From the NCBI GenBank assembly GCA_001655195.1, contig LPNY01000209.1, positions 1 through 64,000 of the forward strand: a DNA stretch of 64,000 nt. Direction: 5' to 3'. Shown piece by piece: positions 1 through 64,000 of the stretch. A program made the translations under genes and the position numbers. Every line of letters starts with the position of its first letter. Positions within the stretch are counted from its first letter, which is position 1. Origin of the DNA: Arcobacter sp. EP1. GTDB taxonomy: Bacteria > Campylobacterota > Campylobacteria > Campylobacterales > Arcobacteraceae. The notes beneath the pieces are model-generated. The model saw only the letters and a program-made list of their open reading frames with translations. It made no database searches and was not told where the DNA came from.

Positions 1-82
1 TTAAACTCTTTGAAAATATATTAGCTATATTCTCTAAAGGTTATCATATAAGATTCAGAATTGAAAATTCTGCGTGTATAAT

Positions 83-304
83 CTATTTTTTAAATGGAGG
101 TTTATACTTTTTATTATATTCAAAAATACATTTAAAATAAGGACTAAAATTAATATAAAATACTACTAGACATACAATAAACAAAATGCTTGAAATAAAT
201 TCACTTAATACATCTTTCAGTCCTAATATAACAACTGTTAGTAGTAAAAATAGAATACTAATTTTTACATTTTTAATGTACTTACTACAGTCCATATCAC
301 TCAT
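83..304 (-). CDS. Small two-helix membrane protein, unknown
   Basis: A 73-residue protein that I do not recognise. A short polar start (MSDMDCSKY) is followed by two hydrophobic stretches at about residues 15-30 and 35-52, then a lysine-rich tail, so it is probably an inner-membrane protein with two helices. The ATG is preceded by AGGA seven bases upstream, which supports translation. It lies downstream of nothing visible in the window and is separated from the PPK2 run by a terminator-like hairpin. An overlapping plus-strand frame exists, but it has no comparable start signal. Function cannot be given. Confidence 0.55.
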   Translation of the reverse strand: MSDMDCSKYIKNVKISILFLLLTVVILGLKDVLSEFISSILFIVCLVVFYINFSPYFKCIFEYNKKYKPPFKK

Positions 305-353
305 TATAATTCCTAGCTTTACGAAAAATATTTTTTATAAGTTTTTGAAAAAC

Positions 354-386
354 AAAAAAGTACCTCTTTAAAATAAAAGGTACTTT
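354..386 (-). terminator. Rho-independent terminator of the PPK2 operon
   Basis: An 8-bp perfect stem (AAAGTACC / GGTACTTT) encloses a 14-base loop. Read on the minus strand it is followed by a T-rich run, just past the stop of the first PPK2 gene at 395. Confidence 0.7.
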
Positions 387-394
387 AAAAACTA

Positions 395-1519
395 TTAGTA
401 GTTTTGAGACTTTCTCATTTGTAGAAGCTCTCGTTGTACCGAGATATTGATATCCTCATTTGGTTCATAATCAAGCGAATAGTTTCGTCCATCATAATCC
501 ACAGAATTTAAAATAACTTTTAACGCCTCAAGTCGTGCTAAGTGTTTATTATCACTTCGTACGATATGCCATGGGGCACTTCGTGAACTTGTTCGTTTTA
601 GCATCTCGTATTTTTTCTCAGAAAACTCACCCCATAAATCTTGGGCTTGCATATCTACTTCTGAGAACTTCCAGTGCCTTAAAGGGTCATTGATTCGCCT
701 ATCGAATCGTTTTTTCTGCTCATCTTTTGATACGGAGAAGTAAAGTTTAATCAAAACCATACCTTGTCGTACTAAATCGTGCTCAAAATTCACCACATCT
801 TCCATAAAGATTTCATACTCTTCATTGGTACAAAATCCAAAAATTGGCTCAACCATTGCTCGGTTATACCATGAACGGTCAAACAGTACCATCTCGCCAC
901 CTGTTGGGAAGTGTTGAATATATCGTTGGAAAAACCACTGGTTTCTTTGTGTTTCTGTTGGTTTACCTAATGCAACAACACGATAGTGTTTGTTGTTCAT
1001 ATATCGAGTAATACGCCTGATCGCTCCACCCTTACCAGAAGCATCCCGTCCTTCAAACAGAATAATCATCCGCTTGTTTTCAGACTCCAAATAGTTTTGC
1101 AGTTTAATCAACTCAATTTGGTATTTTTTTAACTCTTCAAGGTCGTAAATTTTTTGAATACCATCTTCAAGAACATTAATATCCAGCTTTTTATAATCCC
1201 CTAAAAGTGATTTTAGGTTTTTATTTTCAGCTTTTATTTTATCCATTTGAGAACTGTTAACCGTTACTGTTTCATCTACTTTTTCAGGTGTAATTTTTGG
1301 CTCAACAATAGGCGCACTAATTGAATCCTTAAACTGTTCAAGCAATGCAACTGCACCTCGTTTAGTAATATTATCTTTTTTAGTATAACCTAAAACTTTT
1401 ACATATCGTTTTTTGTTATATTGAAATCGCGCTATATATTTTTTCCCAAAGGTTGGGTGTGTTGCTTTTGAAATATATAAACCACTGAAGTTTGTTTTAT
1501 CAAAATCACTAAGATTCAT
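395..1519 (-). CDS. PPK2-family polyphosphate kinase with N-terminal arm-type DNA-binding-like domain
   Basis: Polyphosphate kinase 2 family enzyme, 374 residues, expected to move phosphate between polyphosphate and nucleotides in the cytoplasm. The kinase part covers about residues 115-360 and shows a Walker A loop (EGRDASGKGG), the DRSWYNRAMVEP motif of the second nucleotide/phosphate site, and the basic lid region. The first ~70 residues are not part of PPK2. They read like the small beta-sheet arm-binding domain at the N terminus of tyrosine recombinases (GLYISK..., YIARFQYNKKRYVKVLGY), followed by a linker of about 45 residues. It lies 4 bp after a second PPK2 gene, so the two are very probably co-transcribed. 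Substrate class (ADP- or AMP-phosphorylating) cannot be fixed by eye. Confidence 0.88.
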   Translation of the reverse strand: MNLSDFDKTNFSGLYISKATHPTFGKKYIARFQYNKKRYVKVLGYTKKDNITKRGAVALLEQFKDSISAPIVEPKITPEKVDETVTVNSSQMDKIKAENKNLKSLLGDYKKLDINVLEDGIQKIYDLEELKKYQIELIKLQNYLESENKRMIILFEGRDASGKGGAIRRITRYMNNKHYRVVALGKPTETQRNQWFFQRYIQHFPTGGEMVLFDRSWYNRAMVEPIFGFCTNEEYEIFMEDVVNFEHDLVRQGMVLIKLYFSVSKDEQKKRFDRRINDPLRHWKFSEVDMQAQDLWGEFSEKKYEMLKRTSSRSAPWHIVRSDNKHLARLEALKVILNSVDYDGRNYSLDYEPNEDINISVQRELLQMRKSQNY

Positions 1520-1523
1520 CTAT

Positions 1524-2450
1524 TTATACCTTTGCAAATTTATTTTCTTGTTCCATTATCTCTATCTCTTCTGTTCCAGAGACAAGAACTTTTTTACTGA
1601 TTTTTAACTCTTTACTATCAATTTTACCTTTATACTCAACTTGATTGAGTATGTGTTTGATACAATTTAGCCGAGCATCTTTTTTATCATCACTTCGTAC
1701 AATATGCCATGGAGCAATATCAGTATGCGACGACATAAGCATCGAAAACTTTGCAATTGTATAACGATCCCATAGGCTTTGTGACTCTTTATCAACTGGT
1801 GAGAGTTTGTACTGTTTTAATGGATCAATTTCTCGTTTTTTAAACCGTCTTGCTTGTTCTTTTTTAGAAACAGAGAAATAGAATTTCATTAAAATCACAC
1901 CAGATTTAACCAACATTTGTTCAAATTCTGGTACCTCTTTTAAAAACTCATGGTGTTCCATTTTTGAACAAAATCCCATAACAGGTTCAACACCACCACG
2001 ATTGTACCATGAACGGTCAAACAGAACCATCTCACCCGCACTTGGTAAGTGCTGAACATAACGTTGAAAATACCACTGTGTTCTTTCTACATCACTTGGT
2101 TTTTCCAAAGCAACTACTCTAGCGCCCCGCGGGTTTAAATGTTCTGTAATCCGCTTGATTGTTCCACCTTTACCAGCAGCATCACGTCCCTCAAAAATCA
2201 TTAAAACCTTTAAACCTTTTTCTTTAACATGATTTTGCAGTTTCAGTAATTCAATTTGAAGTTTGGTTAACTCTTGTTCATACTCCAAGGTCTTTTTTTG
2301 AACCCAGATTTGAACCTTTTTACTTTTCCCTTTTGTGCCTTTACTTGGCTTGGAATCAGACTTTATAGAATTTTTTTGTAGTTTAGGATTCTCTACATCT
2401 TCCATATCTTTTAACTCGTCAGTAATAATATCCCTATTGTGTCCCATCAT
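1524..2450 (-). CDS. PPK2-family polyphosphate kinase
   Basis: Second PPK2 paralog, 308 residues. Walker A is FEGRDAAGKGG and the second motif is DRSWYNRGGVEP, both intact, followed by the usual PPK2 C-terminal helices (DPLKQYKLSPVD, APWHIVRSDDK). The first ~50 residues are polar and lysine-rich without a recognisable domain. It starts at ATGATG behind a GGGG-type ribosome site and lies 6 bp downstream of the nspC stop, so it belongs to the rubredoxin-nspC-ppk2-ppk2 operon. It is clearly a paralog of the next gene but lacks its arm-like N-terminal domain. Two neighbouring PPK2 enzymes often differ in substrate (AMP versus ADP); that division of labour is an inference here. Confidence 0.9.
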   Translation of the reverse strand: MMGHNRDIITDELKDMEDVENPKLQKNSIKSDSKPSKGTKGKSKKVQIWVQKKTLEYEQELTKLQIELLKLQNHVKEKGLKVLMIFEGRDAAGKGGTIKRITEHLNPRGARVVALEKPSDVERTQWYFQRYVQHLPSAGEMVLFDRSWYNRGGVEPVMGFCSKMEHHEFLKEVPEFEQMLVKSGVILMKFYFSVSKKEQARRFKKREIDPLKQYKLSPVDKESQSLWDRYTIAKFSMLMSSHTDIAPWHIVRSDDKKDARLNCIKHILNQVEYKGKIDSKELKISKKVLVSGTEEIEIMEQENKFAKV

Positions 2451-2456
2451 TCACCC

Positions 2457-3596
2457 CTACGATAATCTAATTTTATAATCATTGTATCCATAATCGTTTA
2501 CAATTTGGTAACACCCATCCTTTTGTATTGCTATGGATGGTAACTTAATTCCGTTAAATGTTGTTGTTTTTACCATAGTATAGTGTATCATATCTTCAAG
2601 AATTATTTTATCACCAATATTTAAAGGTTTATCAAAAGAGTAATCACCAATAATATCTCCAGCTAAACAGGTATTTCCTCCCAAACGGTAAGTGTGCTCT
2701 TTTTCATTTATAAGCCCACTTTCTCGGATGTCAGCACGATAAGGCATAGCAAGAGTATCGGGCATATGTGCTTCAGCAGAAGTATCTAAAATAGCAATAT
2801 CCATGCCATTATTTACGATATCTAATACCGTTGCAACTAAGTAACCAGTTTGCCATCCTACTGCTTCACCAGGTTCTAAGAAAACCTCTAAGTGAGGATA
2901 CCTTTTTTTGAAATCTTTTAGCAGCGTTATTAATCCTTGGACATCATAATCTTTTCGTGTGATATGATGACCACCACCAAAGTTTACCCATTTTAGTTGA
3001 GAAAAATATTGAGAGAAATTCTTTTCAAAGTTTAATAAAGCCCCTTGCAAAGCATCAACATTTTGTTCACACAAAGCATGAAAATGAAATCCTTCAATTC
3101 CCTCTATCTCAGCTTCTTGAAAATTATCTTTCGTAATTCCAAGGCGAGAAAAAGCGCCACACGGGTTATATAAATCTACCTCTACACTGGAATATTCTGG
3201 ATTAATACGTAAACCACAGGAAGCTTTTCCAATTGCTTTATTACGAAAATGTTTCCATTGATTAAAGGAGTTAAACACCACATGATTTGAAATATCTAAG
3301 ATTTCATCTATCTCTTCATCTTTAAAAGCAGGAGAATAGGTATGAACCTCTTTCCCAAACTCTTCTTTTGCAAGTAAGGCTTCGTGTAACCCACTGGCAC
3401 AACACCCTTGAAGGTACTCTTTACATAAATCAAAAGTTGACCAAAGAGCAAATCCTTTAAGGGCTAATAATATTTTTACACCCGCCTCATTTTGTACCTG
3501 TTGTAATAACTCTAAGTTCTTTCTTAAAAGTTCTTCTTCACACACAAAACAAGGACTTGGTAAATCCTTAAACTCTTCAATTATTGTTTTATTCAT
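2457..3596 (-). CDS. nspC: Carboxynorspermidine/carboxyspermidine decarboxylase
   Basis: PLP-dependent, alanine-racemase-fold decarboxylase that turns carboxy(nor)spermidine into (nor)spermidine, the last step of the alternative polyamine pathway. About 380 residues, the family's normal length. Visible motifs are the Schiff-base lysine region ([10 protein letters not shown]), [11 protein letters not shown], the glycine-rich phosphate loop [15 protein letters not shown], and the C-terminal active-site segment [14 protein letters not shown] chose the ATG at 3596, which overlaps the end of the rubredoxin gene by 8 bp; an in-frame TTG at 3608 is possible. The partner enzyme, carboxynorspermidine synthase, is at 7256-8473, separated by a diguanylate cyclase gene. 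Confidence 0.93.
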
Positions 3597-3753
3597 CGTA
3601 TGGTTCAAAATCCTCTTTTCCTACGCCACATACTGGGCATTCCCAATCTTCTGGTAAGTCTTCAAAAGATGTTCCTGGCGCGATTCCGCTATCTTCATCA
3701 CCCTCTGAGGGATCATAAATATGATCACATGTTGTACAAATATATTTTTGCAT
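3589..3753 (-). CDS. Rubredoxin
   Basis: A 54-residue rubredoxin, a one-iron electron carrier. The two iron-binding pairs are present as [10 protein letters not shown] near residue 6 and [11 protein letters not shown] near residue 39. The family core is complete: the aromatic [14 protein letters not shown] and the second loop. An upstream in-frame ATG would add 12 residues, but the start at 3753 is preceded by AAAGGAG at the right distance and gives the standard rubredoxin N terminus MQKYIC. It is the first gene of the nspC-PPK2 run. Redox partner is unknown. Confidence 0.95.
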
Positions 3754-3780
3754 GATAAACTCCTTTGTAAATATACTTTT

Positions 3781-3786
3781 ATTATA
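3781..3786 (-). promoter_or_regulatory. -10 element for the rubredoxin-nspC-ppk2 operon
   Basis: A consensus TATAAT on the minus strand lies about 28 bases before the rubredoxin ATG, in very AT-rich DNA as is usual for Campylobacterota sigma-70 promoters. No clear -35 is seen. Confidence 0.5.
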
Positions 3787-3845
3787 CATTATTTAACATA
3801 GGGTTGATAAAAATTATTTAATGAAAAATATTTTTAAATAAATTT

Positions 3846-6800
3846 TTATTTTTTAGGTTCACAAGAGCAAACTGTTTTATTCTTTCCACTATGTTTAGCT
3901 TCATAAAGTGAATTATCTACTAATTTAAAAAGCTCTGTAATTGTTATCTCTTTATTAAACTCTGCAACTCCTAAACTCACTGTTTGATTCCCAATGCCCA
4001 TAAAAGGACACTCTTGAATTGCATTTCGAATCTTTTCAGCTAATAAATAGGCATTATGACAATTGGTATTTTGACAAATTATCAGAAACTCTTCTCCACC
4101 CCATCGCCCAACATAATCAGTTTTTCGAACATTTTCTTGAATAACAGAAGCAAGTTTCTTAAGAACCTCATCGCCAACATCGTGTCCAAAGTTATCATTG
4201 ATTGATTTAAAATTATCAATATCAAGTAATACGATTGAAAATTCCGTTTTATACCGTTTAAATAAATCCTCTTGTGCAACTAATAAAGTGTCAGTTTTCA
4301 TACGATTAAAAAGTCCTGTTAATTTATCAGTTACAGAGAGTTCTTCAATACGTTTTTTATCAGTGATATCTTCTGAGATTGAACGGTACCCAACTTTTCT
4401 ACCATCTGTTAAAAGTGGTTCAATAACAACATTAAAATAAACACTTCTTCTATCTTTTGTTAGATTCTTAATCTCTCCATACCACATTTTATCATTACTA
4501 ATTGTTTCCCAAAGAGCACTAAAAAACTCTTGACTCATATCGGGATGTCGAATAACATTATGATAAAAGCCTATTAACTCTTCTTCTTTATAACCAACTT
4601 TAGTACAATATGCTTCATTAACTCCAACAATTTTCCCCTCTAAATCCGTGGTTAAAATCATCACATGTTTATCAACCATTTGCTGTTGTTCTGAAATTGC
4701 ATTGTGTGCTAGTTCTAATTTCTTGTTAATTTTATGAATGGATCTATTTTTATATAAGACCACTAAAAGGATTAGAAGAAAAATAGAGATAACATAAAAA
4801 AGCTGACGGTAATCGAACTCTTGATGTACTTTAATCTCAATCCAACGTCCAACAATTTTTCTAAATTCTTCTTCAGAAATAGTATCTAAAGCATTTTGCA
4901 TAATTTCATTTAATAGTGGTTCGTCATTTCTTGTAGCTATACTAAGATCAATACTTGAAGAAAGTTTTCCCGCAATTTTAAGGTCAAAAAGTCCATATTT
5001 TTGAATAAAGTAACCAATAGTAGGCATAATATCAACATATCCATAAAGCTCTCCACGTGAAACTTTTTCTAACCCCTCTTTTGTATCATTTACTGCAACA
5101 ACTTTAATTAAAGGATTTTGTTGTTTTAAAACCTCCATAATTGCATAACTTTTTACGATACCTATTTTTTTATTTGATAAATCATTAATATCTCTAATGT
5201 AAAACTTATCATCAGTTGTAGCTATCACAAAAGGTTCTTTTACATAAGGTTCTGTAAAATTCATAGCATCTCTACGACTCGGTACATTCATTGCCACAGG
5301 TAAAATATCACACTTTCTAGCTCTTATATTTTTTAGAGATTCTCCCCACTCTTTTGTTGGTACTAAAACAAATTTCATATCAAGCTTTTTTGAAATAATT
5401 TTGATAATATCTGCACCAATACCTTTATGTTGTCTGTTTTCATCAATTTGTTCAAAAGGGAGCCAATTAGGTAATACACATATTTTTATAACTTCTTTTT
5501 TTCTTAAATATTTTAAAGCTTCTTTCGATAGTAAGCTTTTATTTAACGGTTGATTCTTTTCTAAATTAAGCCAATTATTACTAAGCTTTATAAACTCTTT
5601 TTGTGGAATAATATCATTTGTTTTTTCTAAAATAGAGAGTAATATTTTATTCCCTTTTTTAACAGCCATAGGTAGAGCAACTTTATCGGAAACACCTAAT
5701 CCTTTAATTCTCTTTGTTTTAAGCCCAGGAATAGAACTCTTTCTTATTAAATAATTTAGAGTAGGTATACTTCCAATGTATGCATCAATTTTACCTGATT
5801 CAATCCATTCCAGTTGTATATTCCCCTCTTTTAAGGCAATAGGTATGAAATCTAAATTAGGATACTCTTTTATTAAATGTTTATGTAACCATGTTCCTTC
5901 TCCAACTGCTACCTTTTTTCCAACTAAGTCTTCAAATGAGTCAATATCACTGCTCTTTCGAATGGTAATTCCTGTGAAATATTCTAAATGATAAAAATTT
6001 GTAAAGTCAACAAATGCTTCTCTTTTTTTGTTTTTGACTAAATGAGGAATGATATCTAAGCTCCCATTTTTTATATCATTAAAATGCTCTTTCCAAGGCT
6101 TATTTACAAACTTAACATCAACACCTAAATATTTACCAACTAATTTCATATAATCAATAGAGTAACCTTTTGCTTCTGCATTCATACTAAAATTAAAAGG
6201 TGCATAAGTTCCCACATTTGCTACAGTTATCTCTTTTTTATTTTGTAACCATCTTTGCTCTTCTTCTGTTAAACCAATTTGGTTTAAAGTCTCTATATTT
6301 GTATTCTTACTACCAAAAAACCATTTACTATGTATTTTTACCCTATCCTCATAGGAGATATTACTCAAACCCTTGTTGAGAATACTAAGTGCTTCTGGAT
6401 AATCCTTCCTAAGTGAAAAAACTAAATCTAAATTACTATTAGGTATTGTATTAATAATTTTAATAAAAGGGAAACTCTTTTTTTGTGCAAAATATATAAG
6501 AGGATGACTCCCTACAATAACATCTATTTTACCCTTTACAATAGCTTCTAACATACCATTATAATCTTCAAAAGGAACGGAAATTGAATCTTTATATTTA
6601 GATACCAACTTTTCTTCAAAGAGATTCTTTTTTTGATACCCTATTTTTTTATCTTTTAAATCCTTAACGGATTTAATATTTTTTGGATTTAAATTTGAAA
6701 CAATTAGTAGTCTTTGGGTAGTGATATATACATTAGAGAAATCAAAATACTCTCGCCGTTCTTTATGTACTGCACTTGTAGCTAAACCATCAATTTTTCT

Positions 6801-7082
6801 CAGTTTTGCCTTCTGAACAATATCTTTCCACGTACCAGTGACTAGTTTAAAATTTGCACCTGTAAGTTGATTTACTTCTTTTAAAATATCAGCATCATAT
6901 CCAGATATGGTGCCATCTTCATTTTTTATAATATAGGGAATCCAATTATGGTCCGAACCAAGAGTTATTGAAGGGTGGGATTTTAAAAAATCTTTCTCTT
7001 TTTGAGTCAGTTCTATTTCTAAAGAGAATAAATTTTGGAACAAAATAAAAAGTAAAAATAGTAATTTTAAAAAAGTATCCAT
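3846..7082 (-). CDS. Membrane diguanylate cyclase with three SBP_bac_3 sensor domains, PAS and GGDEF
   Basis: A 1078-residue transmembrane c-di-GMP synthase. A signal/anchor at residues 1-20 leads into three successive periplasmic solute-binding (SBP_bac_3) domains at roughly 25-255, 270-500 and 520-745. Each begins with the LTxEEkxWL...-I-(a)-P linker seen in such repeats. A transmembrane helix follows (about 757-775, LFYVISIFLLILLVVLY), then an Aer-like PAS domain (about 800-905; GYKEEELIGFYHNVIRHPD) and a GGDEF domain (about 915-1070). The active site reads GGEEF, and an RKTD inhibitory site lies five residues before it, so the cyclase should be active and product-inhibited. The ATG has AGGA seven bases upstream. 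Its sensor part resembles the 2916-residue protein at 52273-61023. Ligands are unknown. Confidence 0.92.
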   Translation of the reverse strand: MDTFLKLLFLLFILFQNLFSLEIELTQKEKDFLKSHPSITLGSDHNWIPYIIKNEDGTISGYDADILKEVNQLTGANFKLVTGTWKDIVQKAKLRKIDGLATSAVHKERREYFDFSNVYITTQRLLIVSNLNPKNIKSVKDLKDKKIGYQKKNLFEEKLVSKYKDSISVPFEDYNGMLEAIVKGKIDVIVGSHPLIYFAQKKSFPFIKIINTIPNSNLDLVFSLRKDYPEALSILNKGLSNISYEDRVKIHSKWFFGSKNTNIETLNQIGLTEEEQRWLQNKKEITVANVGTYAPFNFSMNAEAKGYSIDYMKLVGKYLGVDVKFVNKPWKEHFNDIKNGSLDIIPHLVKNKKREAFVDFTNFYHLEYFTGITIRKSSDIDSFEDLVGKKVAVGEGTWLHKHLIKEYPNLDFIPIALKEGNIQLEWIESGKIDAYIGSIPTLNYLIRKSSIPGLKTKRIKGLGVSDKVALPMAVKKGNKILLSILEKTNDIIPQKEFIKLSNNWLNLEKNQPLNKSLLSKEALKYLRKKEVIKICVLPNWLPFEQIDENRQHKGIGADIIKIISKKLDMKFVLVPTKEWGESLKNIRARKCDILPVAMNVPSRRDAMNFTEPYVKEPFVIATTDDKFYIRDINDLSNKKIGIVKSYAIMEVLKQQNPLIKVVAVNDTKEGLEKVSRGELYGYVDIMPTIGYFIQKYGLFDLKIAGKLSSSIDLSIATRNDEPLLNEIMQNALDTISEEEFRKIVGRWIEIKVHQEFDYRQLFYVISIFLLILLVVLYKNRSIHKINKKLELAHNAISEQQQMVDKHVMILTTDLEGKIVGVNEAYCTKVGYKEEELIGFYHNVIRHPDMSQEFFSALWETISNDKMWYGEIKNLTKDRRSVYFNVVIEPLLTDGRKVGYRSISEDITDKKRIEELSVTDKLTGLFNRMKTDTLLVAQEDLFKRYKTEFSIVLLDIDNFKSINDNFGHDVGDEVLKKLASVIQENVRKTDYVGRWGGEEFLIICQNTNCHNAYLLAEKIRNAIQECPFMGIGNQTVSLGVAEFNKEITITELFKLVDNSLYEAKHSGKNKTVCSCEPKK

Positions 7083-7217
7083 ATTTCATTCCTAAAAGCT
7101 GATAAATTGTAACATTATTTGAATTAATGTGATAATAGTATTTTGAAAAATTTCTTTACTTATGGCACTCAAAACTAATATTATTAAAAATTATTTTTAT
7201 TATTAATTTTTAACCAA

Positions 7218-7243
7218 AGAGAAGTTTTAGTATAAACTTCTCT
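7218..7243 (-). terminator. Terminator-like hairpin after carboxynorspermidine synthase
   Basis: A 10-bp perfect stem (AGAGAAGTTT / AAACTTCTCT) with a 6-base loop lies about 13 bases past the stop of the gene at 7256. The downstream T-run is weak, so intrinsic termination is likely but not certain. Confidence 0.55.
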
Positions 7244-7255
7244 CTATATTTATAC

Positions 7256-8473
7256 TTAGTCTACGGGTAATTCTAATACTTTCCAAGGAAGTCCTTGGGT
7301 CATAAGTTCTTCCATAAATGGATTTGCATCAAACTCCTCGATATTAAAGACACCTTTTCCATCCCAGATACCTTTATAGAGCATTTTAGTACCAATCATT
7401 GCTGGAACTCCTGTAGTATAACTTACAGCTTGTGCCCCTGTCTCTTTATAACACTCTTGATGGTCACAAATATTATAGATATACACCTTTTTCTTTTTAC
7501 CATCTTTAATACCCTCAATAATACAACCAATATTTGTTTTACCCACAGTTCGTGGTCCTAAACTTGCAGGATCAGGTAAAAGTGTTGCTAAAAACTCAAT
7601 AGGAATAATCTTTTGTCCTTTATGTTCAACCTCTTCAATCCCCAACATTCCTACATTTTGCAAACAATTCATATGTTGAATATAACTATCTCCAAAAGTC
7701 ATGAAAAATCGAATTCGTTTTAAACCTTTGATATTTTTACAAAGACTCTCTAACTCTTCATGATAAAGTAAATATGAAGGTTTTACACCCACTTCAGGGT
7801 AATCGTGGTCAACTCGAATTTCAAGCGGTTTTGTCTCTATCCACTCGCCAACACCCTGCTCATTTCTTTGCCAGTATCGACCATTTGCACTCACTTCTCG
7901 CAAGTTAATTTCAGGATTGAAGTTGGTTGCAAAAGGGTAACCATGATCTCCAGCATTACAATCCATAATATCAATTGTATGAATTTCATCAAATAAGTTT
8001 TGTTGAGCATAAGCACAAAATACCCCGGTAACACCAGGGTCAAATCCTGAACCTAAAAGTGCTTTAACACCTGCTTCTTTAAACTGTTCATCTTTTGCCC
8101 ATTGCTCTTTATATTCAAACTTTGCTTCATCAGGATGCTCGTAATTTGCAGTATCCACATAATCTACACCCGTTTGTGTACATGCATCCATTATTGTTAA
8201 ATCTTGATACGGAAGTGCCACATTTAAAACAACTTTTGGATTAATTTTTTTAATCAGTTCCACTAATTGAGGAACATCGTCTGCATCAACACAAGCTACA
8301 TTGATTTCTACACCTTGATTTTTTTTAATCTCATCACGTATTATTTCACACTTAGACAAGGTACGTGACGCCAATGTAATCTCTTCAAATGTATCGATAT
8401 TCATAGCACACTTTACTGTTGCTACTCGACTCACTCCTCCAGCTCCAATAATTAAAATTCCTTTTTTACTCAT
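7256..8473 (-). CDS. Carboxynorspermidine synthase (saccharopine dehydrogenase family)
   Basis: NADPH-dependent enzyme of 405 residues that condenses aspartate semialdehyde with a diamine to give carboxynorspermidine or carboxyspermidine. The N terminus is a Rossmann nucleotide-binding segment (KGILIIGAGGVSRVATVKCA); further saccharopine-dehydrogenase-type features are DYVDTANYEHPDE, GSGFDPGVTGVFCAYA and YIYNICDHQECY. Length and motifs match the Campylobacterota carboxy(nor)spermidine dehydrogenase rather than lysine-pathway saccharopine dehydrogenase. This is supported by nspC 3.6 kb away and the absence of lysine genes. The ATG has AAGGA eight bases upstream. It is divergently arranged with the chemoreceptor at 8645. 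Confidence 0.9.
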   Translation of the reverse strand: MSKKGILIIGAGGVSRVATVKCAMNIDTFEEITLASRTLSKCEIIRDEIKKNQGVEINVACVDADDVPQLVELIKKINPKVVLNVALPYQDLTIMDACTQTGVDYVDTANYEHPDEAKFEYKEQWAKDEQFKEAGVKALLGSGFDPGVTGVFCAYAQQNLFDEIHTIDIMDCNAGDHGYPFATNFNPEINLREVSANGRYWQRNEQGVGEWIETKPLEIRVDHDYPEVGVKPSYLLYHEELESLCKNIKGLKRIRFFMTFGDSYIQHMNCLQNVGMLGIEEVEHKGQKIIPIEFLATLLPDPASLGPRTVGKTNIGCIIEGIKDGKKKKVYIYNICDHQECYKETGAQAVSYTTGVPAMIGTKMLYKGIWDGKGVFNIEEFDANPFMEELMTQGLPWKVLELPVD

Positions 8474-8644
8474 TGAATAAATCCTTCTTAATTCTTAAAT
8501 ATATTTGCCATTATATTATTACTTTTCGTAAAAAATCGTTAAATAAAATAAGCAAACGAAGTTGCATTGACATAAATCATAATTTTTTTATTATTTTCGT
8601 GTTATTATTAATATATACCTAAGTTTCAAAATTAAGGATGAAGC

Positions 8645-10771
8645 ATGTTCCAGAATAAAAATATCGTTGCTAAAATCTTTACACCCGTAATTATTATTGC
8701 TGCCATTGCAGTCTGGTGTATCTATTTTTTCATTGCGACAAAAACAGAAGAGAATGTAATTAATCAAAGTATTGTAAGTGCAAAAAATATTGTTGACCAA
8801 TATAAAACACTTCGAGCTTATTATGCTAAAAATGTTGTTCCTGTAGTTAAAAAAAGTTCAGATTTAAAAATCAATTTTGACCACAAAGGTAAAGATAATA
8901 CTATTCCATTACCTGCAACACTTATTCATGATATGGGAGCACTAGTAAGTGCAAAAAAAGATGGTATCAAACTAAAACTCTATAGTGATTACCCATTCCC
9001 AAACAGAGCATCACGAGAGTTAGATAAGTTTTCTGAAACTGCTATGAAACGGTTTAGAGATGGAAATGTTGAACCATATATTAGTGTTGAAAAGCTTGAT
9101 GGTAAAGATGTTGTTAGGGTCGCAATTGCTGATTATATGGTAGCACAAGGGTGTGTTAACTGTCACAATACACGAGCGGATTCACCAAAAGTTGACTGGA
9201 AAATGGGAGACGTAAGAGGTTCATTAGAGGTTATTACTCCAATTGACCAACAACTAGCAAGTGTAACAACTTTAAACTATATTATTATTGGTAGTGTTTT
9301 TGCCCTAGGACTTATTTTATTACTTATTGTTTATATTGTCTTTGGAAGAGTCGTTCTTAAACCACTTCACAATTTACAACAAGGACTTCTTGAGTTCTTT
9401 AAATTTGTAAACAAAGAGAGTTCAAGTGTTAAACCTATAGCAATTTCTGCTAATGATGAAATTGGCTCAATGTCAAAAATAATCAATGAAAATATTGATA
9501 ATACACAAAACCTTGTACAAGCTGAAGAGAATTTCATTAGTGAAGTAAAACATATGTTAGTTGAGATTAAAAATGGAAAAATGAATAATCGGTTTGATAC
9601 CCCTATTCACTCAAAAACATTAGAAGAATTACGACAAGAGCTTAATGAAATGCTTGAAGCATTAGAGAGTAATATCTGTAAAGACACTAATAGTATTATT
9701 CAACTGTTCGAAGACTTTGCAAAACTTGACTTTACAAAAACTGTTGAAAATGACAATGGTAAAGTATCACTAGCTCTAAATAACTTAGGAAAACTGATTA
9801 CACAAATGCTTATTGAAAATAAGAAAAATGGTTTAACCTTAGAAAATAGTGCAAAAGTATTACTGGACAACGTTGATAACTTAAATGTTAGTTCTAATTC
9901 AGCAGCAGCATCTTTAGAAGAGACAGCAGCAGCATTAGAAGAGGTTACACAAAATATCCGAGGTAACAGTGAACACGTTGCACACATGTCAGATAATGCA
10001 ACTAAACTAAATAATTCTTCTGAAGCTGGTCAACAGTTAGCTATTAAAACAACTGCTGCTATGGATGACATCAATGAAAAAGTAACTGCTATTAATGAAG
10101 CAATTACTGTTATTGATCAAATTGCTTTCCAAACAAATATTCTATCCCTTAATGCAGCCGTTGAAGCAGCAACTGCAGGAGAAGCTGGAAAAGGATTCGC
10201 CGTTGTTGCACAAGAGGTTAGAAACCTAGCAGCACGATCAGCAGAAGCAGCAAAAGAGATTAAAGATTTAGTTGAAGACGCAAATATTAAAGCGAACGAA
10301 GGTAAAGAGATTGCAGATGGCATGATTGAAGGCTACACCGGTCTAAATGAAAATATCAGTAATACTATTGAACTTATTGGAAAAGTATCTGAAGCATCGA
10401 AAGAACAACTTCAAGGAATTGAGCAAATTAATGATGCAGTTAATCAACTTGACCACCAAACACAAGAGAATGCAAGTGTTGCTTCAAATGCTAAAAACAT
10501 TGCGGTACACACATCAGATATTGCAAAAAGAATTGTGACCAATGCAAACGCAAAAGAGTTTATTGGAAAAGACAATGTTCAAGCTGATACAATTGACTTT
10601 AAAGTATCAACCCCAAGTACAACGCAAGCTGTTATGCCAAAAGTGACACCAAAAGCATCAACGCCTGTACGAACAAAACCTATGAAAAAGATTGAAACAA
10701 TTCAACCTGAACCTTCAACAAAAACAATCACAGCATCAAATAGTGATGACGATGAATGGGAAAGCTTTTAA
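8645..10771 (+). CDS. Methyl-accepting chemotaxis protein with c-type haem-binding DUF3365 sensor and C-terminal pentapeptide-like tail
   Basis: A 708-residue chemoreceptor. An N-terminal membrane helix (about 10-32) precedes a periplasmic DUF3365/Tll0287-like domain carrying one CVNCH haem-c site near residue 170. A second membrane helix lies at about 213-235, then a HAMP-like region and a classical MCP signalling tip ([33 protein letters not shown]). The haem suggests redox or gas (NO, CO, O2) sensing; the ligand is an inference. A flexible Thr/Pro/Lys-rich linker ends in DDDEWESF, which closely resembles the W-x-x-F pentapeptide that tethers CheR/CheB on enteric receptors. It is monocistronic, divergent from the polyamine gene, and followed by ssrA. 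Confidence 0.93.
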   Translation: MFQNKNIVAKIFTPVIIIAAIAVWCIYFFIATKTEENVINQSIVSAKNIVDQYKTLRAYYAKNVVPVVKKSSDLKINFDHKGKDNTIPLPATLIHDMGALVSAKKDGIKLKLYSDYPFPNRASRELDKFSETAMKRFRDGNVEPYISVEKLDGKDVVRVAIADYMVAQGCVNCHNTRADSPKVDWKMGDVRGSLEVITPIDQQLASVTTLNYIIIGSVFALGLILLLIVYIVFGRVVLKPLHNLQQGLLEFFKFVNKESSSVKPIAISANDEIGSMSKIINENIDNTQNLVQAEENFISEVKHMLVEIKNGKMNNRFDTPIHSKTLEELRQELNEMLEALESNICKDTNSIIQLFEDFAKLDFTKTVENDNGKVSLALNNLGKLITQMLIENKKNGLTLENSAKVLLDNVDNLNVSSNSAAASLEETAAALEEVTQNIRGNSEHVAHMSDNATKLNNSSEAGQQLAIKTTAAMDDINEKVTAINEAITVIDQIAFQTNILSLNAAVEAATAGEAGKGFAVVAQEVRNLAARSAEAAKEIKDLVEDANIKANEGKEIADGMIEGYTGLNENISNTIELIGKVSEASKEQLQGIEQINDAVNQLDHQTQENASVASNAKNIAVHTSDIAKRIVTNANAKEFIGKDNVQADTIDFKVSTPSTTQAVMPKVTPKASTPVRTKPMKKIETIQPEPSTKTITASNSDDDEWESF

Positions 10772-10800
10772 GCTTTTTCATTCAAACTTCTAAATAATAC

Positions 10801-10829
10801 TTGTAAAACAATTATTCTTTTGCTATAAT
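10801..10829 (+). promoter_or_regulatory. ssrA promoter
   Basis: TTGTAA at 10801-10806 and TATAAT at 10824-10829 are separated by 17 bases, with a TG extension before the -10. Transcription would begin about 12 bases before the mature tmRNA 5' end. Confidence 0.7.
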
Positions 10830-10848
10830 TCGCACCTCACTTTTAAGT

Positions 10849-11245
10849 GGGGGTGACTTGGTATCGATTAGAGCAGTGAGGATCAGTTGCATGTCGGCCT
10901 GAACATGCCGTTACGCGGTTCATTTTTTTTAGACGCAAACAATACTGATTACGCTCCAGCTTACGCTAAAGTAGCATAAGTTAACAATTACACGGACTCG
11001 CCCTAGGGCTTGAGACCATGGAGGCTCACACTACTGATTCTATCTAAGTAGATTTAGTGGGTTCACCCAAGATAGATTATCATCTTAGGACTGATTTGAC
11101 TAATTTGAGACATTTTTAAATCTTAGCTTTGCAATTGCCTTGCGGGTTGAGTTGTCGCGAAGTGAAATTTTTCAACCCTTCTAAGCATGTAGACGCTGGT
11201 AGTAGCTGTTTTAAGACTCCGGTTCAATCCCGGACACCTCCACCA
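10849..11245 (+). ncRNA. ssrA: tmRNA (ssrA), one-piece
   Basis: Transfer-messenger RNA that rescues stalled ribosomes with SmpB. The 5' end GGGGGTGACTTGG pairs with the 3' CACCTCC to form a seven-pair acceptor stem with one G-U, followed by an encoded ACCA end. The T-arm reads GGTTCAATCCC. The reading frame resumes at GCA 10935 and ends at TAA 10977-10979, encoding the tag ANNTDYAPAYAKVA, an Arcobacter-like tag. It is not permuted. A weak AT-rich inverted repeat follows, but no strong terminator is visible. Confidence 0.97.
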
Positions 11246-11431
11246 TTTCAAACTAAAATTAATATTTATATCTCTTATATTAATCGTATGTACATTTAAC
11301 GAATGATAAACTCCTTTTCATATAATAAATCGTCATAATTCTGTCACAATAACCAATTTATTTATTAAAACTTAAACTTATGAATAATATAATAACTGCT
11401 TATGACATTTTATTTGCAAAGAAGGATAGCC

Positions 11432-13987
11432 ATGACTATTAAGAAAAAATCAACCCTTTTAATTGGAATATTTATTATTCTACTTATTCTAAATGGACTT
11501 GGACTTTTTGTATCCATGAACAAAATTCAAAATGCCAATGAGCATTTAATTAATGATACAAAAATCACATCATCTTTTGAAAAACTAAAATTTACACTTA
11601 AAAACCTACAAGAGGTTTCAACTGATGCTGCACTTGTTGGTGATGAAGAAGGTGTCAAAGAGTTAGACACCATTAAACAAGAATATTTATCGCTTCATAA
11701 AAACATCAGTGCAATGTCAATTTCAAATAATGAAAAAGAGTTACTTGAAGATATCAATAAACAGTTTGTTACGTACTTTCCTGCGCTAAAGAATATGGCT
11801 CAGTATGGAGTAGAAAGAGTAAAAGCACGAAAGTCCTCTATTACGGAAATGGCACTATTTGATAAGGTTGTTAAAGATATTGAAAGTGACTTTGAAAATA
11901 TCATGCAACTAGATGATTTACTGGTTATGCAACTGCAATACGATGTCGTTTCAATTCAAGAGATATTGACCGATGCGCTCGCTGTTGGTGATATTGCAGG
12001 TTTTAATGAAATTGATGAAATACAAAAGCGAGTTATTGGATTTCTAAAAGATACAGTTAAAGAAGAACCTAGCTTAGAAATAATCCTAAACAAACTTATT
12101 AAAAATGTCAATACTATGGTTACTAATGGTAAAAAAATGGCAAAAAAAGGTGAAACCTTTTCTGACATGGTTATCAAAACTAATAATGCAATGGAAATTG
12201 TAGATAAACACTACGCTATCATTGAAAAAGATATTGAAAAAATCATCACTGAACAAAATACTCTTATGGAGAAATCAATCCAAGAAGATATAAGCGTCAT
12301 CAGTAATGCAAAGACAGTTGCTCTTGTTTTAACGATTATCTTTATTTTGGCAGTTATTTTCTTAGCCGTTACTATCAAAAGTATTTTATCCAATATTACA
12401 AAACTCGATAAGGGTGTTGAAAACCTACTTAACAGTGAAACAGCCAGCAAAGTTAATATTGACTCAAATGATGAGATTGGTAATATCTCCACCAACTTCA
12501 ACGCATATATAGAGACGATTCAATCTGAACTTAAAGCAGATAAAAAAGTTATTGATGAAGCACGAACCGTTATTGGAAAAGTTAATGCAGGATTGTATAA
12601 CGATAGAATCAAACAAAAAGCAGGCTCAAATGAGGTTGAAAAACTCATCACTGAAATTAATAATATGATTGAAAAAACACAAAACAACCTCAATGCTATT
12701 TCAAAAGTACTTATTGCATTAGCAAATGCGCAATACGATTACGAAATTCCAAGAATCGAAGGGGTGACAGGGTTAATGTCGTCTTTATTACAAGGAACTC
12801 AAGTAACCCAATCAACCATTAATGAAGTAATGGCTCTCATTGATAATGCTAATAAACGTCTCACTTTTAGTGCTGATGATTTAAGCATTGCATCTGCTAA
12901 TTTAAGTAACTCTTCAAATGAACAAGCTGCCGCACTAGAACAAACAGCAGCAGCCATTGAAGAAGTAACATCAACCATTGAGCAAGGTAGTGAAAATGCG
13001 GCAAAAATGGCACTTTATGCACAAAATGTTACAAAATCAAGTTCTACTGGGATTGAATTAGCTAACCAAACATCAAACTCAATGGATGAATTAAGTACAG
13101 AAGTTAATACAATCAATGATGCCATTACTGTTATTGACCAAATTGCATTTCAAACGAATATTCTCTCTCTTAATGCAGCTGTTGAAGCGGCAACTGCTGG
13201 AGAAGCAGGAAAAGGGTTTGCAGTTGTTGCCCAAGAGGTTAGAAACCTGGCAGCAAGATCAGCAGAAGCAGCCAATGAAATCAAAGCTTTAGTTGAAAGC
13301 GCAACACAAAAAGCAAAAAACGGTAAAGTTGTATCAAATCAAATGATTGAAGGTTTTAATGAACTTAATACCAATATTGATACGACCATTGAAATTATCA
13401 ATGATGTAGCCAATGCCACTAAAGAACAAGGTGAAGCTATGGGTCAAATCAATGACACGGTTAATTCATTGGATCAAGCTACGCAAAAAAATGCTTCACT
13501 AGCTTCTGAGATTAGTGACATGGCTAAATCAACAAAAGAGTTAGCAATTCAACTTCAAGGTGCCGTTGATAGAACCAGTTTCTCAGATGATGCTAAACGT
13601 CGTGTTTGTAATACAGAACTTATTTTCCAACTTAATAAGTTTAAATCAGATCACATTAACCTAAAAAATGACAATTTCTGTCTATGTAAAGCAGGTACAA
13701 CCTTTACCGTTAAAAAACATACAGAGTGTGCATTTGGTCAATGGATTATAGAAAATAACGATTCTGAGTTTGCACAAACTGAGCTGTGGTCAAATATAAA
13801 AGATGCTCACAAAAAGTACCATATTATGATACAAGATACGGTTGACTTATATGCAGATGAGTATGATAATGGACAAATCTTCTCCGTAACAGAAAATGCA
13901 GAAGTTCAAGCAAATAAAATCTTTGCAATGATTGATAATCTTAAAGAACACAATTGTGATCTTCAATTTAATAAGAAAGGAGAATAG
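11432..13987 (+). CDS. Methyl-accepting chemotaxis protein with C-terminal CZB zinc-binding domain
   Basis: An 851-residue chemoreceptor. A membrane helix at about 7-28 is followed by a helical periplasmic domain of ~260 residues and a second membrane helix at about 291-312 ([20 protein letters not shown]). Then come HAMP-like segments and an MCP signalling domain with the conserved tip ([18 protein letters not shown]). The last ~110 residues form a chemoreceptor zinc-binding (CZB) domain with the His...Cys...His ligands visible in [18 protein letters not shown] and HKKYHI. CZB domains are linked to zinc or hypochlorite sensing. I chose the ATG at 11432 because GAAGGA lies five bases before it; an upstream ATG at 11402 lacks this. 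It is followed within 2 bp by a PAS protein, so the two are probably a receptor and its sensor partner. Confidence 0.92.
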
Positions 13988-13989
13988 TC

Positions 13990-14379
13990 ATGCCAGCAGG
14001 AAAAGAGACAGTTTTAAATGATAATGCTTTTTTAGTAAGTGAAACCGATGCAAAGGGACATATTCTTTTTGCCAACAAACAGTTCTGTGATGTTGCAGAG
14101 TATGATGAAGAAGAACTCCTAGGAAAACCTCACAATATCGTTCGACATGCAGATATGCCAAAAATTGCATTTAAAGATCTTTGGGAAACAGTTCAAAGAG
14201 GTGAAGTATGGCAAGGTTTCGTAAAAAACAAAACAAAATCAGGTGGATTTTATTGGGTTTTAGCAACTGTTTATCCTTATAAAAATGATAAAGACGAACA
14301 GTGTTATATGTCATGTAGAAGAAAACCCACACGCCAAGAGATTGAAAAATACACTGCATTATATAAAACAATGCATTAA
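13990..14379 (+). CDS. Aer/CetB-type PAS domain protein
   Basis: A 129-residue single PAS protein of the redox-taxis type. The characteristic Aer-like segment is present (NIVRHADMPKIAFKDLW, GGFYWVLATVYPY); such PAS domains usually bind FAD. There is no membrane segment, so it should act in the cytoplasm. It begins 2 bp after the preceding chemoreceptor with AAAGGAG upstream, which recalls the C. jejuni CetA-CetB arrangement in which a PAS protein signals through a separate receptor. Pairing with this particular CZB receptor is inferred from gene order. Confidence 0.88.
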   Translation: MPAGKETVLNDNAFLVSETDAKGHILFANKQFCDVAEYDEEELLGKPHNIVRHADMPKIAFKDLWETVQRGEVWQGFVKNKTKSGGFYWVLATVYPYKNDKDEQCYMSCRRKPTRQEIEKYTALYKTMH

Positions 14380-14410
14380 AATGAGTACTGTCTTTTCAAT
14401 ACTCATTTTA
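14377..14410 (+). terminator. Terminator after the MCP-PAS pair
   Basis: An 11-bp inverted repeat, TAAAATGAGTA / TACTCATTTTA, begins at the stop codon of the PAS gene. It is AT-rich and followed by A/T DNA. Confidence 0.6.
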
Positions 14411-14536
14411 AAAATATATATAATTTAAATACTAAAATAACTTTTTAATATATATTTAACATTTTATACTTGTTTTTGATATATTTATGTGACTTTTGTG
14501 TTATAATTAAAATTAATTTAACCAAAGGGACTCAAA

Positions 14537-14638
14537 ATGGAAAATATCCAGCTACTTATTATACTTGTTTTAGCTCTTGGAGCGGCATCACTTGTGAGTG
14601 TATATTTCTTTGATAAAAAGATGTCAAATAACGAATAA
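14537..14638 (+). CDS. 33-residue single-helix membrane microprotein
   Basis: An open frame of 33 codons beginning MENIQLL and ending KKMSNNE. Residues 4-25 are strongly hydrophobic (LLIILVLALGAASLVSVYFF), giving one membrane helix with a short polar tail. AAAGGGA lies about eight bases before the ATG, and a TATAAT sequence at about 14503 could be its -10. It stands alone between a terminator and the NUDIX gene. It resembles small respiratory-complex or membrane regulatory peptides only in general form; function is unknown. Confidence 0.6.
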   Translation: MENIQLLIILVLALGAASLVSVYFFDKKMSNNE

Positions 14639-14776
14639 ACTGACTCTTTTTTCTTAAATTATAACACTACATTCATATCCATAACACGTAAAAGGTTCTC
14701 TTTTTTAAAGCAAGTATTGGTTATGAACAATAATAAAATGTTAATAATTAGCTATACTTTGTAAAAAAGAAAATCC

Positions 14777-15193
14777 ATGATAAAAACACCACACATTGCA
14801 ACAGATGGCATAATAAAACTCTACAACAAACAAAATATTTTTCAAGGTATTATTTTTATAGAACGGCTCAATCCACCTTTTGGTATTGCTCTACCTGGTG
14901 GTTTTGTGGACATAGGAGAAAAAGTAGAAGATGCATTGGTTCGTGAAATGAAAGAGGAAGTTTCTCTTGATGTAACTATCGAAAAACTCTTAGGAATTTA
15001 TTCTGATCCAAAACGAGATAGTAGATTTCATACTGTTTCAGCAGTCTATATCTGTAACGCAATAGGAGAGCCAAAAGCAGCCGATGATGCCAAAGAGGTT
15101 TTTATTTATCACCCCAAAGAGATCCCCTTAGATAAGCTTGTATTTGACCACAAAGAGATTATTCAGAACTATCTTCAAGAGGAAAACTTATAA
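14777..15193 (+). CDS. NUDIX hydrolase
   Basis: A 138-residue NUDIX enzyme that would hydrolyse a nucleoside-diphosphate-linked substrate in the cytoplasm. The complete NUDIX box is visible at about residues 42-64: GG..DIGEKVEDALVREMKEE, with the expected Gly, Glu and REMKEE metal ligands. Length is normal for a single-domain member. The ribosome site is weak. Its 3' end overlaps the convergent histidine kinase gene by 35 bp. The substrate cannot be read from sequence. Confidence 0.9.
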   Translation: MIKTPHIATDGIIKLYNKQNIFQGIIFIERLNPPFGIALPGGFVDIGEKVEDALVREMKEEVSLDVTIEKLLGIYSDPKRDSRFHTVSAVYICNAIGEPKAADDAKEVFIYHPKEIPLDKLVFDHKEIIQNYLQEENL

Positions 15194-17084
15194 CAAACTC
15201 TGCTCCAGTGTGTTGTTGGTTTTCATAATCATAAGCAACATTTTTAGCTTCAATATTTCCATGCATATGTTTAACAATTATTTCTTGGCACATGTATAAC
15301 CCTAATCCTGTTCCTCTGCTTTTGTGTTTTGTTGTAAAATAAGGCTCAAAAATTCTTTTCATAATCTTTTCATCAATGCCATGTGCATTATCTTTGACTT
15401 TGATAACAACACTATTTTTTAAGCAAGAGGCGTGGATAAATAAAAGACGCTGATGACTTTCTATTTTTTCTAATTGAGAAATTGCATTATTAACAATATT
15501 AATTAAAACTTGTAAGAGTTCATTTTCCAGATTATAAACTTGAATATTCTCATACTCTTTTACAATAATAATCTCATTTTTCTTAATAGGGGCATTAATA
15601 AGTTTAAGCATTTTATCAAAGGTTTGCTCCAAATAAAAATGCTCTTTTACTTTATTAGGATTAAAATAATCACTAAAATCATCAATAGTTTGAGACAAGT
15701 GCTGTACTGAAGTATGAATATCATCCATTGATTTATACAACTCTTCATCGTCCACTTTTAAAAGTTTTCGCTTCATTTTAACACCAGTGGAAATAGTACT
15801 AATTAGACTTAAAGGTTGTCTCCATTGGTGAGCAATATTGGCTAACATTTCGCCCATTGCTGCCATTTTTGACTGTTGAGCTAAAATATTATCCGTTTCA
15901 CGAATATGCTGAATTTGAGAAAGTACTTTTTTACGATAACTTAAAAATCGCTCTTCAATCATTTTTGCAAGATAAACAGAAATGGCTAGAAAAAATAGGG
16001 TAAAAATTGCACTAAAAATTATCAATTTGATAATATAATCTTTGTTCTCTTTATGAAGTTCTTGCTCTTTTAATAATATTTCACTATTAAGTTCATCCGC
16101 ATAAAAACCAGACCCTAAAGCCCATTTAAATTCATCTAATCCTTTTACATAAGTTGTTTTACGTGCAGGCTCACCTGTATCTGGCTTAATAGTTCCAATA
16201 TATTTAATATAGCCACCGCCTGTTTTAGCTTTTTCAATAATTCCGCGGGTGATATAAAAACCATTAGCATCTTTTAGATCAATTCTGTTTTGATTAATAT
16301 AAGATTGTTTGATGTGACTGAGTTGCACACCATTATAATCAAAAACAAAAACATATCCATTTACTCCATATTTAATGGTTGAAATATATTTAGAGATACG
16401 TTCTTTTAATATATTCTCAAAATCAACCAAGTATTCTCCCGAGCCAATTATCATATCGTAAGGTTCGAAACGTTTATTAAATGTGATTTTACGGTACTCA
16501 TTTTTTAAGTCATTTGGTCGATACCAGTAAAGTTCACTAAAATAATCATTAGAAGACTCAAGTCCTTTTATTATTTTTTGTAAAATATACACACCACGCT
16601 TATCTTTCATGGCAATAATATTGTTACCCTCTAAACTTGGCTTAATTGCATGTAATACATTGATACCATTCATCGTATGTATATAATAATATCCACGACC
16701 GTCATTGAAGCGAATCTCTCGTAATGCGGTTTTAATAAGATCAATAATCTCTTCTTTGCTTTTTGTATCTCTGTATTTTTTATAAATTGATGTGGCAATA
16801 TCATGGGCAATATAGACTTTTTTCTTGATAAATTCTCGAAGTCTCTCTTCACTGTTACCTTTTTCATAACGTATATAATCAATAACCCGTTGAACCTCTT
16901 GTTTTACTTGTATCCGTTGTTCATTGATAAACTTCTCTTTCATGGTAACAAGTTCATTTTCATAATTTAACCGTGTTTGGGAAAGTAAAAAATAGGTATA
17001 CAGTATTGAGACAACTAATACAAGTCCAATAGGAGCATAACGAATTATTTTTAAAAGTTGTTTTTCTTTATTTGATAACATCAT
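15159..17084 (-). CDS. Cache-domain membrane histidine kinase
   Basis: A 641-residue sensor kinase. A membrane helix at about 13-32 is followed by a large periplasmic double Cache-type domain (two related blocks, each with a GYYYIH / GYVFVF-type strand and a GSGEYL / GSGFYA motif). A second membrane helix lies at about 345-367, then the kinase core. The phospho-accepting His is in NIAHQWRQPLS near residue 417; N, G1 and G2 boxes are visible (INIVNNAISQL, DNAHGID, GTGLGLYM). Cache domains usually bind small organic ligands. No response regulator is adjacent, so it is an orphan. It is divergent from another kinase with an almost identical H-box. Confidence 0.9.
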   Translation of the reverse strand: MMLSNKEKQLLKIIRYAPIGLVLVVSILYTYFLLSQTRLNYENELVTMKEKFINEQRIQVKQEVQRVIDYIRYEKGNSEERLREFIKKKVYIAHDIATSIYKKYRDTKSKEEIIDLIKTALREIRFNDGRGYYYIHTMNGINVLHAIKPSLEGNNIIAMKDKRGVYILQKIIKGLESSNDYFSELYWYRPNDLKNEYRKITFNKRFEPYDMIIGSGEYLVDFENILKERISKYISTIKYGVNGYVFVFDYNGVQLSHIKQSYINQNRIDLKDANGFYITRGIIEKAKTGGGYIKYIGTIKPDTGEPARKTTYVKGLDEFKWALGSGFYADELNSEILLKEQELHKENKDYIIKLIIFSAIFTLFFLAISVYLAKMIEERFLSYRKKVLSQIQHIRETDNILAQQSKMAAMGEMLANIAHQWRQPLSLISTISTGVKMKRKLLKVDDEELYKSMDDIHTSVQHLSQTIDDFSDYFNPNKVKEHFYLEQTFDKMLKLINAPIKKNEIIIVKEYENIQVYNLENELLQVLINIVNNAISQLEKIESHQRLLFIHASCLKNSVVIKVKDNAHGIDEKIMKRIFEPYFTTKHKSRGTGLGLYMCQEIIVKHMHGNIEAKNVAYDYENQQHTGAEFVISFPLEDSSE

Positions 17085-17243
17085 AAATCCATAATTATTC
17101 TATATTTATGATACCATTTAACTTCTTCACTTACCATATGTAATCCTTACTACGTCGTATTTAATGCAGTAAAAAAGACATAAGATCACGTTTTAAAAAG
17201 TTATTTTGTGATTTTTTATTTTAAATTAGTATAATATATTACT

Positions 17244-18806
17244 ATGAATACAAAAAATGTAAAACTATCAGATAACTCATCTCTTTTCTTTGACTTTATT
17301 AATGAGTCAAGTGAAATTATTTTTATCATTGACCAAAATAAACTTACTATTGAGTATGCAAATTTACAAGCTTCAAAGATATTAGGATTTAGCCAAGAAG
17401 AGTTTGAAAATATGCCTTTGGACAATATTTTATCTGAGCTTGATTTAGAAAAATTAGGAGTTGGACTCATCCGTCAAAAAGACAAACTCGGTTCATACTC
17501 TCTTTTAACCTCAAAAACACAAGAACATTTTTATGTACGAACAAGTTACACAACCCATGAACATGATGGAAAGTCTCACACAATAATAATTTCACGAGAC
17601 ATTACAGAAAAGATAAAAAAAGAGCTTCTTTTAAGCAGTAAGATTCAGCAAAATCAACAAGATTTAGAAAACCAAAGAATCTTTTCAGATACACTTATTA
17701 ATAATGCTCCTATTCCAATTTTTTACAAAAATAGTAACGGAGAATACTTGGGAGCCAACAAAGCATGGGAAGAGATGACAGGTCTCAGCGAAAAGGATGT
17801 TATAGGAAAATCCGTTTATGATATTGCGCCTAAAGAGATTGCTGATATCTATTATGAACAAGATGAGAAAGTATTTACATTAGAAGAAAACCCTCAAATT
17901 TATCAATGGAAAGTCAACAATCAACTCAAAAAAGAGACCTATGATGTTATTTTTCATAAATCAGCCTATTTTGATAGTGATTCCAATGTTATTGGTCTCA
18001 TTGGCATTGTTACAGATATAACAGATATGACCAAACTCAAATATGAAAAAGAGGAAAAAGAGCGTCTCATTTATCATCAATCAAAAATGGCAGCAATGGG
18101 AGAGATGCTTGAGAATATTGCCCACCAATGGAGACAACCTTTATCTATCATTTCTACAAGTGCTACAGGTCTTCAAATGCAACAAGAGTTTGATTTATTA
18201 ACACAAGAGGAACTAAGTAAAGCCATTGATAACATTTTCGAATCATCACAATATCTTTCTCAAACAATTGATGATTTTCGATATTTTTTTAAAACTGACA
18301 AAAAAAAGAACAGCTTTAATTCTCAATCAATTTTTGAAAGAACACTAAAACTACTCTCCTCTAAATTTGTTAACAATGACCTTACCTTACTTACAGATAT
18401 ACAAGAGTGTATGCTTTACACTTACGAAAATGAACTCACACACGTTATAATCAACATCTTAAATAATGCTGCAGATGTACTCAATCAAAAAAATAAAGAA
18501 GAGAAAATCATACAAGTCACAGCTTATGAGAAAGAGGCACATTTTATTATTACGATACAAGACAACGCAGAGGGAGTCCCAACTGAAATTATTGACAGGA
18601 TATTTGAGCCTTACTTTACAACAAAACATCAAACACAAGGTACCGGTATAGGTCTATATATGAGTCAAGAGATTGTCAAAAAACATCTTGATGGTTTATT
18701 AGAAGTTTCAAATAAAAGATTTACCTACAAAAACTACGATTATGTTGGGGCAATGTTTACTATTACTATCCCCTTAGAACATGAACCAGTGGATTACTCA
18801 ATATAG
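17244..18806 (+). CDS. Soluble PAS-PAS histidine kinase
   Basis: A 520-residue sensor kinase without membrane segments. Two PAS domains occupy about residues 10-125 and 140-260 (the second begins INNAPIPIFYKNSNGEYLGANKAW). The kinase core follows, with the phospho-His in NIAHQWRQPLS near residue 293 and ATP-binding motifs INILNNAADVL, DNAEGV and GTGIGLYM. It is divergent from the Cache kinase at 15159-17084, whose core is similar. No response regulator lies nearby, so its output partner is unknown. Confidence 0.9.
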   Translation: MNTKNVKLSDNSSLFFDFINESSEIIFIIDQNKLTIEYANLQASKILGFSQEEFENMPLDNILSELDLEKLGVGLIRQKDKLGSYSLLTSKTQEHFYVRTSYTTHEHDGKSHTIIISRDITEKIKKELLLSSKIQQNQQDLENQRIFSDTLINNAPIPIFYKNSNGEYLGANKAWEEMTGLSEKDVIGKSVYDIAPKEIADIYYEQDEKVFTLEENPQIYQWKVNNQLKKETYDVIFHKSAYFDSDSNVIGLIGIVTDITDMTKLKYEKEEKERLIYHQSKMAAMGEMLENIAHQWRQPLSIISTSATGLQMQQEFDLLTQEELSKAIDNIFESSQYLSQTIDDFRYFFKTDKKKNSFNSQSIFERTLKLLSSKFVNNDLTLLTDIQECMLYTYENELTHVIINILNNAADVLNQKNKEEKIIQVTAYEKEAHFIITIQDNAEGVPTEIIDRIFEPYFTTKHQTQGTGIGLYMSQEIVKKHLDGLLEVSNKRFTYKNYDYVGAMFTITIPLEHEPVDYSI

Positions 18807-18892
18807 TTCTTTGTAATTTTGTATAAATAACCTATTTTTAAGTCAATAATACCTACAATAAGCGCCATATTTACACACAAAAAAGGTTCTTA

Positions 18893-19225
18893 ATGGAAAA
18901 TAGTGATAAAGTTCTTGTTCTTTTTATTGTACTAGCCTCTGCAGTCATTACATGGAAACTCGTATTTGACTTTTATAAAACAAAACTACATAAAGTTTTT
19001 TCGCATTTAATTGCAGTTGCCACATCTTCATTTATGTTTTTATCAACCATGATGCTGTTTGTACCAGAAAACTATCAACGAGGGGCTGGTCCAGATGTAG
19101 AGTTTTCTATTATGTCATTAGTTACTGTTGTTGTTATGGTATTTGCTATTTATCTTTTCTTTAAATATATTCCGCAAAGTAACGGTAAAAAAGAAGAAGC
19201 ACAAACTAAAAAATCAAAAAAATAA
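18893..19225 (+). CDS. Small membrane protein, unknown
   Basis: A 110-residue protein with about three hydrophobic stretches (residues 7-25, 40-60 and 70-92) and a lysine-rich, soluble C terminus. AAAAGG lies upstream of the ATG. It is followed after 1 bp by two smaller membrane proteins, so the three probably form an operon. I recognise no family motif and give no function. Confidence 0.65.
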   Translation: MENSDKVLVLFIVLASAVITWKLVFDFYKTKLHKVFSHLIAVATSSFMFLSTMMLFVPENYQRGAGPDVEFSIMSLVTVVVMVFAIYLFFKYIPQSNGKKEEAQTKKSKK

Positions 19226-19226
19226 T

Positions 19227-19397
19227 ATGTTTTTAATGCCCACAAGTAAGCCATGGTTAATCTTTTTTATCACGGTTATCTTGATCGGTGTTATTCTTGA
19301 ACATTTTGAAATTATGAGAACAAGAGAAGTTGTCGGAATAGGAACACTCCTTTTTGTTCTCATCTTTATAATTAAACGAAAAAAAATCAAAAGATAA
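19227..19397 (+). CDS. Small two-helix membrane protein, first tandem copy
   Basis: A 56-residue frame beginning at ATG 19227, 1 bp after the previous stop; an in-frame ATG at 19236 is also possible. It has two hydrophobic segments, FFITVILIGVILEHF and VGIGTLLFVLIFII, separated by a polar turn, and a KRKKIKR tail. The next gene has the same plan and similar residues, so the two look like an ancient tandem duplication. Function unknown. Confidence 0.55.
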   Translation: MFLMPTSKPWLIFFITVILIGVILEHFEIMRTREVVGIGTLLFVLIFIIKRKKIKR

Positions 19398-19398
19398 A

Positions 19399-19593
19399 AT
19401 GTTTTCTCTTATTACAAAAAGTAAAAAACTTCTTTTTTTCTTCATTACCATTATTCTTCTTGGTATTATTTCTGAATACTTAAATCTCTTGCCCGCTGAA
19501 AAGTTCATTGGCATTTGTATACTTATTGCCATTACATTTTTTGTTGTCAAAAGTATACTCATAGGTCACTGTTCAAATGAGGAAAAAGATTAA
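19399..19593 (+). CDS. Small two-helix membrane protein, second tandem copy
   Basis: A 64-residue protein starting 1 bp after the previous stop. FFFITIILLGIISEYL and FIGICILIAITFFVV align with the two helices of the preceding protein, including the acidic residue at the end of helix 1 and a central polar turn. The tail (GHCSNEEKD) is acidic rather than basic. It ends just before a Fur-box-like site that belongs to the next operon. Function unknown. Confidence 0.6.
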   Translation: MFSLITKSKKLLFFFITIILLGIISEYLNLLPAEKFIGICILIAITFFVVKSILIGHCSNEEKD

Positions 19594-19609
19594 TTTATTG
19601 ATATTACTC

Positions 19610-19639
19610 AATGATAATTAATATCATTTTCATTATAAT
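19610..19639 (+). promoter_or_regulatory. Fur box and -10 element of the ABC-NnrS operon
   Basis: AATGATAATTAATATCATT at 19610-19628 is a near-perfect palindrome matching the Fur consensus, and a TATAAT -10 follows at 19634-19639, about 30 bases before the substrate-binding protein gene. Iron repression of the operon is inferred from this. Confidence 0.75.
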
Positions 19640-19668
19640 ACCCTAAAAATTAACTTTAGGATTTATAC

Positions 19669-20646
19669 ATGAGAAAAATTCTTTTCGTTTTTGTCTTTAC
19701 ATCTCTTTTATTTGCTAATGAAAAACTGGACAAAATTACCTTTGGTGGTCCTTTTGCTTCCGTATCACACCCTTTCTTTCATATGATAGAAACCAACGCA
19801 TTGTCTGATATTGCAAAAAAAGTTGAGTTTAAACTATGGAAAAACCCCGATGAACTTCGAGCACTAGTACTCAATGGGGATGTTAACTTTATGGCAATTC
19901 CAACCAATGTAGCAGCTAACCTACACAACAAAGAACAACAAATCAAACTACTAAACGTTTCGGTTTGGGGAATCTTGGGAATGATTAGCCGAGATAAAAA
20001 TATAAAGTCACTAAAAGATTTTAAAGGCAAAGAAATTGCCATTCCTTTTCGTGCAGATATGCCTGATATCGTTTTTGAAGAGATCTTAAAAGCTCAAGGA
20101 TTAAAGCCTAAAAAAGATTTTAAGCTACGTTATCTTTCAAGCCCTATTGATGCCATGCAAATGCTTATCATGCGTCGAGTTGATCATGCACTTTTAGCAG
20201 AACCTGCTATTTCTATTGCATTACGTAAAACCAAATCATTTCCAATCAAACTTGTCGCCCCTGATTTATATCGAAGTGTAAACTTACAAGAAGAGTGGGC
20301 AGAAGTTTTTAAAACTGAAGCTAAACTACCCCAAGCAGGAATTGCAGTTTTAGGTGAAACAGTTAGTAAAGCTCAAATCATTGAACGATTTGAACAAGAG
20401 TATCAAAAATCTTTACAATGGTACAAAGATAACCCAAAAGAAGCAGGAGAACTAGCAGCAAAGAATTTAAAAATGCTAGATGCAAATGGAGTAGCTGACT
20501 CAATTGAGCACACTAACCTAGATTATGTAAAAGCACAAGATGCCAAAGAAGATTTAAAAGACTTTTTTGAGATTTTACATAAAAGTAATCCAAAAACCAT
20601 CGGTGGGAAACTTCCCACCAGTGATTTCTACTATAAAGCAAATTAA
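19669..20646 (+). CDS. ABC importer periplasmic substrate-binding protein (NMT1/SsuA-like)
   Basis: A 325-residue periplasmic protein with signal peptide (MRKILFVFVFTSLLFANE). Its body follows the NMT1/THI5/TauA fold: residues KVEFKLWKNPDELRALVLNGDVNFMAIPTN, then KSLKDFKGKEIAIPF and a hinge with MQMLIMRRVDHALLAEPA. It is the first gene of an overlapping binding protein-permease-ATPase-NnrS operon behind a Fur box. Relatives carry nitrate, taurine, sulfonates or thiamine precursors. The Fur box argues against a simple sulfur role, and the true substrate is unknown. Confidence 0.9.
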   Translation: MRKILFVFVFTSLLFANEKLDKITFGGPFASVSHPFFHMIETNALSDIAKKVEFKLWKNPDELRALVLNGDVNFMAIPTNVAANLHNKEQQIKLLNVSVWGILGMISRDKNIKSLKDFKGKEIAIPFRADMPDIVFEEILKAQGLKPKKDFKLRYLSSPIDAMQMLIMRRVDHALLAEPAISIALRKTKSFPIKLVAPDLYRSVNLQEEWAEVFKTEAKLPQAGIAVLGETVSKAQIIERFEQEYQKSLQWYKDNPKEAGELAAKNLKMLDANGVADSIEHTNLDYVKAQDAKEDLKDFFEILHKSNPKTIGGKLPTSDFYYKAN

Positions 20647-21428
20647 TGAAACTTCTCGTTAAAATTATGAAAGATTTCCCAGCTTACCTTTGGAGTGGTT
20701 GGGGAGCAATTGCTTCTATTTTACTTTTTATTGCCTTTTGGGATTTAGGGAACCAACTCTATGGGAATCTCGTACTTCCTAGCCCTAAAGAGACTTTTAT
20801 TACTCTATACAATATGCTACATGATGAGATGGTTTGGAATGATATGTTTCTTACTATTAAACGAGCCCTTATTGGCTTTGGTATCTCTTTAGTAATTGGG
20901 TCAACACTAGGTCTTCTTGCAGGACTATTTGTAACAGCATCCATGATGAGTCGACCTATTGTAACCATTTTAGTAGGTATGCCACCTATTGCTTGGATTG
21001 TTTTAGCAATGATTTGGTTTGGAATGAGTGATATGACTGTTATATTTACGGTAACCGTTGCTTCCTTTCCTATTATTTTTATAGGTGCTTTACAAGGAAC
21101 GCGAACATTAGAGGGTGATTTAAAAGAGATGGCTGATAGTTTTCATTTACCATTTCATATGAAACTTTTTGATTTATATTTTCCTCATATTTTTTCTTAT
21201 ATTTTTCCATCATGGGTAAGTGCCCTTGGAATGTCTTGGAAAATTGTTGTAATGGCAGAACTATTATCCGCAAATGACGGTATAGGTGCTGCATTAGCCA
21301 TTGCACGAAGTCAATTGGATACACCAACGGCACTTGCTCTTGTAGTTATTATGATTGGTTCACTTTTACTTATTGAATATGTTGTTTTAGAACCTTTAAA
21401 AAGGGAGGTTGAACTATGGAGAGAGTAG
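20646..21428 (+). CDS. ABC importer permease (TauC/SsuC-like)
   Basis: A 260-residue inner-membrane permease with about six hydrophobic helices. The cytoplasmic coupling loop of the family is visible around residue 150 (GTRTLEGDLKEMADSF). Its start overlaps the stop of the binding-protein gene and its end overlaps the ATPase gene by 13 bp, so translation is probably coupled. It forms the membrane channel of the importer with the ATPase at 21416-22165. Confidence 0.92.
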   Translation: MKLLVKIMKDFPAYLWSGWGAIASILLFIAFWDLGNQLYGNLVLPSPKETFITLYNMLHDEMVWNDMFLTIKRALIGFGISLVIGSTLGLLAGLFVTASMMSRPIVTILVGMPPIAWIVLAMIWFGMSDMTVIFTVTVASFPIIFIGALQGTRTLEGDLKEMADSFHLPFHMKLFDLYFPHIFSYIFPSWVSALGMSWKIVVMAELLSANDGIGAALAIARSQLDTPTALALVVIMIGSLLLIEYVVLEPLKREVELWRE

Positions 21429-22165
21429 AAAAACTTGAACTTCAAGGGGTTTCACACTCTTTTGGATTTAGTGATATTTTAGAAGACATTAATTTTACTC
21501 TTGAAAAGGGAGAAGTTCTTTCAATTGTGGGACCTAGTGGTGGTGGAAAAACTACCCTACTACATCTTTGTGCACACCTTTTAGATTTAGAAGAAGGAAA
21601 AATCAAAAACAGTTTTGAAAGCTCTTCTTATGCCTTTCAAGAAGCACGTCTGCTTCCTTGGAAGAATGTTATTGATAATATTGCTTTAGGATTAAAAGCC
21701 AAAGGTATGAGTAAAAACAAACGAGAAGAAGAGGCAAAAAAAATTGCCCTTCGTTTTGGACTTGAAACCTCAGATTTTGAAAAATTTCCAAAAGATTTAA
21801 GTGGGGGAATGAAACAGCGTGTTTCATTTGCCCGAGCAATGGTAACCAAACCATCACTACTATTTTTAGATGAACCTTTTTCCGCATTGGATATTGGTCT
21901 TAAAAAAGAGTTACAAAGTCTACTTATTGAAACCATAGAAAAAGAGAATTTAACTGTACTTTTTATCACCCATGATTTAATGGAAGCCATAAAACTAAGT
22001 AACAAAGTAATGCTTTTAAAAGCGGATCCTGTAGGACATATTGTTGAGACCTTTAGTTATGATACACCACAAAACAAACGAGACGATACCTTTGTCTATG
22101 AACAGACTGCAAAATTACTGAGTAATAAAACAATTATTGAAACCTTTGAATTGGAGCTAAAATGA
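21416..22165 (+). CDS. ABC importer ATPase (TauB/SsuB-like)
   Basis: A 249-residue nucleotide-binding subunit. Walker A is GPSGGGKTT near residue 41, the Q-loop lies around YAFQEARLLPW, the signature is LSGGMKQRVSFARA, Walker B is LLFLDEPF, and the switch His is in FITHDLMEA. The domain is complete and typical of nitrate/sulfonate/taurine-type importers. It overlaps the permease upstream by 13 bp and the NnrS gene downstream by 4 bp. Confidence 0.94.
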   Translation: MERVEKLELQGVSHSFGFSDILEDINFTLEKGEVLSIVGPSGGGKTTLLHLCAHLLDLEEGKIKNSFESSSYAFQEARLLPWKNVIDNIALGLKAKGMSKNKREEEAKKIALRFGLETSDFEKFPKDLSGGMKQRVSFARAMVTKPSLLFLDEPFSALDIGLKKELQSLLIETIEKENLTVLFITHDLMEAIKLSNKVMLLKADPVGHIVETFSYDTPQNKRDDTFVYEQTAKLLSNKTIIETFELELK

Positions 22166-23409
22166 GTTGTGATAATAACGAACAAAAACAATACGCTACA
22201 AGTCATTACACCCACTACCCAAAAGGTGAGTTTCCACCCCTATTAGCTTACGGGTTTAGACCCATGTTTATTCTTTTAGCACCTTATATTATTATCTCTA
22301 TTTTACTGTGGGCTTTTGCATTTAGTGGATATATATCATTGGGCTTTATTGATGATTTACTTACTTGGCACATGTATGAGATGCTTTTTGGTATTGGAAC
22401 CGCAGGGATTATCGCTTTTTTCTTAACTGGAGCGCCAGAACTCTTTCCAGGAACGGTACCAATTGTTGGTCGTCATTTAGTTTATATTATAGGTCTTTGG
22501 GCAATTGGTCGTATTAGTTTTTGGTTTATGGACTTTTTAGGTGTATTTTTTGTTGCACTCACAAATATTCCATTGATTATTTGGATAACCCTTTTAGTGG
22601 TTAAGCCTGTTGTATTAGATCCAAAACGCCGTCATATATCCCTTGCTTATATGCTAATCATTTTAATCGCTATTCAAGTTTGGTTCTTTTTAAGCGCAGC
22701 TTCATTTATTGAAACCTCTACTATAGAAATCCTCAAAGTTGCTCTAGGCGCATTTACAGTTTTAGAACTAGTTGCATTAAGACGAGTTAATATGGAAGCT
22801 ATTAATGAACTACTCACCGATGAAGGAATTGATGAGACTTTTTATTCACGCTCTCCTCGGTATAATTTAGCTATATTTTGTATCACCCTTTATACAGCAG
22901 TGGAATTCTTTTTTCCATCAAATTCAATTCTTGGTTATCTTGCTCTTGCAAGTGCAGCATCAGTTTTAGGAATACTCAATGACTTTATTTTAAAAGACCA
23001 TAATATATTACTTAAACCTTTTGTTATGTATATGATGAGTATCTTAGTATTGCTTGCTTTAGGTTATGGATTTATAGGATATGATTATTTAAATGATGAG
23101 ATTAATGCACTCAATCACTTCAGACACTTTTTAACAACAGGGGTATTTGGATTGGTTTTTTATTTAGTTATGATTATTGTCTCAACAGTTCATACAGGAC
23201 GTCATATCTTTACAAACTTTTGGACAACGCTCGGTGTTATTTTGATTATTTTAGCAACCTTCATACGAAGTTTTATTCCTTATTATGAGGCATATACGAT
23301 GGAAGCATATATCATTTCATCTATTTTATGGACTATTCCATTTATTATCTATATGAAAATATTCTTTCCTTTTTTACTTAAAAAAAGAGCTGATGGAATT
23401 CCAGGATAG
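22162..23409 (+). CDS. nnrS: NnrS family haem/copper membrane protein
   Basis: A 415-residue polytopic membrane protein of the NnrS family with about 12 hydrophobic helices. NnrS proteins are haem- and copper-containing and protect against nitrosative stress, partly by sparing iron pools from NO damage. Conserved family features visible are the N-terminal YGFRPMFIL segment, TWHMYEMLFGIGTAGIIAFFLTGAPE and the His-bearing HTGRHIF near the C terminus. It is the fourth gene of the Fur-box ABC operon (4-bp overlap), which suggests that the imported substrate and NO/iron stress are linked. Such a partnership is inferred only from the operon. Confidence 0.9.
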   Translation: MSCDNNEQKQYATSHYTHYPKGEFPPLLAYGFRPMFILLAPYIIISILLWAFAFSGYISLGFIDDLLTWHMYEMLFGIGTAGIIAFFLTGAPELFPGTVPIVGRHLVYIIGLWAIGRISFWFMDFLGVFFVALTNIPLIIWITLLVVKPVVLDPKRRHISLAYMLIILIAIQVWFFLSAASFIETSTIEILKVALGAFTVLELVALRRVNMEAINELLTDEGIDETFYSRSPRYNLAIFCITLYTAVEFFFPSNSILGYLALASAASVLGILNDFILKDHNILLKPFVMYMMSILVLLALGYGFIGYDYLNDEINALNHFRHFLTTGVFGLVFYLVMIIVSTVHTGRHIFTNFWTTLGVILIILATFIRSFIPYYEAYTMEAYIISSILWTIPFIIYMKIFFPFLLKKRADGIPG

Positions 23410-23437
23410 GATAGAGAGTAAAACTTTCTATCCTATC
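23405..23437 (+). terminator. Terminator of the ABC-NnrS operon
   Basis: An 11-bp perfect stem, GATAGGATAGA / TCTATCCTATC, overlaps the nnrS stop codon and is followed by TTCTTCT. Confidence 0.75.
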
Positions 23438-23479
23438 TTCTTCTAACTAAATCATTTAAAAATTCTCATTTGAAAGCAT

Positions 23480-23542
23480 ATTGATAATAAATATCAATTA
23501 ACTTTAAGTTTTTATGTGTATACTTTGATAATTATTATCAAT
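23480..23542 (+). promoter_or_regulatory. Two Fur boxes before the two small genes
   Basis: ATTGATAATAAATATCAAT (23480-23498) and TTTGATAATTATTATCAAT (23524-23542) are both strong palindromes of the Fur type. The second ends 17 bases before the ATG at 23560. Confidence 0.75.
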
Positions 23543-23559
23543 AAAGAAAAGGAATATCA

Positions 23560-23760
23560 ATGAGTGAATTATTAGTCAACAAATTAAATACGTTTCAAAC
23601 TTTTAAAGTTGATTCTAGAAAGAAGAGTATTATCAATTTGAACTGCGCTAAAAGCGTTAACTTTGACGATTTTTTTGAGATTTCTCATATATTAGATTCA
23701 TCTTATTTAAATTATAGGGTTGATGATAAACTCAATATCATTGTACTGGGGAAAAAATGA
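23560..23760 (+). CDS. Fur-linked 66-residue protein, unknown
   Basis: A soluble 66-residue protein (starts MSELLVNKLNTF, ends LNIIVLGKK) with AAAAGG before the ATG and two Fur boxes in its promoter. The final part (SYLNYRVDDKLNIIVLGKK) has the beta-strand look of the haemin-uptake HemP tail, but the diagnostic residues are not convincing, so I leave it unnamed. It overlaps the next small gene by 4 bp (ATGA). Expression under iron limitation is inferred. Confidence 0.65.
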   Translation: MSELLVNKLNTFQTFKVDSRKKSIINLNCAKSVNFDDFFEISHILDSSYLNYRVDDKLNIIVLGKK

Positions 23761-23933
23761 GTACTCATAAAAAATATCTTGATTTTGAGACTTTACAAAT
23801 ACAGTTTAATGAACTCAAAATGGAACTACTCATTGAAGAGAATGAGATTAGAAAAGTAAAAACTAATGATTCCTCAATACAAAACTCAAAACATAGCTAC
23901 GAAAAAAATCAAAAAGACAATAGAAAACAGTAA
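23757..23933 (+). CDS. Fur-linked 58-residue helical protein, unknown
   Basis: A 58-codon frame starting with an ATGA overlap with the previous stop. The first 35 residues form a strongly amphipathic, glutamate- and leucine-rich helix (QFNELKMELLIEENEIRK). The rest is polar and low in complexity (Asn, Lys, Ser, Gln). No membrane segment is seen. Tight coupling to the 66-residue gene and the codon pattern argue that it is real. Function unknown. Confidence 0.55.
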   Translation: MSTHKKYLDFETLQIQFNELKMELLIEENEIRKVKTNDSSIQNSKHSYEKNQKDNRKQ

Positions 23934-23951
23934 AAAATAACCGTAAACATT

Positions 23952-24008
23952 AATATTGATAATTCTTATCAATATTAAGTTTCTTTTAAATTAATATTGA
24001 TTATCATT
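23952..24008 (+). promoter_or_regulatory. Fur boxes before the porin gene
   Basis: An 11-bp perfect inverted repeat (AATATTGATAA / TTATCAATATT) with a 3-base centre occupies 23952-23976, and a partial copy, TATTGATTATCATT, lies at 23995-24008. The first is the best palindrome of this type in the window. Confidence 0.75.
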
Positions 24009-24063
24009 CCAGTTCGAACAAATAATCTTACGTCTCCTAAGGTTATATAAATAAAGGAAAACA

Positions 24064-25170
24064 ATGACAAAAAAACTAAGTTTAGTAACAAGTGCTTTAC
24101 TAATTACATCAAGTGCTGCTTTCGCGGATTCAAATTCAATCAAAGAAGCATTCGCAAATGGTTCAACTTCTGGTGATTTATCTGTTTATACAGAAAAAGG
24201 TACGACTACAGGATCTGCAGATTCTGGATTTACTGCAGGTTCAGTTGGCGTAAACTATGAAACAGATTCATTTAATGGATTCAGTGTATCATTAGGTTTT
24301 AGAGGAAACCATGAACTTGGTGAAGAGAAAGAGAATGATTACGAGGGAAATCATGAAAACAGTAGTATCGTGCATACTGCGGCAATTAAATATGCAAATG
24401 ATGACTTCTCTATCTCTGCTGGTAGACAAGAAATTGACCTAGAGTGGTTAGGTGATTACAATGAAGGTGTAGTAGTTGGTATTACAGCTATTCCTGATAC
24501 AACAGTTGTACTTGGATATACAAATAGACAAGCTGCAATTGCAGAAGATGAAAGTAAAAACTTTGCTAGATTTGATCACTATGATGGAAGTAAAACACAA
24601 GCATACGTTGCAGACGTAAAATACGAAGGTTTCGAAAATACATTAGTAAACCCATACTATTACACAGCTGATGGTATTGCTAATTACTATGGATTAAAAG
24701 TTGAGTACAATAATGATATGTTTGGAATCACTGGACAATTTGCATCAAGTTCTGAAGATAACCCAGCAAACAAAGATGGTGAAATTATCGGAGTTGAAGC
24801 AAGAGCTAACGTAGCTGGTTTTGCATTAGCACTTGGACATATTGCAACTGATTCTAAAGGTGGTGTAGGTTCAATCACTGCATTAGGTGAAAATATCTCT
24901 CCAACAGAAGAGATTGATGATCAAGTATATGGTACAGATGCATCTTCAACATATGGTTCAATTGGTTATACAATTGCTGACATTGAGTTAGGAGCACTTT
25001 ACGTAGATACAGAGTATTTAGATACGACTAAAAAAGATGCAAATGAATTAACACTTACAGCAGGATACAATATTACTGAAGAGTTAGCACTATCTCTTAG
25101 ATTCACAGATTACGAAGTGGATAACGTAGATTCAGATAAAATTGCAGCTAGCATTGTATACTCTTTCTAA
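24064..25170 (+). CDS. Outer-membrane porin (beta-barrel)
   Basis: A 368-residue outer-membrane protein. A signal peptide of about 21 residues (MTKKLSLVTSALL...AFA) is followed by alternating beta-strand segments rich in Gly, Tyr, Asn and acidic loops. It ends in a strand with terminal phenylalanine (KIAASIVYSF), the usual outer-membrane assembly signal. The size and Campylobacterota context fit a general or iron-regulated porin rather than a TonB receptor, which would be twice as long and carry a plug. Fur boxes lie upstream and a hairpin terminator downstream. The substrate is unknown; a role in permeability under iron limitation is inferred. Confidence 0.88.
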   Translation: MTKKLSLVTSALLITSSAAFADSNSIKEAFANGSTSGDLSVYTEKGTTTGSADSGFTAGSVGVNYETDSFNGFSVSLGFRGNHELGEEKENDYEGNHENSSIVHTAAIKYANDDFSISAGRQEIDLEWLGDYNEGVVVGITAIPDTTVVLGYTNRQAAIAEDESKNFARFDHYDGSKTQAYVADVKYEGFENTLVNPYYYTADGIANYYGLKVEYNNDMFGITGQFASSSEDNPANKDGEIIGVEARANVAGFALALGHIATDSKGGVGSITALGENISPTEEIDDQVYGTDASSTYGSIGYTIADIELGALYVDTEYLDTTKKDANELTLTAGYNITEELALSLRFTDYEVDNVDSDKIAASIVYSF

Positions 25171-25191
25171 ACTTAGTATTTAACAATCTAT

Positions 25192-25227
25192 CAAAAAGGG
25201 AAACATTAAATTGTTTTCCTTTTTTTA
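25192..25227 (+). terminator. Terminator of the porin gene
   Basis: The inverted repeat AGGGAAACA / TGTTTTCCT (one G-U pair) is followed by seven T residues, about 25 bases past the porin stop. Confidence 0.8.
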
Positions 25228-25254
25228 TACATAAAAAGAAAAAGAATTAAAATT

Positions 25255-25308
25255 TATTGATAACAACTATCAATATTAATATATCTCTAAGTTTATTTCC
25301 ATTATAAT
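25255..25308 (+). promoter_or_regulatory. Fur box and -10 of a candidate small RNA
   Basis: TATTGATAACAACTATCAATA (25255-25275) is a Fur-type inverted repeat, and TATAAT at 25303-25308 is a consensus -10. No credible start codon with a ribosome site follows before a strong terminator, so the promoter probably drives a non-coding RNA. Confidence 0.6.
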
Positions 25309-25314
25309 TTTTCC

Positions 25315-25493
25315 AGTGATTTCAAGAGTGGCATCTAGAATCATCTTCTAAATACTCAAGGTAAGATTAACCAGCGGCATTGTTTAATCTTCATCTTAAT
25401 CCTTGTAGTTCTATACTGCCATATACAACAACAATCTTGAGTATTTAACTCCTAACTAAACGAAGAAGTGAAGCAATTCACTTCTTTTTTTTT
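25315..25493 (+). ncRNA. Candidate Fur-controlled structured small RNA
   Basis: A segment of about 180 nt between an apparent promoter and an intrinsic terminator (25463-25493: ten perfect pairs, AAGAAGTGAA / TTCACTTCTT, a GCAA loop, then nine T). Inside it, AAATACTCAAG (25350-25360) and CTTGAGTATTT (25436-25446) are perfect 11-bp complements that close a domain. Within that domain AAGATTAA / TTAATCTT and TTGTA / TACAA form further stems, giving a multi-branch fold. The only frame noticed starts with GTG, has 11 codons and lacks a ribosome site. By position and Fur box it could be an iron-responsive sRNA. It does not match tmRNA, SRP RNA or RNase P motifs. Ends are estimates. Confidence 0.6.
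25463..25493 (+). terminator. Strong intrinsic terminator of the candidate sRNA
   Basis: A 10-bp perfect stem with a GNRA-type GCAA loop, followed by nine T residues. It separates the RNA unit from the next Fur-box promoter. Confidence 0.85.
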
Positions 25494-25515
25494 GCACTTT
25501 TTTTCTTAAAACTTT

Positions 25516-25588
25516 ATGATATTCATTATCAATATTAATATAGAATTAAGATTACTTCATGTAGTATACTAATAACGATTATCAATAA
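25516..25588 (+). promoter_or_regulatory. Fur boxes of the DUF2325-flavodoxin operon
   Basis: ATGATATTCATTATCAAT (25516-25533) and AATAACGATTATCAAT near 25571-25586 are Fur-type sites; the second ends 12 bases before the leader ATG at 25599. Confidence 0.7.
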
Positions 25589-25598
25589 GGGAGCAAAT

Positions 25599-25667
25599 AT
25601 GCATTTATTTGAAATTGACGTTCAGAATAAAAAAGATTTAATTAAACCTACTGGGTGTACTTGTTAA
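25599..25667 (+). CDS. 22-residue leader microprotein ending in Cys-Thr-Cys
   Basis: A short frame of 22 codons (starts MHLFEID, ends KPTGCTC) with a very good ribosome site, AAGGGAG, seven bases before the ATG. It directly follows a Fur box. Its stop TAA is part of the TAAGGAG that serves as the ribosome site of the next gene, so its translation could control DUF2325 translation. The two cysteine codons just before the stop are what one expects of a cysteine- or metal-responsive leader, or of a small metal-binding or modified peptide. This is inference; no family is recognised. Confidence 0.55.
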   Translation: MHLFEIDVQNKKDLIKPTGCTC

Positions 25668-25676
25668 GGAGTAAAT

Positions 25677-26009
25677 ATGAGTGTTTTAGTTATTGGTGCA
25701 GATAAGATTAACCCTATAGCAGATATGTTAAGAAGTCTTGGAGCGACTGCTATAAATCACTGGGATGCACGAAAAAAGTCCTCAGCTCCAAAGAAAAAGA
25801 TTCCACAAGATACGGACTGTATTGTTATGTTAACTTCGTTCTTGAATCACAATACAATGGCCAAATACAAAGCACAAGCAAAAAAGCAAAATATTCCATT
25901 TGTATGTGCAAAAAGAAGTGTTTCTTGTGTGTATGATGAGTATGTAAAAGTAATGAATATTAAAGATTGTAGCCAATGTTACGCAAACTGTGGAGAAAAA
26001 AATGCATAA
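25677..26009 (+). CDS. DUF2325 protein (Cj1384c-like)
   Basis: A 110-residue DUF2325 protein. The N terminus has the family pattern VLVIGADKINPIADMLRSLGA...HWDARK, a small Rossmann-like start, and a lysine-rich loop follows. The C terminus carries a cysteine group, KDCSQCYANCGEK, able to bind metal or an Fe-S cluster. In C. jejuni the equivalent gene Cj1384c lies with Cj1383c and fldA and is reported to respond to iron through Fur, which agrees with the Fur boxes here. Its stop overlaps the next gene's start. The biochemical role of DUF2325 is not established. Confidence 0.85.
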   Translation: MSVLVIGADKINPIADMLRSLGATAINHWDARKKSSAPKKKIPQDTDCIVMLTSFLNHNTMAKYKAQAKKQNIPFVCAKRSVSCVYDEYVKVMNIKDCSQCYANCGEKNA

Positions 26010-26760
26010 ATTTTATCAAGAAATTGTAGGATTCAATGAACATAATGAAATTCTGCCAAACTTTTTTGACGAGTTTAATTCAAAAGTCAAACTTAGAAAG
26101 ATGTTTTTAAACCTAACAACATCTTTGGTTGATGGGGTTTATTCATTTACAAAATATGAGATTAATACCTTAACAAGATATTCATTAAAAGAGATATTTG
26201 AATATAAGATTGATGCTATGTTACCCGTTTCATATGTTAAAACATATCATAAGCCAACATCTTTTAATTTTGATATTTGTTCCACGATTGTTATTAATAA
26301 CTATAAAAATAAAGAGAATAAAAACGTACTTTTTCACAGTAAAAAATTATTACCCTTAGCAAAACTCATTGCTTTTTGTTATAACAACAATAAATTACAA
26401 CTCATATTTGATTTGAACTTACTCTTTCATCAATTTGTTTTTGAAAAAGTTAAAAGACTTCATAAAAACATAAGAGTAATCGACAGTGGTGATTCAATTT
26501 GTATAATGCAAGAGCACCAAAGCCCTGTTAAAATTTACACCAATTGGAAAAGTATTAATACAAAAAACTTGAATATAAAAGATGAACTAAATAATGCAAT
26601 TGAGTGTATCAAACAAAGTGAATTTAAACAAGTTTATCTTGTATATCCAAAAGCATCTGACTTCAAACGTCATATACCTGTTAAGGTGGACGAGCTTGAG
26701 GATAGAAATTATGATATTAAAGTGATACCATATTCACTTAGATCAACATTACGAAAATAA
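26002..26760 (+). CDS. Conserved hypothetical protein (Cj1383c-like), Fur operon
   Basis: A soluble protein of about 252 residues with no signal peptide and no motif that I can name. Its position between DUF2325 and flavodoxin matches C. jejuni Cj1383c, and the length is similar. It is rich in Lys, Asn and Ile with scattered cysteines (FDICSTIVI, SGDSICIM, AIECIKQ). I chose ATG 26002 because GGAG lies six bases before it; a GTG at 25990 would add four residues. It is probably made under iron limitation with flavodoxin. Function unknown. Confidence 0.8.
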   Translation: MHKFYQEIVGFNEHNEILPNFFDEFNSKVKLRKMFLNLTTSLVDGVYSFTKYEINTLTRYSLKEIFEYKIDAMLPVSYVKTYHKPTSFNFDICSTIVINNYKNKENKNVLFHSKKLLPLAKLIAFCYNNNKLQLIFDLNLLFHQFVFEKVKRLHKNIRVIDSGDSICIMQEHQSPVKIYTNWKSINTKNLNIKDELNNAIECIKQSEFKQVYLVYPKASDFKRHIPVKVDELEDRNYDIKVIPYSLRSTLRK

Positions 26761-26771
26761 AGGATTTATAT

Positions 26772-27269
26772 ATGGCAACAGCTATTTTTTATGCTAGTAG
26801 CACAGGAAACACAGAAAACGTAGCAACAATGATTGCAGATAAACTCGATGGTATTTCTACTTATGACATTAGTAGTACCAGTTTAGATGATATTAGTAAC
26901 TTTGATAAACTCATTTTGGGTATTTCAACCTGGGGTGAAGGTGAACTTCAAGATGATTGGGATGATTTATGGTCTGATTTTTGCGAAATAGATTTTAGTA
27001 ATAAGACAGTAGCACTTTATGGCTTGGGTGACCAAGATAGTTATGCAGATGAGTTTGTAGATGCTCTAGGTATCTTATACCAGCAAGTGAAAAAAGCAGG
27101 AGGAAATATTATTGGATTTACTTCAGTTGAAGGTTATGATCATGAAGAGTCAAAAGCACAAATAGATGATCAATTCGTGGGACTAGTAATCGATGAAGAT
27201 AATCAAGACGAAATGACAGAGGAAAGAGTTGAGCAATGGATAACACATATAAAACCAGAAATCTTATAA
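26772..27269 (+). CDS. fldA: Flavodoxin
   Basis: A 165-residue long-chain flavodoxin, an FMN electron carrier. The phosphate-binding loop is ASSTGNTENVA near residue 8, and the FMN-stacking loops ISTWGEGELQDDW and YGLGDQDSYADEF are present. In Campylobacterota flavodoxin accepts electrons from pyruvate and 2-oxoglutarate oxidoreductases and can replace ferredoxin when iron is short, consistent with the Fur boxes of this operon. A terminator shared with fur follows. Confidence 0.95.
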   Translation: MATAIFYASSTGNTENVATMIADKLDGISTYDISSTSLDDISNFDKLILGISTWGEGELQDDWDDLWSDFCEIDFSNKTVALYGLGDQDSYADEFVDALGILYQQVKKAGGNIIGFTSVEGYDHEESKAQIDDQFVGLVIDEDNQDEMTEERVEQWITHIKPEIL

Positions 27270-27286
27270 CTAATATTATTCTTTAT

Positions 27287-27385
27287 ATGCAAACTATCTT
27301 TTTTGCAATGATGTTCTACGTATATAACGATACTATTGGTAAATCATTAGTAGAGTTTGGAAGAACTTTGAGTTATTTCAAATAA
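27287..27385 (+). CDS. Possible 32-residue peptide after flavodoxin
   Basis: An open frame beginning MQTIFFAMMFYVYND and ending in a tyrosine-phenylalanine-lysine tail, located 17 bp after fldA and ending where the terminator stem begins. The hydrophobic first half could enter a membrane. No good ribosome site is seen, so it may be a chance frame; it is listed because of its neat fit between the flavodoxin stop and the terminator. Confidence 0.3.
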   Translation: MQTIFFAMMFYVYNDTIGKSLVEFGRTLSYFK

Positions 27386-27411
27386 AGGTTAAGGTTTTGG
27401 CCTTAATCTTT
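27384..27411. terminator. Bidirectional terminator between fldA and fur
   Basis: An 11-bp stem, AAAGGTTAAGG / CCTTAATCTTT (one G-U in one direction), lies between the convergent fldA and fur genes and reaches the fur stop codon. Confidence 0.7.
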
Positions 27412-27850
27412 AATCTTGACAATCTCCACATGTTCCATACAGTTGCATTGAGTGGCTTGTAATTTTAAATTTATTTTTCTTAGCAATTCGATCTTGGCGT
27501 TTTTCAATTTCATCATCTAAAAATTCAACAATCTTACCACATGAAGTACAAATTAGATGATCGTGATGTTCTTTTTGATTACTTTCATACTTTTTACCAT
27601 CTGCACCAAAAGTAATAGAAGTAATTAAATTAACCTCTTCTAGAAAACCTAAAGCACGGTAAACAGTTGCAATTCCTACATTAGATTCTGGGTGTTTTGT
27701 TTTAATCTCATTATAGACTTCTTCAGCACTTAAATGCCCATCAGCATTCATAAGAATCTTTAAGACAATTTCTCGTTGTTCAGTATATTTGAGACCTTTT
27801 TGTTTAACAATTTTCTTTAGTTCTTCAATTGTATCTTCGTTTGTTGACAT
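27410..27850 (-). CDS. fur: Ferric uptake regulator Fur
   Basis: A 146-residue Fur. The N-terminal winged helix includes GLKYTEQREIVLKIL and GIATVYRALGFLEE. The dimer/metal domain has EHHDHLICTSCGKIVEF with the HHDH and CTSC ligands, and the second zinc pair is CGDC at the C terminus. The segment ITSITFGADGKKYES and the GTCGDC ending resemble C. jejuni Fur much more than PerR. It is monocistronic, convergent with fldA, and its promoter shows no evident Fur box. It presumably reads the many palindromic boxes between 19.6 and 47 kb. Confidence 0.93.
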   Translation of the reverse strand: MSTNEDTIEELKKIVKQKGLKYTEQREIVLKILMNADGHLSAEEVYNEIKTKHPESNVGIATVYRALGFLEEVNLITSITFGADGKKYESNQKEHHDHLICTSCGKIVEFLDDEIEKRQDRIAKKNKFKITSHSMQLYGTCGDCQD

Positions 27851-27959
27851 TCAAACAGCCCTTTTTATAAGTAAAATTTATTAAATAAGTGAAATAGTAT
27901 ATCAAAACTTTACAAAAAATACAAAAGTGTATTAGTTAATATAATATCTTTAGCTTATT

Positions 27960-28178
27960 CTAATTTTCGGCTGTTTGAGTTTTAACTTGAGTTTTTTTGG
28001 TAGGTTGGTAAAGCATATGATGCCATAAAGCAAAACCACAAAAGGCAACACCTGCACCAATATGTACTTTTTTAGCAATTTTATTTTTCATAAACATTGA
28101 GGTAACAACTGTTGCACCTAAGGTGGCAGTCATTCCAATTTTAGCGGCTTCTTTTTGTACTTCTAAATCAAGTGACAT
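27960..28178 (-). CDS. Small membrane protein of the ferrosome-like region
   Basis: A 72-residue protein with two hydrophobic segments (residues about 13-29, GMTATLGATVVTSMFM; and 38-53, VHIGAGVAFCGFALWHH), a His-His pair at the end of helix 2 and a polar Thr/Lys/Gln tail. GGAAAGAGAG precedes the ATG. The gene overlaps the upstream 39-residue gene by 11 bp, and both follow Fur boxes, so they form a small iron-regulated unit beside the P-type ATPase operon. A role in the same membrane system is inferred from position. Confidence 0.7.
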   Translation of the reverse strand: MSLDLEVQKEAAKIGMTATLGATVVTSMFMKNKIAKKVHIGAGVAFCGFALWHHMLYQPTKKTQVKTQTAEN

Positions 28179-28287
28179 ATCTCTCTTTCCTTTTTTTTCG
28201 TTTTTGCATCTTTTTTACAGTGCCACCAACTGTTTTAACAGTGAGTGCTGCAGTTAATACGGTTGCAAGAGGTAATAGTATTGGCAT
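28168..28287 (-). CDS. 39-residue membrane microprotein of the ferrosome-like region
   Basis: A frame of 39 codons beginning MPILLPLATVLTAALTVK and ending in a strongly basic tail (KKMQKRKKRKERYVT). One hydrophobic helix followed by positive charge suggests an inner-membrane peptide with a cytoplasmic tail. AAGGA lies six bases before the ATG, and a Fur box begins twelve bases further upstream. It overlaps the 72-residue gene by 11 bp. Confidence 0.6.
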   Translation of the reverse strand: MPILLPLATVLTAALTVKTVGGTVKKMQKRKKRKERYVT

Positions 28288-28298
28288 AGTTATCCTTC

Positions 28299-28361
28299 TG
28301 ATAATAATTATCACTATTCTAACAGAAAACCCTTAAATAGAACTGATAATTATTATCATAG
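28299..28361 (-). promoter_or_regulatory. Two Fur boxes before the two small membrane genes
   Basis: CTGATAATAATTATCACTAT at about 28298-28317 and CTGATAATTATTATCATAG at 28343-28361 are both Fur-type palindromes. They lie between the ATPase gene's stop and the start of the 39-residue gene and are oriented to control the latter. Confidence 0.75.
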
Positions 28362-28369
28362 ATATACTA

Positions 28370-30475
28370 CTACTTTACCTTTACGCCTTTAATGGAATTT
28401 AGTAACAATCCAATGGTTGTACCATTATGTAATACTGCTGTTACAATTGGTGAGAACAAACCAAAAGTTGCTCCTGCTAAAATAACTGAGTTAATACCAA
28501 CTGTAGCATTAAAATTAGAGTTAATTAAACTCATTGTGTTTTTTGCTAACTCTTTTGCTTCTACTACTGCTGCAATATCATCTTTTAGTAGGCTCACATC
28601 TGCTGTTGCTTTAGCAATATCCGCACCTCTACTCATAGAGATACCAACATGTGCAGAAATCAGGGCAGGTGCATCATTAATACCATCACCAACAAAAGCA
28701 ACTTTACGTCCCTCTTCCATCATCTCTTTAACAATACGGGCTTTATCTTTAGGCAATAGTTGTGCTTTGATTTCATCGATACCTAGTTCATTAGCAATCA
28801 TTTCTGCTTTCTTTTGAGTATCGCCAGTTAACATAACAATATTTTTCACCCCTAACTCTTTTAATCGAGCAATAGACTCTTTGGCATTATGGCGCAAGTC
28901 ATCCGCTAAACCAATAGTCCCTAATAGTTTCCCATCAAACCCAATATAGAGCAATGTTTTTCCATTATCAAGGGATTTATTTATTTTATCTTTATGCTGC
29001 GAAAAATCAATTTTTTCATCATCTTCTAAAAAATGCCTGCTTCCAATAACTACAGATTTTCCATCAACTTCAGTTTTCACACCATGAGCAACAATAAACT
29101 CAACCTCTTCGTGGTGCATATGCACAAAACCTTTTTGTTTTGCCGCTTTTACAACAGCTTCAGCAACAGGATGGAAATAGTGCTCTTCTGTAGAAGCTGT
29201 TAAATTAAGTACATCTTCTTCACTCCACTCTTCATCATATGACTCTACAGAGATAACTTCTAATTCACCAGAAGTTAACGTACCCGTTTTATCAAAAATA
29301 AAAGTATCTGCTGAATTCAAGGCTTCAATAGATTTTGCCCCTTTTATCATAACTCCTTGATGACCCGCTTTTGAAATCGTTGATTTAAACGCAACGGGAG
29401 TCGCAAGTTTTAAAGCACAGGAATAATCCGCTTGTAAAATAGAAGCAACCCGTTCAAAGTCTCGTTTGACCACATAAGATAAGCCAGCTAATCCAAGCGT
29501 AACTGGTACTAACTTATCAGCTAACTTTGTTGCTTTTAACTGTACTGATGATTTTTCATTTAACGAATTTTCAATATAGTGTTTGATACGTTGGGTTGCT
29601 GTATCTGCACCAACATGTTCCGCCCAAATTTTTAAACGTCCCTCTTCAATCACTGTTCCAGAAATAACTCTATCACCACGAGTTTTAGCAACAGGTTCAG
29701 CTTCACCTGTCATAGAGACTTGGTTAACACTCGCATTTCCATCCATGATGTGTCCATCCACAGGTATTGTACTTCCTGCACCAACAACAACAATATCGCC
29801 AATTTGAATCTCTTCAGTGTTAACTAGAACCTCAACAAGCTTTCCATCTTGCTCTTTTTCTATCCAAGCTTCTTTAACGTTGGGTTTTGATAACTCTTTA
29901 AGTAAATCATCACTTTTATGTACAGTAGTTTCTTCGATATATTCACCCAGTTCTAACATAGCATTTGTTGAGTTTGCTGCTAAATAATCTTTACGATAAA
30001 TAGAAATTCCAACAGCAGCACTCTCTAGTACTTTTGAGGTTAAACCCTCTTCAAAAAGCTCTTTTGTTCCATCAATTAGCATAGGAGCAGCAGCGGTTGT
30101 TGTTAATGTTGCTTTTAATAAATCATTTTGAATAAAACGCTCACTAACTAATGCTGAACTCGCCCGAACAATTCCAGAAATACTTGGTTCCTCATCACTC
30201 ACACATGATACACACACAGCTGCATCTTGACAGTTACTTAAAAGTTCATCTTTTGTTAAATTACCTAGTATTGATTCAATCTTAGCAGTGATATCTTCAC
30301 TAAATGTAAAAATAATACTTGATGCTTTTTTATTGATTCGTACACTGGTTACACATTCAATCTTTTCTAAATGCGTTTTTAAAATATTCACATCTAAAAA
30401 TTCATCTTTTAGTAACTCGTATTTATAACGAGCACGAAAAGGAGTTCCATGTACTTTTTTAAACAATTTGCTCAT
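28370..30475 (-). CDS. P1B-type metal-transporting ATPase, ferrosome FezB-like (P1B-6)
   Basis: A 701-residue P-type ATPase. The phosphorylation site is FDKTGTLTSG near residue 394, the actuator motif is TGEAEP, and the hinge is GDGINDAPAL near residue 597. The transmembrane metal motif is DYSCALKLATP near residue 349; an SCA motif instead of CPC/CPH/SPC is, to my knowledge, the mark of the P1B-6 group that includes FezB of ferrosomes. The N-terminal metal-binding-like domain has no CxxC; in its place stands GTPFRARYKY, an arginine motif. The next domain carries CQDAAVCVSCVSD, a cysteine-rich stretch. It is the last gene of a six-gene operon of membrane and iron-binding proteins. Iron transport into a vesicle is inferred from family and context. 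Confidence 0.85.
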   Translation of the reverse strand: MSKLFKKVHGTPFRARYKYELLKDEFLDVNILKTHLEKIECVTSVRINKKASSIIFTFSEDITAKIESILGNLTKDELLSNCQDAAVCVSCVSDEEPSISGIVRASSALVSERFIQNDLLKATLTTTAAAPMLIDGTKELFEEGLTSKVLESAAVGISIYRKDYLAANSTNAMLELGEYIEETTVHKSDDLLKELSKPNVKEAWIEKEQDGKLVEVLVNTEEIQIGDIVVVGAGSTIPVDGHIMDGNASVNQVSMTGEAEPVAKTRGDRVISGTVIEEGRLKIWAEHVGADTATQRIKHYIENSLNEKSSVQLKATKLADKLVPVTLGLAGLSYVVKRDFERVASILQADYSCALKLATPVAFKSTISKAGHQGVMIKGAKSIEALNSADTFIFDKTGTLTSGELEVISVESYDEEWSEEDVLNLTASTEEHYFHPVAEAVVKAAKQKGFVHMHHEEVEFIVAHGVKTEVDGKSVVIGSRHFLEDDEKIDFSQHKDKINKSLDNGKTLLYIGFDGKLLGTIGLADDLRHNAKESIARLKELGVKNIVMLTGDTQKKAEMIANELGIDEIKAQLLPKDKARIVKEMMEEGRKVAFVGDGINDAPALISAHVGISMSRGADIAKATADVSLLKDDIAAVVEAKELAKNTMSLINSNFNATVGINSVILAGATFGLFSPIVTAVLHNGTTIGLLLNSIKGVKVK

Positions 30476-30813
30476 TATGACTCTTGATTTGCTTCCATTT
30501 GCGCTCGAGCATCTTCATATCGTTCTTTTAACTCTTCCATTCCAGCTTGAAAAAGTTCAGTACCTTTTGATGCCGCCTTCATAAGTGTCTCTTGAGCACC
30601 TTTGTTCGTTAAAAGAAAGGTAACAGCTGCTCCAATTAAAGCACCTTTAACAAAATCACCATTATTAAATCCATTTTGCCCAGCATTTTGATTAGGGTTC
30701 ATTTGTTGTGACGGATTAACATTTTGATTAATATAAGGGTTATGATTCATATTAATGTTTTGTCCGTTTTGAACTCGACTGTTTTCAATATTCATATCGT
30801 ATTGGTTATTCAT
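30475..30813 (-). CDS. Asn/Gln-rich small protein with glycine-zipper membrane segment
   Basis: A 112-residue protein. The first ~50 residues are low in complexity and very rich in Asn, Gln, Met and Pro (NPSQQMNPNQNAGQNGFNNG). A short YtxH-like hydrophobic segment follows (FVKGALIGAAVTFLLTN, with small-residue spacing), then an amphipathic helix rich in Glu and Lys. It overlaps the ATPase gene by 1 bp and the previous gene by 8 bp. Such architecture suits a membrane-shaping or scaffold protein of an intracellular compartment; this is inference. Confidence 0.72.
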   Translation of the reverse strand: MNNQYDMNIENSRVQNGQNINMNHNPYINQNVNPSQQMNPNQNAGQNGFNNGDFVKGALIGAAVTFLLTNKGAQETLMKAASKGTELFQAGMEELKERYEDARAQMEANQES

Positions 30814-31177
30814 TATTTTCCTCTTCTAATAATACTTTATCTTCACATGAAAGAGCTTCATATTTTGCACTTAAGGTTTCATCGATAACTTCTAACGCAT
30901 AAATACCCGCCATACCAACAGAGGCTGCTGTTAATGCTTTAAAAAGACCACCTTTTTGTCCCAAGTAATTAGCAGTAGCAATTGCTGCACCTGTTGCAAT
31001 AGCACCTTGAGAAGTACGTTTTACGGTATCTTTAACTGCTTCATTTTGTGATATTTCTTCATCTTTTACACGCTTATAGTTGATTGTTCCAGAGACAATA
31101 GCACTAGCAACTGCTCCACTAACAATATGACCTAAAACATTTCGTGGTTCACCAGTATTGATTAAAGGTTGTTTCAT
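30806..31177 (-). CDS. Glycine/alanine-rich membrane protein of the ferrosome-like operon
   Basis: A 123-residue protein with three Gly/Ala-rich hydrophobic stretches (LGHIVSGAVASAIVSGTI; SQGAIATGAAIATANYLG; FKALTAASVGMAGIYALEV) separated by charged turns, and an acidic tail. The small-residue spacing resembles magnetosome MamC-like and ferrosome small membrane proteins. It overlaps both neighbouring genes by a few bases, so it is co-translated with them. The specific role is unknown. Confidence 0.7.
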   Translation of the reverse strand: MKQPLINTGEPRNVLGHIVSGAVASAIVSGTINYKRVKDEEISQNEAVKDTVKRTSQGAIATGAAIATANYLGQKGGLFKALTAASVGMAGIYALEVIDETLSAKYEALSCEDKVLLEEENNE

Positions 31178-31440
31178 TATTCTTCTTCTTTCTTACTTTC
31201 TATTACTTCAGCCTCTTGGGATGCAGTTTTCTCTTTTTTCTCTTTTATACACTCAGCAGTTGCACTTAACGTCTCTTTTACGTCAGTTACTGTGTCATTT
31301 GCTTTTTCTAATGAACAGTTTGCCAAATCTTTTGACTTATCAAAAAGTCCACCTGCCATCTCTTTTAACTTGTCACTTTTTTGAAATGCAACAACAGCTC
31401 CTGCTCCAACTGCTAATCCTAATACAAATGGTAATGCCAT
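31177..31440 (-). CDS. YtxH-like single-helix protein of the ferrosome-like operon
   Basis: An 87-residue protein. An N-terminal glycine-rich helix (LPFVLGLAVGAGAVVAFQ) is followed by a long charged amphipathic helix (about residues 22-75) and a Glu/Lys tail. This is the plan of YtxH-type membrane-anchored coiled proteins. It lies between the ferritin-like and the MamC-like genes with 3-bp and 1-bp junctions. An anchoring or shaping role at the compartment membrane is an inference. Confidence 0.7.
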   Translation of the reverse strand: MALPFVLGLAVGAGAVVAFQKSDKLKEMAGGLFDKSKDLANCSLEKANDTVTDVKETLSATAECIKEKKEKTASQEAEVIESKKEEE

Positions 31441-31443
31441 AAT

Positions 31444-32151
31444 TTACTCCTCGTTTTGATTTTCACTATTTTCGGTTTTTTTATTCATGTAACTATTTAA
31501 AAATGCAACGGATGCACTTCCAAACGCTGCACCACTCAACGTTGAAATATTTAGTTTTGAAAATATTTGGGTTAATTTATCTTGGTCAACATTTCCAGCC
31601 ATAATATCATCTAAAAGCATTTGATATTCACCAAACTTCTCCATAATATTCTCTTGGTTGAAGTCAAAACCTGCTTCATGAGTATTTTGTCCACTATAGT
31701 AGTTTGATACACAGCGTCTGAAAGCCGGCAAATGATTGTTAAAAGACGCTGCTTGAAGTTTAAACAACGTATCTCTTACATCATCCTCGGTGACATATTG
31801 CAAAAGATGATCATACATCGCTATGTTATTAATCTCACTTGCAACTCCTAATTCACAACACTCTACATAACTCTTAGGGACTTCTATTTTGTTTGCCCAA
31901 TCATTAATAGGAACCGGAACATTATACTTTTGAAGCAGTGGTATCAGTGCCGCATAATGTATCGCTTCAGCCTCCTTGATACTAACAAAAGGTTGCACAT
32001 ATCCAAAAGATTCAATAATCTTGCTATATGTTTCATAAGCTTTGAATTCATCATATACTGCAATTTGTAATACCTGATGTAAAATTGGCTGTTCACTTTG
32101 TTCATTAACTCTTTGAGTCACCAATATTTGCTCATTGTAATTCATTTCCAA
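31444..32151 (-). CDS. Ferritin-like DUF2202 protein with C-terminal hydrophobic segment
   Basis: About 235 residues. The N-terminal ~150 residues match the ferritin-like DUF2202 four-helix domain. Carboxylate and histidine ligands appear in DEFKAYETY (Glu near 35), KEAEAIHYAAL (Glu 62 and His 65, an ExxH pair), SEINNIAMYD and NNHLPAFRRC. The C terminus adds a small-residue hydrophobic stretch (TLSGAAFGSASVAFLNSY) and an Asn/Glu tail, which could dock the protein to a membrane. I chose the TTG at 32151 because AGGAGG lies nine bases before it; the ATG at 32145 is too far from that site. It lies in an operon with a FezB-like ATPase and may load or oxidise iron for the compartment. Confidence 0.82.
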   Translation of the reverse strand: MEMNYNEQILVTQRVNEQSEQPILHQVLQIAVYDEFKAYETYSKIIESFGYVQPFVSIKEAEAIHYAALIPLLQKYNVPVPINDWANKIEVPKSYVECCELGVASEINNIAMYDHLLQYVTEDDVRDTLFKLQAASFNNHLPAFRRCVSNYYSGQNTHEAGFDFNQENIMEKFGEYQMLLDDIMAGNVDQDKLTQIFSKLNISTLSGAAFGSASVAFLNSYMNKKTENSENQNEE

Positions 32152-32152
32152 T

Positions 32153-32467
32153 CTATACAACCTCCTTTGCTAAATTATTAATTAGTTGTGTTAGTTCATC
32201 TAAGTTTTCATGTTTTACCAAATCTTCCCACAATTGAGGTGCAAAAATTTTTGGGTCATACATAATTGTAACCGAGGCAATCATTTTTTTAATAGTAATA
32301 CTTTTAATTCCCTCAATACGTTGCTGTAAACTCTCAATATCTGCCAAACCAATACTTCCACTAGCCTCTTTTATTTTTGGACTAACACGAACACGTAAGC
32401 GTCCTGGAGTATGGGCAATAATAGTAAAATAGCTTGCGATTTTTATAATATCTTCTGTTGTAATCAA
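32153..32467 (-). CDS. Stand-alone degenerate HMA-like protein with arginine motif
   Basis: A 104-residue protein. After a short hydrophobic stretch (IIKIASYFTIIAH) comes HTPGRLRVRVSPK, an arginine-rich motif where a heavy-metal-associated domain would carry MxCxxC. The following alternation (IESLQQRIEGIKSITIKKMIASVTIMYDP) matches the babbab fold of HMA domains. The ATPase of the same operon has a similar arginine motif at its own N terminus. It is the first gene of the operon and starts with TTG preceded by AAAGGA at six bases. Ferrosome systems are known for such arginine-bearing domains; binding an anionic iron-phosphate phase is my inference. Confidence 0.78.
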   Translation of the reverse strand: MITTEDIIKIASYFTIIAHTPGRLRVRVSPKIKEASGSIGLADIESLQQRIEGIKSITIKKMIASVTIMYDPKIFAPQLWEDLVKHENLDELTQLINNLAKEVV

Positions 32468-32632
32468 CTATTGTCCTTTATATTTTGTATTTTTTCCGAC
32501 TTCTTCTTAATTCTAACTTATTCTAAATTCAGACTCATTATCAAAATTTTATTTTAGTTTTTGAATTTAAAAATAGTCTATTTAAAACTATAAGAATATG
32601 TTATATTGGCATTATAAAGGTTTTTTCTTTAG

Positions 32633-32743
32633 AATGATATTAATTATCACTATAATATTGACAAAATAGTGACATTGTTACTAAGCAACTCTTTATATAG
32701 CCTATATTATCATGTCAAAAATACATTGATAATAATTATCACT
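32633..32743. promoter_or_regulatory. Divergent Fur-box region between the ferrosome-like operon and feoAB
   Basis: AATGATATTAATTATCACT (32633-32651) and ATTGATAATAATTATCACT (32725-32743) lie in the 293-bp divergent spacer. The second is 17 bases before the feoA start, and the first is placed to serve the minus-strand operon. A common iron control of iron import and storage is inferred. Confidence 0.78.
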
Positions 32744-32760
32744 TTATATGAGGAAGACGT

Positions 32761-32985
32761 TTGAAATTAAATGAATTGCATAAAGGCAATAGTGGAACAA
32801 TTAAAAAAATTCACGCAGATAAAACACTCAAATCTCGATTTAACTCTTTTGGTATTACCAAAGGTCAAAAGATAACCGTGGAAGAAATCACTCTAGCAAA
32901 AGAGACCATTGAAATTAAGATTGGTAGAACAAAAATAGCACTTCGCGTTTCAGAAGCTCAAAATATTGAGGTCGAAGCATGCTAG
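32761..32985 (+). CDS. feoA: Ferrous iron transport protein A
   Basis: A 74-residue FeoA, the small SH3-like cytosolic partner of FeoB. The standard N terminus KLNELHKGNSGTIKKIHAD, the RFNSFGITKGQ segment and the final ALRVSEAQNIEV are all present. The start is a TTG; the nearby ATG is out of frame, and AGGAAG precedes the TTG. It overlaps feoB by 7 bp and has a Fur box immediately upstream. Confidence 0.93.
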   Translation: MKLNELHKGNSGTIKKIHADKTLKSRFNSFGITKGQKITVEEITLAKETIEIKIGRTKIALRVSEAQNIEVEAC

Positions 32986-35105
32986 GAGCAACAAACTTTA
33001 AAGAAGAAAAAATCATTAAAATTGCCCTAGTTGGGCAACCAAATGTTGGTAAATCAATGCTTATTAATTCTATTGGAAATGCCCGACTAAAAGTTGGAAA
33101 TTTTTCAGGGGTTACGGTTGAGAAAAAACAAATCACCTTTAAACATAATGAATATAAATTTTTAGTGACCGATTTACCAGGTTCTTACTCTCTTAATGAT
33201 TACACCCTAGAAGAAAAAGTTACCAAAGAGTATCTAGAAAATGAAAACTACGACATCATCCTTAATGTTGTAGACTCAACAAATTTAGAGCGAAATCTCT
33301 ATTTAACATCAGAACTTTTAGCTCTTGATAAAAAAATGGTTGTTGCACTAAATATGATAGATGAAGCGAATAATGAAGGCATCTCAATTGATGAAAAACA
33401 AGTGAGTAAACTATTAGGAAAACCGTGTGTTAAAACATCTGCAAAAGATAATTTAGGAATTGACAAACTTCTTACTGCACTTGTTTCAAAATATGAATCT
33501 CCTAAATTAGAATCCAAATTGATCTTTTCAGATGTAATCGAAGAAGAGATAGCCCATATTTCTAAACTACTTAATGCAAAAAAATATAAAAGCAATGTAG
33601 ACTATCGAGAAATTGCCATTAAACTCTTACAAGAGGATAAAGCAACCTACTTAAAATTTCATGATGAACCTATTTGGATAGAGTTACAGCCACTCTTATC
33701 CCATGCCCTCAATCATATCTATATTCACTATGATACAAAAGATTTAGAAGAGATCTTTAGTGATGAAAAACACGCTTTTTCAAAGGGAATTGTTACTGAA
33801 ACCGTTAAAACAAAAACTGAACAACAAAAAGATTTAACCTCAAAAATTGATTCTATTTTGATTCATAAGTTTTTTGGTATCCCTATTTTTCTATTTTTTA
33901 TGTGGTCACTTTTTCAACTCACCTTTGAGCTTGGAAATATCCCTATGGATATGATTGATGCATTCTTTGCAAATCTTATTGATGGTACAAAAAATATTTT
34001 AGGTGACAATGAACTCTCTTCTATGATCGCAGATGGTGCCATTGCTGGTGTTGGAGCAGTTGTTCTATTTGTTCCTAACATTGTTATTCTATTCTTTGGT
34101 ATTGCCCTACTTGAAACCACAGGATATATGAGCCGGGTTGCTTTTTTACTGGATGGTTTTTTTCACAAGTTTGGCCTACATGGTAAATCGTTTATTCCAC
34201 TAGTATCAGGATTTGGGTGTTCAGTTCCAGCTTATATGGCTGCACGAACATTAAAAAATGAAAAAGATAGACTCTTAACTCTTTTTATTATTGGTTTTAT
34301 GAGTTGTGGAGCAAGACTTCCTATTTATGTTCTTTTTACCGGGGCATTTTTTGAAGCTGACCAAGCAGGAAATATTCTATTTCTTATCTATATTGGTGGA
34401 GCTATTTTAGGATTAATTGCAGCAAAAGTACTTAAGGTTATGGTCTTTAAAAATGAAGATGAACCTTTTGTAATGGAGATGCCAAAATATCGACTTCCAT
34501 CTACTAAACTTATTTGGCACACAGTATCTAACTCAGCGTGGATGTATTTACGAAAAGCGGGTACTTTTATTTTGGCTGCTTCTATTTTAATTTGGATTGC
34601 AAGTAACTACCCAAAACAACTTGAGTATGAAGAAACAATGTCTGTAAAAATGGAACAACTTTCAACTGATGAAGAAAAGGCAGCATTAGAAAATGAGATT
34701 GCCCTTTATGGTTTAGAAAACTCGTACCTTGGAAAACTAGGTAAATTTTCAGAGCCACTTTTTGCACCATTAGGATTTGACTGGAAAATGGCAGTTGCAT
34801 TAGAAACAGGTCTTGCCGCAAAAGAAATTGTTGTATCAACATTAGGAATACTCTATGGCTTAGGAGAAGAACACGATGAAGCAAGTGATACCTTAATTGA
34901 AAAAATCAAAAACAATATTCCACTACCAGCTGCGATTTCATTTATCGTATTTGTTATGATTTATCTACCATGTTTAGCAGCATCAATGGTCTTTATGAGA
35001 GAAGCTGGCGGAGCTAAATACTTAGGTTACCTTTTTGTCTTTACAACAGGAACAGCATGGGTTCTGTCATTTATTGCTTACAACATCACAAAACTATTGA
35101 TGTAA
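32979..35105 (+). CDS. feoB: Ferrous iron transporter FeoB
   Basis: A 708-residue inner-membrane Fe(II) transporter. The N-terminal G domain carries G1 GQPNVGKSM (near residue 19), G2 FSGVTVEK, G3 DLPGSY and G4 NMIDE. The C-terminal half has two gate regions with the conserved cysteines in SGFGCSVPAYMAARTL and GFMSCGARLPIYV, followed by further helices. Length is slightly under E. coli FeoB and typical of Campylobacterota. It overlaps feoA; no feoC is seen. A strong hairpin terminator follows. Confidence 0.96.
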   Translation: MLGATNFKEEKIIKIALVGQPNVGKSMLINSIGNARLKVGNFSGVTVEKKQITFKHNEYKFLVTDLPGSYSLNDYTLEEKVTKEYLENENYDIILNVVDSTNLERNLYLTSELLALDKKMVVALNMIDEANNEGISIDEKQVSKLLGKPCVKTSAKDNLGIDKLLTALVSKYESPKLESKLIFSDVIEEEIAHISKLLNAKKYKSNVDYREIAIKLLQEDKATYLKFHDEPIWIELQPLLSHALNHIYIHYDTKDLEEIFSDEKHAFSKGIVTETVKTKTEQQKDLTSKIDSILIHKFFGIPIFLFFMWSLFQLTFELGNIPMDMIDAFFANLIDGTKNILGDNELSSMIADGAIAGVGAVVLFVPNIVILFFGIALLETTGYMSRVAFLLDGFFHKFGLHGKSFIPLVSGFGCSVPAYMAARTLKNEKDRLLTLFIIGFMSCGARLPIYVLFTGAFFEADQAGNILFLIYIGGAILGLIAAKVLKVMVFKNEDEPFVMEMPKYRLPSTKLIWHTVSNSAWMYLRKAGTFILAASILIWIASNYPKQLEYEETMSVKMEQLSTDEEKAALENEIALYGLENSYLGKLGKFSEPLFAPLGFDWKMAVALETGLAAKEIVVSTLGILYGLGEEHDEASDTLIEKIKNNIPLPAAISFIVFVMIYLPCLAASMVFMREAGGAKYLGYLFVFTTGTAWVLSFIAYNITKLLM

Positions 35106-35107
35106 AA

Positions 35108-35133
35108 AAAGGAAGGTTTTTCAACCTTCCTTT
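35108..35133 (+). terminator. Terminator of feoAB
   Basis: An 11-bp perfect stem, AAAGGAAGGTT / AACCTTCCTTT, with a TTTC loop, three bases past the feoB stop. Confidence 0.85.
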
Positions 35134-35153
35134 AATACATTTATCTACAAAAA

Positions 35154-35195
35154 CTAATAACTAATAACTAATAACTAATAACTAATAACTAATAA
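35154..35195. repeat. Six perfect tandem copies of a 7-base unit (CTAATAA)
   Basis: Six uninterrupted CTAATAA units. The repeat runs into the 3' end of the second fur-like gene, whose TAG stop lies in the last unit, so on the minus strand the unit (TTATTAG) begins at the stop and continues downstream. A seven-base unit changes frame when copies are lost or gained, but here it lies at or after the stop codon. Confidence 0.9.
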
Positions 35196-35635
35196 CAATC
35201 TTCACATAAACCATATATGGTCATAACATGATCTTTTAGTTCAAAGTTATGAGATTGTGCAACTTTAATTTGTTGCTCTTCGATTAATTCATCAGTAAAC
35301 TCAATAATTTTATGGCAATTGGTACAAACCATATGATCATGATGTAATGAAAGGTTTAATTCATACCGTTTAACACCATCACCTACATCAAGTGAATTGA
35401 TGATATTCATCTCTTCAAAGAATTTAACCGTCCGATAAACCGTTGCAATACCAACTTCAATATTATAATCACTCTTTACACTGTGTGCAATTTGTTCAGC
35501 AGAGAGATGCTCTTTTGACAAATATAAAATTTTTAAAATATAATCTTTTTGAATAGAGTTTTTAAAACCCAATCGTGATACATGTTCTTTAAAATTTTTT
35601 AAAAAACTATCAAATCCTGCTTCATAATTATCCAA
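35189..35635 (-). CDS. Second Fur-family regulator
   Basis: A 148-residue Fur-family repressor. The winged helix includes GIATVYRTVKFFEE, and the metal sites are HHDHMVCTNCHKIIEF and CEDC at the C terminus. It differs from the fur gene at 27410 by a longer N terminus (MDNYEAGFDSFLKNF) and by SLDVGDGVKRYEL in place of ITFGADGKKYE. The start is TTG with AAGGAG seven bases upstream. It overlaps by 8 bp a 48-residue membrane protein gene whose promoter has Fur boxes. It could be Fur-like, Zur-like or PerR-like; sequence alone does not decide. Confidence 0.85.
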   Translation of the reverse strand: MDNYEAGFDSFLKNFKEHVSRLGFKNSIQKDYILKILYLSKEHLSAEQIAHSVKSDYNIEVGIATVYRTVKFFEEMNIINSLDVGDGVKRYELNLSLHHDHMVCTNCHKIIEFTDELIEEQQIKVAQSHNFELKDHVMTIYGLCEDCY

Positions 35636-35774
35636 TATTAACTCCTTGAACCATAATAAAAATTAGACTAACTACTAGGGTTAAGGCATAAACTTTCCAT
35701 AATCTACCATGAATTTCTACATTTTTTTTATAAAGAAAAGAGTCTTTATGGATATTGTATTTTTCTTTTTTCAC
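35628..35774 (-). CDS. 48-residue membrane microprotein upstream of fur2
   Basis: A frame of 48 codons starting at GTG (M-KKEKYNIHKDSF) with AAGG six bases upstream. It ends in a hydrophobic helix (VYALTLVVSLIFIMVQG), and its stop overlaps the TTG start of the second fur-like gene by 8 bp, indicating translational coupling. A Fur-type box lies about 14 bases before its start. One membrane pass with a basic N-terminal cytoplasmic part is predicted. It could be a co-regulated iron-response peptide; function unknown. Confidence 0.55.
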   Translation of the reverse strand: MKKEKYNIHKDSFLYKKNVEIHGRLWKVYALTLVVSLIFIMVQGVNIG

Positions 35775-35787
35775 TTCAAACCTTAAT

Positions 35788-35901
35788 AATGAGTATCATT
35801 ATGATACAAGGAATTTACTTAAGTTAATATTAATGATAATAATTATCGTTTTAAAATTAAAATAAGCTTTTTTGGATAAACTATGAGAATAATTATCATA
35901 A
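35788..35901. promoter_or_regulatory. Three Fur boxes between fur2 unit and the 125-residue gene
   Basis: AATGAGTATCATTATGATAC (35788-35807), AATGATAATAATTATCGTT (35832-35850) and ATGAGAATAATTATCATAA (35883-35901) fill the divergent spacer. The last ends 10 bases before the ATG at 35912, and the first sits at the start of the minus-strand unit. Confidence 0.78.
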
Positions 35902-35911
35902 AAGGAGAAAC

Positions 35912-36289
35912 ATGCTTAATGTTGCACTTGCCTCATCTTTTGCGAAAAATGCACTTGTAGGTGCCGTAGTTTCAAAGGCTATTGATACCTTTATCATGTC
36001 AAAAATAAATCATAAAATAGAAGAAAAAAAATGGATTAGAAATAAAAAACTGGAATTATATTCACAGTTTTCTGAAGTTGCTTTAGAAATTGATAAAACT
36101 AACTTTCATGAAAAAAAACTTATCATTAGAAAACTTATTGCAAAAATTATGCTAATTGAAGATGATAAAAAACTAGGTAGAAAAATAAATCTCTATTTAG
36201 ATTCACTACAAAACAAAAATAATTACACTACACAAGTTGATGACTTAAATATTTCACTTATACACTATTTTAGTAAAAATCTAAAATAG
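35912..36289 (+). CDS. Fur-linked 125-residue protein, unknown
   Basis: A 125-residue protein with an Ala/Val-rich start (NVALASSFAKNALVGAVVSKAID) that could form a short hydrophobic helix, followed by a highly basic helical body (KINHKIEEKKWIRNKKLELY). AAAGGAG precedes the ATG, and Fur boxes fill the promoter. It is monocistronic with a strong terminator. I recognise no family. The beginning recalls small-residue helices of the proteins in the ferrosome-like cluster, but the resemblance is weak. Confidence 0.7.
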   Translation: MLNVALASSFAKNALVGAVVSKAIDTFIMSKINHKIEEKKWIRNKKLELYSQFSEVALEIDKTNFHEKKLIIRKLIAKIMLIEDDKKLGRKINLYLDSLQNKNNYTTQVDDLNISLIHYFSKNLK

Positions 36290-36308
36290 CCTTTTTTTAA
36301 CACCCATC

Positions 36309-36336
36309 AACAAAGCAACGATTTCGTTGCTTTGTT
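36309..36336. terminator. Bidirectional terminator
   Basis: A 12-bp perfect stem (AACAAAGCAACG / CGTTGCTTTGTT) with an ATTT loop between the convergent 125-residue and multihaem genes, with a T-rich flank on the plus side. Confidence 0.85.
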
Positions 36337-39300
36337 TTATTTACTAAACTCTTTAATAATTTTTTCTAATTCAACTACAGGAGGATTTGGAAGTTGTGGG
36401 TATGCTTTTTGAACGGCACTTGTCACCCATTGTGGATAGATTCTAAAGTTTAACTTTACTGTTGCGCTTAAAGGATATTGTAGTTCTTCGCCTTCTTGTA
36501 CTTGTATAGCATAAGACTCTACTCTTCGTTCACCTGAAGCAATTCTAGTATCACTTAGCAGTTTTTCATATCGCCAAAAAAGTAAGCCAACAGGTTTTCC
36601 ATCTTTATCTCCAAAGACTTTCATGAAAGGTCTGGCATCTTCAGCAAGATTTCCATCCTTTTTTAGTTTTCCTGATTCAAAGACAACTTTACCATTTCTA
36701 TCTTTTACTGTGATATCAAGCCACAACTCTCTAAAATCAGCGACTCCAGTTGGTAAATGGTGCCCTGCTCCAACATTTTTTACACCAACATCTATTTTAG
36801 TTCCTATAATATTAACATCCAGTTGGGCTGATGTTCGTAATAATTGTAGAGTTTGGTCTTCATGCTCTTTATTTTTAAGTCCCGATAAAAAGTGATTTGA
36901 GCCTGCAAAGTAGTGAACTTTTACATCCCCTTTAATTTTTCCACCTGTTGTTGAACGTCCACGCAATGGTGATAACTTATCATCTTTTAAATAAGTCATG
37001 TGACAATCAATACACGATTTATGCTTACTTGGATCACTTGGATTATTAAACTCGGATTCTTGCCACTCTTTAAATGTCGATACTATCTTGCTTCCACTTC
37101 CAGGGGTAAACTCATCATGACACGAAGCACAATAGACACTATCTTTATAGACAGGTTTCATATAACTATCCAAGTGCGCTTTTGGTTTTGAGTTAATAAA
37201 CTTTTCACTTAACCATTGGGCTGCATCATTATTTGTATCTTCAAACACATATTTTTGACGCTCTGTTAAATTTAAAGTATACGCAGCATTTCCACCAGCA
37301 TCTTCAATTTTTGTGATACGATGGCAGGCAACACACGATACACCCTCCTCTAGTTTTGCATTTCCATGTACTTTTAACTCATTGATGAGCGTCTTAGCAC
37401 CACTTTCAAAAAACTTATCCATTGTAGGTGTTGTTTTATCTACAAGACCTGTTGTAATTGCACTTGGATTATGACATCCCATACACCATTTTCTAAACTC
37501 TTCCCCTTCAACTTTTGCTGCTAATCCTTCAACCACTAAATAATAAGGATTAGTTCCCACCAAGTTTTTATGGTTTGAATCAGCCCATTGATTAAAAATC
37601 TCTTCATGACACGATTTACATTTTGCAGAGTTTGTCCAATCTTCAACATGGTATTTATCCACATCATCTTCAAGTTTAATCCAGTTTGATAAATAACGTA
37701 AGTTCTCTTTTGCCATAACATACTCATGCAAGGCTTCCATATTCTCTTTTAATTTAGGACTCATTTTTTCTGGATTGGCTAAAGGAAGTTCTGCTTTTTC
37801 ATCAGCTCCCATACCCCCTTGGGTATCTCTAGAAATTCTTACATAATCTGATAGTGGTGACTTTGAAATATAACCTTTATCTACATTATCATGCCCAATA
37901 CTTACATCTTTGTGTTTATCAAGCTTTGTATCTGCAAATAAAAATCCATTAGTAAAATTAAACCCTTCAAAATGACATGAATTACAGCTCATCCAAAAAT
38001 CACCTACCATCGGTATGTCTTTATAAGTATTAGTATTACCATTATTAAATAAAGTCTTACCCAATCTAAGTTTTTTAAATAGTGGGTCTTTTTGAACTAC
38101 TTTAGAAAAAGAGTCTTTTTCCACAGTAACCCTTGCAAAAGGATGACTTCCTCCACTATTCAGCAGTGTCATATCAAGTCGCGCCGCATTTTGAACATAA
38201 ATATTGTCATTTTTAGGATGGGTAATAAGTGCTTGTGGGTTTGTTCCATTTGGATAAGCTCTTAATATTTGTGTTACTTTAGCCCCTTTTCCAGCTCTTT
38301 TTCCTCTTTTTCTATGTCGTTTTTTCTTAGCATTTCCCGTACTTCTTCCAATATTAAAAACCATAATATCTTCACTACCTGCTAAGGTTACAAATGCTTT
38401 TCTTCCATCATTTGAAAAGGCTAAATCCCAAGGGTTTGAAACAATCATCGTTCGGTTATTATTATCTTGAATATTAATAGATTTAAACAGATGTTTTCTT
38501 TTTTGTTCTAACTCTTTTTCAACACCTCTTTCCAAAGAAAGTACTGAAACAGTTGGGAAAACAGTTGATTGAAACTGGAAAGCATGGTCAAAATTCCATA
38601 AAACATGAGGTAACCATGCCTCTTTTCCATCAGGTTTTATCTCAATATCATCAAGAAGTCTTGGTTTTCCTTGAGAGACAAATTCATCATCATTTTGTGT
38701 TGAATGTAACGTTATAGTTTTAAGTCGTGCCAAACTTCTAGCATCATAAATAGATACCATACCAATCATAGCATGGGAAACGAGTAACCGTCCATCATCT
38801 GTTAAAGCTAATCCTCGTGGTGTTTTAGCTGTTTTGACTTTGTTTAAAACTTCAAAACTTGTATCATCAATAACCCAAAGCTCATTATCTTCATAAATAG
38901 TTACAAAAAAGTATTTGTTTTTTTCATCGTAAACAATTGCATGGGGTCGATTTTTTGTTTTGATTGTTTTAATAATTGCATTTTGTGTATTTAAAAAATG
39001 AACTTGATTTTTCATAAAATCCGTCACCCCATAAACTGACTCATCACTTTTAAATGCAATTCTTCGAATATCAGTTCCTAAAACCTTTTCAAATACTTTT
39101 TCACCAGTAATTGCATCAGTTTTAGTAACACTTCCCCCATCTAAATTTGCACTATAAATATATTTTGTATCTTTTGTTAAATAAAGTGCCGAACTGCTTT
39201 GACTTGAATGGGATAGCGTAGGAATTAAAATAGTTAAAAGTGTAGCGCTTGCCAATACAGTTTGTTTTTTGAGCCGATACTCTTTTGCTTTTTTCTTTCG

Positions 39301-39702
39301 TCGTATATTTGCGTTTGAAAACATTGAATGATACCACAAGAAAAAAAGCAGTAAAAAAGAGCCATAAAGATGAATATTAAATGAATAAACACCCCACTCA
39401 TCTCCACCTCTATTTCCTAAAAAGAAAAGATAAAATCCACTGATTGTAATCAATAGTAGGGTAACTCCTAGGAACATTCCATTACCACTATTTCTTCTTT
39501 TTGCAACAATATTTTTTCTGTATTTATAGGTATGCATATTCACAAAAGGTATAATTAATACCACTGAAACTAGTATTGAACTAATAATATGTACCGCTTG
39601 TAAAAGTGCAAAGTACTCCCACTGAATACCTAAAATATCCCACTGTAAAATACCAGTAATAAACATAATAATAATTGAAATTTCAATATAAATTGTCTTC
39701 AT
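36337..39702 (-). CDS. Membrane-anchored beta-propeller multihaem cytochrome c
   Basis: A 1121-residue fusion. The first ~160 residues hold four membrane helices with histidines placed like a b-type cytochrome (LLQAVHIISS, FNIHLYGSF, LWYHSMF). A YVTN-type beta-propeller occupies about residues 170-520. The rest contains six CxxCH haem-c sites: CNSCH near 572, CKSCH near 697, CMGCH near 742, CVACH near 791, CASCH near 858 and CIDCH near 898. A C-terminal beta domain follows with the GAGHHLPTG motif seen in cytochrome c554-like proteins. It would carry electrons from the quinone pool or membrane to periplasmic partners. The epimerase gene lies 6 bp upstream, perhaps in the same transcript. The substrate is unknown. 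Confidence 0.85.
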   Translation of the reverse strand: MKTIYIEISIIIMFITGILQWDILGIQWEYFALLQAVHIISSILVSVVLIIPFVNMHTYKYRKNIVAKRRNSGNGMFLGVTLLLITISGFYLFFLGNRGGDEWGVYSFNIHLYGSFLLLFFLWYHSMFSNANIRRKKKAKEYRLKKQTVLASATLLTILIPTLSHSSQSSSALYLTKDTKYIYSANLDGGSVTKTDAITGEKVFEKVLGTDIRRIAFKSDESVYGVTDFMKNQVHFLNTQNAIIKTIKTKNRPHAIVYDEKNKYFFVTIYEDNELWVIDDTSFEVLNKVKTAKTPRGLALTDDGRLLVSHAMIGMVSIYDARSLARLKTITLHSTQNDDEFVSQGKPRLLDDIEIKPDGKEAWLPHVLWNFDHAFQFQSTVFPTVSVLSLERGVEKELEQKRKHLFKSINIQDNNNRTMIVSNPWDLAFSNDGRKAFVTLAGSEDIMVFNIGRSTGNAKKKRHRKRGKRAGKGAKVTQILRAYPNGTNPQALITHPKNDNIYVQNAARLDMTLLNSGGSHPFARVTVEKDSFSKVVQKDPLFKKLRLGKTLFNNGNTNTYKDIPMVGDFWMSCNSCHFEGFNFTNGFLFADTKLDKHKDVSIGHDNVDKGYISKSPLSDYVRISRDTQGGMGADEKAELPLANPEKMSPKLKENMEALHEYVMAKENLRYLSNWIKLEDDVDKYHVEDWTNSAKCKSCHEEIFNQWADSNHKNLVGTNPYYLVVEGLAAKVEGEEFRKWCMGCHNPSAITTGLVDKTTPTMDKFFESGAKTLINELKVHGNAKLEEGVSCVACHRITKIEDAGGNAAYTLNLTERQKYVFEDTNNDAAQWLSEKFINSKPKAHLDSYMKPVYKDSVYCASCHDEFTPGSGSKIVSTFKEWQESEFNNPSDPSKHKSCIDCHMTYLKDDKLSPLRGRSTTGGKIKGDVKVHYFAGSNHFLSGLKNKEHEDQTLQLLRTSAQLDVNIIGTKIDVGVKNVGAGHHLPTGVADFRELWLDITVKDRNGKVVFESGKLKKDGNLAEDARPFMKVFGDKDGKPVGLLFWRYEKLLSDTRIASGERRVESYAIQVQEGEELQYPLSATVKLNFRIYPQWVTSAVQKAYPQLPNPPVVELEKIIKEFSK

Positions 39703-39708
39703 TTTTTC

Positions 39709-40734
39709 CTACTTCTTAATTTCATAAAATTTTATATACCAATCAATAAAAGAGTTAACCCCTTCTTGGATTGATGTTTTTGGCATTTGCCCTAAATCTT
39801 TTATTGTTTCTTCCATATTTGCGCAAGTATTTACAACATCACCAGCTTGTAAAGGCAAATAGTTTTTTATAAGTTTCATTTCTAGCTTATATTCTATGGC
39901 ATTAATAAAATCCATAAGTTTTTTTGGCTGTCCATTACCTATATTGTAAACTTTATACAAATCTTTTTTTGATAGATTTACATCTAATGCCCGCACAGTC
40001 ATCTCAACAATATCATCAATATATGTAAAATCTCTTAGCATTTGAGCATTATTAAATATATCTATTGGTCTTTTTTCAAAGGCAGACTTTACAAACAGAT
40101 GTAACGCCATATCAGGTCTAGCACTAGGACCATAAACGGTAAAAAAGCGTAAACCTGTTGTAGTAATACCATACAAATGACTGTAAACGTGAGCCATTAG
40201 TTCATTGGATTTTTTTGTTGCCGCGTAGATACTAATTGGGGTGCTAGTGTCATCATTTGTACTAAAAGAGTCATTATTATTTAAACCATATACACTTGAA
40301 CTTGAAGCATAGAGTAAATGTTGAATATTGAACTCTTTGCACAACTCTAATATATTTAAGAATCCATCAATATTACTTGTAATATATTCTTTGGGGTTAG
40401 TGATGCTATATCTTACACCTGCTTGACCTGCCAAATTAATCACTACATCAAAAGATTCTTTTTCAAAAAAAGATGATATGTTTTTTTTATCTGTGATATC
40501 TAATTTAATAAAACAAAATTTTCCAAATATTTTTGATTGAGTATAAGAGTTGTAATTTGTCTCTTCTACTCCTAACTCATGTAAACGAGAATATTTTAAG
40601 GATTGATCATAGTAGTCATTGATATTATCTAACCCAAAAACAGCGTAATCCATAGAGAGTAATTTCTTTACTAAATGTGAACCTATAAAACCTGCACAGC
40701 CAGTAACAAGAATTTTGTTTTTACCTTTAATCAA
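39709..40734 (-). CDS. NAD-dependent nucleotide-sugar epimerase/dehydratase (UDP-glucuronate epimerase-like)
   Basis: A 341-residue extended short-chain dehydrogenase/reductase. The NAD-binding loop is GCAGFIGSHL near residue 12, the catalytic YxxxK is YAATK (about 170-174) and the nearby Ser/Thr is in YASSSSVYG. It resembles UDP-glucuronate or UDP-galacturonate 4-epimerases of surface polysaccharide clusters (FGLDNINDYYDQSLK, VYGPSARPDMALHLF). The start is TTG with AAGG seven bases upstream. A partial Fur-type site lies before it. It probably supplies an activated sugar for surface or protein glycosylation. Confidence 0.88.
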   Translation of the reverse strand: MIKGKNKILVTGCAGFIGSHLVKKLLSMDYAVFGLDNINDYYDQSLKYSRLHELGVEETNYNSYTQSKIFGKFCFIKLDITDKKNISSFFEKESFDVVINLAGQAGVRYSITNPKEYITSNIDGFLNILELCKEFNIQHLLYASSSSVYGLNNNDSFSTNDDTSTPISIYAATKKSNELMAHVYSHLYGITTTGLRFFTVYGPSARPDMALHLFVKSAFEKRPIDIFNNAQMLRDFTYIDDIVEMTVRALDVNLSKKDLYKVYNIGNGQPKKLMDFINAIEYKLEMKLIKNYLPLQAGDVVNTCANMEETIKDLGQMPKTSIQEGVNSFIDWYIKFYEIKK

Positions 40735-40798
40735 AACGAACCTTTTATTTAACCTTATGATTGTATAGTATATTAAATAACAAAATTCTTAATATCAA

Positions 40799-40813
40799 CA
40801 ATGATTATCAAAA
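40799..40813 (-). promoter_or_regulatory. Partial Fur-like site before the epimerase
   Basis: CAATGATTATCAAAA matches only half of the Fur palindrome well. It lies 65 bases before the epimerase start, between that gene and the terminator of the next one. Doubtful. Confidence 0.35.
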
Positions 40814-40829
40814 TAGATTTAAAGAAATA

Positions 40830-40852
40830 TCTCCCACCATTATAGTGGGAGA
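40830..40852 (-). terminator. Terminator of the 670-residue secreted protein gene
   Basis: An 8-bp perfect stem (TCTCCCAC / GTGGGAGA) lies eight bases past the stop at 40861. On the minus strand it is followed by a T-containing run. Confidence 0.75.
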
Positions 40853-40860
40853 AAAGAGAG

Positions 40861-42873
40861 TTATTTTGTTAGTTTAACTTTGGCAGCCATTGTCATAGCT
40901 GTACCGTATTTTCCACCTGCTTTATTAATTGCAGGAACGTTATCTTCGTCATTGTTAGTAGATTTCATATCTACTGTTTCATACTCACCAGAATCTAGTA
41001 ACCACTCAGCTAATTGAGCACCATCTTTAGTTGAGCTTCCATTTACAACAGTTTGGAACCAAGAAGTAAATCTGTCTGTTAAGTTCTTTAATTCTAATAC
41101 AGGCTCTTTTTCACTTCCTGCATTTTTAAGATTATTAATAGCATCTCTTAATCCACCACTTACTGCACCAATTGCATAAGGAGTGTACTCTTTAGTTGAA
41201 TCAACATAAGTACCTAATTTTGTATCATACATATTTTTCTCAATTGCTACAAATAAGGCTCTTGCTTCTTTTCTGTAGTTTTCATCTTGAGTTGCTAAGA
41301 ATGCTGCTGTTAATCCGCGTACTACTGCAAATTGAGTTCCAACATCAGTTCCTTTTTTAGAACCATTTTTAACATTTACAGATGTTGCATATAATCCATT
41401 TGAACCTTTTGCATTTTTAATTAAGTAATCTGCTTGTGTTTTAATTAATGATAATGCTTCTTTACCTTGAGCAGTCCCTAAAGATTTTGCACCTTCAGAT
41501 GAACCATAACCAACTGGTAAGGCATCAATAGATCTTTGGAAAATTCGTAATGCTTCCATAGAGTAAGCTGCATCAAAAACAGTAACTGTTGTTCCCATTT
41601 TACCATCAAATATATCAACTAAAGAACCTGCTTTTTTATCAAAGTGAATTGTCGAAATGTTTTCAAATAATAAGTTTTGAATATTTGCAGCAACTGAGAA
41701 TGCATCATCAGCTTTGATATCATTTTTTCTATTTGCATCTACATTTGCTTTAGGAGCATTTTTAAATGGGTCACCGTCAAATACACTTAAGAATGCTGGA
41801 TTTTGACCTGCATTTGTTGTTCGCTGATCAGAGTATGCATAGAACTCAGAAATTGGCCATAATACTCCCCATGTGTCTCTCAAGGTAGAGTTTCCATCAG
41901 TAACTTTTAGTTTTGCAACTGATTTTGTACCATTTTTAGTTCCCTCTTTAACTGCTACTTTATTAGCAAACCAAACTGGTTTTGAAGCATCATATGAAGG
42001 ATCAAAAGAAGTCCCAAGTTTTTTCCCGTTGTATCCTAATTTTTCTTGCATGTAAAGAATTCTTTCCCACGCAAGTTCTGTTAAAATTGCTCCATTTACT
42101 CCATCAGCACTTGATACCCCAAGAGCATGTTTACCATCATGATCCATAGTAGAACTCGTTGCTTCTACTTCTTCATCATTTTCGATAACATGCATACCGC
42201 CAAGGAAATCTTGTGCCCACATTGTATCTTTTAATAAAGCTCCACCAAATGATGCAGGGTTAAATGTTTTATCCATACCATCTTCAACCCAAGCAAGAGT
42301 TTTATAATCTCTTAAATATGCAGGAACAGCAATTTTAACAGTTGATTCTTTTCCATGTTTGAAAACAACTACTTCATCGTTATTTACAACTGTCATATCA
42401 ATTTTTTGTGCAAATTCAGGCATCCCTGAAATATATGGAAGTGCAGTTGGGTGCATATTTAATGGTAAAATTTCAGGGTCATTTCCTGTTACCTTAGCAA
42501 ATTTAATAAATCTTTTTGCCAGTGATGTCATATCCCCACCACGTTTTGCATTTAATAGACCATTTACTAGGTGTGGTCCCATTTTAGATTGATAGTTTAA
42601 CGCATACATAGCTTCTTCAGAGTACTCATAACTCTCAATACCTGCAGTATAATCAAATTGCGTTGGTTGGTTAATTGCATTTGGGTCTAATGTATCTAAA
42701 TCTAATCCTAAACCTTCAGCCATTGGCTCACCAGATAATTCAAATTCTGTATAAGCAAACATCGCTCCTGCAGTATTAAATCTTTTATCCATTACTTCAG
42801 CTTTTGTATTTGCTGCATATAAAGATGATACTACTAAAGATGCGGCTAAAGACATTTTTACTATGTTTTTCAT
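40861..42873 (-). CDS. Large secreted/periplasmic protein behind Fur boxes, unknown
   Basis: A 670-residue exported protein. It has a clear signal peptide (MKNIVKMSLAASLVVSSLYA), no membrane segments after it and no cysteine-rich or haem motifs. The body is mixed alpha/beta with many Asp/Asn/Lys and long helices (AAYSMEALRIFQRSID; EALSLIKTQADYLIKNA), somewhat reminiscent of an (alpha/alpha) toroid fold. I do not recognise a family. Two Fur-type sites lie in the upstream 105 bp, so it is probably made in iron limitation. Start and terminator are clean, so it is its own transcript between sugar-enzyme genes. Confidence 0.78.
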   Translation of the reverse strand: MKNIVKMSLAASLVVSSLYAANTKAEVMDKRFNTAGAMFAYTEFELSGEPMAEGLGLDLDTLDPNAINQPTQFDYTAGIESYEYSEEAMYALNYQSKMGPHLVNGLLNAKRGGDMTSLAKRFIKFAKVTGNDPEILPLNMHPTALPYISGMPEFAQKIDMTVVNNDEVVVFKHGKESTVKIAVPAYLRDYKTLAWVEDGMDKTFNPASFGGALLKDTMWAQDFLGGMHVIENDEEVEATSSTMDHDGKHALGVSSADGVNGAILTELAWERILYMQEKLGYNGKKLGTSFDPSYDASKPVWFANKVAVKEGTKNGTKSVAKLKVTDGNSTLRDTWGVLWPISEFYAYSDQRTTNAGQNPAFLSVFDGDPFKNAPKANVDANRKNDIKADDAFSVAANIQNLLFENISTIHFDKKAGSLVDIFDGKMGTTVTVFDAAYSMEALRIFQRSIDALPVGYGSSEGAKSLGTAQGKEALSLIKTQADYLIKNAKGSNGLYATSVNVKNGSKKGTDVGTQFAVVRGLTAAFLATQDENYRKEARALFVAIEKNMYDTKLGTYVDSTKEYTPYAIGAVSGGLRDAINNLKNAGSEKEPVLELKNLTDRFTSWFQTVVNGSSTKDGAQLAEWLLDSGEYETVDMKSTNNDEDNVPAINKAGGKYGTAMTMAAKVKLTK

Positions 42874-42897
42874 TCAAGTCCTTTATTTGTTTTTGAA

Positions 42898-42962
42898 AAC
42901 GATTATCAGAATTGTAAATAAATAAAACTTAATTGTTTATTAAATTGATAGTAATTATCAAT
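42898..42962 (-). promoter_or_regulatory. Fur boxes before the 670-residue secreted protein
   Basis: ATTGATAGTAATTATCAAT (42944-42962) is a strong palindrome, and AACGATTATCAGAATT near 42898-42913 is a weaker one. They lie upstream of the ATG at 42873, and the first directly follows the neighbouring gene's stop. Confidence 0.72.
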
Positions 42963-42979
42963 AATAGTTAATAACGAGT

Positions 42980-44200
42980 CTAATTTTTTAAAAGATAAAA
43001 AGTATGTTCACCAATAAAGCGCCCATTAAAAGCCATGAAAACGCCATTTTCTGGCTTTATTGTAGTAATATGATAAGTCTTTTTATTGGTTAATAAATAG
43101 TTAGTATTGTTAATGTAATAACTATCCGAGATACCATTAGTTAAATTTTTTCTCAATATTTCAATGCTTCGATTACTTAAAACGATACGTTCTTTGTCAT
43201 CAATTTCTTGCATAATTTGATCAATGGGTGATAATTTCTGGGTATAAACACTAAGCGTGTAAACATTAAATATAATCATCAGAATAACAAAACTTTTAAA
43301 ATTCTCTAATACTTTTGCAATCAAAATCGTTGCAATAAAAATTAATGGTATTAAGTGTCGTATGTTATCAGGATTTTGTGCCAATAAAATCCACACTAAA
43401 TAAGCACAAAAAAGAAGCACTAATAAATTGAACTTTTTCTCATACTTATAAAAAGAATAACCCAGTAAAAGAAAAGGAATATTTGCTACAGTAAAAATAT
43501 TATCAACCCATGTTATTGGAGAGTTTTGTCCTGTACCCCATAGGGAAAAATGTCCTGTTATAAATCGTTGTGCTTCATACCAATATAACATGCCATTAGA
43601 TAAAAACAAATAGGTAATAAACACCAAAGACGTAATAAAAAACCAACTCAATAATGGTTTTAAAGACTCCTTTTTAACAACTAACAAATAAAGAAAACCC
43701 ACTAAATAAAAAATAATATAAGAGGGTCGTGAAAAGAAAGCAATACTTAACACTATACCTGCTCCTTTATGCCTATTTATTTGCAGTAAATATAGACCTA
43801 AAAAAAGGAAAAACAACCCTACACTATCACTGAGCATTGATAATGAAAGATTGACTAAATAAGGGCTTGAAAGTGCTAATAAAAAAGCATAAAAGGCAAC
43901 TTTTTCATTGATGAGACTCTTTACATATAAAAACAGCACTAAGGGTAAAAAAATAGCACAAAAAGAAGTAAGAATAAACAATGAAAACTGGCTATCATGT
44001 ACAAAAAGATTAATAAATTTTCCAGCTAGTATGATAAAAGGATATCCAGGAAAATGGGGAGAGAAATCAATAACACTAAAATTATCAATTCCTCGCGCTA
44101 AAAAAAGAGCATCGTCATTAAAATAGGATGCAGGATAAGTAAAAATAAACAAAGCATATAGAATTGTTGCTACGCATATAATTACTTTATACAAATTCAT
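42980..44200 (-). CDS. Polytopic membrane glycosyltransferase (GT39/ArnT-like)
   Basis: A 406-residue membrane protein with about ten hydrophobic helices. The first periplasmic loop has PASYFNDDALFLARG, the acidic motif typical of lipid-sugar-dependent mannosyl/arabinosyl-type transferases (GT39/GT83 families), followed by FSPHFPGYPFIIL. Such enzymes move a sugar from a polyprenyl carrier onto lipid or protein on the outer face of the inner membrane. Its ATG follows the 185-residue gene's stop without a gap. The acceptor is unknown; the neighbouring secreted protein is one candidate by position only. Confidence 0.78.
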   Translation of the reverse strand: MNLYKVIICVATILYALFIFTYPASYFNDDALFLARGIDNFSVIDFSPHFPGYPFIILAGKFINLFVHDSQFSLFILTSFCAIFLPLVLFLYVKSLINEKVAFYAFLLALSSPYLVNLSLSMLSDSVGLFFLFLGLYLLQINRHKGAGIVLSIAFFSRPSYIIFYLVGFLYLLVVKKESLKPLLSWFFITSLVFITYLFLSNGMLYWYEAQRFITGHFSLWGTGQNSPITWVDNIFTVANIPFLLLGYSFYKYEKKFNLLVLLFCAYLVWILLAQNPDNIRHLIPLIFIATILIAKVLENFKSFVILMIIFNVYTLSVYTQKLSPIDQIMQEIDDKERIVLSNRSIEILRKNLTNGISDSYYINNTNYLLTNKKTYHITTIKPENGVFMAFNGRFIGEHTFYLLKN

Positions 44201-44758
44201 CTAAATTGATTTTAAGATTTTTACAGCTATTTCTTGGTTTATTTTATATTCTTCTGGTTTTGCAGGTTTTGCTCCAACACCAAAAAGCCCAGGGTTTCCA
44301 ATGAACTGTACACAATTTTTAATGGCTTCACTTAGCTTTTCATTTGTTGTTTTCTCTAAACTAGGTGATAAAATTTTGAAAAACTTATTGGCTTTTGCCA
44401 ACATCACTTTTGCAATATTAAACTGTTTGATATTTTTTAGCCCACCATCAAGTCTTCGTTGAATTTCTGCTGCAATTGAAGTGTTTAACCACTTTACAAC
44501 GTTTTTTTTATCTTTATTATCAATGGCACTTTTTAAACCACCGTATAATTTTGAGTTAAACTCATCACTTAAATATTGATAATTTTTTTCATACTTTATA
44601 AAAACAGCTTGAGCACTTTTAAAATCGTTTGCATTCACTGCTTTCAAAATCGCCTCTTTTGAGTCTATTGTCGGCTCTTTTCCTGCTGCTGCATAAGAGT
44701 ACGCATTTAGATTAACTGCTGTAATAACAGCTACGATAAAAAGTAAAACTAGTCTCAT
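44201..44758 (-). CDS. Periplasmic helical protein in the FTR1 operon
   Basis: A 185-residue exported protein with signal peptide (MRLVLLFIVAVITAVNLNAYS). The body is all helix: DSKEAILKAVNANDFKSAQAVFIKYEKNY, then LNTSIAAEIQRRLDGGLKNI and KAKP-type loops near the C terminus. It is encoded downstream of FTR1 and the FAD enzyme. Some FTR1 permeases carry a helical periplasmic extension, so this may be a detached partner; the sequence alone does not prove it. Confidence 0.65.
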   Translation of the reverse strand: MRLVLLFIVAVITAVNLNAYSYAAAGKEPTIDSKEAILKAVNANDFKSAQAVFIKYEKNYQYLSDEFNSKLYGGLKSAIDNKDKKNVVKWLNTSIAAEIQRRLDGGLKNIKQFNIAKVMLAKANKFFKILSPSLEKTTNEKLSEAIKNCVQFIGNPGLFGVGAKPAKPEEYKINQEIAVKILKSI

Positions 44759-44791
44759 TTTTTTCCTTTATTAATTAGTTTATAAATAACG

Positions 44792-46186
44792 TCACGCGAC
44801 ACTTTTAGTCTCAATAACTGTCTTTTCATTTCGATGATTATAAATATTCAATCGTGAGTGACTCTCGTCATCCAAAATCTTTTGTGCGGCCATTAAACCT
44901 GTCTCCATTGCAGTATCTAAGAAAATGTATCTAAAAGTTCCTTGCCTACCTGCCATAATAAGGTTATCAAATTGGTTTAAGTACTCAATGGTTTTATCTC
45001 TTTTTTCACTGTATTCTATGTCCATTAAGGTATACGCATGTTCTGTTGTAAAAGAGAAGTAATCCACGATTTTATCTTCAATATCAAACTTTAACCTGCT
45101 TAAATCTTTTTTAACAATAGCTAAAAGTTCATCTTCATTCATATCCCATATTTCATCCCCTTTATTACAAGGGATCTCAAGCATAATAGAACTTTTTCCT
45201 TGTGGAGCCATGGATTCTGACCTTCGTTTTGGTTCTTGAATACGTGTTGGCAATAAATCATAATCACTCACATACTGCCACGTATGAGGTGAAAAGTCCT
45301 CAATATCCAAACCTATACATAAAAATCGAAGACTTCTAAATTTTAACCCGCTCTCAAAACCTAACTGTTTTGACATCTCATTTAAAGGCATAGTTGAAAT
45401 AATATTTTGAGCATGGAAACTTTTTGTTTGTGTTTTAACTGTTTCAATTTTATTATCACTATAAATAAAACTTTCAACACCTTCATTAACAAAGATTTCT
45501 CCACCTAAAGCTTCAAACTTTTTTGCCATCTTTTTAGGCAATCCACCAAAACCAAATTTTGGATAGCGGTAACTTTTGGCATAGGTTCGTGCTGTTTTTT
45601 TGTTTTTAAACAAAAGTTTCTTTGCTACATCTTTTAAATCAAGTAAAGATATTCTCTGTCCCGCCCAATCAGCACTCAATTTATCAGGTTCAATGCCCCA
45701 CAGCTTTTTTGTATATGGGCCAAAAAAGTTATCATAAAGGGTTTTTCCAAAACGTGAACTAATCCATGATTTAAAACTACTATCATCGGGGTTCACCATT
45801 TTAAATATGATTTTTAGGGTATCAATTGAAGCACCAAAGAGTAATTTAAAAGGTGCCACGCTAAAAAGGTTTTTTAAATTTAAAGGGTACTCATACACCC
45901 TGTCTTGATGAAGAATCACTGAACTTCTTTGAGCAAATAGTAAATCATCACCTAAAACCTCTTCAACAAAAGAGAGTAAAACTTCGTTATTCGTAATAAA
46001 CCTGTGTCCCCCATAATCAAAACGATAGGTTTCACCATTTGTATATAACTCTTCGGTTTTACACTGTCCACCAACAACACCCTCTTTTTCTAAAAGAATC
46101 ACTTTTTTACCATTTCTAGCAAGTTCAATCCCAGCCATAAGACCGGCAACTCCTCCACCTATTATTAATACATCACACTTTTGCAT
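44792..46186 (-). CDS. FAD-dependent oxidoreductase (amine-oxidase/UDP-galactopyranose-mutase-like)
   Basis: A 464-residue flavoprotein. The FAD-binding loop is DVLIIGGGVAGLMAGIELARNGKKVILLEK at the N terminus, and the second FAD contact is the C-terminal NLIMAGRQGTFRYIFLDTAMETG. The segment YRFDYGGHRFIT and the long helical middle (GPYTKKLWGIEPDKLSADWAGQRI) match oxidoreductases found with glycosyltransferases in surface-sugar loci. Its start overlaps the FTR1 gene by 14 bp, so the two are co-translated, which is unusual. Either a redox role in iron uptake or a sugar-modification role is possible; family resemblance favours the latter. Confidence 0.82.
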   Translation of the reverse strand: MQKCDVLIIGGGVAGLMAGIELARNGKKVILLEKEGVVGGQCKTEELYTNGETYRFDYGGHRFITNNEVLLSFVEEVLGDDLLFAQRSSVILHQDRVYEYPLNLKNLFSVAPFKLLFGASIDTLKIIFKMVNPDDSSFKSWISSRFGKTLYDNFFGPYTKKLWGIEPDKLSADWAGQRISLLDLKDVAKKLLFKNKKTARTYAKSYRYPKFGFGGLPKKMAKKFEALGGEIFVNEGVESFIYSDNKIETVKTQTKSFHAQNIISTMPLNEMSKQLGFESGLKFRSLRFLCIGLDIEDFSPHTWQYVSDYDLLPTRIQEPKRRSESMAPQGKSSIMLEIPCNKGDEIWDMNEDELLAIVKKDLSRLKFDIEDKIVDYFSFTTEHAYTLMDIEYSEKRDKTIEYLNQFDNLIMAGRQGTFRYIFLDTAMETGLMAAQKILDDESHSRLNIYNHRNEKTVIETKSVA

Positions 46187-46991
46187 AGGAGTAAGTTCTT
46201 TTCCATAAGAAGATTGCAGTTAACATATAAAATGACCACGAAACTAAATGAAGTAGTGTTGGAGAAGAGTTATATCCAAACAGAGCTCTTAAAAATGTTC
46301 CAAATAATCCCCTATCATCCAAGATAAACGATATATCATATACAACAGGTATGACTGTAGGTAATAGCTCCGCTGCTTGCATCATTGAAATAGCACTTCC
46401 AAACAATCCACCAGCAATGATTAAAATTAACAATCCTGTATATTTAAAAAATGATTGCAGTGGGATATTTCGAGCACCTTTCATAAGAATATAAACTAAA
46501 ACAAGGGAAAGGAAAAGTCCTATAACTGCACCTATGAGCCCTTGCTCCATAGTAAAACCTTCAGTAAGAGTTAATGAAGAAAAGAAAAGTACCGTTTCAA
46601 AGCCTTCTCTTAAAACAGCTAAGAAAGCTAAAAATACCATACCTAAAATATTACCTGTGGTTACCAATTTTTTAAGGTTTTCTTCGATTTCACCTTTTAT
46701 CTGTTTTGACTGGTTTGCCATCCAAACAACCATGTATGATAATACAACTGTTGCAAAGAGTAAAATAAATATCATCAGATAATGTTGATAAAGTTCATTA
46801 TCCATTCCATAAATAACAACTTGGAAAATATACGCAATAAAAAGAGATACTATGATTCCAATAATAACACCAAGGTAAATAAATTTATTAAATCGTGTTG
46901 CTTGTAGTTTGCCTAAATAGGAGAGAATTATACCAACAATCAGAAAAGCTTCTAAGCCTTCTCTAAAAGTGATTAAGAAAGATGCTAACAT
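46173..46991 (-). CDS. FTR1-family iron permease
   Basis: A 272-residue inner-membrane iron permease of the FTR1/EfeU family with seven predicted helices. Both iron-coordinating REGLE-type motifs are present: FREGLEAFLIV near residue 9 and LREGFETVLFF near residue 127. The long periplasmic N-terminal domain seen in the C. jejuni-type protein is missing. A Fur box lies 21 bases before the ATG. It starts an operon with an FAD enzyme, a periplasmic helical protein and a glycosyltransferase. Confidence 0.92.
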   Translation of the reverse strand: MLASFLITFREGLEAFLIVGIILSYLGKLQATRFNKFIYLGVIIGIIVSLFIAYIFQVVIYGMDNELYQHYLMIFILLFATVVLSYMVVWMANQSKQIKGEIEENLKKLVTTGNILGMVFLAFLAVLREGFETVLFFSSLTLTEGFTMEQGLIGAVIGLFLSLVLVYILMKGARNIPLQSFFKYTGLLILIIAGGLFGSAISMMQAAELLPTVIPVVYDISFILDDRGLFGTFLRALFGYNSSPTLLHLVSWSFYMLTAIFLWKRTYSYAKV

Positions 46992-47011
46992 TGTGTTCCT
47001 TGTAATTAACT

Positions 47012-47030
47012 ATAATAATTGTTATCATTA
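47012..47030 (-). promoter_or_regulatory. Fur box of the FTR1 operon
   Basis: On the minus strand the site reads TAATGATAACAATTATTAT, a good Fur-type palindrome ending 21 bases before the FTR1 start. Confidence 0.7.
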
Positions 47031-47071
47031 TAGTTATTTACACTTAAAAACACACTTAACTATCTAAGTTG

Positions 47072-47404
47072 TTATTTTGTAACTTCAAACTCCGTTGAGT
47101 ATGTTATTTCACCATCGGTTGCGTTAAAAGTCCAAATACCTAACTCGCGTCCTTGAATATATCTAAAATCATAAACCGAGCCATGCCCTTTTGGCATAAT
47201 AAGTTTTCGTTCTCTTGAAATGTCACCATTTGGAGTAATCCATTGAACATCAATAAATTTATCTTCTATTTCACGATTAGCAGTATATTTACAGATAATA
47301 GAGTTCTCTTCTTTAATAATTAAACAATCAACTTCATTGATTTTATCCATTGAAAAAGCCAAGCTACTACCTAAAATAAGGCTAAAGAGTATCTTCATCA
47401 TCAT
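47072..47404 (-). CDS. Small periplasmic protein, unknown
   Basis: A 110-residue exported protein with signal peptide (MMMKILFSLILGSSLAFS) and a beta-rich mature part with two cysteines (VDCLIIKEENSIICKYT). The C-terminal half reads like an immunoglobulin-like strand pattern (GSVYDFRYIQGRELGIWTF). It overlaps the 84-residue membrane gene by 23 bp and is the last gene of the trpA-bpt run. Function unknown. Confidence 0.7.
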   Translation of the reverse strand: MMMKILFSLILGSSLAFSMDKINEVDCLIIKEENSIICKYTANREIEDKFIDVQWITPNGDISRERKLIMPKGHGSVYDFRYIQGRELGIWTFNATDGEITYSTEFEVTK

Positions 47405-47612
47405 CAGATCCTTTAATATCCATATATTTTAACAAAATATGTTTAATGGGTGCATAAAATGTTGTCATAAATAAAACAGCAATAATAAGTTGAATAATCT
47501 TTTTCCAAGAACTCTGCTCAAAAAAGAAGTTAATCACCCCATAACTAATCCCTAATGCCAAAGCAGCTGTAATAACAACTGATACTATAATTGCTACATT
47601 ATAATTATTCAT
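47382..47612 (-). CDS. Small two-helix membrane protein, unknown
   Basis: A 76-residue protein with two helices (NVAIIVSVVITAALALGISYG and KIIQLIIAVLFMTTFYAPI) and an acidic tail (GSDDDEDTL). I chose the ATG at 47612, which has GGGAG close upstream; an ATG at 47636 inside the bpt gene is possible. It overlaps bpt by 8 bp and the following periplasmic gene by 23 bp. No function can be given. Confidence 0.68.
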   Translation of the reverse strand: MNNYNVAIIVSVVITAALALGISYGVINFFFEQSSWKKIIQLIIAVLFMTTFYAPIKHILLKYMDIKGSDDDEDTL

Positions 47613-48339
47613 ATTTCTCCCAAATAGTTGCTTCATCCAAACTTACTCGATTTGTCAAAATATCAAACGGTTTGTAGGACTCTTTGTATCCCATAGAGGG
47701 ATGATTTTTAATCCAATATCCCAAATAAATATAAGGAATATTTAACTCTTTAGCGATTTTTATTTGCGCTAAAATTGAAAATTTTCCCAATGATAACTCT
47801 TGATAATCATGGTCATAAAAACAGTAAATAGAAGAGATTGATTTAGGTAAAATATCCGTCAGAGCAACACCAATAAGTTTATTATCTCGCATATATAAAA
47901 ACTCTTTTGAGTATTCTGCTTTGCCTTGTACATACGAACGGTTATACTCTATTGGTTCAATAGGTGAATGTTGCCACCCTTTTTTTTCACTCATATGAGC
48001 ATGGTATTTATCATAAAGTTGCAAGTGATCTAAGGTTAATGAAGGCGGTTGAATATAAATCTTTGTATCTTCATTTTTAGCTAATACTCGTTTTTCAGAA
48101 CGCGAAAACTCATAGTTTAAAGCATCAATACGCATACTAACACATTTTGTACAATTTTCACACTCTGGAACAAAGTGCATCTTCCCAAAACGTCGCCAGC
48201 CATGCTCTAACATATTTTGATACTCAAGTGTCGAACAGTTTTGTAAATATCGATATCGTATATCTGATATTTCATCATCAAAATAGGAACAATCCCGATG
48301 CTGTTCTACAAACTCAATATCCTCTTCTAACAATTGCAT
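47605..48339 (-). CDS. bpt: Aspartate/glutamate leucyltransferase (Bpt, ATE family)
   Basis: A 244-residue N-end-rule transferase that adds leucine to proteins with N-terminal Asp or Glu, marking them for ClpS/ClpAP. The conserved ATE features are visible: HGWRRFGKMHFVPECENCTKCVSMRID with its cysteines, and YDKYHAHMSEKKGW, followed by DILPKSISSIYCFYDHDY and YLGYWIKNHPSMGYKESYKP. It starts 3 bp after trpA, so it is co-transcribed with it. Confidence 0.93.
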   Translation of the reverse strand: MQLLEEDIEFVEQHRDCSYFDDEISDIRYRYLQNCSTLEYQNMLEHGWRRFGKMHFVPECENCTKCVSMRIDALNYEFSRSEKRVLAKNEDTKIYIQPPSLTLDHLQLYDKYHAHMSEKKGWQHSPIEPIEYNRSYVQGKAEYSKEFLYMRDNKLIGVALTDILPKSISSIYCFYDHDYQELSLGKFSILAQIKIAKELNIPYIYLGYWIKNHPSMGYKESYKPFDILTNRVSLDEATIWEKYE

Positions 48340-48342
48340 TTT

Positions 48343-49083
48343 TTACTCGTTGATTTTAGCTTTTATCTCTTTAGCAATAGCGCAGATTTTGGTAATCTTT
48401 TCCATATTGCTTAAACTATCATCAATTAAGTGCTTCACAAAAGCACTTCCAACAATAACTCCATCAACACCTTTAGCTTTTTCTTGACATGTCTTTTCAT
48501 CCACCCCAAAGCCAATATAAAGTGGCGTCTGAGAATATTTTTTCACATTCTCAATAACCATACTTAAATCTTCACTTTTACCACTTCCTGTAATTCCAGC
48601 ATATGCAACCATATAGATAAACTCTTGGGCATTAGTTACAACTTTTTTAATACGATTTTCACTGTGTGTTGGAGCTACAAAAGAGATTAATGACTGATTG
48701 TATTGATTACATAATGATTGATAAGCTACCGCTTCTTCATATGGTAAATCAGGGATAATAGCACCCTTAATACCATACTCTTGTGCTTTTGTAAAAAAGT
48801 TCTCCATTCCATAATGATAAAAAGGATTCATATATCCCATCCATAAAGTATCCATTTGAGGTGCTATTTGAGAACTTACATCAAATAAATCATTTAATTT
48901 AAACCCTTGTTGTAAGGCTAACAAGTTTGCTTTTTCAATCACTGGTCCATCTGCAACTGGGTCAGAAAAAGGAATACCTAATTCTAAAATATCAACACCA
49001 GCTTCTTTCATATTCAGGGCTAAATCAACAGTAAAACTATTATTTGGGTACGAGGCAGTAATATACCCTACTAATTTTTTCAA
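48343..49083 (-). CDS. trpA: Tryptophan synthase alpha chain
   Basis: A 246-residue TIM-barrel enzyme that splits indole-3-glycerol phosphate to indole for the beta chain. The family signature LELGIPFSDPVADGPVIEKAN contains the catalytic Glu/Asp region, and the phosphate-binding segments GITGSGK and GFGVDEKT are present. It stands apart from other trp genes, which are not in the window, and heads a short run with bpt. Confidence 0.95.
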   Translation of the reverse strand: MKKLVGYITASYPNNSFTVDLALNMKEAGVDILELGIPFSDPVADGPVIEKANLLALQQGFKLNDLFDVSSQIAPQMDTLWMGYMNPFYHYGMENFFTKAQEYGIKGAIIPDLPYEEAVAYQSLCNQYNQSLISFVAPTHSENRIKKVVTNAQEFIYMVAYAGITGSGKSEDLSMVIENVKKYSQTPLYIGFGVDEKTCQEKAKGVDGVIVGSAFVKHLIDDSLSNMEKITKICAIAKEIKAKINE

Positions 49084-49201
49084 AATAAAATCCTATTTAT
49101 AAGTTATATCACAAAAGCTATTTTTAACTTTTTGATACTAAAAGCAGTCATTTTACCTAAACTCATCTTGAAAAGATATGAGGGTCTAAGTATCATTAAA
49201 A

Positions 49202-50047
49202 CTAGAAGGCGTCTTTTAAAGAGTCTCGAATTGTTAAAAATTCATCTAAATGTTCAAAAAAGATATCAATTAATTTAGGGTCAAAGTGTTCACCTCTCTC
49301 CTCTTTAAAGAGATTAAAGATTCTTTCATCATCCCATGCTGCCTTATATACACGGTCACTTCCCAGGGCATCAAAAACATCTGCTAAAGCAGTGATGCGT
49401 CCATAAATATGAATCTCTTCGCCTTTTAATGCATTTGGATATCCCTTTCCATTCCATTTTTCATGGTGTTCATAAGCAACAGTAGCTGCCATTTTAAGCA
49501 GTGGACGATTGGAGTGTTTTAACATTTCATATCCTAGTTGAGCGTGGGTATCCATGATTTTTCGCTCTTCGTCATTAAAACGGCCGGGTTTATTTAAAAC
49601 AGCATCAGGAATAGCAACCTTTCCTATATCGTGCATTGGGCTTGCTTGTTTGAGCATCTCAGCTTCTTTTTTGGGTAATCCATAATATAAAGCTAATAAC
49701 TTAGAGTACTCAGCAACTCTTTTAACATGATTTCCTGTCTCTTTTGAACGGCTCTCTCCAATAGCACCCATAGTAAAGACGACTTCTCTTTGTGTCTCTT
49801 CTATTTCACGACTCAGTGCTTCAACTTCTTGTAATTTCACTTGGAGTTGATCATACTCTTGTTGTTGGCGTTTATCACTTCGCGCCATGATTTTATCTTG
49901 ACGTTTGACATCTTTGATTAATTTATCGGTGGTTTTAGCAAACTCTTCTTTTAAAAGCTCAATCTCTGCAATAAGTTTATTATCATGTACGTTATCGTTT
50001 TGACGTCTACTTTTTTTTCGTCTTTCCGAACTTTTTTCTTCAGGCAT
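49202..50047 (-). CDS. HD-GYP domain phosphodiesterase
   Basis: A 281-residue cytoplasmic protein. A charged coiled-coil N terminus (about 1-85) precedes an HD-GYP domain with metal ligands in MHDIGKVAIPD, the DTHAQLGYEML region and HHEKWNGKGYP, followed by ITALADVFDAL. All the residues expected for c-di-GMP hydrolysis appear intact. It is the last gene of the eight-gene Sia-like signalling operon, nine bases after a degenerate GGDEF gene. It may therefore be the real c-di-GMP output of that pathway; this is inference. Confidence 0.9.
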   Translation of the reverse strand: MPEEKSSERRKKSRRQNDNVHDNKLIAEIELLKEEFAKTTDKLIKDVKRQDKIMARSDKRQQQEYDQLQVKLQEVEALSREIEETQREVVFTMGAIGESRSKETGNHVKRVAEYSKLLALYYGLPKKEAEMLKQASPMHDIGKVAIPDAVLNKPGRFNDEERKIMDTHAQLGYEMLKHSNRPLLKMAATVAYEHHEKWNGKGYPNALKGEEIHIYGRITALADVFDALGSDRVYKAAWDDERIFNLFKEERGEHFDPKLIDIFFEHLDEFLTIRDSLKDAF

Positions 50048-50056
50048 GATTTTCCT

Positions 50057-50959
50057 TTATTTGACCACGATATTTGTTTCATCTTGTTGTGCTTCAATAA
50101 ATGCATTTTCACAACGTCGTAAAAAAATCTCTTCAGTATCTTTTCCTGGTATAAAATGTGTCATACCAATGGAAAAAATAATATCAAAATTTAATACTTT
50201 TCTTTTTTTATTTAACTTCTGCATCAACAGTTTCACAGCATTACTATCTTTATTTCGTGTAATAATATAAAAAGCCTCTAAGGTATCATGAAAAACAATA
50301 TCCTCTTTTTGAAAACTATTTTTTAGATACTTGTAGGTTCCTAATAAAAAATTATTGATTGAACTACTTTGCTCAATTGTATCAATCATAGCGTTAAAAT
50401 TATTTAATGAAATCTTTGCTAACCCAAAAGATGTTTTATCTTTTGACAACTCCATAGAGACAACTTGTTTAATGGTCATATTTTTATATTCAGCAGGATT
50501 GATAACAATTTTTGCAGTGGGTTGAGAACCTACCTCCTCATTAAAACTGTGTTTAACTTCGCCATAGTTTTCAATATAATAACGCAGTTTTTTTTCCAAC
50601 TTTGAATTCTCTTCATAACTCTCTTTTAAAGCAGTCTCTAGATCTTTTGAACGCAATTGAAACTTCGAAGAGGTCTCTTTTGTTTTACGATGTTCACTGA
50701 CATTATCCATCAATTTTGTACGTGCTGTTTTTATAGTATATTGTAAATTATCACTAAGAGTGTCATTTTTTTCCATGATTTCACCACCCATATTATCGGA
50801 AAGTTTTATCATCTTTTCTTGACGTTTATACAAACGTCTATACTCTTTTAGTAATTTATAATACTCATCAATACCTATACCCTCTTTATAGACACGATGC
50901 AACTCTTTGATAATATATTCACCGTGTTCAATGACACGTTCTTCTTTTGATTTTCGCAT
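50057..50959 (-). CDS. SiaD-like protein with degenerate GGDEF domain
   Basis: A 300-residue protein. A long charged helical stalk (about 1-165) precedes a fold that follows GGDEF domains: FGLAKISLNNFNAMIDTI, then KYLKNSFQKEDIVFHDTLEAFYIITRN, and a final FSIGMTHFIPG. At the active-site position the GG(D/E)EF motif is replaced by HDTLEAF, so cyclase activity should be absent. Gene order after siaB/siaC-like genes matches the place of siaD in Pseudomonas, whose N-terminal stalk binds SiaC. The role is probably as a binding or scaffolding output, not a cyclase. Confidence 0.78.
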   Translation of the reverse strand: MRKSKEERVIEHGEYIIKELHRVYKEGIGIDEYYKLLKEYRRLYKRQEKMIKLSDNMGGEIMEKNDTLSDNLQYTIKTARTKLMDNVSEHRKTKETSSKFQLRSKDLETALKESYEENSKLEKKLRYYIENYGEVKHSFNEEVGSQPTAKIVINPAEYKNMTIKQVVSMELSKDKTSFGLAKISLNNFNAMIDTIEQSSSINNFLLGTYKYLKNSFQKEDIVFHDTLEAFYIITRNKDSNAVKLLMQKLNKKRKVLNFDIIFSIGMTHFIPGKDTEEIFLRRCENAFIEAQQDETNIVVK

Positions 50960-50967
50960 GATTTACT

Positions 50968-51345
50968 CTATTTTTGTACTAAGTTAAATGTTAATTCCTC
51001 AAAGTCTTCTTTAAAATCTTCACCTGCTTCTAAAGCAGATTCATTCTCTTCATCATAAATCCAATTGATTTCAATGCTGTTATCTTCACTTGCTTCTTCA
51101 ATTAAATCGAAAAAATCAAAAAAAAGTTTTGAACTACTTGAATTAAAATAAATGATTTCTAAGTTAACCACCGTTTTTTCCTGTGCATTACTTTCAAAAT
51201 ATTCTTCTACCCAATCCATCATTGGTTTATAAAATTCAAATGTATTTTCTGGATAGGATTTACCCACTAGTTCAAACAAACCTTTTTGCGCATCTAGATT
51301 TATTGATGGAGTATATTTAGTCTCTTCAATTTTTAAGTTTTCCAT
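50968..51345 (-). CDS. SiaC-like protein (DUF1987)
   Basis: A 125-residue DUF1987 protein. The start KIEETKYTPSINLDAQKGLFELVGKSYPEN and the phospho-acceptor segment IIYFNSSSSKLFFDFF match SiaC, an anti-anti-sigma-like protein whose Thr/Ser in this loop is phosphorylated by SiaB and dephosphorylated by SiaA. It lies 3 bp after the SiaB-like gene and 8 bp before the degenerate GGDEF gene. Which of the serines is modified cannot be told. Confidence 0.87.
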   Translation of the reverse strand: MENLKIEETKYTPSINLDAQKGLFELVGKSYPENTFEFYKPMMDWVEEYFESNAQEKTVVNLEIIYFNSSSSKLFFDFFDLIEEASEDNSIEINWIYDEENESALEAGEDFKEDFEELTFNLVQK

Positions 51346-51348
51346 AAT

Positions 51349-51903
51349 TTAGTTCTCCTTATTAATATTAATTCGTGATATAAAATGAAAATAGTATTTA
51401 TCTTCATTGATTGTTTTAAATTCATATTTGACTTCACTACTGCGTTTAGCAATTTCATAAAAGCCAATTCCACCACCTTTGCCATGTTTATCTTTACCAC
51501 TTCGACGAAGTTCCCGATACTTTTTCTTTAAGTCATCTCGAGGAAGGGTAACAATTTCTTTTAGTTTTGGTTCAATTTTATCTTTATCGTCTTGAGCAAC
51601 TATATTTTGGCTATGGATGTAGTAATTTCCCTGTTCATCTTTTCCTACAACAATAAGACCTTCAGATTTAACCTCTTTGCATTGGGCATTTTTGTTTTTT
51701 GAATAATTCATAACATTTTGAGAAAGTTCAATAAAAATTGTAAAAATATTATTTGCAACTCCCATATTTAAGTCATTATATTCTGCTTCTTTTTCTAAAG
51801 CTTCTGTCATTCCTGCAATGAGAGTTTGTGTTAAAAAACCACCATAAGATAAAAAGATGATACCATCTTTTTCAACCATATTTTGTATATTGTCAACGTT
51901 CAT
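51349..51903 (-). CDS. SiaB-like GHKL protein kinase (DUF6272)
   Basis: A 184-residue kinase-like protein of the SiaB family. The N-box equivalent is FIELSQNVMNYSKN, and the ATP-lid glycines are in KHGKGGGIGFYEIAKRS. In Pseudomonas SiaB phosphorylates SiaC. It overlaps the receiver gene upstream by 11 bp and is followed 3 bp later by the SiaC-like gene, so the switch pair is translated together. Confidence 0.87.
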   Translation of the reverse strand: MNVDNIQNMVEKDGIIFLSYGGFLTQTLIAGMTEALEKEAEYNDLNMGVANNIFTIFIELSQNVMNYSKNKNAQCKEVKSEGLIVVGKDEQGNYYIHSQNIVAQDDKDKIEPKLKEIVTLPRDDLKKKYRELRRSGKDKHGKGGGIGFYEIAKRSSEVKYEFKTINEDKYYFHFISRININKEN

Positions 51904-52276
51904 CTTTATCCTTTATCTCTAATTCTTTCACTGCTTGAGCAAACATTTCAAAATTAACAGGTTTTCTCAAGATCTTTCTAACACCAATTTTCAGAGCCCC
52001 TATAAGCTCTTTTTTATCTACTATTGATGTTACCAAAATTATATTTATATTAGGGTTTATTTCCAACATCAGTTTAGAAGCTTCATTGCCTTTCATATTT
52101 GGCATTTCTAAATCCATAATAATATAATCATACGCTATCTTTTTAAATCTCTCAACTGCAATCACGCCATCCTCTGCTTCGTGAATTACACTAAAATTTA
52201 ACTCTTTAATAAACTCACTTAGCTTCTGTCTTGCTATTTTAGAGTCATCAACCACTAAAAACTTTTTACTCATCAT
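51893..52276 (-). CDS. Single-domain response regulator (CheY-like)
   Basis: A 127-residue receiver domain with no output domain. The acidic pair is in LVVDDSKIARQ, the phospho-Asp in YIIMDLEMPNMKG near residue 56, the Thr/Ser in VTSIVD and the Lys in LRKPVNF. Its ATG overlaps the stop of the giant phosphatase gene by 4 bp (ATGA) and its end overlaps siaB by 11 bp. No histidine kinase is in the operon, so its phosphodonor is unknown. Confidence 0.9.
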   Translation of the reverse strand: MMSKKFLVVDDSKIARQKLSEFIKELNFSVIHEAEDGVIAVERFKKIAYDYIIMDLEMPNMKGNEASKLMLEINPNINIILVTSIVDKKELIGALKIGVRKILRKPVNFEMFAQAVKELEIKDKDER

Positions 52277-55200
52277 ATTACCCAGCTTTCATTCTCTGTT
52301 TTTTTTGTAGCATCAAGCTTACCTATTTTAACTCCAACAATAGAAATATCATCATTTCGTTCTTCTTTTTGCTGATAAGCCTGTAGTTCATTTAAAAGAA
52401 CTTCTTGTTGATCTGCAAAGCTATAGTCCTTGTACTCCATAAGTATGTTTTGGAATCGTTTTTTACCAAATGGGAATCCCTTTTCTCCACCATTTTGATC
52501 CAAATACCCGTCACTTGTTAAATAAAACTGCATGCCCTCTTTTGCTTCAATTAAATGTTCTTTAAACTCATAAGTGGCATCTGATTTTTTATATCCAATG
52601 GAGTGTCGATTTCCTTTTATTGTTTTCATTTCACCATTTTCAATATAAAACAGTGGTAACTCGGCCCCTGCAAATCGCACAATTTGATCACGTCGATTAT
52701 AGTATAAAACAGCACCATCAAACCCAGCATTGGAAATAGCATCATCATCCTCTTGTTTTAATAAGGTTTTCATTGTTTGATTAAAATATTGTAAAATCCA
52801 AGCTGGGCTTACTTCCAAGTTCTCATCGCTTGCTATTATTGCAGCAACTTGTCGTTCAATTGCTTTAACAAGCATTGTTACAAATGCCCCTGGAACTCCA
52901 TGCCCTGTACAATCGATTACCATTAGTAGACACTCATTATCATTACGCAATTCATCAAAGAGATAAATATCTCCACCTACAATATCTTTTGGATGCCAAA
53001 TGGTAAAATAATCATCATAGTATTTTCTAAACAGATCATTTGAAGGGATGAGCGAGTGTTGAATCAACGAAGCATACTCAATGGAAGACTGAGTATGTTT
53101 ATGGATTCTTCGTATCTCATCCTCAATCTCTTTTTGTTGTGTGATATCAACAACCATACCAATAAATGCCTCTTCGCCATTATAAACAATTGGTTTAACA
53201 GAAAGTAACCCTATAAACTCTTTTCCTGTTTGCGTTCGATACCGCTCTTCAAGGTTTTCAACATATCCTTGCTCACTCATAATGGATAAGATTTTTTCTT
53301 TTTGATCAAGACTTGTGTAAACGCTGTCAATATTACTGCCAACCAATCTATCAATTGGTGCTTCATATTGAATACTAGCGTACTCATTAGCATAAAGAAT
53401 CGTTCGACTCTCTTTTGCTGTAATCAATACAGGAAGCATAATATTTGATAAAATTGTCTCAATATTTCTTCGGATATCTTCTATTTCGGTAATATCTGTA
53501 AATACAGCAACTTCGAGCATCTCACCAGCAAACTCAAATCGATCAGAAGTTATGGTAAAAATATGCATTTGACCATGGCGTTCAATTCTAGCTTTATGAA
53601 TGATATCAGGTCGTGCATAAACATACTCTATCCATTTTTCATCACCCATCATTTTTTGTAAGAATTCATCAGGTAATTCTGTGTCAAAGGTATCACAAAT
53701 ACAATCTCCAATATTGTCCAAAAATTCTTGTTCATCTTTTACTTCAAAGAAATCCAAGAATGACTTATTCGCCGTTCGCAATTTCTCACCATCTGTTGAG
53801 ATTACAATATTACTTTGAGAATTCATAATAGAGTCTGTATACTGTTTTTGATCAGCAATTAGCTCTTGTGCTCGTTTTGCTTCATCAATATCAATATTCA
53901 CACCATTAAATCTAATAGGTTTCCCATCTTCATCAAATTTGGATATTCTACCAACTGCTCGAGACCACATCCAAGTTCCATCAGCTCTACGCATTCTATA
54001 CTCAACATTATAAAGATCAGTCTCTCCATTAATATGTGCTGTTATTATTTCACCTGTTCGTTTTGCATCATCTGGATGTAGAAGTTGTTCCCAAAAGGCC
54101 AAACCATCTTTAAACGGCTTAAACATCTTGTTCTCATAACCTGTCAACAGCACTTCTTCAGAATCATACCCAAGCATCTCAACAAATACATCATTGACAA
54201 AAAGGTCTCCTATTTGAGGGTTGAAGTTCCAAAATCCTAAGTTAGCATGTTGTGATACGTAAGTCATTTGTTCGGTATTTTCTTTAATAACTCTTTCTAA
54301 CTCTTTTCGCTCACTAATATCACGCACTACTGCATAAATGTGAGCTTCACCTCCAAGATCAATAGAAGATAAAATGACCTCGGCATCGAAACTCTCATTG
54401 GTATCTATTCGTTTATGAATCCATTCAAACCGGTTATAACCAGTCTCTATGGCTTCTTGAATTTTTTCAGGCGCCAGTTGTGCAGAAGAAGTACCACACT
54501 CTTGCATTTCAGGAGAAAAATCAGATGGTTTACTTTGTTTAAAAGTATCTTCACAATCTACACCAAAAATCTCTAAGGTTTTTTGATTACATGAGATATA
54601 TTCTCCATCTTTAATAAGTGAAATACTATCAGGAGCTGCATCAAAGATTGTAGCAAATCTTTTTTGTGACTCTTTAACTTCTTCTTCTAGTTTCTTCTGT
54701 TCTGTTACATCAAAGAGAACACCATCTAAGTACTGTTCATTATTATCTGTCATATAAGCTTGACCTTGACTTCGAACCCATTTAACAACACCATTGTTAT
54801 CAATAACACGATAATCAACTAAAAACTTCTCGCCTTTATCAATCTGATTTTGAATCAATGTTGCAACTGGCTCGATATCATCTTCGTGCATAATATCAGC
54901 AAAAGTTCTAACCTTATTGTTAATAAACTCTGATACAGGATAACCACTAAGCACTTCAATCTCATTACTAATATATAACATAGTCCAACCAGCATCAACT
55001 TTACATCGATAAATAACACCAGGAACATTTGCAGCCATAGAAGAGAATTGTTCTTGTGCTTCCTGTAACTCTAGTGTTCTCTCTTTTACTTTTATTTCTA
55101 GGTTTTCACTTAACTCTTCAACCTCTTTTTTGGAACTGATATCTTGGCGAATGGCACTGTAACCCGTTATAGTTCCCTGCTCATCAAATTCAGGAGTAAT

Positions 55201-58200
55201 AACTACCTCAACCCAATAAAAACCTCCATTTTTAGTTTTGTTTTTAACTTCACCTTTCCACACTTTTCCACTTTGAATTGTTTGCCATAAATCTTTAAAT
55301 ACTGATTTGGGCATCTCTGGATGGCGAACTATACTTTGAGGACTACCTATAAGTTCTTTTTGTGTATACCCACTAATTTCACAAAATGCCTTACTTGCAT
55401 AAAGAATTGTACCCTTGACATCTGTCTTAGAGGCAATAACATTCTCATCAAAAGAGTCTAAAAGTTTTTTCAACTCTATTGTTTTTGAGTCAACTGCTTT
55501 TTTGAGTTTTCTATTCCAGTAAGCAACTAATAGTAAAACGACAAGTGCTCCACCTGCAATACGATAGATTAAATCCCAATCTATTTTCTCTTCCACTAAA
55601 ACTTCTGTCCATTTCAAATAAACATCAGATAACTCTTTTTCTGAAATGGACTCAAGCGCTTTATCCAGTATGGAAATAACTTCAAGAGGCCAATCATCAC
55701 GAATAGCAGTCTTAATCTCTAATTTATACTCCGTTTTAGTTGCAATCTTGAGATTTTCAAACCCTTTTCGATTGATATAATATTTTGCTGTTGAAGCATT
55801 AACAAGAAAAATATCAATATTTTTATTAGTAACTTGTCTAAATCCTTCCATAGTACTAGGAACAGTTTGAAGTTTAATATTAGGTTGTTTATCTTTCATT
55901 ATTCCTTGGATTGTATAACCATCAACAACAGCGATTCTTTCATTTCCTTTTAAAGATTTAAAAGTATCAAAATGGTCATCTTTATGATCTTTATGCACAA
56001 CAAAAACATACGGTGTTTTATAGAGAGTATTCTCCGTAAAGTTCATATATTTTTTACGATCTTCATTTTCACCCAAGCCACCATACATATCTACTTGTTT
56101 TGTTTCGGCAAGTTTAACAGCATCCGTCCAATTATTTGTTGCAACAGGTTCAAAAATTAGCCCTGTACGCTCCCGAACAATATTTAAAATGTCGTAAACA
56201 ATTCCAGTATGTTCTCCTAATTCATTTTTCCACTCAAATGGCGCCCAGTCAGGATCAAAAACATATTTTATCGGTATTTTTTTATCTACCCATACTTGCT
56301 CTTTTTTTGTTAAGTTAACACGTTTGGCAGCTTCAAAATTTTCTCCTAACCAATTTTTATTAATCTCTTGTCTAGTTCCTTGAGAAATGGAATCAACAAC
56401 CCTGTTAATAAGACGAACTAAAATATCCCAATCTTTACGAATACCAAGACCTAACTGCATGGTTTCACCAGTTTGTCCAGCAACACGTAAGTTATGTAAT
56501 CCTAAATCACTAATCGTATATTGAGCAAGGGTTAAAGAACAGATGATAGCATCATATTTTCCTATAGATACCCCTATCAATCCCTCTCTGGCATTATTAA
56601 CTTCTATATAATTTAAATGAGGATATTTAGCAAATATCTTATCAAGGTATCCATACCCTTTAACCACTGCTATTGTTTTATTTTTTAAATTTTCTAATGT
56701 TGTAGCAACCTTAGTATCATCTCGCATAACAATAGAAATTGGACTCACAATATAAGGTTTTGTACTAGTGTGAATATCTTTTAATTCTTCATCCACGGTA
56801 TAATTAGATAATACATCAATCTTGCCATTTTTCGACATTTCCAAAGACTCTGTCCAGTTTTTAGTTGGAATCTTTTTAAAAGTAATATCCAAGGTATTTT
56901 CAATAATATCTAAATAGTCAGCTACGATTCCAATGTAATTTCCATCACTATCAAAAGCCTCATAAGGCAGATAACTAGGATCGGCAGTAAACTTAATTTG
57001 TTTATGTTCATTTAACCATTTTTTCTCTTCTTTAGAGAGTTTTAATACAATTTTATTTTCATCAATACGCCCTAACCAGCGGTTATTTAGCTTTTTCTGT
57101 TGTGTAGGATCAATACTTGCTAAACCTTTTTGTAAAATAGATAAAAGTTCAGGAGAATTTTTACGTGTAGAAAATCTCAATGGCATTGGTTTCATAATAG
57201 GAGAACTCATATCTGTAAAATAATCTAACCTCGTAATAAAGTTTTTCTCTGCAATATATTTCATAACAGGCACAAAACCTATAGTTGCATCTGCTTTTTT
57301 AAATACCACAGATTGAAGAGTTTGAACTCCATTATCAACAACAACTAGTTTCGTATCAGGGTGATTCTTCTTAAAATAATCATGATAAAAGAATCCATTT
57401 TCTAACGCTACTTTTTTACTTAACATTTCATCAAATGTTTTGATATCATCACGATCAGAATGAACTGCTATTCCCATGGTTGCTTGAATAAAAGGATCAG
57501 TAAAAAGCATATACTCTGAACGTTCTTCATTTTTAACAATATTAATGACAACATCCAATTCATCTTTTTTCATCATTTGCAAAAACTCATCCCAAGTAGG
57601 ACCAGTAACAAACTCAATATTTAGACCCGTGTTTTTTGCAACAAGTTTCATTAACTCGACACTGTAACCTTTAGGTTGTCCAAACTCATAGAAATTAAAA
57701 GGAGGCCAATTTTTTTCATTATGGACTTTAATTGTAGGATGAGATTTAATAAAAGCCTTCTCTTTTTTTGTTAACTCAACTTTGATTCGTTTTGTTTTTT
57801 TGTAAACTTTATTTTGAATACGACTTAATTCACTTTTTGGAATCACACTATAAATTTTATTTAAAATTGAAAAAAGTTCCTTTTGATTTTTACTGACTCC
57901 AATATGTACTTCACCAAACTTACTAAAAAACTTATTGGCTACTTTTAAATCATATTTATCCAAAAGCTCAGGGTCGTATACATAGGTTAAAAGCGCTTCA
58001 GCTTTTGAGCCATCTTGTCCTAACTGCTTATACATCATCTCTTCATTTTTTAAGTTTATAGGAGTAATATTGTATTTTAACTCTTTAATAATCTGATTTG
58101 TAATTGCTTTATCTTTAACAAAAATAGTTTTGTTAGCTAAGTCCTCAACTGATTTTATAGTAGTATTCTTTTTTTTAACAATAAGATAACCAGGAGTAAA

Positions 58201-61023
58201 GAAATAAGGCTTTGTATAATCAAAACTTTTCTCTTCTCGCTCTTTACTCCAACTTAAATTTAAAATACCAAAGGCATTATTCCCTTTTACAGTATCTGCA
58301 AACCCTTTCTTCCAAGCATCATATTTCACAAGAGTGACATTAATATTTCCATATTTACTTAAAAGTCCTATATACTCAGTATGAATATTATCTCCATTGT
58401 CATCCACTGGCCAGTAATCCATATAGGCTAAACGAACTGAAGAATTCTTTAGTAACCACGCCTTCTCAGATTCTGAAAAAACAATTTTTTTCTTTGTAGA
58501 TGCATCGGTTTGTAAAATCCATTTATCTCGTATTTTTTTTATTGTTTTAAAAGAGATTTGTTCCAAAGCCTTATTTAAAATTGAAACCATCGTCTTTTTT
58601 TGCCCATTCATTGCAAAAGAGATTGATAGAGGTGGAAATTTATCGTATGGTAGTTCATAAACAATATGCAAATCTGTTAAAAAAGATTTATTTAAAATAA
58701 ATTCAGTATTTGCTCGATTGTTAATATAATAATCTGCTTTTTTTTGCCTAATTACAGTAAAACCTTCATCATTATTATTAACATACACTTTTTTGATTTG
58801 AGGAAACTTACTTAAGTATTTATCCTGCACGTAGCCTTTAACAACTGCAACTCTCTTTCCAAACAAGTCTTGAATAGAACGAATTGCATTCTCATTTGTT
58901 TTACCAATAAGAACAAAAGGTGTTTTTAAAACTGATTTTGATTTTACAAGTTTTGATTCAGGCCCAAGATCAAGTGAAGTAGGATAAGTACTAAGGATAT
59001 CTGCACTACCATTCTCAATAGAAGTTAACATATCTCCATAGGAGTTATAACCGCTTACATACTCAACTTCCAAACCAGCTGACTTAATTAAGTATTCAAG
59101 CATCTCATAAACATAACCGCTTTTTTTAGTGCCATTCAAAGTAAAAGGAGGTTCGTCAAAAAACTCTATCATTTTAACGGTAGGATTTTTTTGTATCCAT
59201 GCTTTTTCTTTAGCATTCAGTTCAATAGTTGCCTTACTTTTTGTTAACCATTTTTGTCTAAGAGATGACAGCTGCTTTAAAGATACAGAATCAATACCCT
59301 TATTTAAAATAGAAGCAATTAAAGGAAACTTTTTATGCGTTCCAATATGTAAGTTACTCGATTTATCAAAGAGCTCAGAAGTAACTCTTAATCCTGATTT
59401 TTTAAAAAGATTATCTTTTATATTTGGACTAATTGTTCCTACAACCTTCCCACTTTTCACACTCTCGTAAGCTTCTTTTGTATCTTTAACAAAAACAATC
59501 TTTACTTGTGGTGCCTTAGTACGAATTATCTTTTCAAAAATCGTATCTTTTTCTACGGCGATACTCTTATTACCAAAATTCTCTAAAGTGAGATTTTGTT
59601 TATTCTCTTCATTAACAACTAAGTAATATGGAGAAAAGTGATAAGGATTTGAATAATTAAAATATTTTTCTTCTCTCTCTTTGGACCAGCTTAATGAAAA
59701 TATTCCATGTACACTACCACTTGTAGCCGCGTTAAAAGCATCTGTCCATGAAGGGAATGGTCGTAAGATAATATTTATTCCTAAATTATTATTCATAAGT
59801 TGTGCTAAGTCAGAGTGAAAACCAACCAATTTATTACGTTCATTTCTAAAATCATAAGGAGCATAATTATCAACAACGGCAATTCGAATTGTTGGATTTT
59901 GTTTAATCCATTTCACTTCTTTATAGGTCAATTCCTTTTTATTCTCTTCAACAGTACCCATCCATTTGTTATTGATACGTTTTTTTTCTTTATCTGAAAT
60001 TGAACTAATTGCCTTGTTTAAAATATCTTGTAACAGTGGTGCACTATTTCGAACTCCAATAGCCTGCGCAGATACAACTTCACTATAACTAATAAAATTC
60101 TTTTTTAAATTAGGCAACATATACTGGTTCATTTCATAATCGAGCACCGCTAAATGACCAAATATACCAAAAGCTTTTTGGGTCATTACTAAATGAAAAG
60201 CACTTTGATAGTTCTTTACTTCTTTAAAAACTAAATCAGGGTATTTTTTTGGTAGAACCACTGATTCTACCGTTTTTTCTTTTACTAAAATTATTTTCTT
60301 TTTTAACTCTTTTAAACTACTGTAATGTTCTCTTCCAGAAGAAGTTATTAGTGTCATTGGTGCAAGAATATAAGGTTTTGTAAAAAGCAGTTTTTTTACA
60401 CGCTCTTCAGTAGCATTGGCATTTATTATTCCATCACTTTTATGTTCCATAGCATTAGATAAAGAGATAGGCCAGCTATTAGTATCCAAATCAATTGGAT
60501 AACCAATTTTTTTTTCTATTAACTTGATATAGTCAATACTTAATCCATCCATCTTCCCTTGTGAATTTACAAAATTCATAGGTGCATAACGATCATCTAC
60601 ACTCAATAAAATTCTATTGTTTTGTAACCAAGCTTGCTCATTACTCGATAGCGTAATTGAACCTTCATTTTTAAAGTAGGTTATTACAAAACCAACCTCT
60701 TCATTTTGGTACATGGATTTCGTTTTATAACTTCGATATTGTTTTTTTAAGTCCTCAGGTATTGGCTTAAAAATAATTTTGTTATCTTTTTTATAAAACT
60801 CAACATACGTCTCTGAACTTAAAGACTCAACAATTTTAAGCCCTTGTAAATTAGGATAGTTTTTAACTGACGCTTTAATAATATCTTGTAAAGCACCCTT
60901 ATTGATATTATATAAAGAGACAGCACTAATACTTGCAAGATTATCGGTATCTTTTTGGGTGGCAAAAAGTGTTGTAAGCGTGACTAAAAAAAGTAATACT
61001 ATTTTATAAAAACTTTTGAACAT
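52273..61023 (-). CDS. Giant transmembrane sensor phosphatase: seven SBP_bac_3, six PAS, SpoIIE/PP2C (SiaA-like output)
   Basis: A 2916-residue protein. After a signal peptide (1-22) and a ~100-residue sensor-like region come seven periplasmic solute-binding domains, at about 130-355, 365-590, 600-835, 850-1075, 1080-1320, 1330-1560 and 1570-1808. Each is introduced by a linker such as LTKKEKAFIKSHPTIKV and ends in a (N/K)WLG-like motif. One membrane helix (about 1818-1835, AGGALVVLLLVAYW) leads to six PAS domains (about 1850-2640; the first Aer-like with SIVRHPEMPKSVFKDLW). The C-terminal phosphatase (about 2650-2905) has its metal ligands in DIVGGDIY, DCTGHGVPGAF, TSDGYLDQ and ERNDDISIV. 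It would dephosphorylate the SiaC-like protein encoded downstream. The frame is unbroken. Confidence 0.92.
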   Translation of the reverse strand: MFKSFYKIVLLFLVTLTTLFATQKDTDNLASISAVSLYNINKGALQDIIKASVKNYPNLQGLKIVESLSSETYVEFYKKDNKIIFKPIPEDLKKQYRSYKTKSMYQNEEVGFVITYFKNEGSITLSSNEQAWLQNNRILLSVDDRYAPMNFVNSQGKMDGLSIDYIKLIEKKIGYPIDLDTNSWPISLSNAMEHKSDGIINANATEERVKKLLFTKPYILAPMTLITSSGREHYSSLKELKKKIILVKEKTVESVVLPKKYPDLVFKEVKNYQSAFHLVMTQKAFGIFGHLAVLDYEMNQYMLPNLKKNFISYSEVVSAQAIGVRNSAPLLQDILNKAISSISDKEKKRINNKWMGTVEENKKELTYKEVKWIKQNPTIRIAVVDNYAPYDFRNERNKLVGFHSDLAQLMNNNLGINIILRPFPSWTDAFNAATSGSVHGIFSLSWSKEREEKYFNYSNPYHFSPYYLVVNEENKQNLTLENFGNKSIAVEKDTIFEKIIRTKAPQVKIVFVKDTKEAYESVKSGKVVGTISPNIKDNLFKKSGLRVTSELFDKSSNLHIGTHKKFPLIASILNKGIDSVSLKQLSSLRQKWLTKSKATIELNAKEKAWIQKNPTVKMIEFFDEPPFTLNGTKKSGYVYEMLEYLIKSAGLEVEYVSGYNSYGDMLTSIENGSADILSTYPTSLDLGPESKLVKSKSVLKTPFVLIGKTNENAIRSIQDLFGKRVAVVKGYVQDKYLSKFPQIKKVYVNNNDEGFTVIRQKKADYYINNRANTEFILNKSFLTDLHIVYELPYDKFPPLSISFAMNGQKKTMVSILNKALEQISFKTIKKIRDKWILQTDASTKKKIVFSESEKAWLLKNSSVRLAYMDYWPVDDNGDNIHTEYIGLLSKYGNINVTLVKYDAWKKGFADTVKGNNAFGILNLSWSKEREEKSFDYTKPYFFTPGYLIVKKKNTTIKSVEDLANKTIFVKDKAITNQIIKELKYNITPINLKNEEMMYKQLGQDGSKAEALLTYVYDPELLDKYDLKVANKFFSKFGEVHIGVSKNQKELFSILNKIYSVIPKSELSRIQNKVYKKTKRIKVELTKKEKAFIKSHPTIKVHNEKNWPPFNFYEFGQPKGYSVELMKLVAKNTGLNIEFVTGPTWDEFLQMMKKDELDVVINIVKNEERSEYMLFTDPFIQATMGIAVHSDRDDIKTFDEMLSKKVALENGFFYHDYFKKNHPDTKLVVVDNGVQTLQSVVFKKADATIGFVPVMKYIAEKNFITRLDYFTDMSSPIMKPMPLRFSTRKNSPELLSILQKGLASIDPTQQKKLNNRWLGRIDENKIVLKLSKEEKKWLNEHKQIKFTADPSYLPYEAFDSDGNYIGIVADYLDIIENTLDITFKKIPTKNWTESLEMSKNGKIDVLSNYTVDEELKDIHTSTKPYIVSPISIVMRDDTKVATTLENLKNKTIAVVKGYGYLDKIFAKYPHLNYIEVNNAREGLIGVSIGKYDAIICSLTLAQYTISDLGLHNLRVAGQTGETMQLGLGIRKDWDILVRLINRVVDSISQGTRQEINKNWLGENFEAAKRVNLTKKEQVWVDKKIPIKYVFDPDWAPFEWKNELGEHTGIVYDILNIVRERTGLIFEPVATNNWTDAVKLAETKQVDMYGGLGENEDRKKYMNFTENTLYKTPYVFVVHKDHKDDHFDTFKSLKGNERIAVVDGYTIQGIMKDKQPNIKLQTVPSTMEGFRQVTNKNIDIFLVNASTAKYYINRKGFENLKIATKTEYKLEIKTAIRDDWPLEVISILDKALESISEKELSDVYLKWTEVLVEEKIDWDLIYRIAGGALVVLLLVAYWNRKLKKAVDSKTIELKKLLDSFDENVIASKTDVKGTILYASKAFCEISGYTQKELIGSPQSIVRHPEMPKSVFKDLWQTIQSGKVWKGEVKNKTKNGGFYWVEVVITPEFDEQGTITGYSAIRQDISSKKEVEELSENLEIKVKERTLELQEAQEQFSSMAANVPGVIYRCKVDAGWTMLYISNEIEVLSGYPVSEFINNKVRTFADIMHEDDIEPVATLIQNQIDKGEKFLVDYRVIDNNGVVKWVRSQGQAYMTDNNEQYLDGVLFDVTEQKKLEEEVKESQKRFATIFDAAPDSISLIKDGEYISCNQKTLEIFGVDCEDTFKQSKPSDFSPEMQECGTSSAQLAPEKIQEAIETGYNRFEWIHKRIDTNESFDAEVILSSIDLGGEAHIYAVVRDISERKELERVIKENTEQMTYVSQHANLGFWNFNPQIGDLFVNDVFVEMLGYDSEEVLLTGYENKMFKPFKDGLAFWEQLLHPDDAKRTGEIITAHINGETDLYNVEYRMRRADGTWMWSRAVGRISKFDEDGKPIRFNGVNIDIDEAKRAQELIADQKQYTDSIMNSQSNIVISTDGEKLRTANKSFLDFFEVKDEQEFLDNIGDCICDTFDTELPDEFLQKMMGDEKWIEYVYARPDIIHKARIERHGQMHIFTITSDRFEFAGEMLEVAVFTDITEIEDIRRNIETILSNIMLPVLITAKESRTILYANEYASIQYEAPIDRLVGSNIDSVYTSLDQKEKILSIMSEQGYVENLEERYRTQTGKEFIGLLSVKPIVYNGEEAFIGMVVDITQQKEIEDEIRRIHKHTQSSIEYASLIQHSLIPSNDLFRKYYDDYFTIWHPKDIVGGDIYLFDELRNDNECLLMVIDCTGHGVPGAFVTMLVKAIERQVAAIIASDENLEVSPAWILQYFNQTMKTLLKQEDDDAISNAGFDGAVLYYNRRDQIVRFAGAELPLFYIENGEMKTIKGNRHSIGYKKSDATYEFKEHLIEAKEGMQFYLTSDGYLDQNGGEKGFPFGKKRFQNILMEYKDYSFADQQEVLLNELQAYQQKEERNDDISIVGVKIGKLDATKKTENESWVI

Positions 61024-61049
61024 GAATATCCTTTAATACAATATGCAAA

Positions 61050-61775
61050 TTATTTTAATTTATCTTTTTTTTGATTGTAAGGCTTTAAGCCATTCCATAT
61101 CTTTTCCATTTCAGCTTGTTTCTTTAAAAAAGTGATTTTAGAGAAAATTACAAAATACTCTTTTTTTCGTATGGGAATCGACTCTCTAAGAATTTGTTGT
61201 GATAATATTGGATATTCTCGTAGCAGGTTGTCTACTGCAAGAGAAGAACCTGCATACGCAGAGAGTTTTTTACGTACTACACTTCTAATAATCTCAACAT
61301 TTTCATTAAACTCTTTAATCGTAATATTGTTATGTTTTTTTAGATCTTCAATGACAGCATAGTTTTCCATCACTCCAATTGCTCCATCAGGATTAATAAA
61401 CTTTTTACCATCCCAAACTAATGATGAATCTCGATTTTTATAGATATAGTACGAATCACCATCATTTAGGCGCTTTGAGCTATCAGTTTTCCCATCATTC
61501 ATTGGGTAGTGAGCATATATAGCTCTATTATTTTTATAACTTGCATTAATAACACCATCAATTTTCCCTTTTTCAAGCAACAACAAAGCCCTCTTCCAAG
61601 GTAACGGTTTTAATATCAAGTCAATATTATGTTTATTGGCAATTTCTTGAAGCTTTATCAAATCTGGTTTTTGATGTTCTGCAACCTTCCCGCTTTTGCT
61701 TCCAAAAGCAATCACTAACTCAGCATGTAAAAAACTACTATACATGAGGAATAAAAGGATAAATAACTGTTTCAT
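61050..61775 (-). CDS. Periplasmic solute-binding protein (SBP_bac_3-like)
   Basis: A 241-residue exported binding protein (signal peptide MKQLFILLFLMYSSFLHA). Fold features are LKPLPWKRALLLLEKGKIDGVINASYKNNR and GAIGVMENYAVIEDLKKH, then SVVRKKLSAYAGSSLAVDNLL. No permease or ATPase is nearby, so it is probably a sensor accessory and not part of an importer. It lies 26 bp upstream of the giant phosphatase gene and 7 bp after a second binding protein, in the same operon. It may pass ligand to, or act beside, the seven binding domains there. Ligand unknown. Confidence 0.85.
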   Translation of the reverse strand: MKQLFILLFLMYSSFLHAELVIAFGSKSGKVAEHQKPDLIKLQEIANKHNIDLILKPLPWKRALLLLEKGKIDGVINASYKNNRAIYAHYPMNDGKTDSSKRLNDGDSYYIYKNRDSSLVWDGKKFINPDGAIGVMENYAVIEDLKKHNNITIKEFNENVEIIRSVVRKKLSAYAGSSLAVDNLLREYPILSQQILRESIPIRKKEYFVIFSKITFLKKQAEMEKIWNGLKPYNQKKDKLK

Positions 61776-61782
61776 AATTTTC

Positions 61783-62526
61783 TCAGTCTTTTTTATATTT
61801 TAAAACAATATTATGTTTTTTAAATAGCTTTTCATAAAGCCCCTGTTTTATTAACTTTTTGTGGGCTATATTAAAACGTTGTTTAATTTCATCTTTTTTT
61901 GGATGATTGATAGAAATGGCTGGGGCAGAGATATTGGTTTGTAAAGCAGGCTTCCATACTTTTGTTTTTCCTATAAGTTCGGGGAATCTATCAACAATAA
62001 CTCCAAGAAGATGCGCAGTATTACTAACAACGGCATCAACTCTTCCATATTGAAGCTGTTTTATCATTTGGTCATCTGAAGTAAGGATTTTAACATTAAA
62101 ATTTCCATTTTTTATCATATGCATGTTTCCTGCACCTCTTAGAATAGCAATAGTTTTTCCGCTAAAGTCTTCAAGTTTTCCAGACTTTACGTTTAAACTA
62201 TTTAAGGACATAAATGAAATTTCATCGTAAGTGACAGGGTTAAAAAATTCATAGGTTTTTTTATTATTTTTATCAATCCAAAGCCCAGCTACCATATCAT
62301 ATGAACCTTTTTGGACATGAAGTAAACAACGTTTCCATAGCATAATATCTACGCTAGGAGTATAACCGGCTTCTTTTAAAATGTGGGTAAATAAATCAGG
62401 ATTAAAACCTTGGTTAGGGAGGTGTTTACCACCTTGTTTTCCCCATTCTAAATAACAAACCTTAATAGGTTCAGCATTAGCACTAACTAAAGCTAAAAAG
62501 AGAAAAAAAGCAAACAAGCGTATCAT
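61783..62526 (-). CDS. Periplasmic solute-binding protein (SBP_bac_3-like), first gene of the sensor operon
   Basis: A 247-residue exported binding protein (signal peptide MIRLFAFFLFLALVSANA). The fold is visible in NPDLFTHILKEAGYTPSVDIMLWKRCLLHVQKGSYDMVAGLWIDK and DFSGKTIAILRGAGNMHMI, then QLQYGRVDAVVSNTAHLLG. AAAGGAG precedes the ATG, and the operon's promoter must lie in the upstream spacer. It resembles the next gene's product only at fold level, so a recent duplication is unlikely. It has no importer partners, so a sensor accessory role is inferred. Ligand unknown. Confidence 0.85.
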   Translation of the reverse strand: MIRLFAFFLFLALVSANAEPIKVCYLEWGKQGGKHLPNQGFNPDLFTHILKEAGYTPSVDIMLWKRCLLHVQKGSYDMVAGLWIDKNNKKTYEFFNPVTYDEISFMSLNSLNVKSGKLEDFSGKTIAILRGAGNMHMIKNGNFNVKILTSDDQMIKQLQYGRVDAVVSNTAHLLGVIVDRFPELIGKTKVWKPALQTNISAPAISINHPKKDEIKQRFNIAHKKLIKQGLYEKLFKKHNIVLKYKKD

Positions 62527-62828
62527 AATATCTCCTTTGAATACTTTTATTATTCATTATATTACTAATTAACTTATACTTATTCTTAATAATGATTTTA
62601 TCTTACGATAAAATTATAATAATATAGTACTTTTGTAATAATGAAAAACTTTTATCATGACTTAACAAATAATAATTAATTTCCGTTTCAGCATTTATCC
62701 AGAGATAAAGCAAAAAAGTCAACTAATTCTCCAGTTATTTCATTTTATTAAGAGTCTAAAAAAAAGAATTTATTAGATATAATATCCACTTATTACAACA
62801 ATGGAATACACTATTAAGGATATACTTT
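62527..62828. promoter_or_regulatory. Divergent spacer between the sensor operon and panB
   Basis: 302 bp of AT-rich DNA with no gene. A TATAAT at 62778-62783, 45 bases before the panB start, is a likely panB -10. A short perfect hairpin, ATTTTATC / GATAAAAT, with a TTAC loop lies at 62595-62614 and may be an operator. I see no Fur-type palindrome here, in contrast to the iron region. Confidence 0.5.
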
Positions 62829-63638
62829 ATGAGTATTATTAAACATGATTTTGAAAAAATGAATGTAACAAAAATTAAAAATGCTAAAAACACTAAAAAA
62901 CTTACAATGATTACAGCTTATGATGCACTTTTTGCCAAACTATTTGAAGAGATAGCCGATATGATTTTAGTAGGAGATAGCCTAAATATGTCTTTTGCAG
63001 GTAAACCAGACACCCTATCAGCAACGTTAGATCAAATGATTTACCATACAAATGCTGTTTGTACTGGTGCGCCAAAAGCTTTTACTATTTTAGATATGCC
63101 TTTTGGAACATACATCAATAAAGATGAAGCATTAACCAACGCTGTCAAAGTTTACCAAGAAACAAATGCTGCTGCTATTAAAATTGAAGGTGGAGAAGAT
63201 AGAGCACATATTATTGAGCATCTCACTAAAAACTCAATTGCAGTGATGGGACACATCGGTCTGATGCCACAATATGTGCGAAGTGAAGGCGGTTATAAAG
63301 TTAGAGGTAAAACACAAGACGATACTGAGCAACTTATTCGTGATGCAATTGCTGTTGAAAAAGCAGGCGCATTTTCTATTGTTATTGAAGGTGTCATGAG
63401 TGATGCGGCTCAAAAAATTACCCAAGCAGTTAATATCCCAACCATTGGAATTGGTGCAGGAAATGTAACAGATGGTCAAGTTTTAGTTTGGTCTGATATG
63501 CTAGGTTTTTTTGAAAACTTCAAACCTAAATTTGTACGTCACTATATGAATGGTGCAAAAGATGTCAAAGAGGCAGTACAACAATATAGAAATGACGTTC
63601 AAGAAACAACTTTCCCTTCAAAAAATGAAGAGTACTAA
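62829..63638 (+). CDS. panB: 3-methyl-2-oxobutanoate hydroxymethyltransferase
   Basis: A 269-residue enzyme that forms ketopantoate, the first committed step of pantothenate and CoA synthesis. Conserved features are [13 protein letters not shown], the metal/substrate region [49 protein letters not shown] and the catalytic Glu in VIEGVM. Length is normal. It is followed 14 bp later by ruvB; panB-ruvB neighbours are also known in Helicobacter. Confidence 0.96.
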
Positions 63639-63652
63639 AAGGAATAACTATC

Positions 63653-64000
63653 GTGGATAGATTAGTCGAAGTTGAACAAATCTCTTTTGAAGAAGATAAC
63701 CAAGAAGTGAGTCTTCGCCCTTCTTCATGGGATGATTATATTGGTCAAGAAAAAATCAAAAAAAACCTACGTGTTTTTATAGAAGCTTCTAAAAAACGAA
63801 ACGAAGCACTAGACCATATTCTGTTTTATGGACCTCCTGGTCTTGGAAAAACAACACTTTCATATTTAATATCAAGTGAGATGAACTCCAATATTAAAAT
63901 AACGGCTGGTCCTATGATTGAAAAAAGTGGTGATTTAGCGGCAATTTTAACCAATCTCGAAGAGGGAGATATTCTTTTTATTGATGAAATTCATAGATTA
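63653..64000 (+). CDS. ruvB: Holliday junction branch migration helicase RuvB (5' part, cut by window end)
   Basis: The first 116 codons of RuvB, the ATPase motor of the RuvABC resolvasome. The start is a GTG with AAAGGAA upstream. Recognisable are the N-terminal [20 protein letters not shown], Walker [10 protein letters not shown], and [34 protein letters not shown], which contains Walker B. The reading frame is open to the last base of the window, so the gene is incomplete here only because the window ends. Confidence 0.96.

Follow-up and report, generated by a model that had tools for sequence, protein, structure and literature searches.

The intergenic segment at 25256-25493 (+ strand) makes a well-formed candidate gene for a small RNA under Fur control, limited to one lineage among the genomes searched. 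At the level of sequence, there is fairly good support for a non-coding unit that Fur controls and that has a promoter and a terminator to itself. With modest confidence, we favour reading it as a stand-alone, Fur-repressed and Hfq-independent sRNA gene, the product of which would pair with Shine-Dalgarno regions. The sequence-only reading had proposed a complete Fur-controlled non-coding unit with a role as iron-response sRNA for its group: Fur box, promoter and terminator are recognizable in the letters, but the role for the group is not supported. In the window (the whole stretch of DNA analysed, 64,000 nucleotides), gene context places the unit where it was first located, with a porin gene upstream and the DUF2325/flavodoxin operon downstream. 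The features are as follows.

24064-25170, Opr-type porin, the upstream neighbour of the unit.
25193-25224 (+), the porin's own terminator, a 13-bp hairpin with a T-rich 3' arm (-13.8 kcal/mol, z -5.0).
25256-25279 (+), Fur box of the unit: palindrome ATTGATA-N5-TATCAAT (25256-25274) with an ATATTAA extension.
25287-25308 (+), putative promoter, a CTAAGTTTATTTCC motif followed by a TATAAT -10 element, placed by 57-nt matches to relatives and a 23-nt matrix.
25315-25493 (+), predicted non-coding transcript of about 175-179 nt.
25316-25344 (+), predicted 5' hairpin (pair probabilities 0.31-0.99).
25349-25447 (+), predicted domain with a closing stem of 14 pairs, 25349-25362 with 25434-25447 (probabilities 0.77-1.0).
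25363-25391 (+), predicted inner hairpin, with 8 firm and 3 less firm pairs by pair probability.
25392-25403 (+), open CU-rich stretch CAUCUUAAUCCU, candidate pairing seed 1 (unpaired probability 0.8-1.0).
25448-25457 (+), open, anti-Shine-Dalgarno-like stretch ACUCCUAACU, candidate seed 2 (unpaired probability 1.0).
25462-25493 (+), intrinsic terminator of the unit (-13.0 kcal/mol, z -5.0).
25516-25538 (+), Fur box that serves the DUF2325 operon, the top-scoring site of the window with the matrix from 27 relatives.
DUF2325 operon, downstream of this Fur box: a 22-aa micro-ORF (25599-25667), the DUF2325 protein, a frame of 256 aa with unknown product and a long-chain flavodoxin.
27410-27850 (opposite strand), gene of a Fur-family regulator, after the DUF2325 operon.
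32979-35105, FeoB, further along the window.
46173-46991, FTR1 iron permease, further along the window.

The genomic setting is an iron-acquisition region. The motif ATTGATA-N5-TATCAAT occurs at four places in the 3.0-Mb genome (23480, 23955, 25256 and 42944), all of them inside the window, and its reversed control occurs at none; the four palindromes mark an iron island with FeoB and FTR1. The Fur-type palindrome first noticed in the unit is confirmed as a perfect 7-5-7 inverted repeat around the spacer acaac. To score it, we used a matrix built from all 27 loci of relatives, with the window itself not included. These loci were found with the window's DUF2325 protein, and many carry the names Arcobacter, Aliarcobacter, Poseidonibacter or Malaciobacter. 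For a handful of loci, L041, L045, L047, L049 and L061 among them, the site that entered the matrix was the one near the start codon. The unit's box reaches 27.5 bits and ranks second among all 23-mers of the window, and the best score in five mononucleotide shuffles of the window is 14.1 bits.

Other parts of the window carry related signals. Upstream of the porin, at 23480-23543 and 23560-23933 (+ strand), two Fur boxes are followed by two small overlapping frames of about 66 and 58 amino acids, as read from the sequence; they probably make up another Fur-controlled small-protein unit. The highest stability for base composition among windows of the 64 kb belongs to 46921-47066 (- strand), a fold at the start of FTR1 that overlaps a Fur-like box at 47006. 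Between the Fur-box promoter of the DUF2325 operon and the DUF2325 gene lies the micro-ORF MHLFEIDVQNKKDLIKPTGCTC (25599-25667, + strand). In 21 of the 27 relatives' loci, DUF2325 is preceded at a distance of 10-16 nt by a peptide with the ending DLVKPTGCTC or a close variant of it, and the PTGCTC-stop coding pattern is present in 18 of 398 genomes of the order, its own included. The product is a conserved peptide with a cysteine at its end, apparently under Fur control, and may serve as a leader peptide or bind a metal.

The promoter of the unit resembles the DUF2325 promoters of relatives. Its first 57 nt are 84% identical to the DUF2325 promoter region of locus L002 (E about 1e-9 when searched within these loci), and 81%, 78% and 75% identical to those of L003, L063 and L043. 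A TTAAG-type motif follows the Fur box after 8 nt, with equal spacing in the window's own DUF2325 promoter, and the TATAAT -10 element proposed earlier is present at 25303-25308. With a 23-nt promoter matrix, position 25287 ranks seventh in the window; the matrix takes its sites from 21 of the 27 loci, where a TTAAG motif was accepted in register, and two pairs of these sites are identical. With a 30-nt matrix, the unit's site is not among the top 12. As judged by alignment, the resemblance to relatives' DUF2325 promoters is more than chance. Compared with the window's own DUF2325 promoter in a gapped alignment, the part of the unit after the Fur box shows no such signal (1584 of 2000 shuffles reach the score).

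The transcript would start about 7 nt after the -10 element and end in the T run. From this arrangement we infer that Fur represses the unit. The centre of the Fur box lies about 49 nt upstream of the presumed start, and a matrix scan found no second Fur box downstream in the unit's promoter (the DUF2325 promoter has one); with this geometry, Fur control may be of another strength and even of the opposite sign.

At its other end, the unit is closed by a terminator first described as a perfect 10-bp stem with nine T residues. The hairpin at 25462-25487 has 11 pairs, 10 of them Watson-Crick, and the T run extends to 25493; the nine T are counted after the last C, so that some lie within the stem. 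Since the porin has a terminator of its own, this second one is not needed by the porin and belongs to the unit. It could also be imagined as part of an attenuator or riboswitch in a leader of the DUF2325 operon, opened by a signal: the unit lies on the same strand directly upstream, and its Fur box resembles the operon's. However, when the terminator hairpin was forbidden, its arms became unpaired and the rest of the fold did not change; no antiterminator appears, which makes an attenuator role unlikely. In addition, a Fur box and a promoter motif of the operon itself are present, its micro-ORF lies downstream of the unit's terminator, and relatives have the operon without the unit. We hold a leader function to be improbable, and a separate sRNA gene remains our preferred reading.

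The predicted fold departs in details from the first description. The closing stem, given as 11 bp, is there and is longer: 12 Watson-Crick pairs (25349-25360 with 25436-25447) continue into a G-U and a U-A pair. Of the inner stems, 25363-25370 with 25384-25391 is firm (0.74-0.99), but the second hairpin, 25405-25409 with 25415-25419, is weak (about 0.55). Folded with the terminator, 25300-25493 has a z of -5.2, and none of 200 shuffles is as good; the body alone (about 147 nt, without the terminator) has a z of -3.07, equalled by one shuffle in 200. The strong self-complementarity ascribed to it thus holds against shuffles, but it is only moderate against native sequence: z -3.07 or lower is found in 4 of 400 native windows drawn at random, and the energy of the body is equalled or undercut by 566 of 6386 native windows of 146 nt. 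What is strong in the unit is its Fur box and its terminator; the fold is moderate.

These numbers bear on the main rival explanation, namely that the transcript has no regulatory role. In this view, a Fur promoter that was duplicated would fire into the spacer, and the terminator would only shield the DUF2325 operon. The unremarkable energy of the body among native windows speaks for it, and so do the presence of the unit in a single genome and the lack of a target signal (both below). Against it, the body is closed by 12 consecutive Watson-Crick pairs and has a z of -3.07, and a strong terminator need not be kept by an accidental transcript. We regard such a by-product as possible though rather unlikely, and we place a functional sRNA ahead of it.

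A coding role is far less probable still. Two short frames could be taken for peptides: one of 22 aa, TTG-started, at 25380-25448 (+), and another of 22 aa, with an ATG, at 25276-25344 (-). However, the + strand of the unit has no ATG-started ORF of at least 20 aa, the TTG frame runs through the closed stem, and no ribosome-binding site is seen by eye. Nor did a conserved short protein turn up in the segment, the body of which has no relative in the genomes searched. The earlier description of the segment as non-coding agrees with this, with the one TTG frame as its exception.

We propose the following mechanism for the sRNA gene. Fur would repress the unit when iron is plentiful and the unit would be transcribed when iron is scarce, together with the flanking porin and the DUF2325-flavodoxin operon. 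The resulting RNA of about 175 nt would consist of the 5' hairpin, the large domain closed by the 14-bp stem and the terminator, and the two pyrimidine-rich stretches CAUCUUAAUCCU and ACUCCUAACU would stay open. These would pair, without Hfq, with Shine-Dalgarno regions of mRNAs and so block their translation under iron limitation. We infer transcription and an sRNA function from the arrangement of the unit; pairing is suggested by analogy with known sRNAs. Pyrimidine-rich stretches of this kind are able to base-pair with Shine-Dalgarno sequences. One sRNA in C. jejuni, CJnc230, is reported to repress translation by binding to ribosome-binding sites (PMC11187230). A profile search for Hfq (PF17209) in 41 genomes, its own and 40 relatives, found none; the control was positive in 5 of 14 known genomes.

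Searches for targets gave no signal. For seed 1, 18 of 200 shuffles have a mean duplex energy as good as the observed one over 49 translation starts in the window; for seed 2, 111 of 200 do. In the whole genome, the Shine-Dalgarno motif complementary to seed 2 has 22 matches, versus 13 for the reversed control, and 10 of the 22 are followed by an open frame of at least 50 aa. Among the 22, a HemL-like aminotransferase (L142) whose Shine-Dalgarno fits seed 2 was considered and rejected, its score being below the HemL cut-offs and the match being just one of 22. Copies or complements of the body elsewhere in the genome amount to 25 weak matches, with E of 0.03 or more. Gene context was viewed for 17 of the 25, and none overlaps, on the complementary strand, the region of a translation start. 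Two come nearest: one is 56 nt upstream of a frame that resembles GyrB (L102), the other 93 nt inside a 106-aa frame resembling ribosomal protein L21 (L107), both frames named by eye.

The body of the unit (25310-25460) has no relative by blastn in 103 other genomes of the family, a set that includes no second genome of the same genus. Ten of them give matches, each of at most 31 nt and scattered over query and strand. A covariance model of the body, made from a single sequence (two identical rows) and applied with stricter filters, found only the window among 104 family genomes. In a sample of 398 genomes of the order, blastn matches in eight other genomes are no longer than 33 nt, five of them in the terminator. 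Among plasmids, nothing beyond a chance match of 27 nt to two Vibrio tapetis records came up for the body, and viral contigs gave no exact 20-mer match. With the body absent from the 103 other family genomes and the target signal missing, the role of iron-response sRNA for the whole group is left unsupported.

The origin of the unit may be traced in part. The gap between porin and DUF2325 measures 506 nt here versus 239-242 nt in L004, L043, L050 and L063, where the likeness of the porin-like gene was judged by eye; relatives thus have the same junction without the unit. The excess of about 265 nt is close to the distance of 259 nt between the unit's Fur box and the operon's. By its looks, the unit is an insertion of roughly 260 bp, or a duplicated promoter, that only this lineage has. 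It also looks young, because its promoter is akin to that of DUF2325 and the extra 260 bp or so sit in a junction that lacks the unit in relatives. In the simplest history, the promoter would have doubled and one copy would now drive a new body. The 57-nt matches to promoters of relatives and the 23-nt matrix speak for such a duplication; the gapped alignment with the window's own DUF2325 promoter and the 30-nt matrix speak against it. In comparisons of the body with the neighbouring porin and operon, by similarity or complementarity, the result is no better than shuffles: 66, 152, 77 and 84 of 200 equal or exceed the observed score.

Tentatively, and with considerable doubt, we extend this to an iron-response sRNA early in its life: a copied Fur-controlled promoter, joined to a new body and terminator in one lineage, that would act on iron-related mRNAs without Hfq. 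If true, this would illustrate how Hfq-less Campylobacterota make RyhB-like regulators anew rather than inherit them. Provided that it is transcribed and has an activity, the unit would give Arcobacteraceae an sRNA under Fur control, where none was recognizable in the literature on Arcobacter and the family searched by titles and abstracts. It would also be another case of RNA-based iron control in bacteria without Hfq, and a regulatory RNA with a promoter traceable to a neighbouring operon. If it is not active, it warns that a Fur box, hairpins and a terminator do not make a conserved regulator.

That the unit belongs to an RNA family already described, be it RyhB, 6S or another, is hardly credible, even though the Fur box and the intrinsic terminator recall RyhB. 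At the gathering score, Rfam has no match for the unit in a search of the whole window; at E up to 10, no more than four matches appear in 25200-25620, all of them sub-threshold: three are to eukaryotic families and the fourth is a minus-strand piece of tmRNA. The unit shares with RyhB of enterobacteria the Fur-box promoter, the intrinsic terminator and the presumed pairing with mRNA, and differs from it in the Rfam family model and in Hfq. Among the RyhB features compared, the Fur box at the promoter is thus seen in the sequence, and neither the family model nor Hfq is matched. With no Hfq gene and no Rfam match, the unit is not a RyhB member. The 6S model has no match in the window; as it finds no 6S anywhere in the unit's own genome either, it has little power in this group. 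That missing 6S probably reflects the limits of the model and not a lost gene; PMC3847290 describes 6S RNA in C. jejuni and H. pylori, and states that non-coding RNAs, 6S excepted, are usually poorly conserved between the two.

Other comparisons are by description. IsaR1 of cyanobacteria is Fur-controlled and Hfq-independent. Like the proposed product of the unit, it is an iron-starvation sRNA outside the RyhB family; its host is unrelated.

The nearest precedents in the same phylum are ncRNA_P and CjNC140 of C. jejuni. In PMC3815106, ncRNA_P is reported to be repressed by iron and by Fur, as measured by qRT-PCR. Like the predicted product of the unit, it is a non-coding transcript with a link to Fur and iron in a host without Hfq; no structural or positional link between the two is known. 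CjNC140 is proposed in PMC10470494 as a RyhB analogue acting on the iron-uptake gene p19, with Fur control posed as a hypothesis. It resembles the unit in its Hfq-less host and in a CU-rich region, which in CjNC140 is the interaction region; it is conserved in thermotolerant Campylobacter, whereas the unit is found in one genome. RyhB equivalents, described at first as little known in this group, are therefore not wholly unknown in the phylum (PMC3815106, PMC10470494). NikS of Helicobacter pylori is likewise an sRNA of this phylum under a metal regulator, but it answers to NikR and nickel instead of Fur and iron (PMC9294342). Altogether, Fur-controlled sRNAs are a kind already known, to which the unit adds a candidate member.

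Follow-up and report, generated by a model that had tools for sequence, protein, structure and literature searches.

A Fur-box-flanked locus beside feoAB in Arcobacter sp. EP1 as a probable Campylobacterota variant of the ferrosome (fez) system

Experimental evidence of ferrosomes comes from very few bacteria. An arginine motif in place of CxxC is a trait of the ferrosome ATPase, and Grant et al. 2022 reportedly describe a six-gene fez operon in Shewanella putrefaciens. In the alphaproteobacterium Rhodopseudomonas palustris, ferrosomes are made from the six genes RPA2333-2338 (PMC12016538). Desulfovibrio magneticus accumulates them on passing from limiting to replete iron (PMC12748827), and in Clostridioides difficile the ferrosome genes are repressed by Fur (PMC12574912). 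The HN motif is a hallmark of P1B6 ATPases (PMC9374683), while FezC is a DUF4405-like protein that binds haem b (PMC11334425). Whether other pathogens or commensals have ferrosomes is a question raised in a recent review (PMC12574912).

The locus described here lies in a 64,000-nucleotide stretch of the Arcobacter sp. EP1 genome, hereafter the window. An initial annotation had placed six overlapping genes and a nearby two-gene unit of small membrane proteins back to back with feoAB, and every one of these genes was recovered where it had been placed (Table 1). The minus strand from 28370 to 32467 is a tight six-gene operon, divergent from feoAB, while S48 and C72 form a separate unit (27960-28287, minus strand) whose two products each contain a hydrophobic segment, as had been proposed. 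The number of six genes stands; their overlap does so for some pairs (1-8 nt), the others being separated by gaps of 3-7 nt. The ferritin-like protein, Fer238, probably starts at ATG 32145 rather than at TTG 32160, in which case its gene abuts that of the HMA-like protein without overlap. Profile searches agree with the degenerate HMA, DUF2202 ferritin-like, MamC-like and P1B ATPase identities given in the initial annotation, and yield only a weak match for the YtxH-like one. Hydropathy analysis places hydrophobic segments in the YtxH-like, MamC-like and N/Q-rich proteins and at the C-terminus of Fer238 as well as in S48 and C72.

Table 1. Genes and Fur boxes of the locus and its surroundings (window coordinates)
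Feature	Coordinates	Strand	Basis
HMA_2-like small protein, 104 aa, first operon gene	32153..32467	-	PF19991 E 2.6e-5
Fer238, ferritin-like bundle with C-terminal glycine-rich membrane segment	31444..32160	-	DUF2202 and Rubrerythrin profiles; AF2; Foldseek
YtxH-like small protein, 87 aa	31177..31440	-	PF12732 E 0.11, weak; hydropathy
MamC-like two-helix hairpin, 123 aa	30806..31177	-	NCBIfam MamC E 8.1e-8
N/Q-rich glycine-zipper protein NQ112, 112 aa	30475..30813	-	alignment; kept in 74/74 loci
P1B-6-type ATPase (FezB-like), 701 aa	28370..30475	-	TM4/TM6 motifs, tree
S48, single-helix peptide, 39 aa from ATG 28287; ORF reaches GTG 28314	28168..28287	-	translation, hydropathy
C72, two-helix protein, 72 aa, DUF4405/FezC-like putative haem protein	27960..28178	-	invariant H39 and H53; hhalign
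feoA, divergent ferrous-iron uptake operon	32761..32985	+	FeoA E 1.7e-19
feoB	32979..35105	+	translation
Fur-family regulator, directly downstream of S48-C72 unit	27410..27850	-	PF01475 E 1e-42
Second Fur-family regulator, downstream of feoB	35189..35635	-	PF01475 E 2.4e-33
Fur box 14/14, between -10-like element and S48-C72 start codon	28299..28313	.	
Second Fur box 14/14, upstream of S48-C72 promoter	28344..28358	.	
Fur box 11/14 of six-gene operon, next to -10-like element	32529..32543	.	conserved position -72 to -76
Fur box 13/14, divergent intergenic region	32635..32649	.	
Fur box 14/14 of feoA	32727..32741	.	

The TM4 segment of the ATPase reads DYSCALKLATPVAFK, with the core DYSCALKLATP (SCA, SC-type) and no CPC, and its TM6 contains LHNGTTIGLL, which carries the HN signature. 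By these SC and HN signatures the enzyme is of the P1B-6 type. Its N-terminal HMA-like domain is devoid of CxxC and contains H9, R14 and R16, which are found in at least 95% of 39 ATPases. Phylogenetic position was assessed with a maximum-likelihood tree of 43 P1B ATPases, 24 of them fez-type, in which the references were Cu (CopA) and Zn (ZntA) transporters, with no Mn exporter among the rows. The 24 fez-type ATPases form one clade (support 100/99), and the clade of the window ATPase includes those of similarly built operons from Azospirillum, Cereibacter, Vibrio and one further genome. Branching with Cu or Zn exporters, the outcome that would have spoken against a ferrosome, was not observed: E. 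coli CopA and ZntA are separated from the window ATPase (support 97/89), and the host's two other P1B ATPases also stand apart. The nearest sequences outside the fez-type clade are P1B-6 ATPases of Deinococcus (with a DUF6110 partner), Gloeothece and Fusobacterium, followed by a CtpC-like ATPase of Rhodococcus; the branching order there is unsure because several of these rows are long branches. A search of the PDB with the ATPase returned generic P-type pumps only, and three of 369 sampled genomes from the class of G104 match it at E 1e-95. Belonging to the P1B-6 class is by itself no proof of an organelle, since such ATPases are also found beside other partners, such as DUF6110 in Deinococcus.

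In many Campylobacterota, but not in the window, a second P1B ATPase (about 700-746 aa) is encoded immediately upstream of the HMA-like gene, usually between that gene and a Fur-family gene. It is found at L054:3540-5720 and L062:3881-6052, as similar ORFs in loci L055, L056, L059, L104 and L106, and further in L108, L110, L122, L127, L128, L131 and L133. All six representatives examined have SCPC in TM4, and these six form a clade of their own (100/100).

Fer238 is 238 residues long as called, probably 233. Its match to the DUF2202/rubrerythrin-like superfamily has an E-value of 0.011 for the protein alone, and 21 of its 31 relatives match (best 1.2e-7). AF2 predicts a four-helix bundle, with a pLDDT of about 98 over the bundle, and the closest structures are MJ0754 and the bacterioferritins (Foldseek, 3q4n, E 4.5e-6; profile against MJ0754, E 1.3e-7). 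Alignment indicates that E38, E65xxH68, E109 and H143 are kept, which amounts to five of the six canonical ligand positions; the helix-D glutamate is absent, so that the di-iron site lacks one of its six ligands (E, ExxH, E, ExxH). E109 is invariant among the 31 relatives, while the ExxH and H143 have been lost in several lineages. Loss of the helix B and helix D ligands from a gene and an operon that are themselves kept means that catalysis by this domain is not the conserved function. Fer238 shares its predicted four-helix bundle with the superfamily of MJ0754 (PDB 3q4n) but differs from it in the missing helix-D glutamate, in the disappearance of ligands from some lineages and in a glycine-rich C-terminal membrane segment, placed by hydropathy at about residues 203-221. 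Apart from this locus, the host encodes a conventional ferritin and a protein resembling rubrerythrin; iron storage is therefore not an empty niche in this organism, and a fez-type store would be a second one. The host ferritin gene is apparently split, and as the stored sequence contains a run of N, no inference was drawn from this.

The first protein of the operon carries the motif HTPGRLRVR (PGRLRVR) in place of CxxC, and its score against PF19991 (24.6 bits) is below the Pfam cut-off of 30. The YtxH-like protein consists of one N-terminal membrane helix and a charged helical tail; in the N/Q-rich protein a single glycine-zipper membrane helix, KGALIGA..FLLTN, is combined with a conserved EELKERYEDA tail. 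Neither DUF1490 nor DUF6110 matched any of the operon proteins, and DUF6110 was therefore discarded as the family of the small partners.

The MamC-like protein has a charged loop, containing E46 and D50, between its two membrane helices. In MamC, E66 and D70 are loop residues with E-x3-D spacing (PMC6584501, PMC7604359). The acidic pair of the window protein, the putative counterpart, has the same spacing but is only partly conserved in the family: position 46 is E or D in 20 of 35 relatives and position 50 is D in 11 of 35. The score against NCBIfam MamC is 32.5 bits, and 25 of the 35 relatives match that model (best 6.3e-10). As the equivalog cut-off of the model is 100 bits, far above this score, the protein is related to MamC without being an equivalog. 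No significant match to this family was found in the PDB.

C72 appears to be a DUF4405/FezC-like putative haem protein. Among 32 relatives A12, K13, H39 and H53 are invariant, and the step of 14 residues from H39 to H53 is also that of the histidines in the DUF4405 proteins of the family. Matches of the relatives to PF14358 are weak (26/32, best 0.0027), and the hhalign probability for C72 against DUF4405, 68%, is below the usual threshold, with a P of 4.7e-5 against 0.026-0.64 for controls (n=4). The AlphaFold model, a monomer computed from an alignment that excluded the plasmid rows from outside the Campylobacterota, shows two helices at moderate confidence. Homologues of C72 with a long C-terminal extension occur at L054:10213-10839, L062:10193-10843, L104:8868-9506 and L116:9639-10214, and four members of the C72 alignment match the SpoIIAA-like PF11964 (best E 1.2e-19).

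The ATPase is present in 64 of 104 Arcobacteraceae genomes at E 1e-100 or better (61/88 genomes of good quality; 14/20 genera). For the phylum, with the threshold at E 1e-130, the count is 135 of 397 genomes (28 of 68 genera). When used to search contigs the ATPase returned Campylobacterota and some MAGs labelled otherwise. Gene order was read with profiles made from the proteins of the window together with related ones. The operon's order recurs at every locus where it was read; it was recovered in Arcobacteraceae, Sulfurospirillum, a Sulfurovum-labelled MAG, Helicobacter sp. 15-1451 and numerous other genera of the order. Such conservation shows that the arrangement is not due to chance. The HMA-like gene is found in 74 of 80 loci with the ATPase; these 74 contain the N/Q-rich gene in 74 cases, the MamC-like in 70, the YtxH-like in 66, Fer238 in 63, C72 in 57 and S48 in 42, all of which are lower bounds, as some contigs end early and small genes diverge. 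Within the flanking sequence retrieved, 12 of 74 other loci have a FeoB-like ORF, and 42 of 74 have a Fur-family ORF nearby.

Several loci depart from this pattern or lie on unusual replicons. Three genomes of family f6 (G831, G590 and G484; loci L120, L125 and L126) have a reduced version that retains the HMA-like, small single-helix, hairpin and zipper genes, has no ferritin-like gene and encodes an N-terminally shorter ATPase without the HMA-like domain. In G354 (L086) the frame of a fez-type ATPase adjoining the end of feoB is interrupted, with residues 8-542 in one frame and the rest in another, which reflects a sequencing error or decay. The whole operon, S48 and C72 included, is carried by a 133-kb plasmid (L084; CP129951.1, 128912-133388) of an Arcobacter strain obtained from chicken meat, and an integrase is encoded close by; on a second Arcobacter plasmid, CP134847.1, the ATPase match begins only at residue 83.

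Similar operons were found outside the phylum on plasmid records of Azospirillum brasilense, Cereibacter azotoformans and Vibrio sp. THAF190c, whose ATPases are 48%, 43% and 39% identical to that of the window, respectively. Profiles from which those organisms had been excluded recognised in all three operons the N/Q-type protein (E 3e-13 to 5e-19), the HMA-like protein (E 3e-7 to 4e-14) and the MamC-like protein (E 1e-4 to 5e-11), the E-values applying to a small ORF set. The Azospirillum operon has six genes, the ATPase gene being the last, and the C72 sequence corresponds to the C-terminal part of its HMA2 protein, with both histidines kept. Genome G476 shows the same plan adjoining feoA and feoB. 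No ferritin-like domain is found in any of these four operons. In its stead, the Cereibacter, Vibrio and G476 operons encode a low-complexity segment followed by a membrane tail, FWKGAxxGAAA, that resembles the N/Q protein and, weakly, the C-terminus of Fer238 (E 1e-4, Cereibacter); Azospirillum has no such gene. Given its lack in the four outside operons, the ferritin-like domain seems to have been either added or retained in the lineage of the Campylobacterota. It is also present in two MAGs labelled Gammaproteobacteria (L053, L070), the ATPases of which are about two thirds identical to that of the window; these operons may be transfers or belong to misfiled MAGs. A plasmid search with the Vibrio N/Q-type protein retrieved only the protein itself.

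Fur boxes had been predicted between the units, and the three perfect matches and the 13/14 match of Table 1 confirm this, the chance expectation being 0.13 sites of 13/14 or better per 64 kb. The S48-C72 promoter is bracketed by two perfect boxes, one of them placed after a -10-like element and before the ribosome-binding site. Fur-box-like sites scoring at least 12/14 precede S48 in 30 of 44 loci (0.45 expected under a Markov null) and the HMA-like gene in 27 of 74 (1.05 expected), mostly at -72 to -76; as the loci are related, these counts are not independent. The geometry of the boxes at both promoters suggests repression by Fur with iron. Fur control of both units, with induction by iron starvation, is predicted from the motifs, the presence of a box being no proof of repression as Fur can also activate. 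Every one of the window's twelve Fur-box-like sites scoring 13/14 or higher falls within 19612-42960, an iron-regulated island that contains feoAB, the two Fur-family genes and genes for a flavodoxin, a porin and NnrS. Many of the promoters contain, downstream of the Fur box, an ATAAG followed by a TTAAG-like element, perhaps the site of a second regulator; it lies at 32480-32530 in the window and ahead of the HMA-like gene in L033, L042, L052 and L066. Downstream of the second Fur gene, 36337-39702 encodes a protein of 1121 aa whose N-terminal region is hydrophobic and contains histidines and whose C-terminal part is of multihaem cytochrome type (Cytochrome_C554, C7).

Taken together, these features make it probable that the locus encodes a ferrosome-like iron-storage compartment. 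The best reading is that it is a Campylobacterota variant of the fez system, its membership being judged from motifs, gene plan and tree position among accessible P1B-6 ATPases. The likeness in plan to ferrosome clusters, noted at the outset, is upheld by the P1B-6 motifs, by the apparent FezC/DUF4405 resemblance of C72 and by the similar plan, less the ferritin part, in Proteobacteria. The suggestion that the accessory set marks a variant likewise gains from the ferritin-like domain in the second gene and from C72 lying in a separate Fur-box unit.

A scheme of how such a compartment might work can be drawn. Under iron scarcity Fur would release both units together with feoAB, as the conserved boxes suggest. 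The glycine-zipper proteins and the MamC-like hairpin would then assemble with the P1B-6 ATPase on a membrane vesicle, the zippers shaping the membrane. On the return of iron, FeoB would bring Fe(II) into the cytosol and the ATPase would pump iron into the vesicle lumen, the arginine-type HMA domains and the anchored ferritin-like domain binding it or handing it over at the cytosolic side, while the MamC-like loop may contact the mineral. By analogy with FezC, C72, probably a haem-binding dimer, would pass electrons across the vesicle membrane, and this transfer would let stored iron be oxidised for storage or reduced for release.

The same genes could instead specify a Fur-controlled metal transport complex of the ordinary cytoplasmic membrane, without any organelle, in which iron or another metal is exported by the ATPase into the periplasm, with the small proteins as an efflux platform of the PacL/CtpC kind. 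Such platforms can indeed be built from single-helix partners of P1B-6-like ATPases, as PacL/CtpC shows (PMC9374683), and some P1B-6 ATPases outside fez operons have DUF6110 partners. The window ATPase, however, has no CPC, its operon lacks a DUF1490 or DUF6110 match, and ferritin-like, MamC-like and DUF4405-like proteins are encoded alongside it. Moreover, the conserved Fur boxes at the promoters predict expression in starvation, when export makes little sense. An exporter is unexpected under such conditions, while a compartment that receives returning iron fits the reported ferrosomes, which favours the storage reading; a mere transport complex is therefore considered unlikely.

A module for iron detoxification or redox protection would make other use of the parts: the ferritin-like and haem proteins would deal with Fe(II), oxygen or peroxide, while surplus iron would be removed by the ATPase whenever Feo overshoots. 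The rubrerythrin and DUF2202 similarity of Fer238, its five ligand positions in the window and the linkage to feoAB are what one would expect of such a module. Against it, the ligands of helices B and D have disappeared in several lineages that keep the gene and the operon, and the Fur boxes fit starvation induction, rather than iron overload or efflux, so that I regard this explanation as very improbable. Returning to the ferrosome reading, an extended form of it would posit a ferrosome lineage throughout the Campylobacterota, with a membrane-tethered ferritin-like protein, a MamC homologue that shapes or nucleates the mineral and a MamC-type ancestor common to ferrosomes and magnetosomes; this extension is speculative and, as a whole, rather doubtful.

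If the operon makes ferrosomes, a large part of the Campylobacterota, food-isolated lineages included, would store iron in membrane compartments. The MamC-like protein would then connect ferrosomes with magnetosomes in a way that can be tested, and through the ferritin-like domain with its membrane anchor the two known bacterial ways of storing iron would be united in one operon.

Among the described systems, CtpC with PacL (DUF1490) and the P1B-6 ATPases with DUF6110 share with the present locus a P1B-6-like ATPase, the HN of TM6 and a single-helix partner. They differ from it in the partner families and, for CtpC, in the CPC of TM4, and the sampled ATPases of the CtpC and DUF6110 types fall outside the fez clade. 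The D. magneticus fezABC and C. difficile fez clusters, likened to it by gene plan and motifs, combine a P1B-6 ATPase with a small membrane protein, and their FezC is DUF4405-like, as C72 appears to be (PMC11334425); the present locus has more accessory genes. In gene plan, the fez operons of R. palustris and S. putrefaciens resemble it in their small membrane proteins, P1B-6 ATPase and association with iron starvation, and they comprise six genes, like the Azospirillum operon. In contrast to these operons, the Arcobacter locus has a ferritin-like domain in its second gene and a DUF4405-like protein in a separate unit with its own Fur boxes.

Follow-up and report, generated by a model that had tools for sequence, protein, structure and literature searches.

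The window analysed here, a 64,000-nucleotide stretch of contig LPNY01000209.1 from Arcobacter sp. EP1, carries a seven-gene operon on its minus strand, running from an HMA-like gene through fer, P87, a MamC-like gene, the YtxH-like P112 and the P1B-type ATPase FezB to a FezC-like cytochrome. The second gene, fer, encodes a divergent DUF2202 protein that ends in a glycine-rich hydrophobic segment, and is the focus of this work. The operon and its flanks comprise the following features.

32628 to 32742, no strand: two Fur-box-like sites, GATATTAATTATC near 32636 and GATAATAATTATC near 32728, in the gap that separates the operon from divergent feoA/feoB
32153 to 32467, minus strand: HMA-like protein, 104 aa, operon gene 1 (Pfam HMA_2 E 2.6e-5, below cut-off; syntenic in related clusters)
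31444 to 32151, minus strand: Fer, DUF2202 ferritin-like protein, 235 aa (ORF calls, profile and phmmer matches, AlphaFold2 model, ligand alignment)
31177 to 31440, minus strand: P87, small YtxH-like protein (YtxH E 0.11) with an N-terminal glycine-rich hydrophobic segment, MALPFVLGLAVGAGAVVAF
30806 to 31177, minus strand: MamC-like membrane protein (NCBIfam MamC E 8.1e-8; 32.5 bits, cut-off 100; syntenic)
30475 to 30813, minus strand: P112, YtxH-like, whose motif GDFVKGALIGAAVTFLLTN is the glycine zipper also present in the Fer tail (profile comparisons)
28370 to 30475, minus strand: FezB, heavy-metal P1B-type ATPase (TIGR01525, 500 bits; 48% identity to the Azospirillum fez-type ATPase)
27960 to 28178, minus strand: FezC-like small DUF4405-type putative b-cytochrome (DUF4405 E 0.013; syntenic)
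27410 to 27850, minus strand: Fur-family regulator downstream of the operon (Pfam FUR E 1e-42)

The open frame of fer spans 31444 to 32151 or 32160 on the minus strand, with a TTG start at 32151 immediately after the HMA stop codon (32153); homologues start at the matching position with ATG, and residues are numbered here from the TTG. The protein consists of a ferritin domain (about residues 20-155), a linker and a C-terminal glycine-zipper module (about 170-225, with G186, G207 and G211). No signal-peptide-like N-terminus was seen in the Fer sequence, and its head is therefore expected on the cytosolic face of a membrane. Fur genes lie on both sides of the operon region, and the Fur-box-like sites show 15 of 19 matches to the palindromic consensus, the best score being reached in 12 of 1000 shuffles. 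Elsewhere in the same genome (contig C96, 18146-18569; L208 and L209), the best Ferritin (PF00210) match is split over two adjacent open frames, pointing to a frameshift, or to a sequencing error, in the ordinary ferritin of this bacterium.

Ferrosome (fez) gene clusters, including fezABC of D. magneticus and the six-gene clusters of R. palustris and S. putrefaciens, were reportedly described by Grant et al. in 2022. The cluster names used here derive in part from citations in PMC11334425 and PMC12016538, and FezC, with its DUF4405 domain, is a heme b protein of ferrosomes (PMC11334425). As in the known clusters, a FezB-type P1B ATPase is accompanied in the window by a FezC/DUF4405-type cytochrome, the latter recognised by a weak match (E 0.013), and the HMA, MamC-like and YtxH-like partners recur in the Azospirillum cluster (L051). 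What sets the window operon apart is an extra DUF2202 gene between HMA and P87. The operon had previously been called ferrosome-like, a claim that profile matches and conserved gene order bear out and extend: the Fer operon is a variant form of ferrosome cluster. The literature searched, to which the primary ferrosome papers PMC10906721 and PMC10822667 do not belong, contains no mention of DUF2202 or MJ0754 and no description of such a cluster. A MamC relative is present in most fez clusters examined, and it is possible that ferrosome and magnetosome membrane proteins are linked through it. In many clusters outside the subgroup of the window, HMA is directly preceded upstream by the gene of another P1B-type ATPase with about 30% identity to FezB (L031, L032, L035, L038-L041, L168, L169, L171, L176, L179, L184 and L207). 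On a Methylotuvimicrobium plasmid (L056), a short DUF2202 gene directly precedes feoB and a further gene for a P-type ATPase, which ties the DUF2202 domain to iron transport in a separate way.

First, what kind of protein is the Fer head? Alone, the window protein scores 16 bits against Pfam DUF2202 (PF09968), below the cut-off of 22; close orthologues score 27.9, 32.0 and 28.9 bits. Fer matches MJ0754 at E 1.3e-5 by phmmer, profile searches also recover that protein, and plasmid DUF2202 proteins outside fez clusters are 33-45% identical to Fer, so that the earlier assignment to the ferritin-like DUF2202 family is upheld. An AlphaFold2 model, built from a four-row alignment, returned a confident four-helix fold with pLDDT above 90 across most of residues 20-150, in agreement with the four-helix domain of the preliminary description. 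The best Foldseek matches are chains of MJ0754 (PDB 3q4n, 3q4r; E 4.8e-6), on which VIA-align places the model with Z 16.1-16.2, an rmsd of 2.0 A, 131 aligned residues and 29% identity. Bacterioferritins reach similar Z, with nigerythrin also among the closest folds (Z 16.0); since middling Z values are common between helical bundles, the DUF2202 assignment is carried by sequence identity and the ligand columns.

These columns comprise five positions, E35, E62xxH65, E106 and H140. All 18 jointly aligned sequences, six of them non-fez DUF2202 proteins, carry the five residues E35, E62, H65, E106 and H140, and the ExxH and H140 columns also align with MJ0754. From the conserved columns and the fold, rather than from coordinates, the ligands are predicted to cluster, in keeping with the ferritin-like domain with grouped Glu and His ligands that had been expected. 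The "intact ExxH pair" of the preliminary description holds for one motif, E62-H65, but not for helix 4, which offers H140 alone: all 55 distinct Arcobacteraceae Fer sequences have F or Y three residues before this histidine, and the canonical second ExxH is therefore missing. Fer thus departs from canonical di-iron ferritins and bacterioferritins, with their ExxH on helices 2 and 4 and Glu on helices 1 and 3; its single ExxH and lone histidine are the pattern of other DUF2202 proteins. Between helices 2 and 3, several free-standing members of that family have about 14 additional residues; Fer lacks this insert, and unlike them it adds a glycine-zipper tail and sits in a ferrosome operon. Encapsulated ferritin-like proteins (5n5e, 2e0z) likewise assign ferritin-like helices to an iron compartment, but the encapsulin compartment is a protein shell rather than a membrane and no zipper tail is known there; kinship of Fer to them was set aside, the profile match (E 0.03-0.07) being not significant.

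Could such a head be a rubrerythrin-like peroxidase or oxygen scavenger, shielding iron-rich membranes from Fenton chemistry? We consider this unlikely. Although one orthologue (L174) exceeds the Pfam Rubrerythrin cut-off (23.7 against 22.8 bits), with others matching below it, and nigerythrin is structurally close, Fer has neither a rubredoxin domain nor an ExxH glutamate on helix 4, and no rubredoxin-like gene was recognised in the operon. On a Rhizorhabdus plasmid (L054), a DUF2202 gene lies near catalase and a gene for a Dps-like protein, which would fit such a role; harder to reconcile with it are the Campylobacteraceae that keep the operon after the site has gone.

Second, Fer is closely tied to FezB. 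Both occur in 124 of 397 Campylobacterota genomes, with Fer alone in 6 and FezB alone in 11, and chance co-occurrence is rejected (Fisher p 4e-81). The six genomes with Fer only lack FezB and give weak DUF2202 matches, with E from 2.8e-8 to 6.8e-6; in the two of them with an inspected neighbourhood (L185, L186), the DUF2202 gene does not belong to a fez locus. Within the family of the window, the identical 64 of 104 genomes, according to lists compared by eye, hold Fer and FezB at 62% identity or more. The block from HMA to FezB keeps its order in twenty loci of the same family, most of them with a FezC match (none in the stretch examined at L031 and L035); the place of fer in the operon is fixed in the sampled clusters that hold it, and the operon is also conserved in a family of Betaproteobacteria, that of Pseudothauera. 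Viral contigs scanned for Fer relatives yielded none. The fez block including fer was also seen on Arcobacter plasmids of about 133 kb (L052, CP129951.1; and CP134847.1), the former with an integrase gene a few kilobases upstream of the block, and one genome (G017) carries two Fer-FezB pairs on separate contigs (C61, C132). A gammaproteobacterial Fer copy from a metagenome bin (L066) nests within Campylobacterota on the FezB tree, a placement that may reflect transfer or mis-binning.

Third, the C-terminal segment links Fer to other proteins of the ferrosome clusters. The tail, LNISTLSGAAFGSASVAFL, has a Kyte-Doolittle hydropathy of 1.30 over 19 residues (mean 1.61 over the homologues measured), a borderline value for a transmembrane helix, and the AlphaFold2 model gives no confidence in this segment; two of its glycines are invariant in Fer copies, and a GxxxG is conserved. 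The hydrophobic tail claimed earlier is thus recovered as a weakly hydrophobic segment, and with its conserved glycines it is consistent with the putative membrane anchor that had been proposed. A profile of Fer C-termini was searched against the 6930 ORFs of the window and loci L051-L137; besides Fer itself, nearly all top matches are fez genes, namely the C-termini of Pro/Met/Gly-rich proteins (Desulfarculaceae, Cereibacter, Rhodobacter) and YtxH-like proteins. In single comparisons, the Fer tail aligns with the tails of the Pro/Met-rich proteins at an hhalign E of 4.9e-6 over 53 ungapped columns, these tails match P112 at a profile-profile E of 3.9e-10, and Fer matches P112 at 1.5e-4. An arbitrary hydrophobic end is rejected by these profile-profile matches.

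The Pro/Met-rich protein lies just upstream of the MamC-like gene in the Vibrio, Hahella, Cereibacter, Rhodomicrobium, Rhodobacter and Desulfarculaceae clusters and, where no MamC-like gene was recognised, upstream of the genes preceding P112. These proteins (Vibrio L055, Cereibacter L053, Rhodobacter L063, Hahella L058, Desulfarculaceae L064) thus share with Fer both the C-terminal module and the operon position, but bear a low-complexity, probably disordered head in place of the ferritin-like one. The Azospirillum cluster (L051) has neither a ferritin-like nor a Pro/Met-rich head protein at the fer position. The tail is found in fez-linked copies and is absent from the sampled DUF2202 genes outside fez loci. 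As judged from this homology, the tail is a fez module that carries different heads. The linkage of fer to an iron ATPase, pointed out earlier, is supported by the operon. Since the module is common to other fez proteins, the membrane link would be general to fez clusters rather than special to Fer.

Fourth, the metal site and the tail have had different fates. All five ligands are kept in 54 of 55 distinct Arcobacteraceae Fer sequences, whereas the ExxH and H140 are gone from most sampled copies of Campylobacteraceae and from part of Helicobacteraceae (the family names of the surveyed Campylobacterota genomes were deduced). Three genomes hold a 146-aa Fer with neither tail nor site, and eight FezB-bearing genomes have no Fer. 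On a quick FezB tree with some long branches, the intact-site state changes at least 7 times among the Campylobacterota rows, and no shuffle clustered the intact and degenerate labels as strongly. Of eleven fez-linked tailed copies in the Pseudothauera family (Rhodocyclaceae), four are intact and seven degenerate, one apparently with a frameshift. In one Rhodocyclaceae-type cluster, otherwise complete, Fer is split over two frames (L246, 4350-5051), possibly a pseudogene. Both tail glycines persist in every copy with a recognised tail. In the order to which Rhodomicrobium belongs (deduced to be Rhizobiales), the DUF2202 genes sampled lie away from fez genes and are tailless, with ligands mostly kept. 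Pairwise identity in the ferritin domain averages 0.52 among intact copies and 0.25 among degenerate ones; for the tail the means are 0.37 and 0.34. Selection on the site thus appears, from these sequence comparisons, to have been relaxed in the degenerate lineages and selection on the tail not; that all fez-linked copies are enzymes is rejected by the ligand survey.

Alternatively, Fer may be a structural adaptor whose four-helix head oligomerises or holds other Fez proteins, the metal site being a relic kept in some lineages. This is rather unlikely in our estimation, but repeated decay of the ligands and loss of the gene while the operon stays would follow naturally from it, as would the Pro/Met-rich, probably disordered head that the same tail bears elsewhere, where the di-iron head is evidently dispensable. 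It accounts less well for the near-complete retention of the five ligands in Arcobacteraceae; there, because the ferritin domain of the intact set is also more conserved than the tail, selection on the site is indicated.

A third possibility, which takes up the iron oxidation or loading step suggested in the preliminary description, is that Fer is a dedicated ferroxidase that loads iron into the compartment and is needed for storage. The fold, the ferritin-like ligand set and the strict linkage to FezB within the family of the window accord with it, and ferroxidase activity of Fer is possible. As a requirement for storage, however, we find it quite improbable: Azospirillum, Vibrio, Rhodobacter and several Campylobacterota have fez clusters without Fer, the substrate of the ATPase is presumably Fe(II), and the head is predicted to lie on the cytosolic face, whereas the ferrosome mineral forms in the lumen. 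Of the proposal that Fer adds a step lacking in simple fez clusters, its absence from the Azospirillum cluster holds; an obligatory oxidation or loading step is not supported, given repeated site decay and gene loss with FezB kept. Iron oxidation or loading by Fer cannot be general and is one of several mechanisms.

The reading we favour, with slightly better than even confidence, is that Fer is a lineage-dependent ferrosome accessory, in which a cytosolic DUF2202 di-metal head is tethered to a membrane by a shared glycine zipper and, where intact, most likely carries out Fe(II) chemistry. The four-helix head would be held at a membrane, most likely that of the ferrosome, by the glycine-zipper module; in the family of the window the complete five-ligand site would most likely bind Fe(II) beside FezB, and the bound Fe(II) may then be oxidised by Fer or turned against peroxide. 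Across lineages, selection would retain the anchored module, with metal chemistry as a lineage-dependent accessory. Metal chemistry is argued for the family of the window because the site is conserved there, and it is regarded as an accessory because related bacteria dispense with the site. Against this reading stand the marginal hydropathy of the tail and the lack of the second helix-4 glutamate of canonical di-iron proteins. Homologues are retained without the site, and even Fer proteins with intact ligands could therefore act mainly in a non-enzymatic way.

Finally, ferritins and lipid-bounded ferrosomes are regarded as separate routes of iron storage, and a ferritin-like protein in ferrosome operons across much of a phylum would link the two. 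More broadly, we tentatively envisage, at a little under an even chance, a modular display on the ferrosome membrane, in which a shared glycine-zipper tag carries varied heads onto the organelle (a ferritin-like di-iron enzyme, a YtxH-like head, or a low-complexity one rich in Met and Pro); the ferritin-like enzyme would be the head used by Campylobacterota and Rhodocyclaceae, joining both known bacterial ways of storing iron, with its active site repeatedly lost. The tail common to ferrosome proteins is a candidate tag for targeting to this organelle. Lineages in which the metal site has decayed but the tail is retained provide a natural experiment separating the membrane role from iron chemistry, and both become testable in Fer by point mutants and tail swaps.
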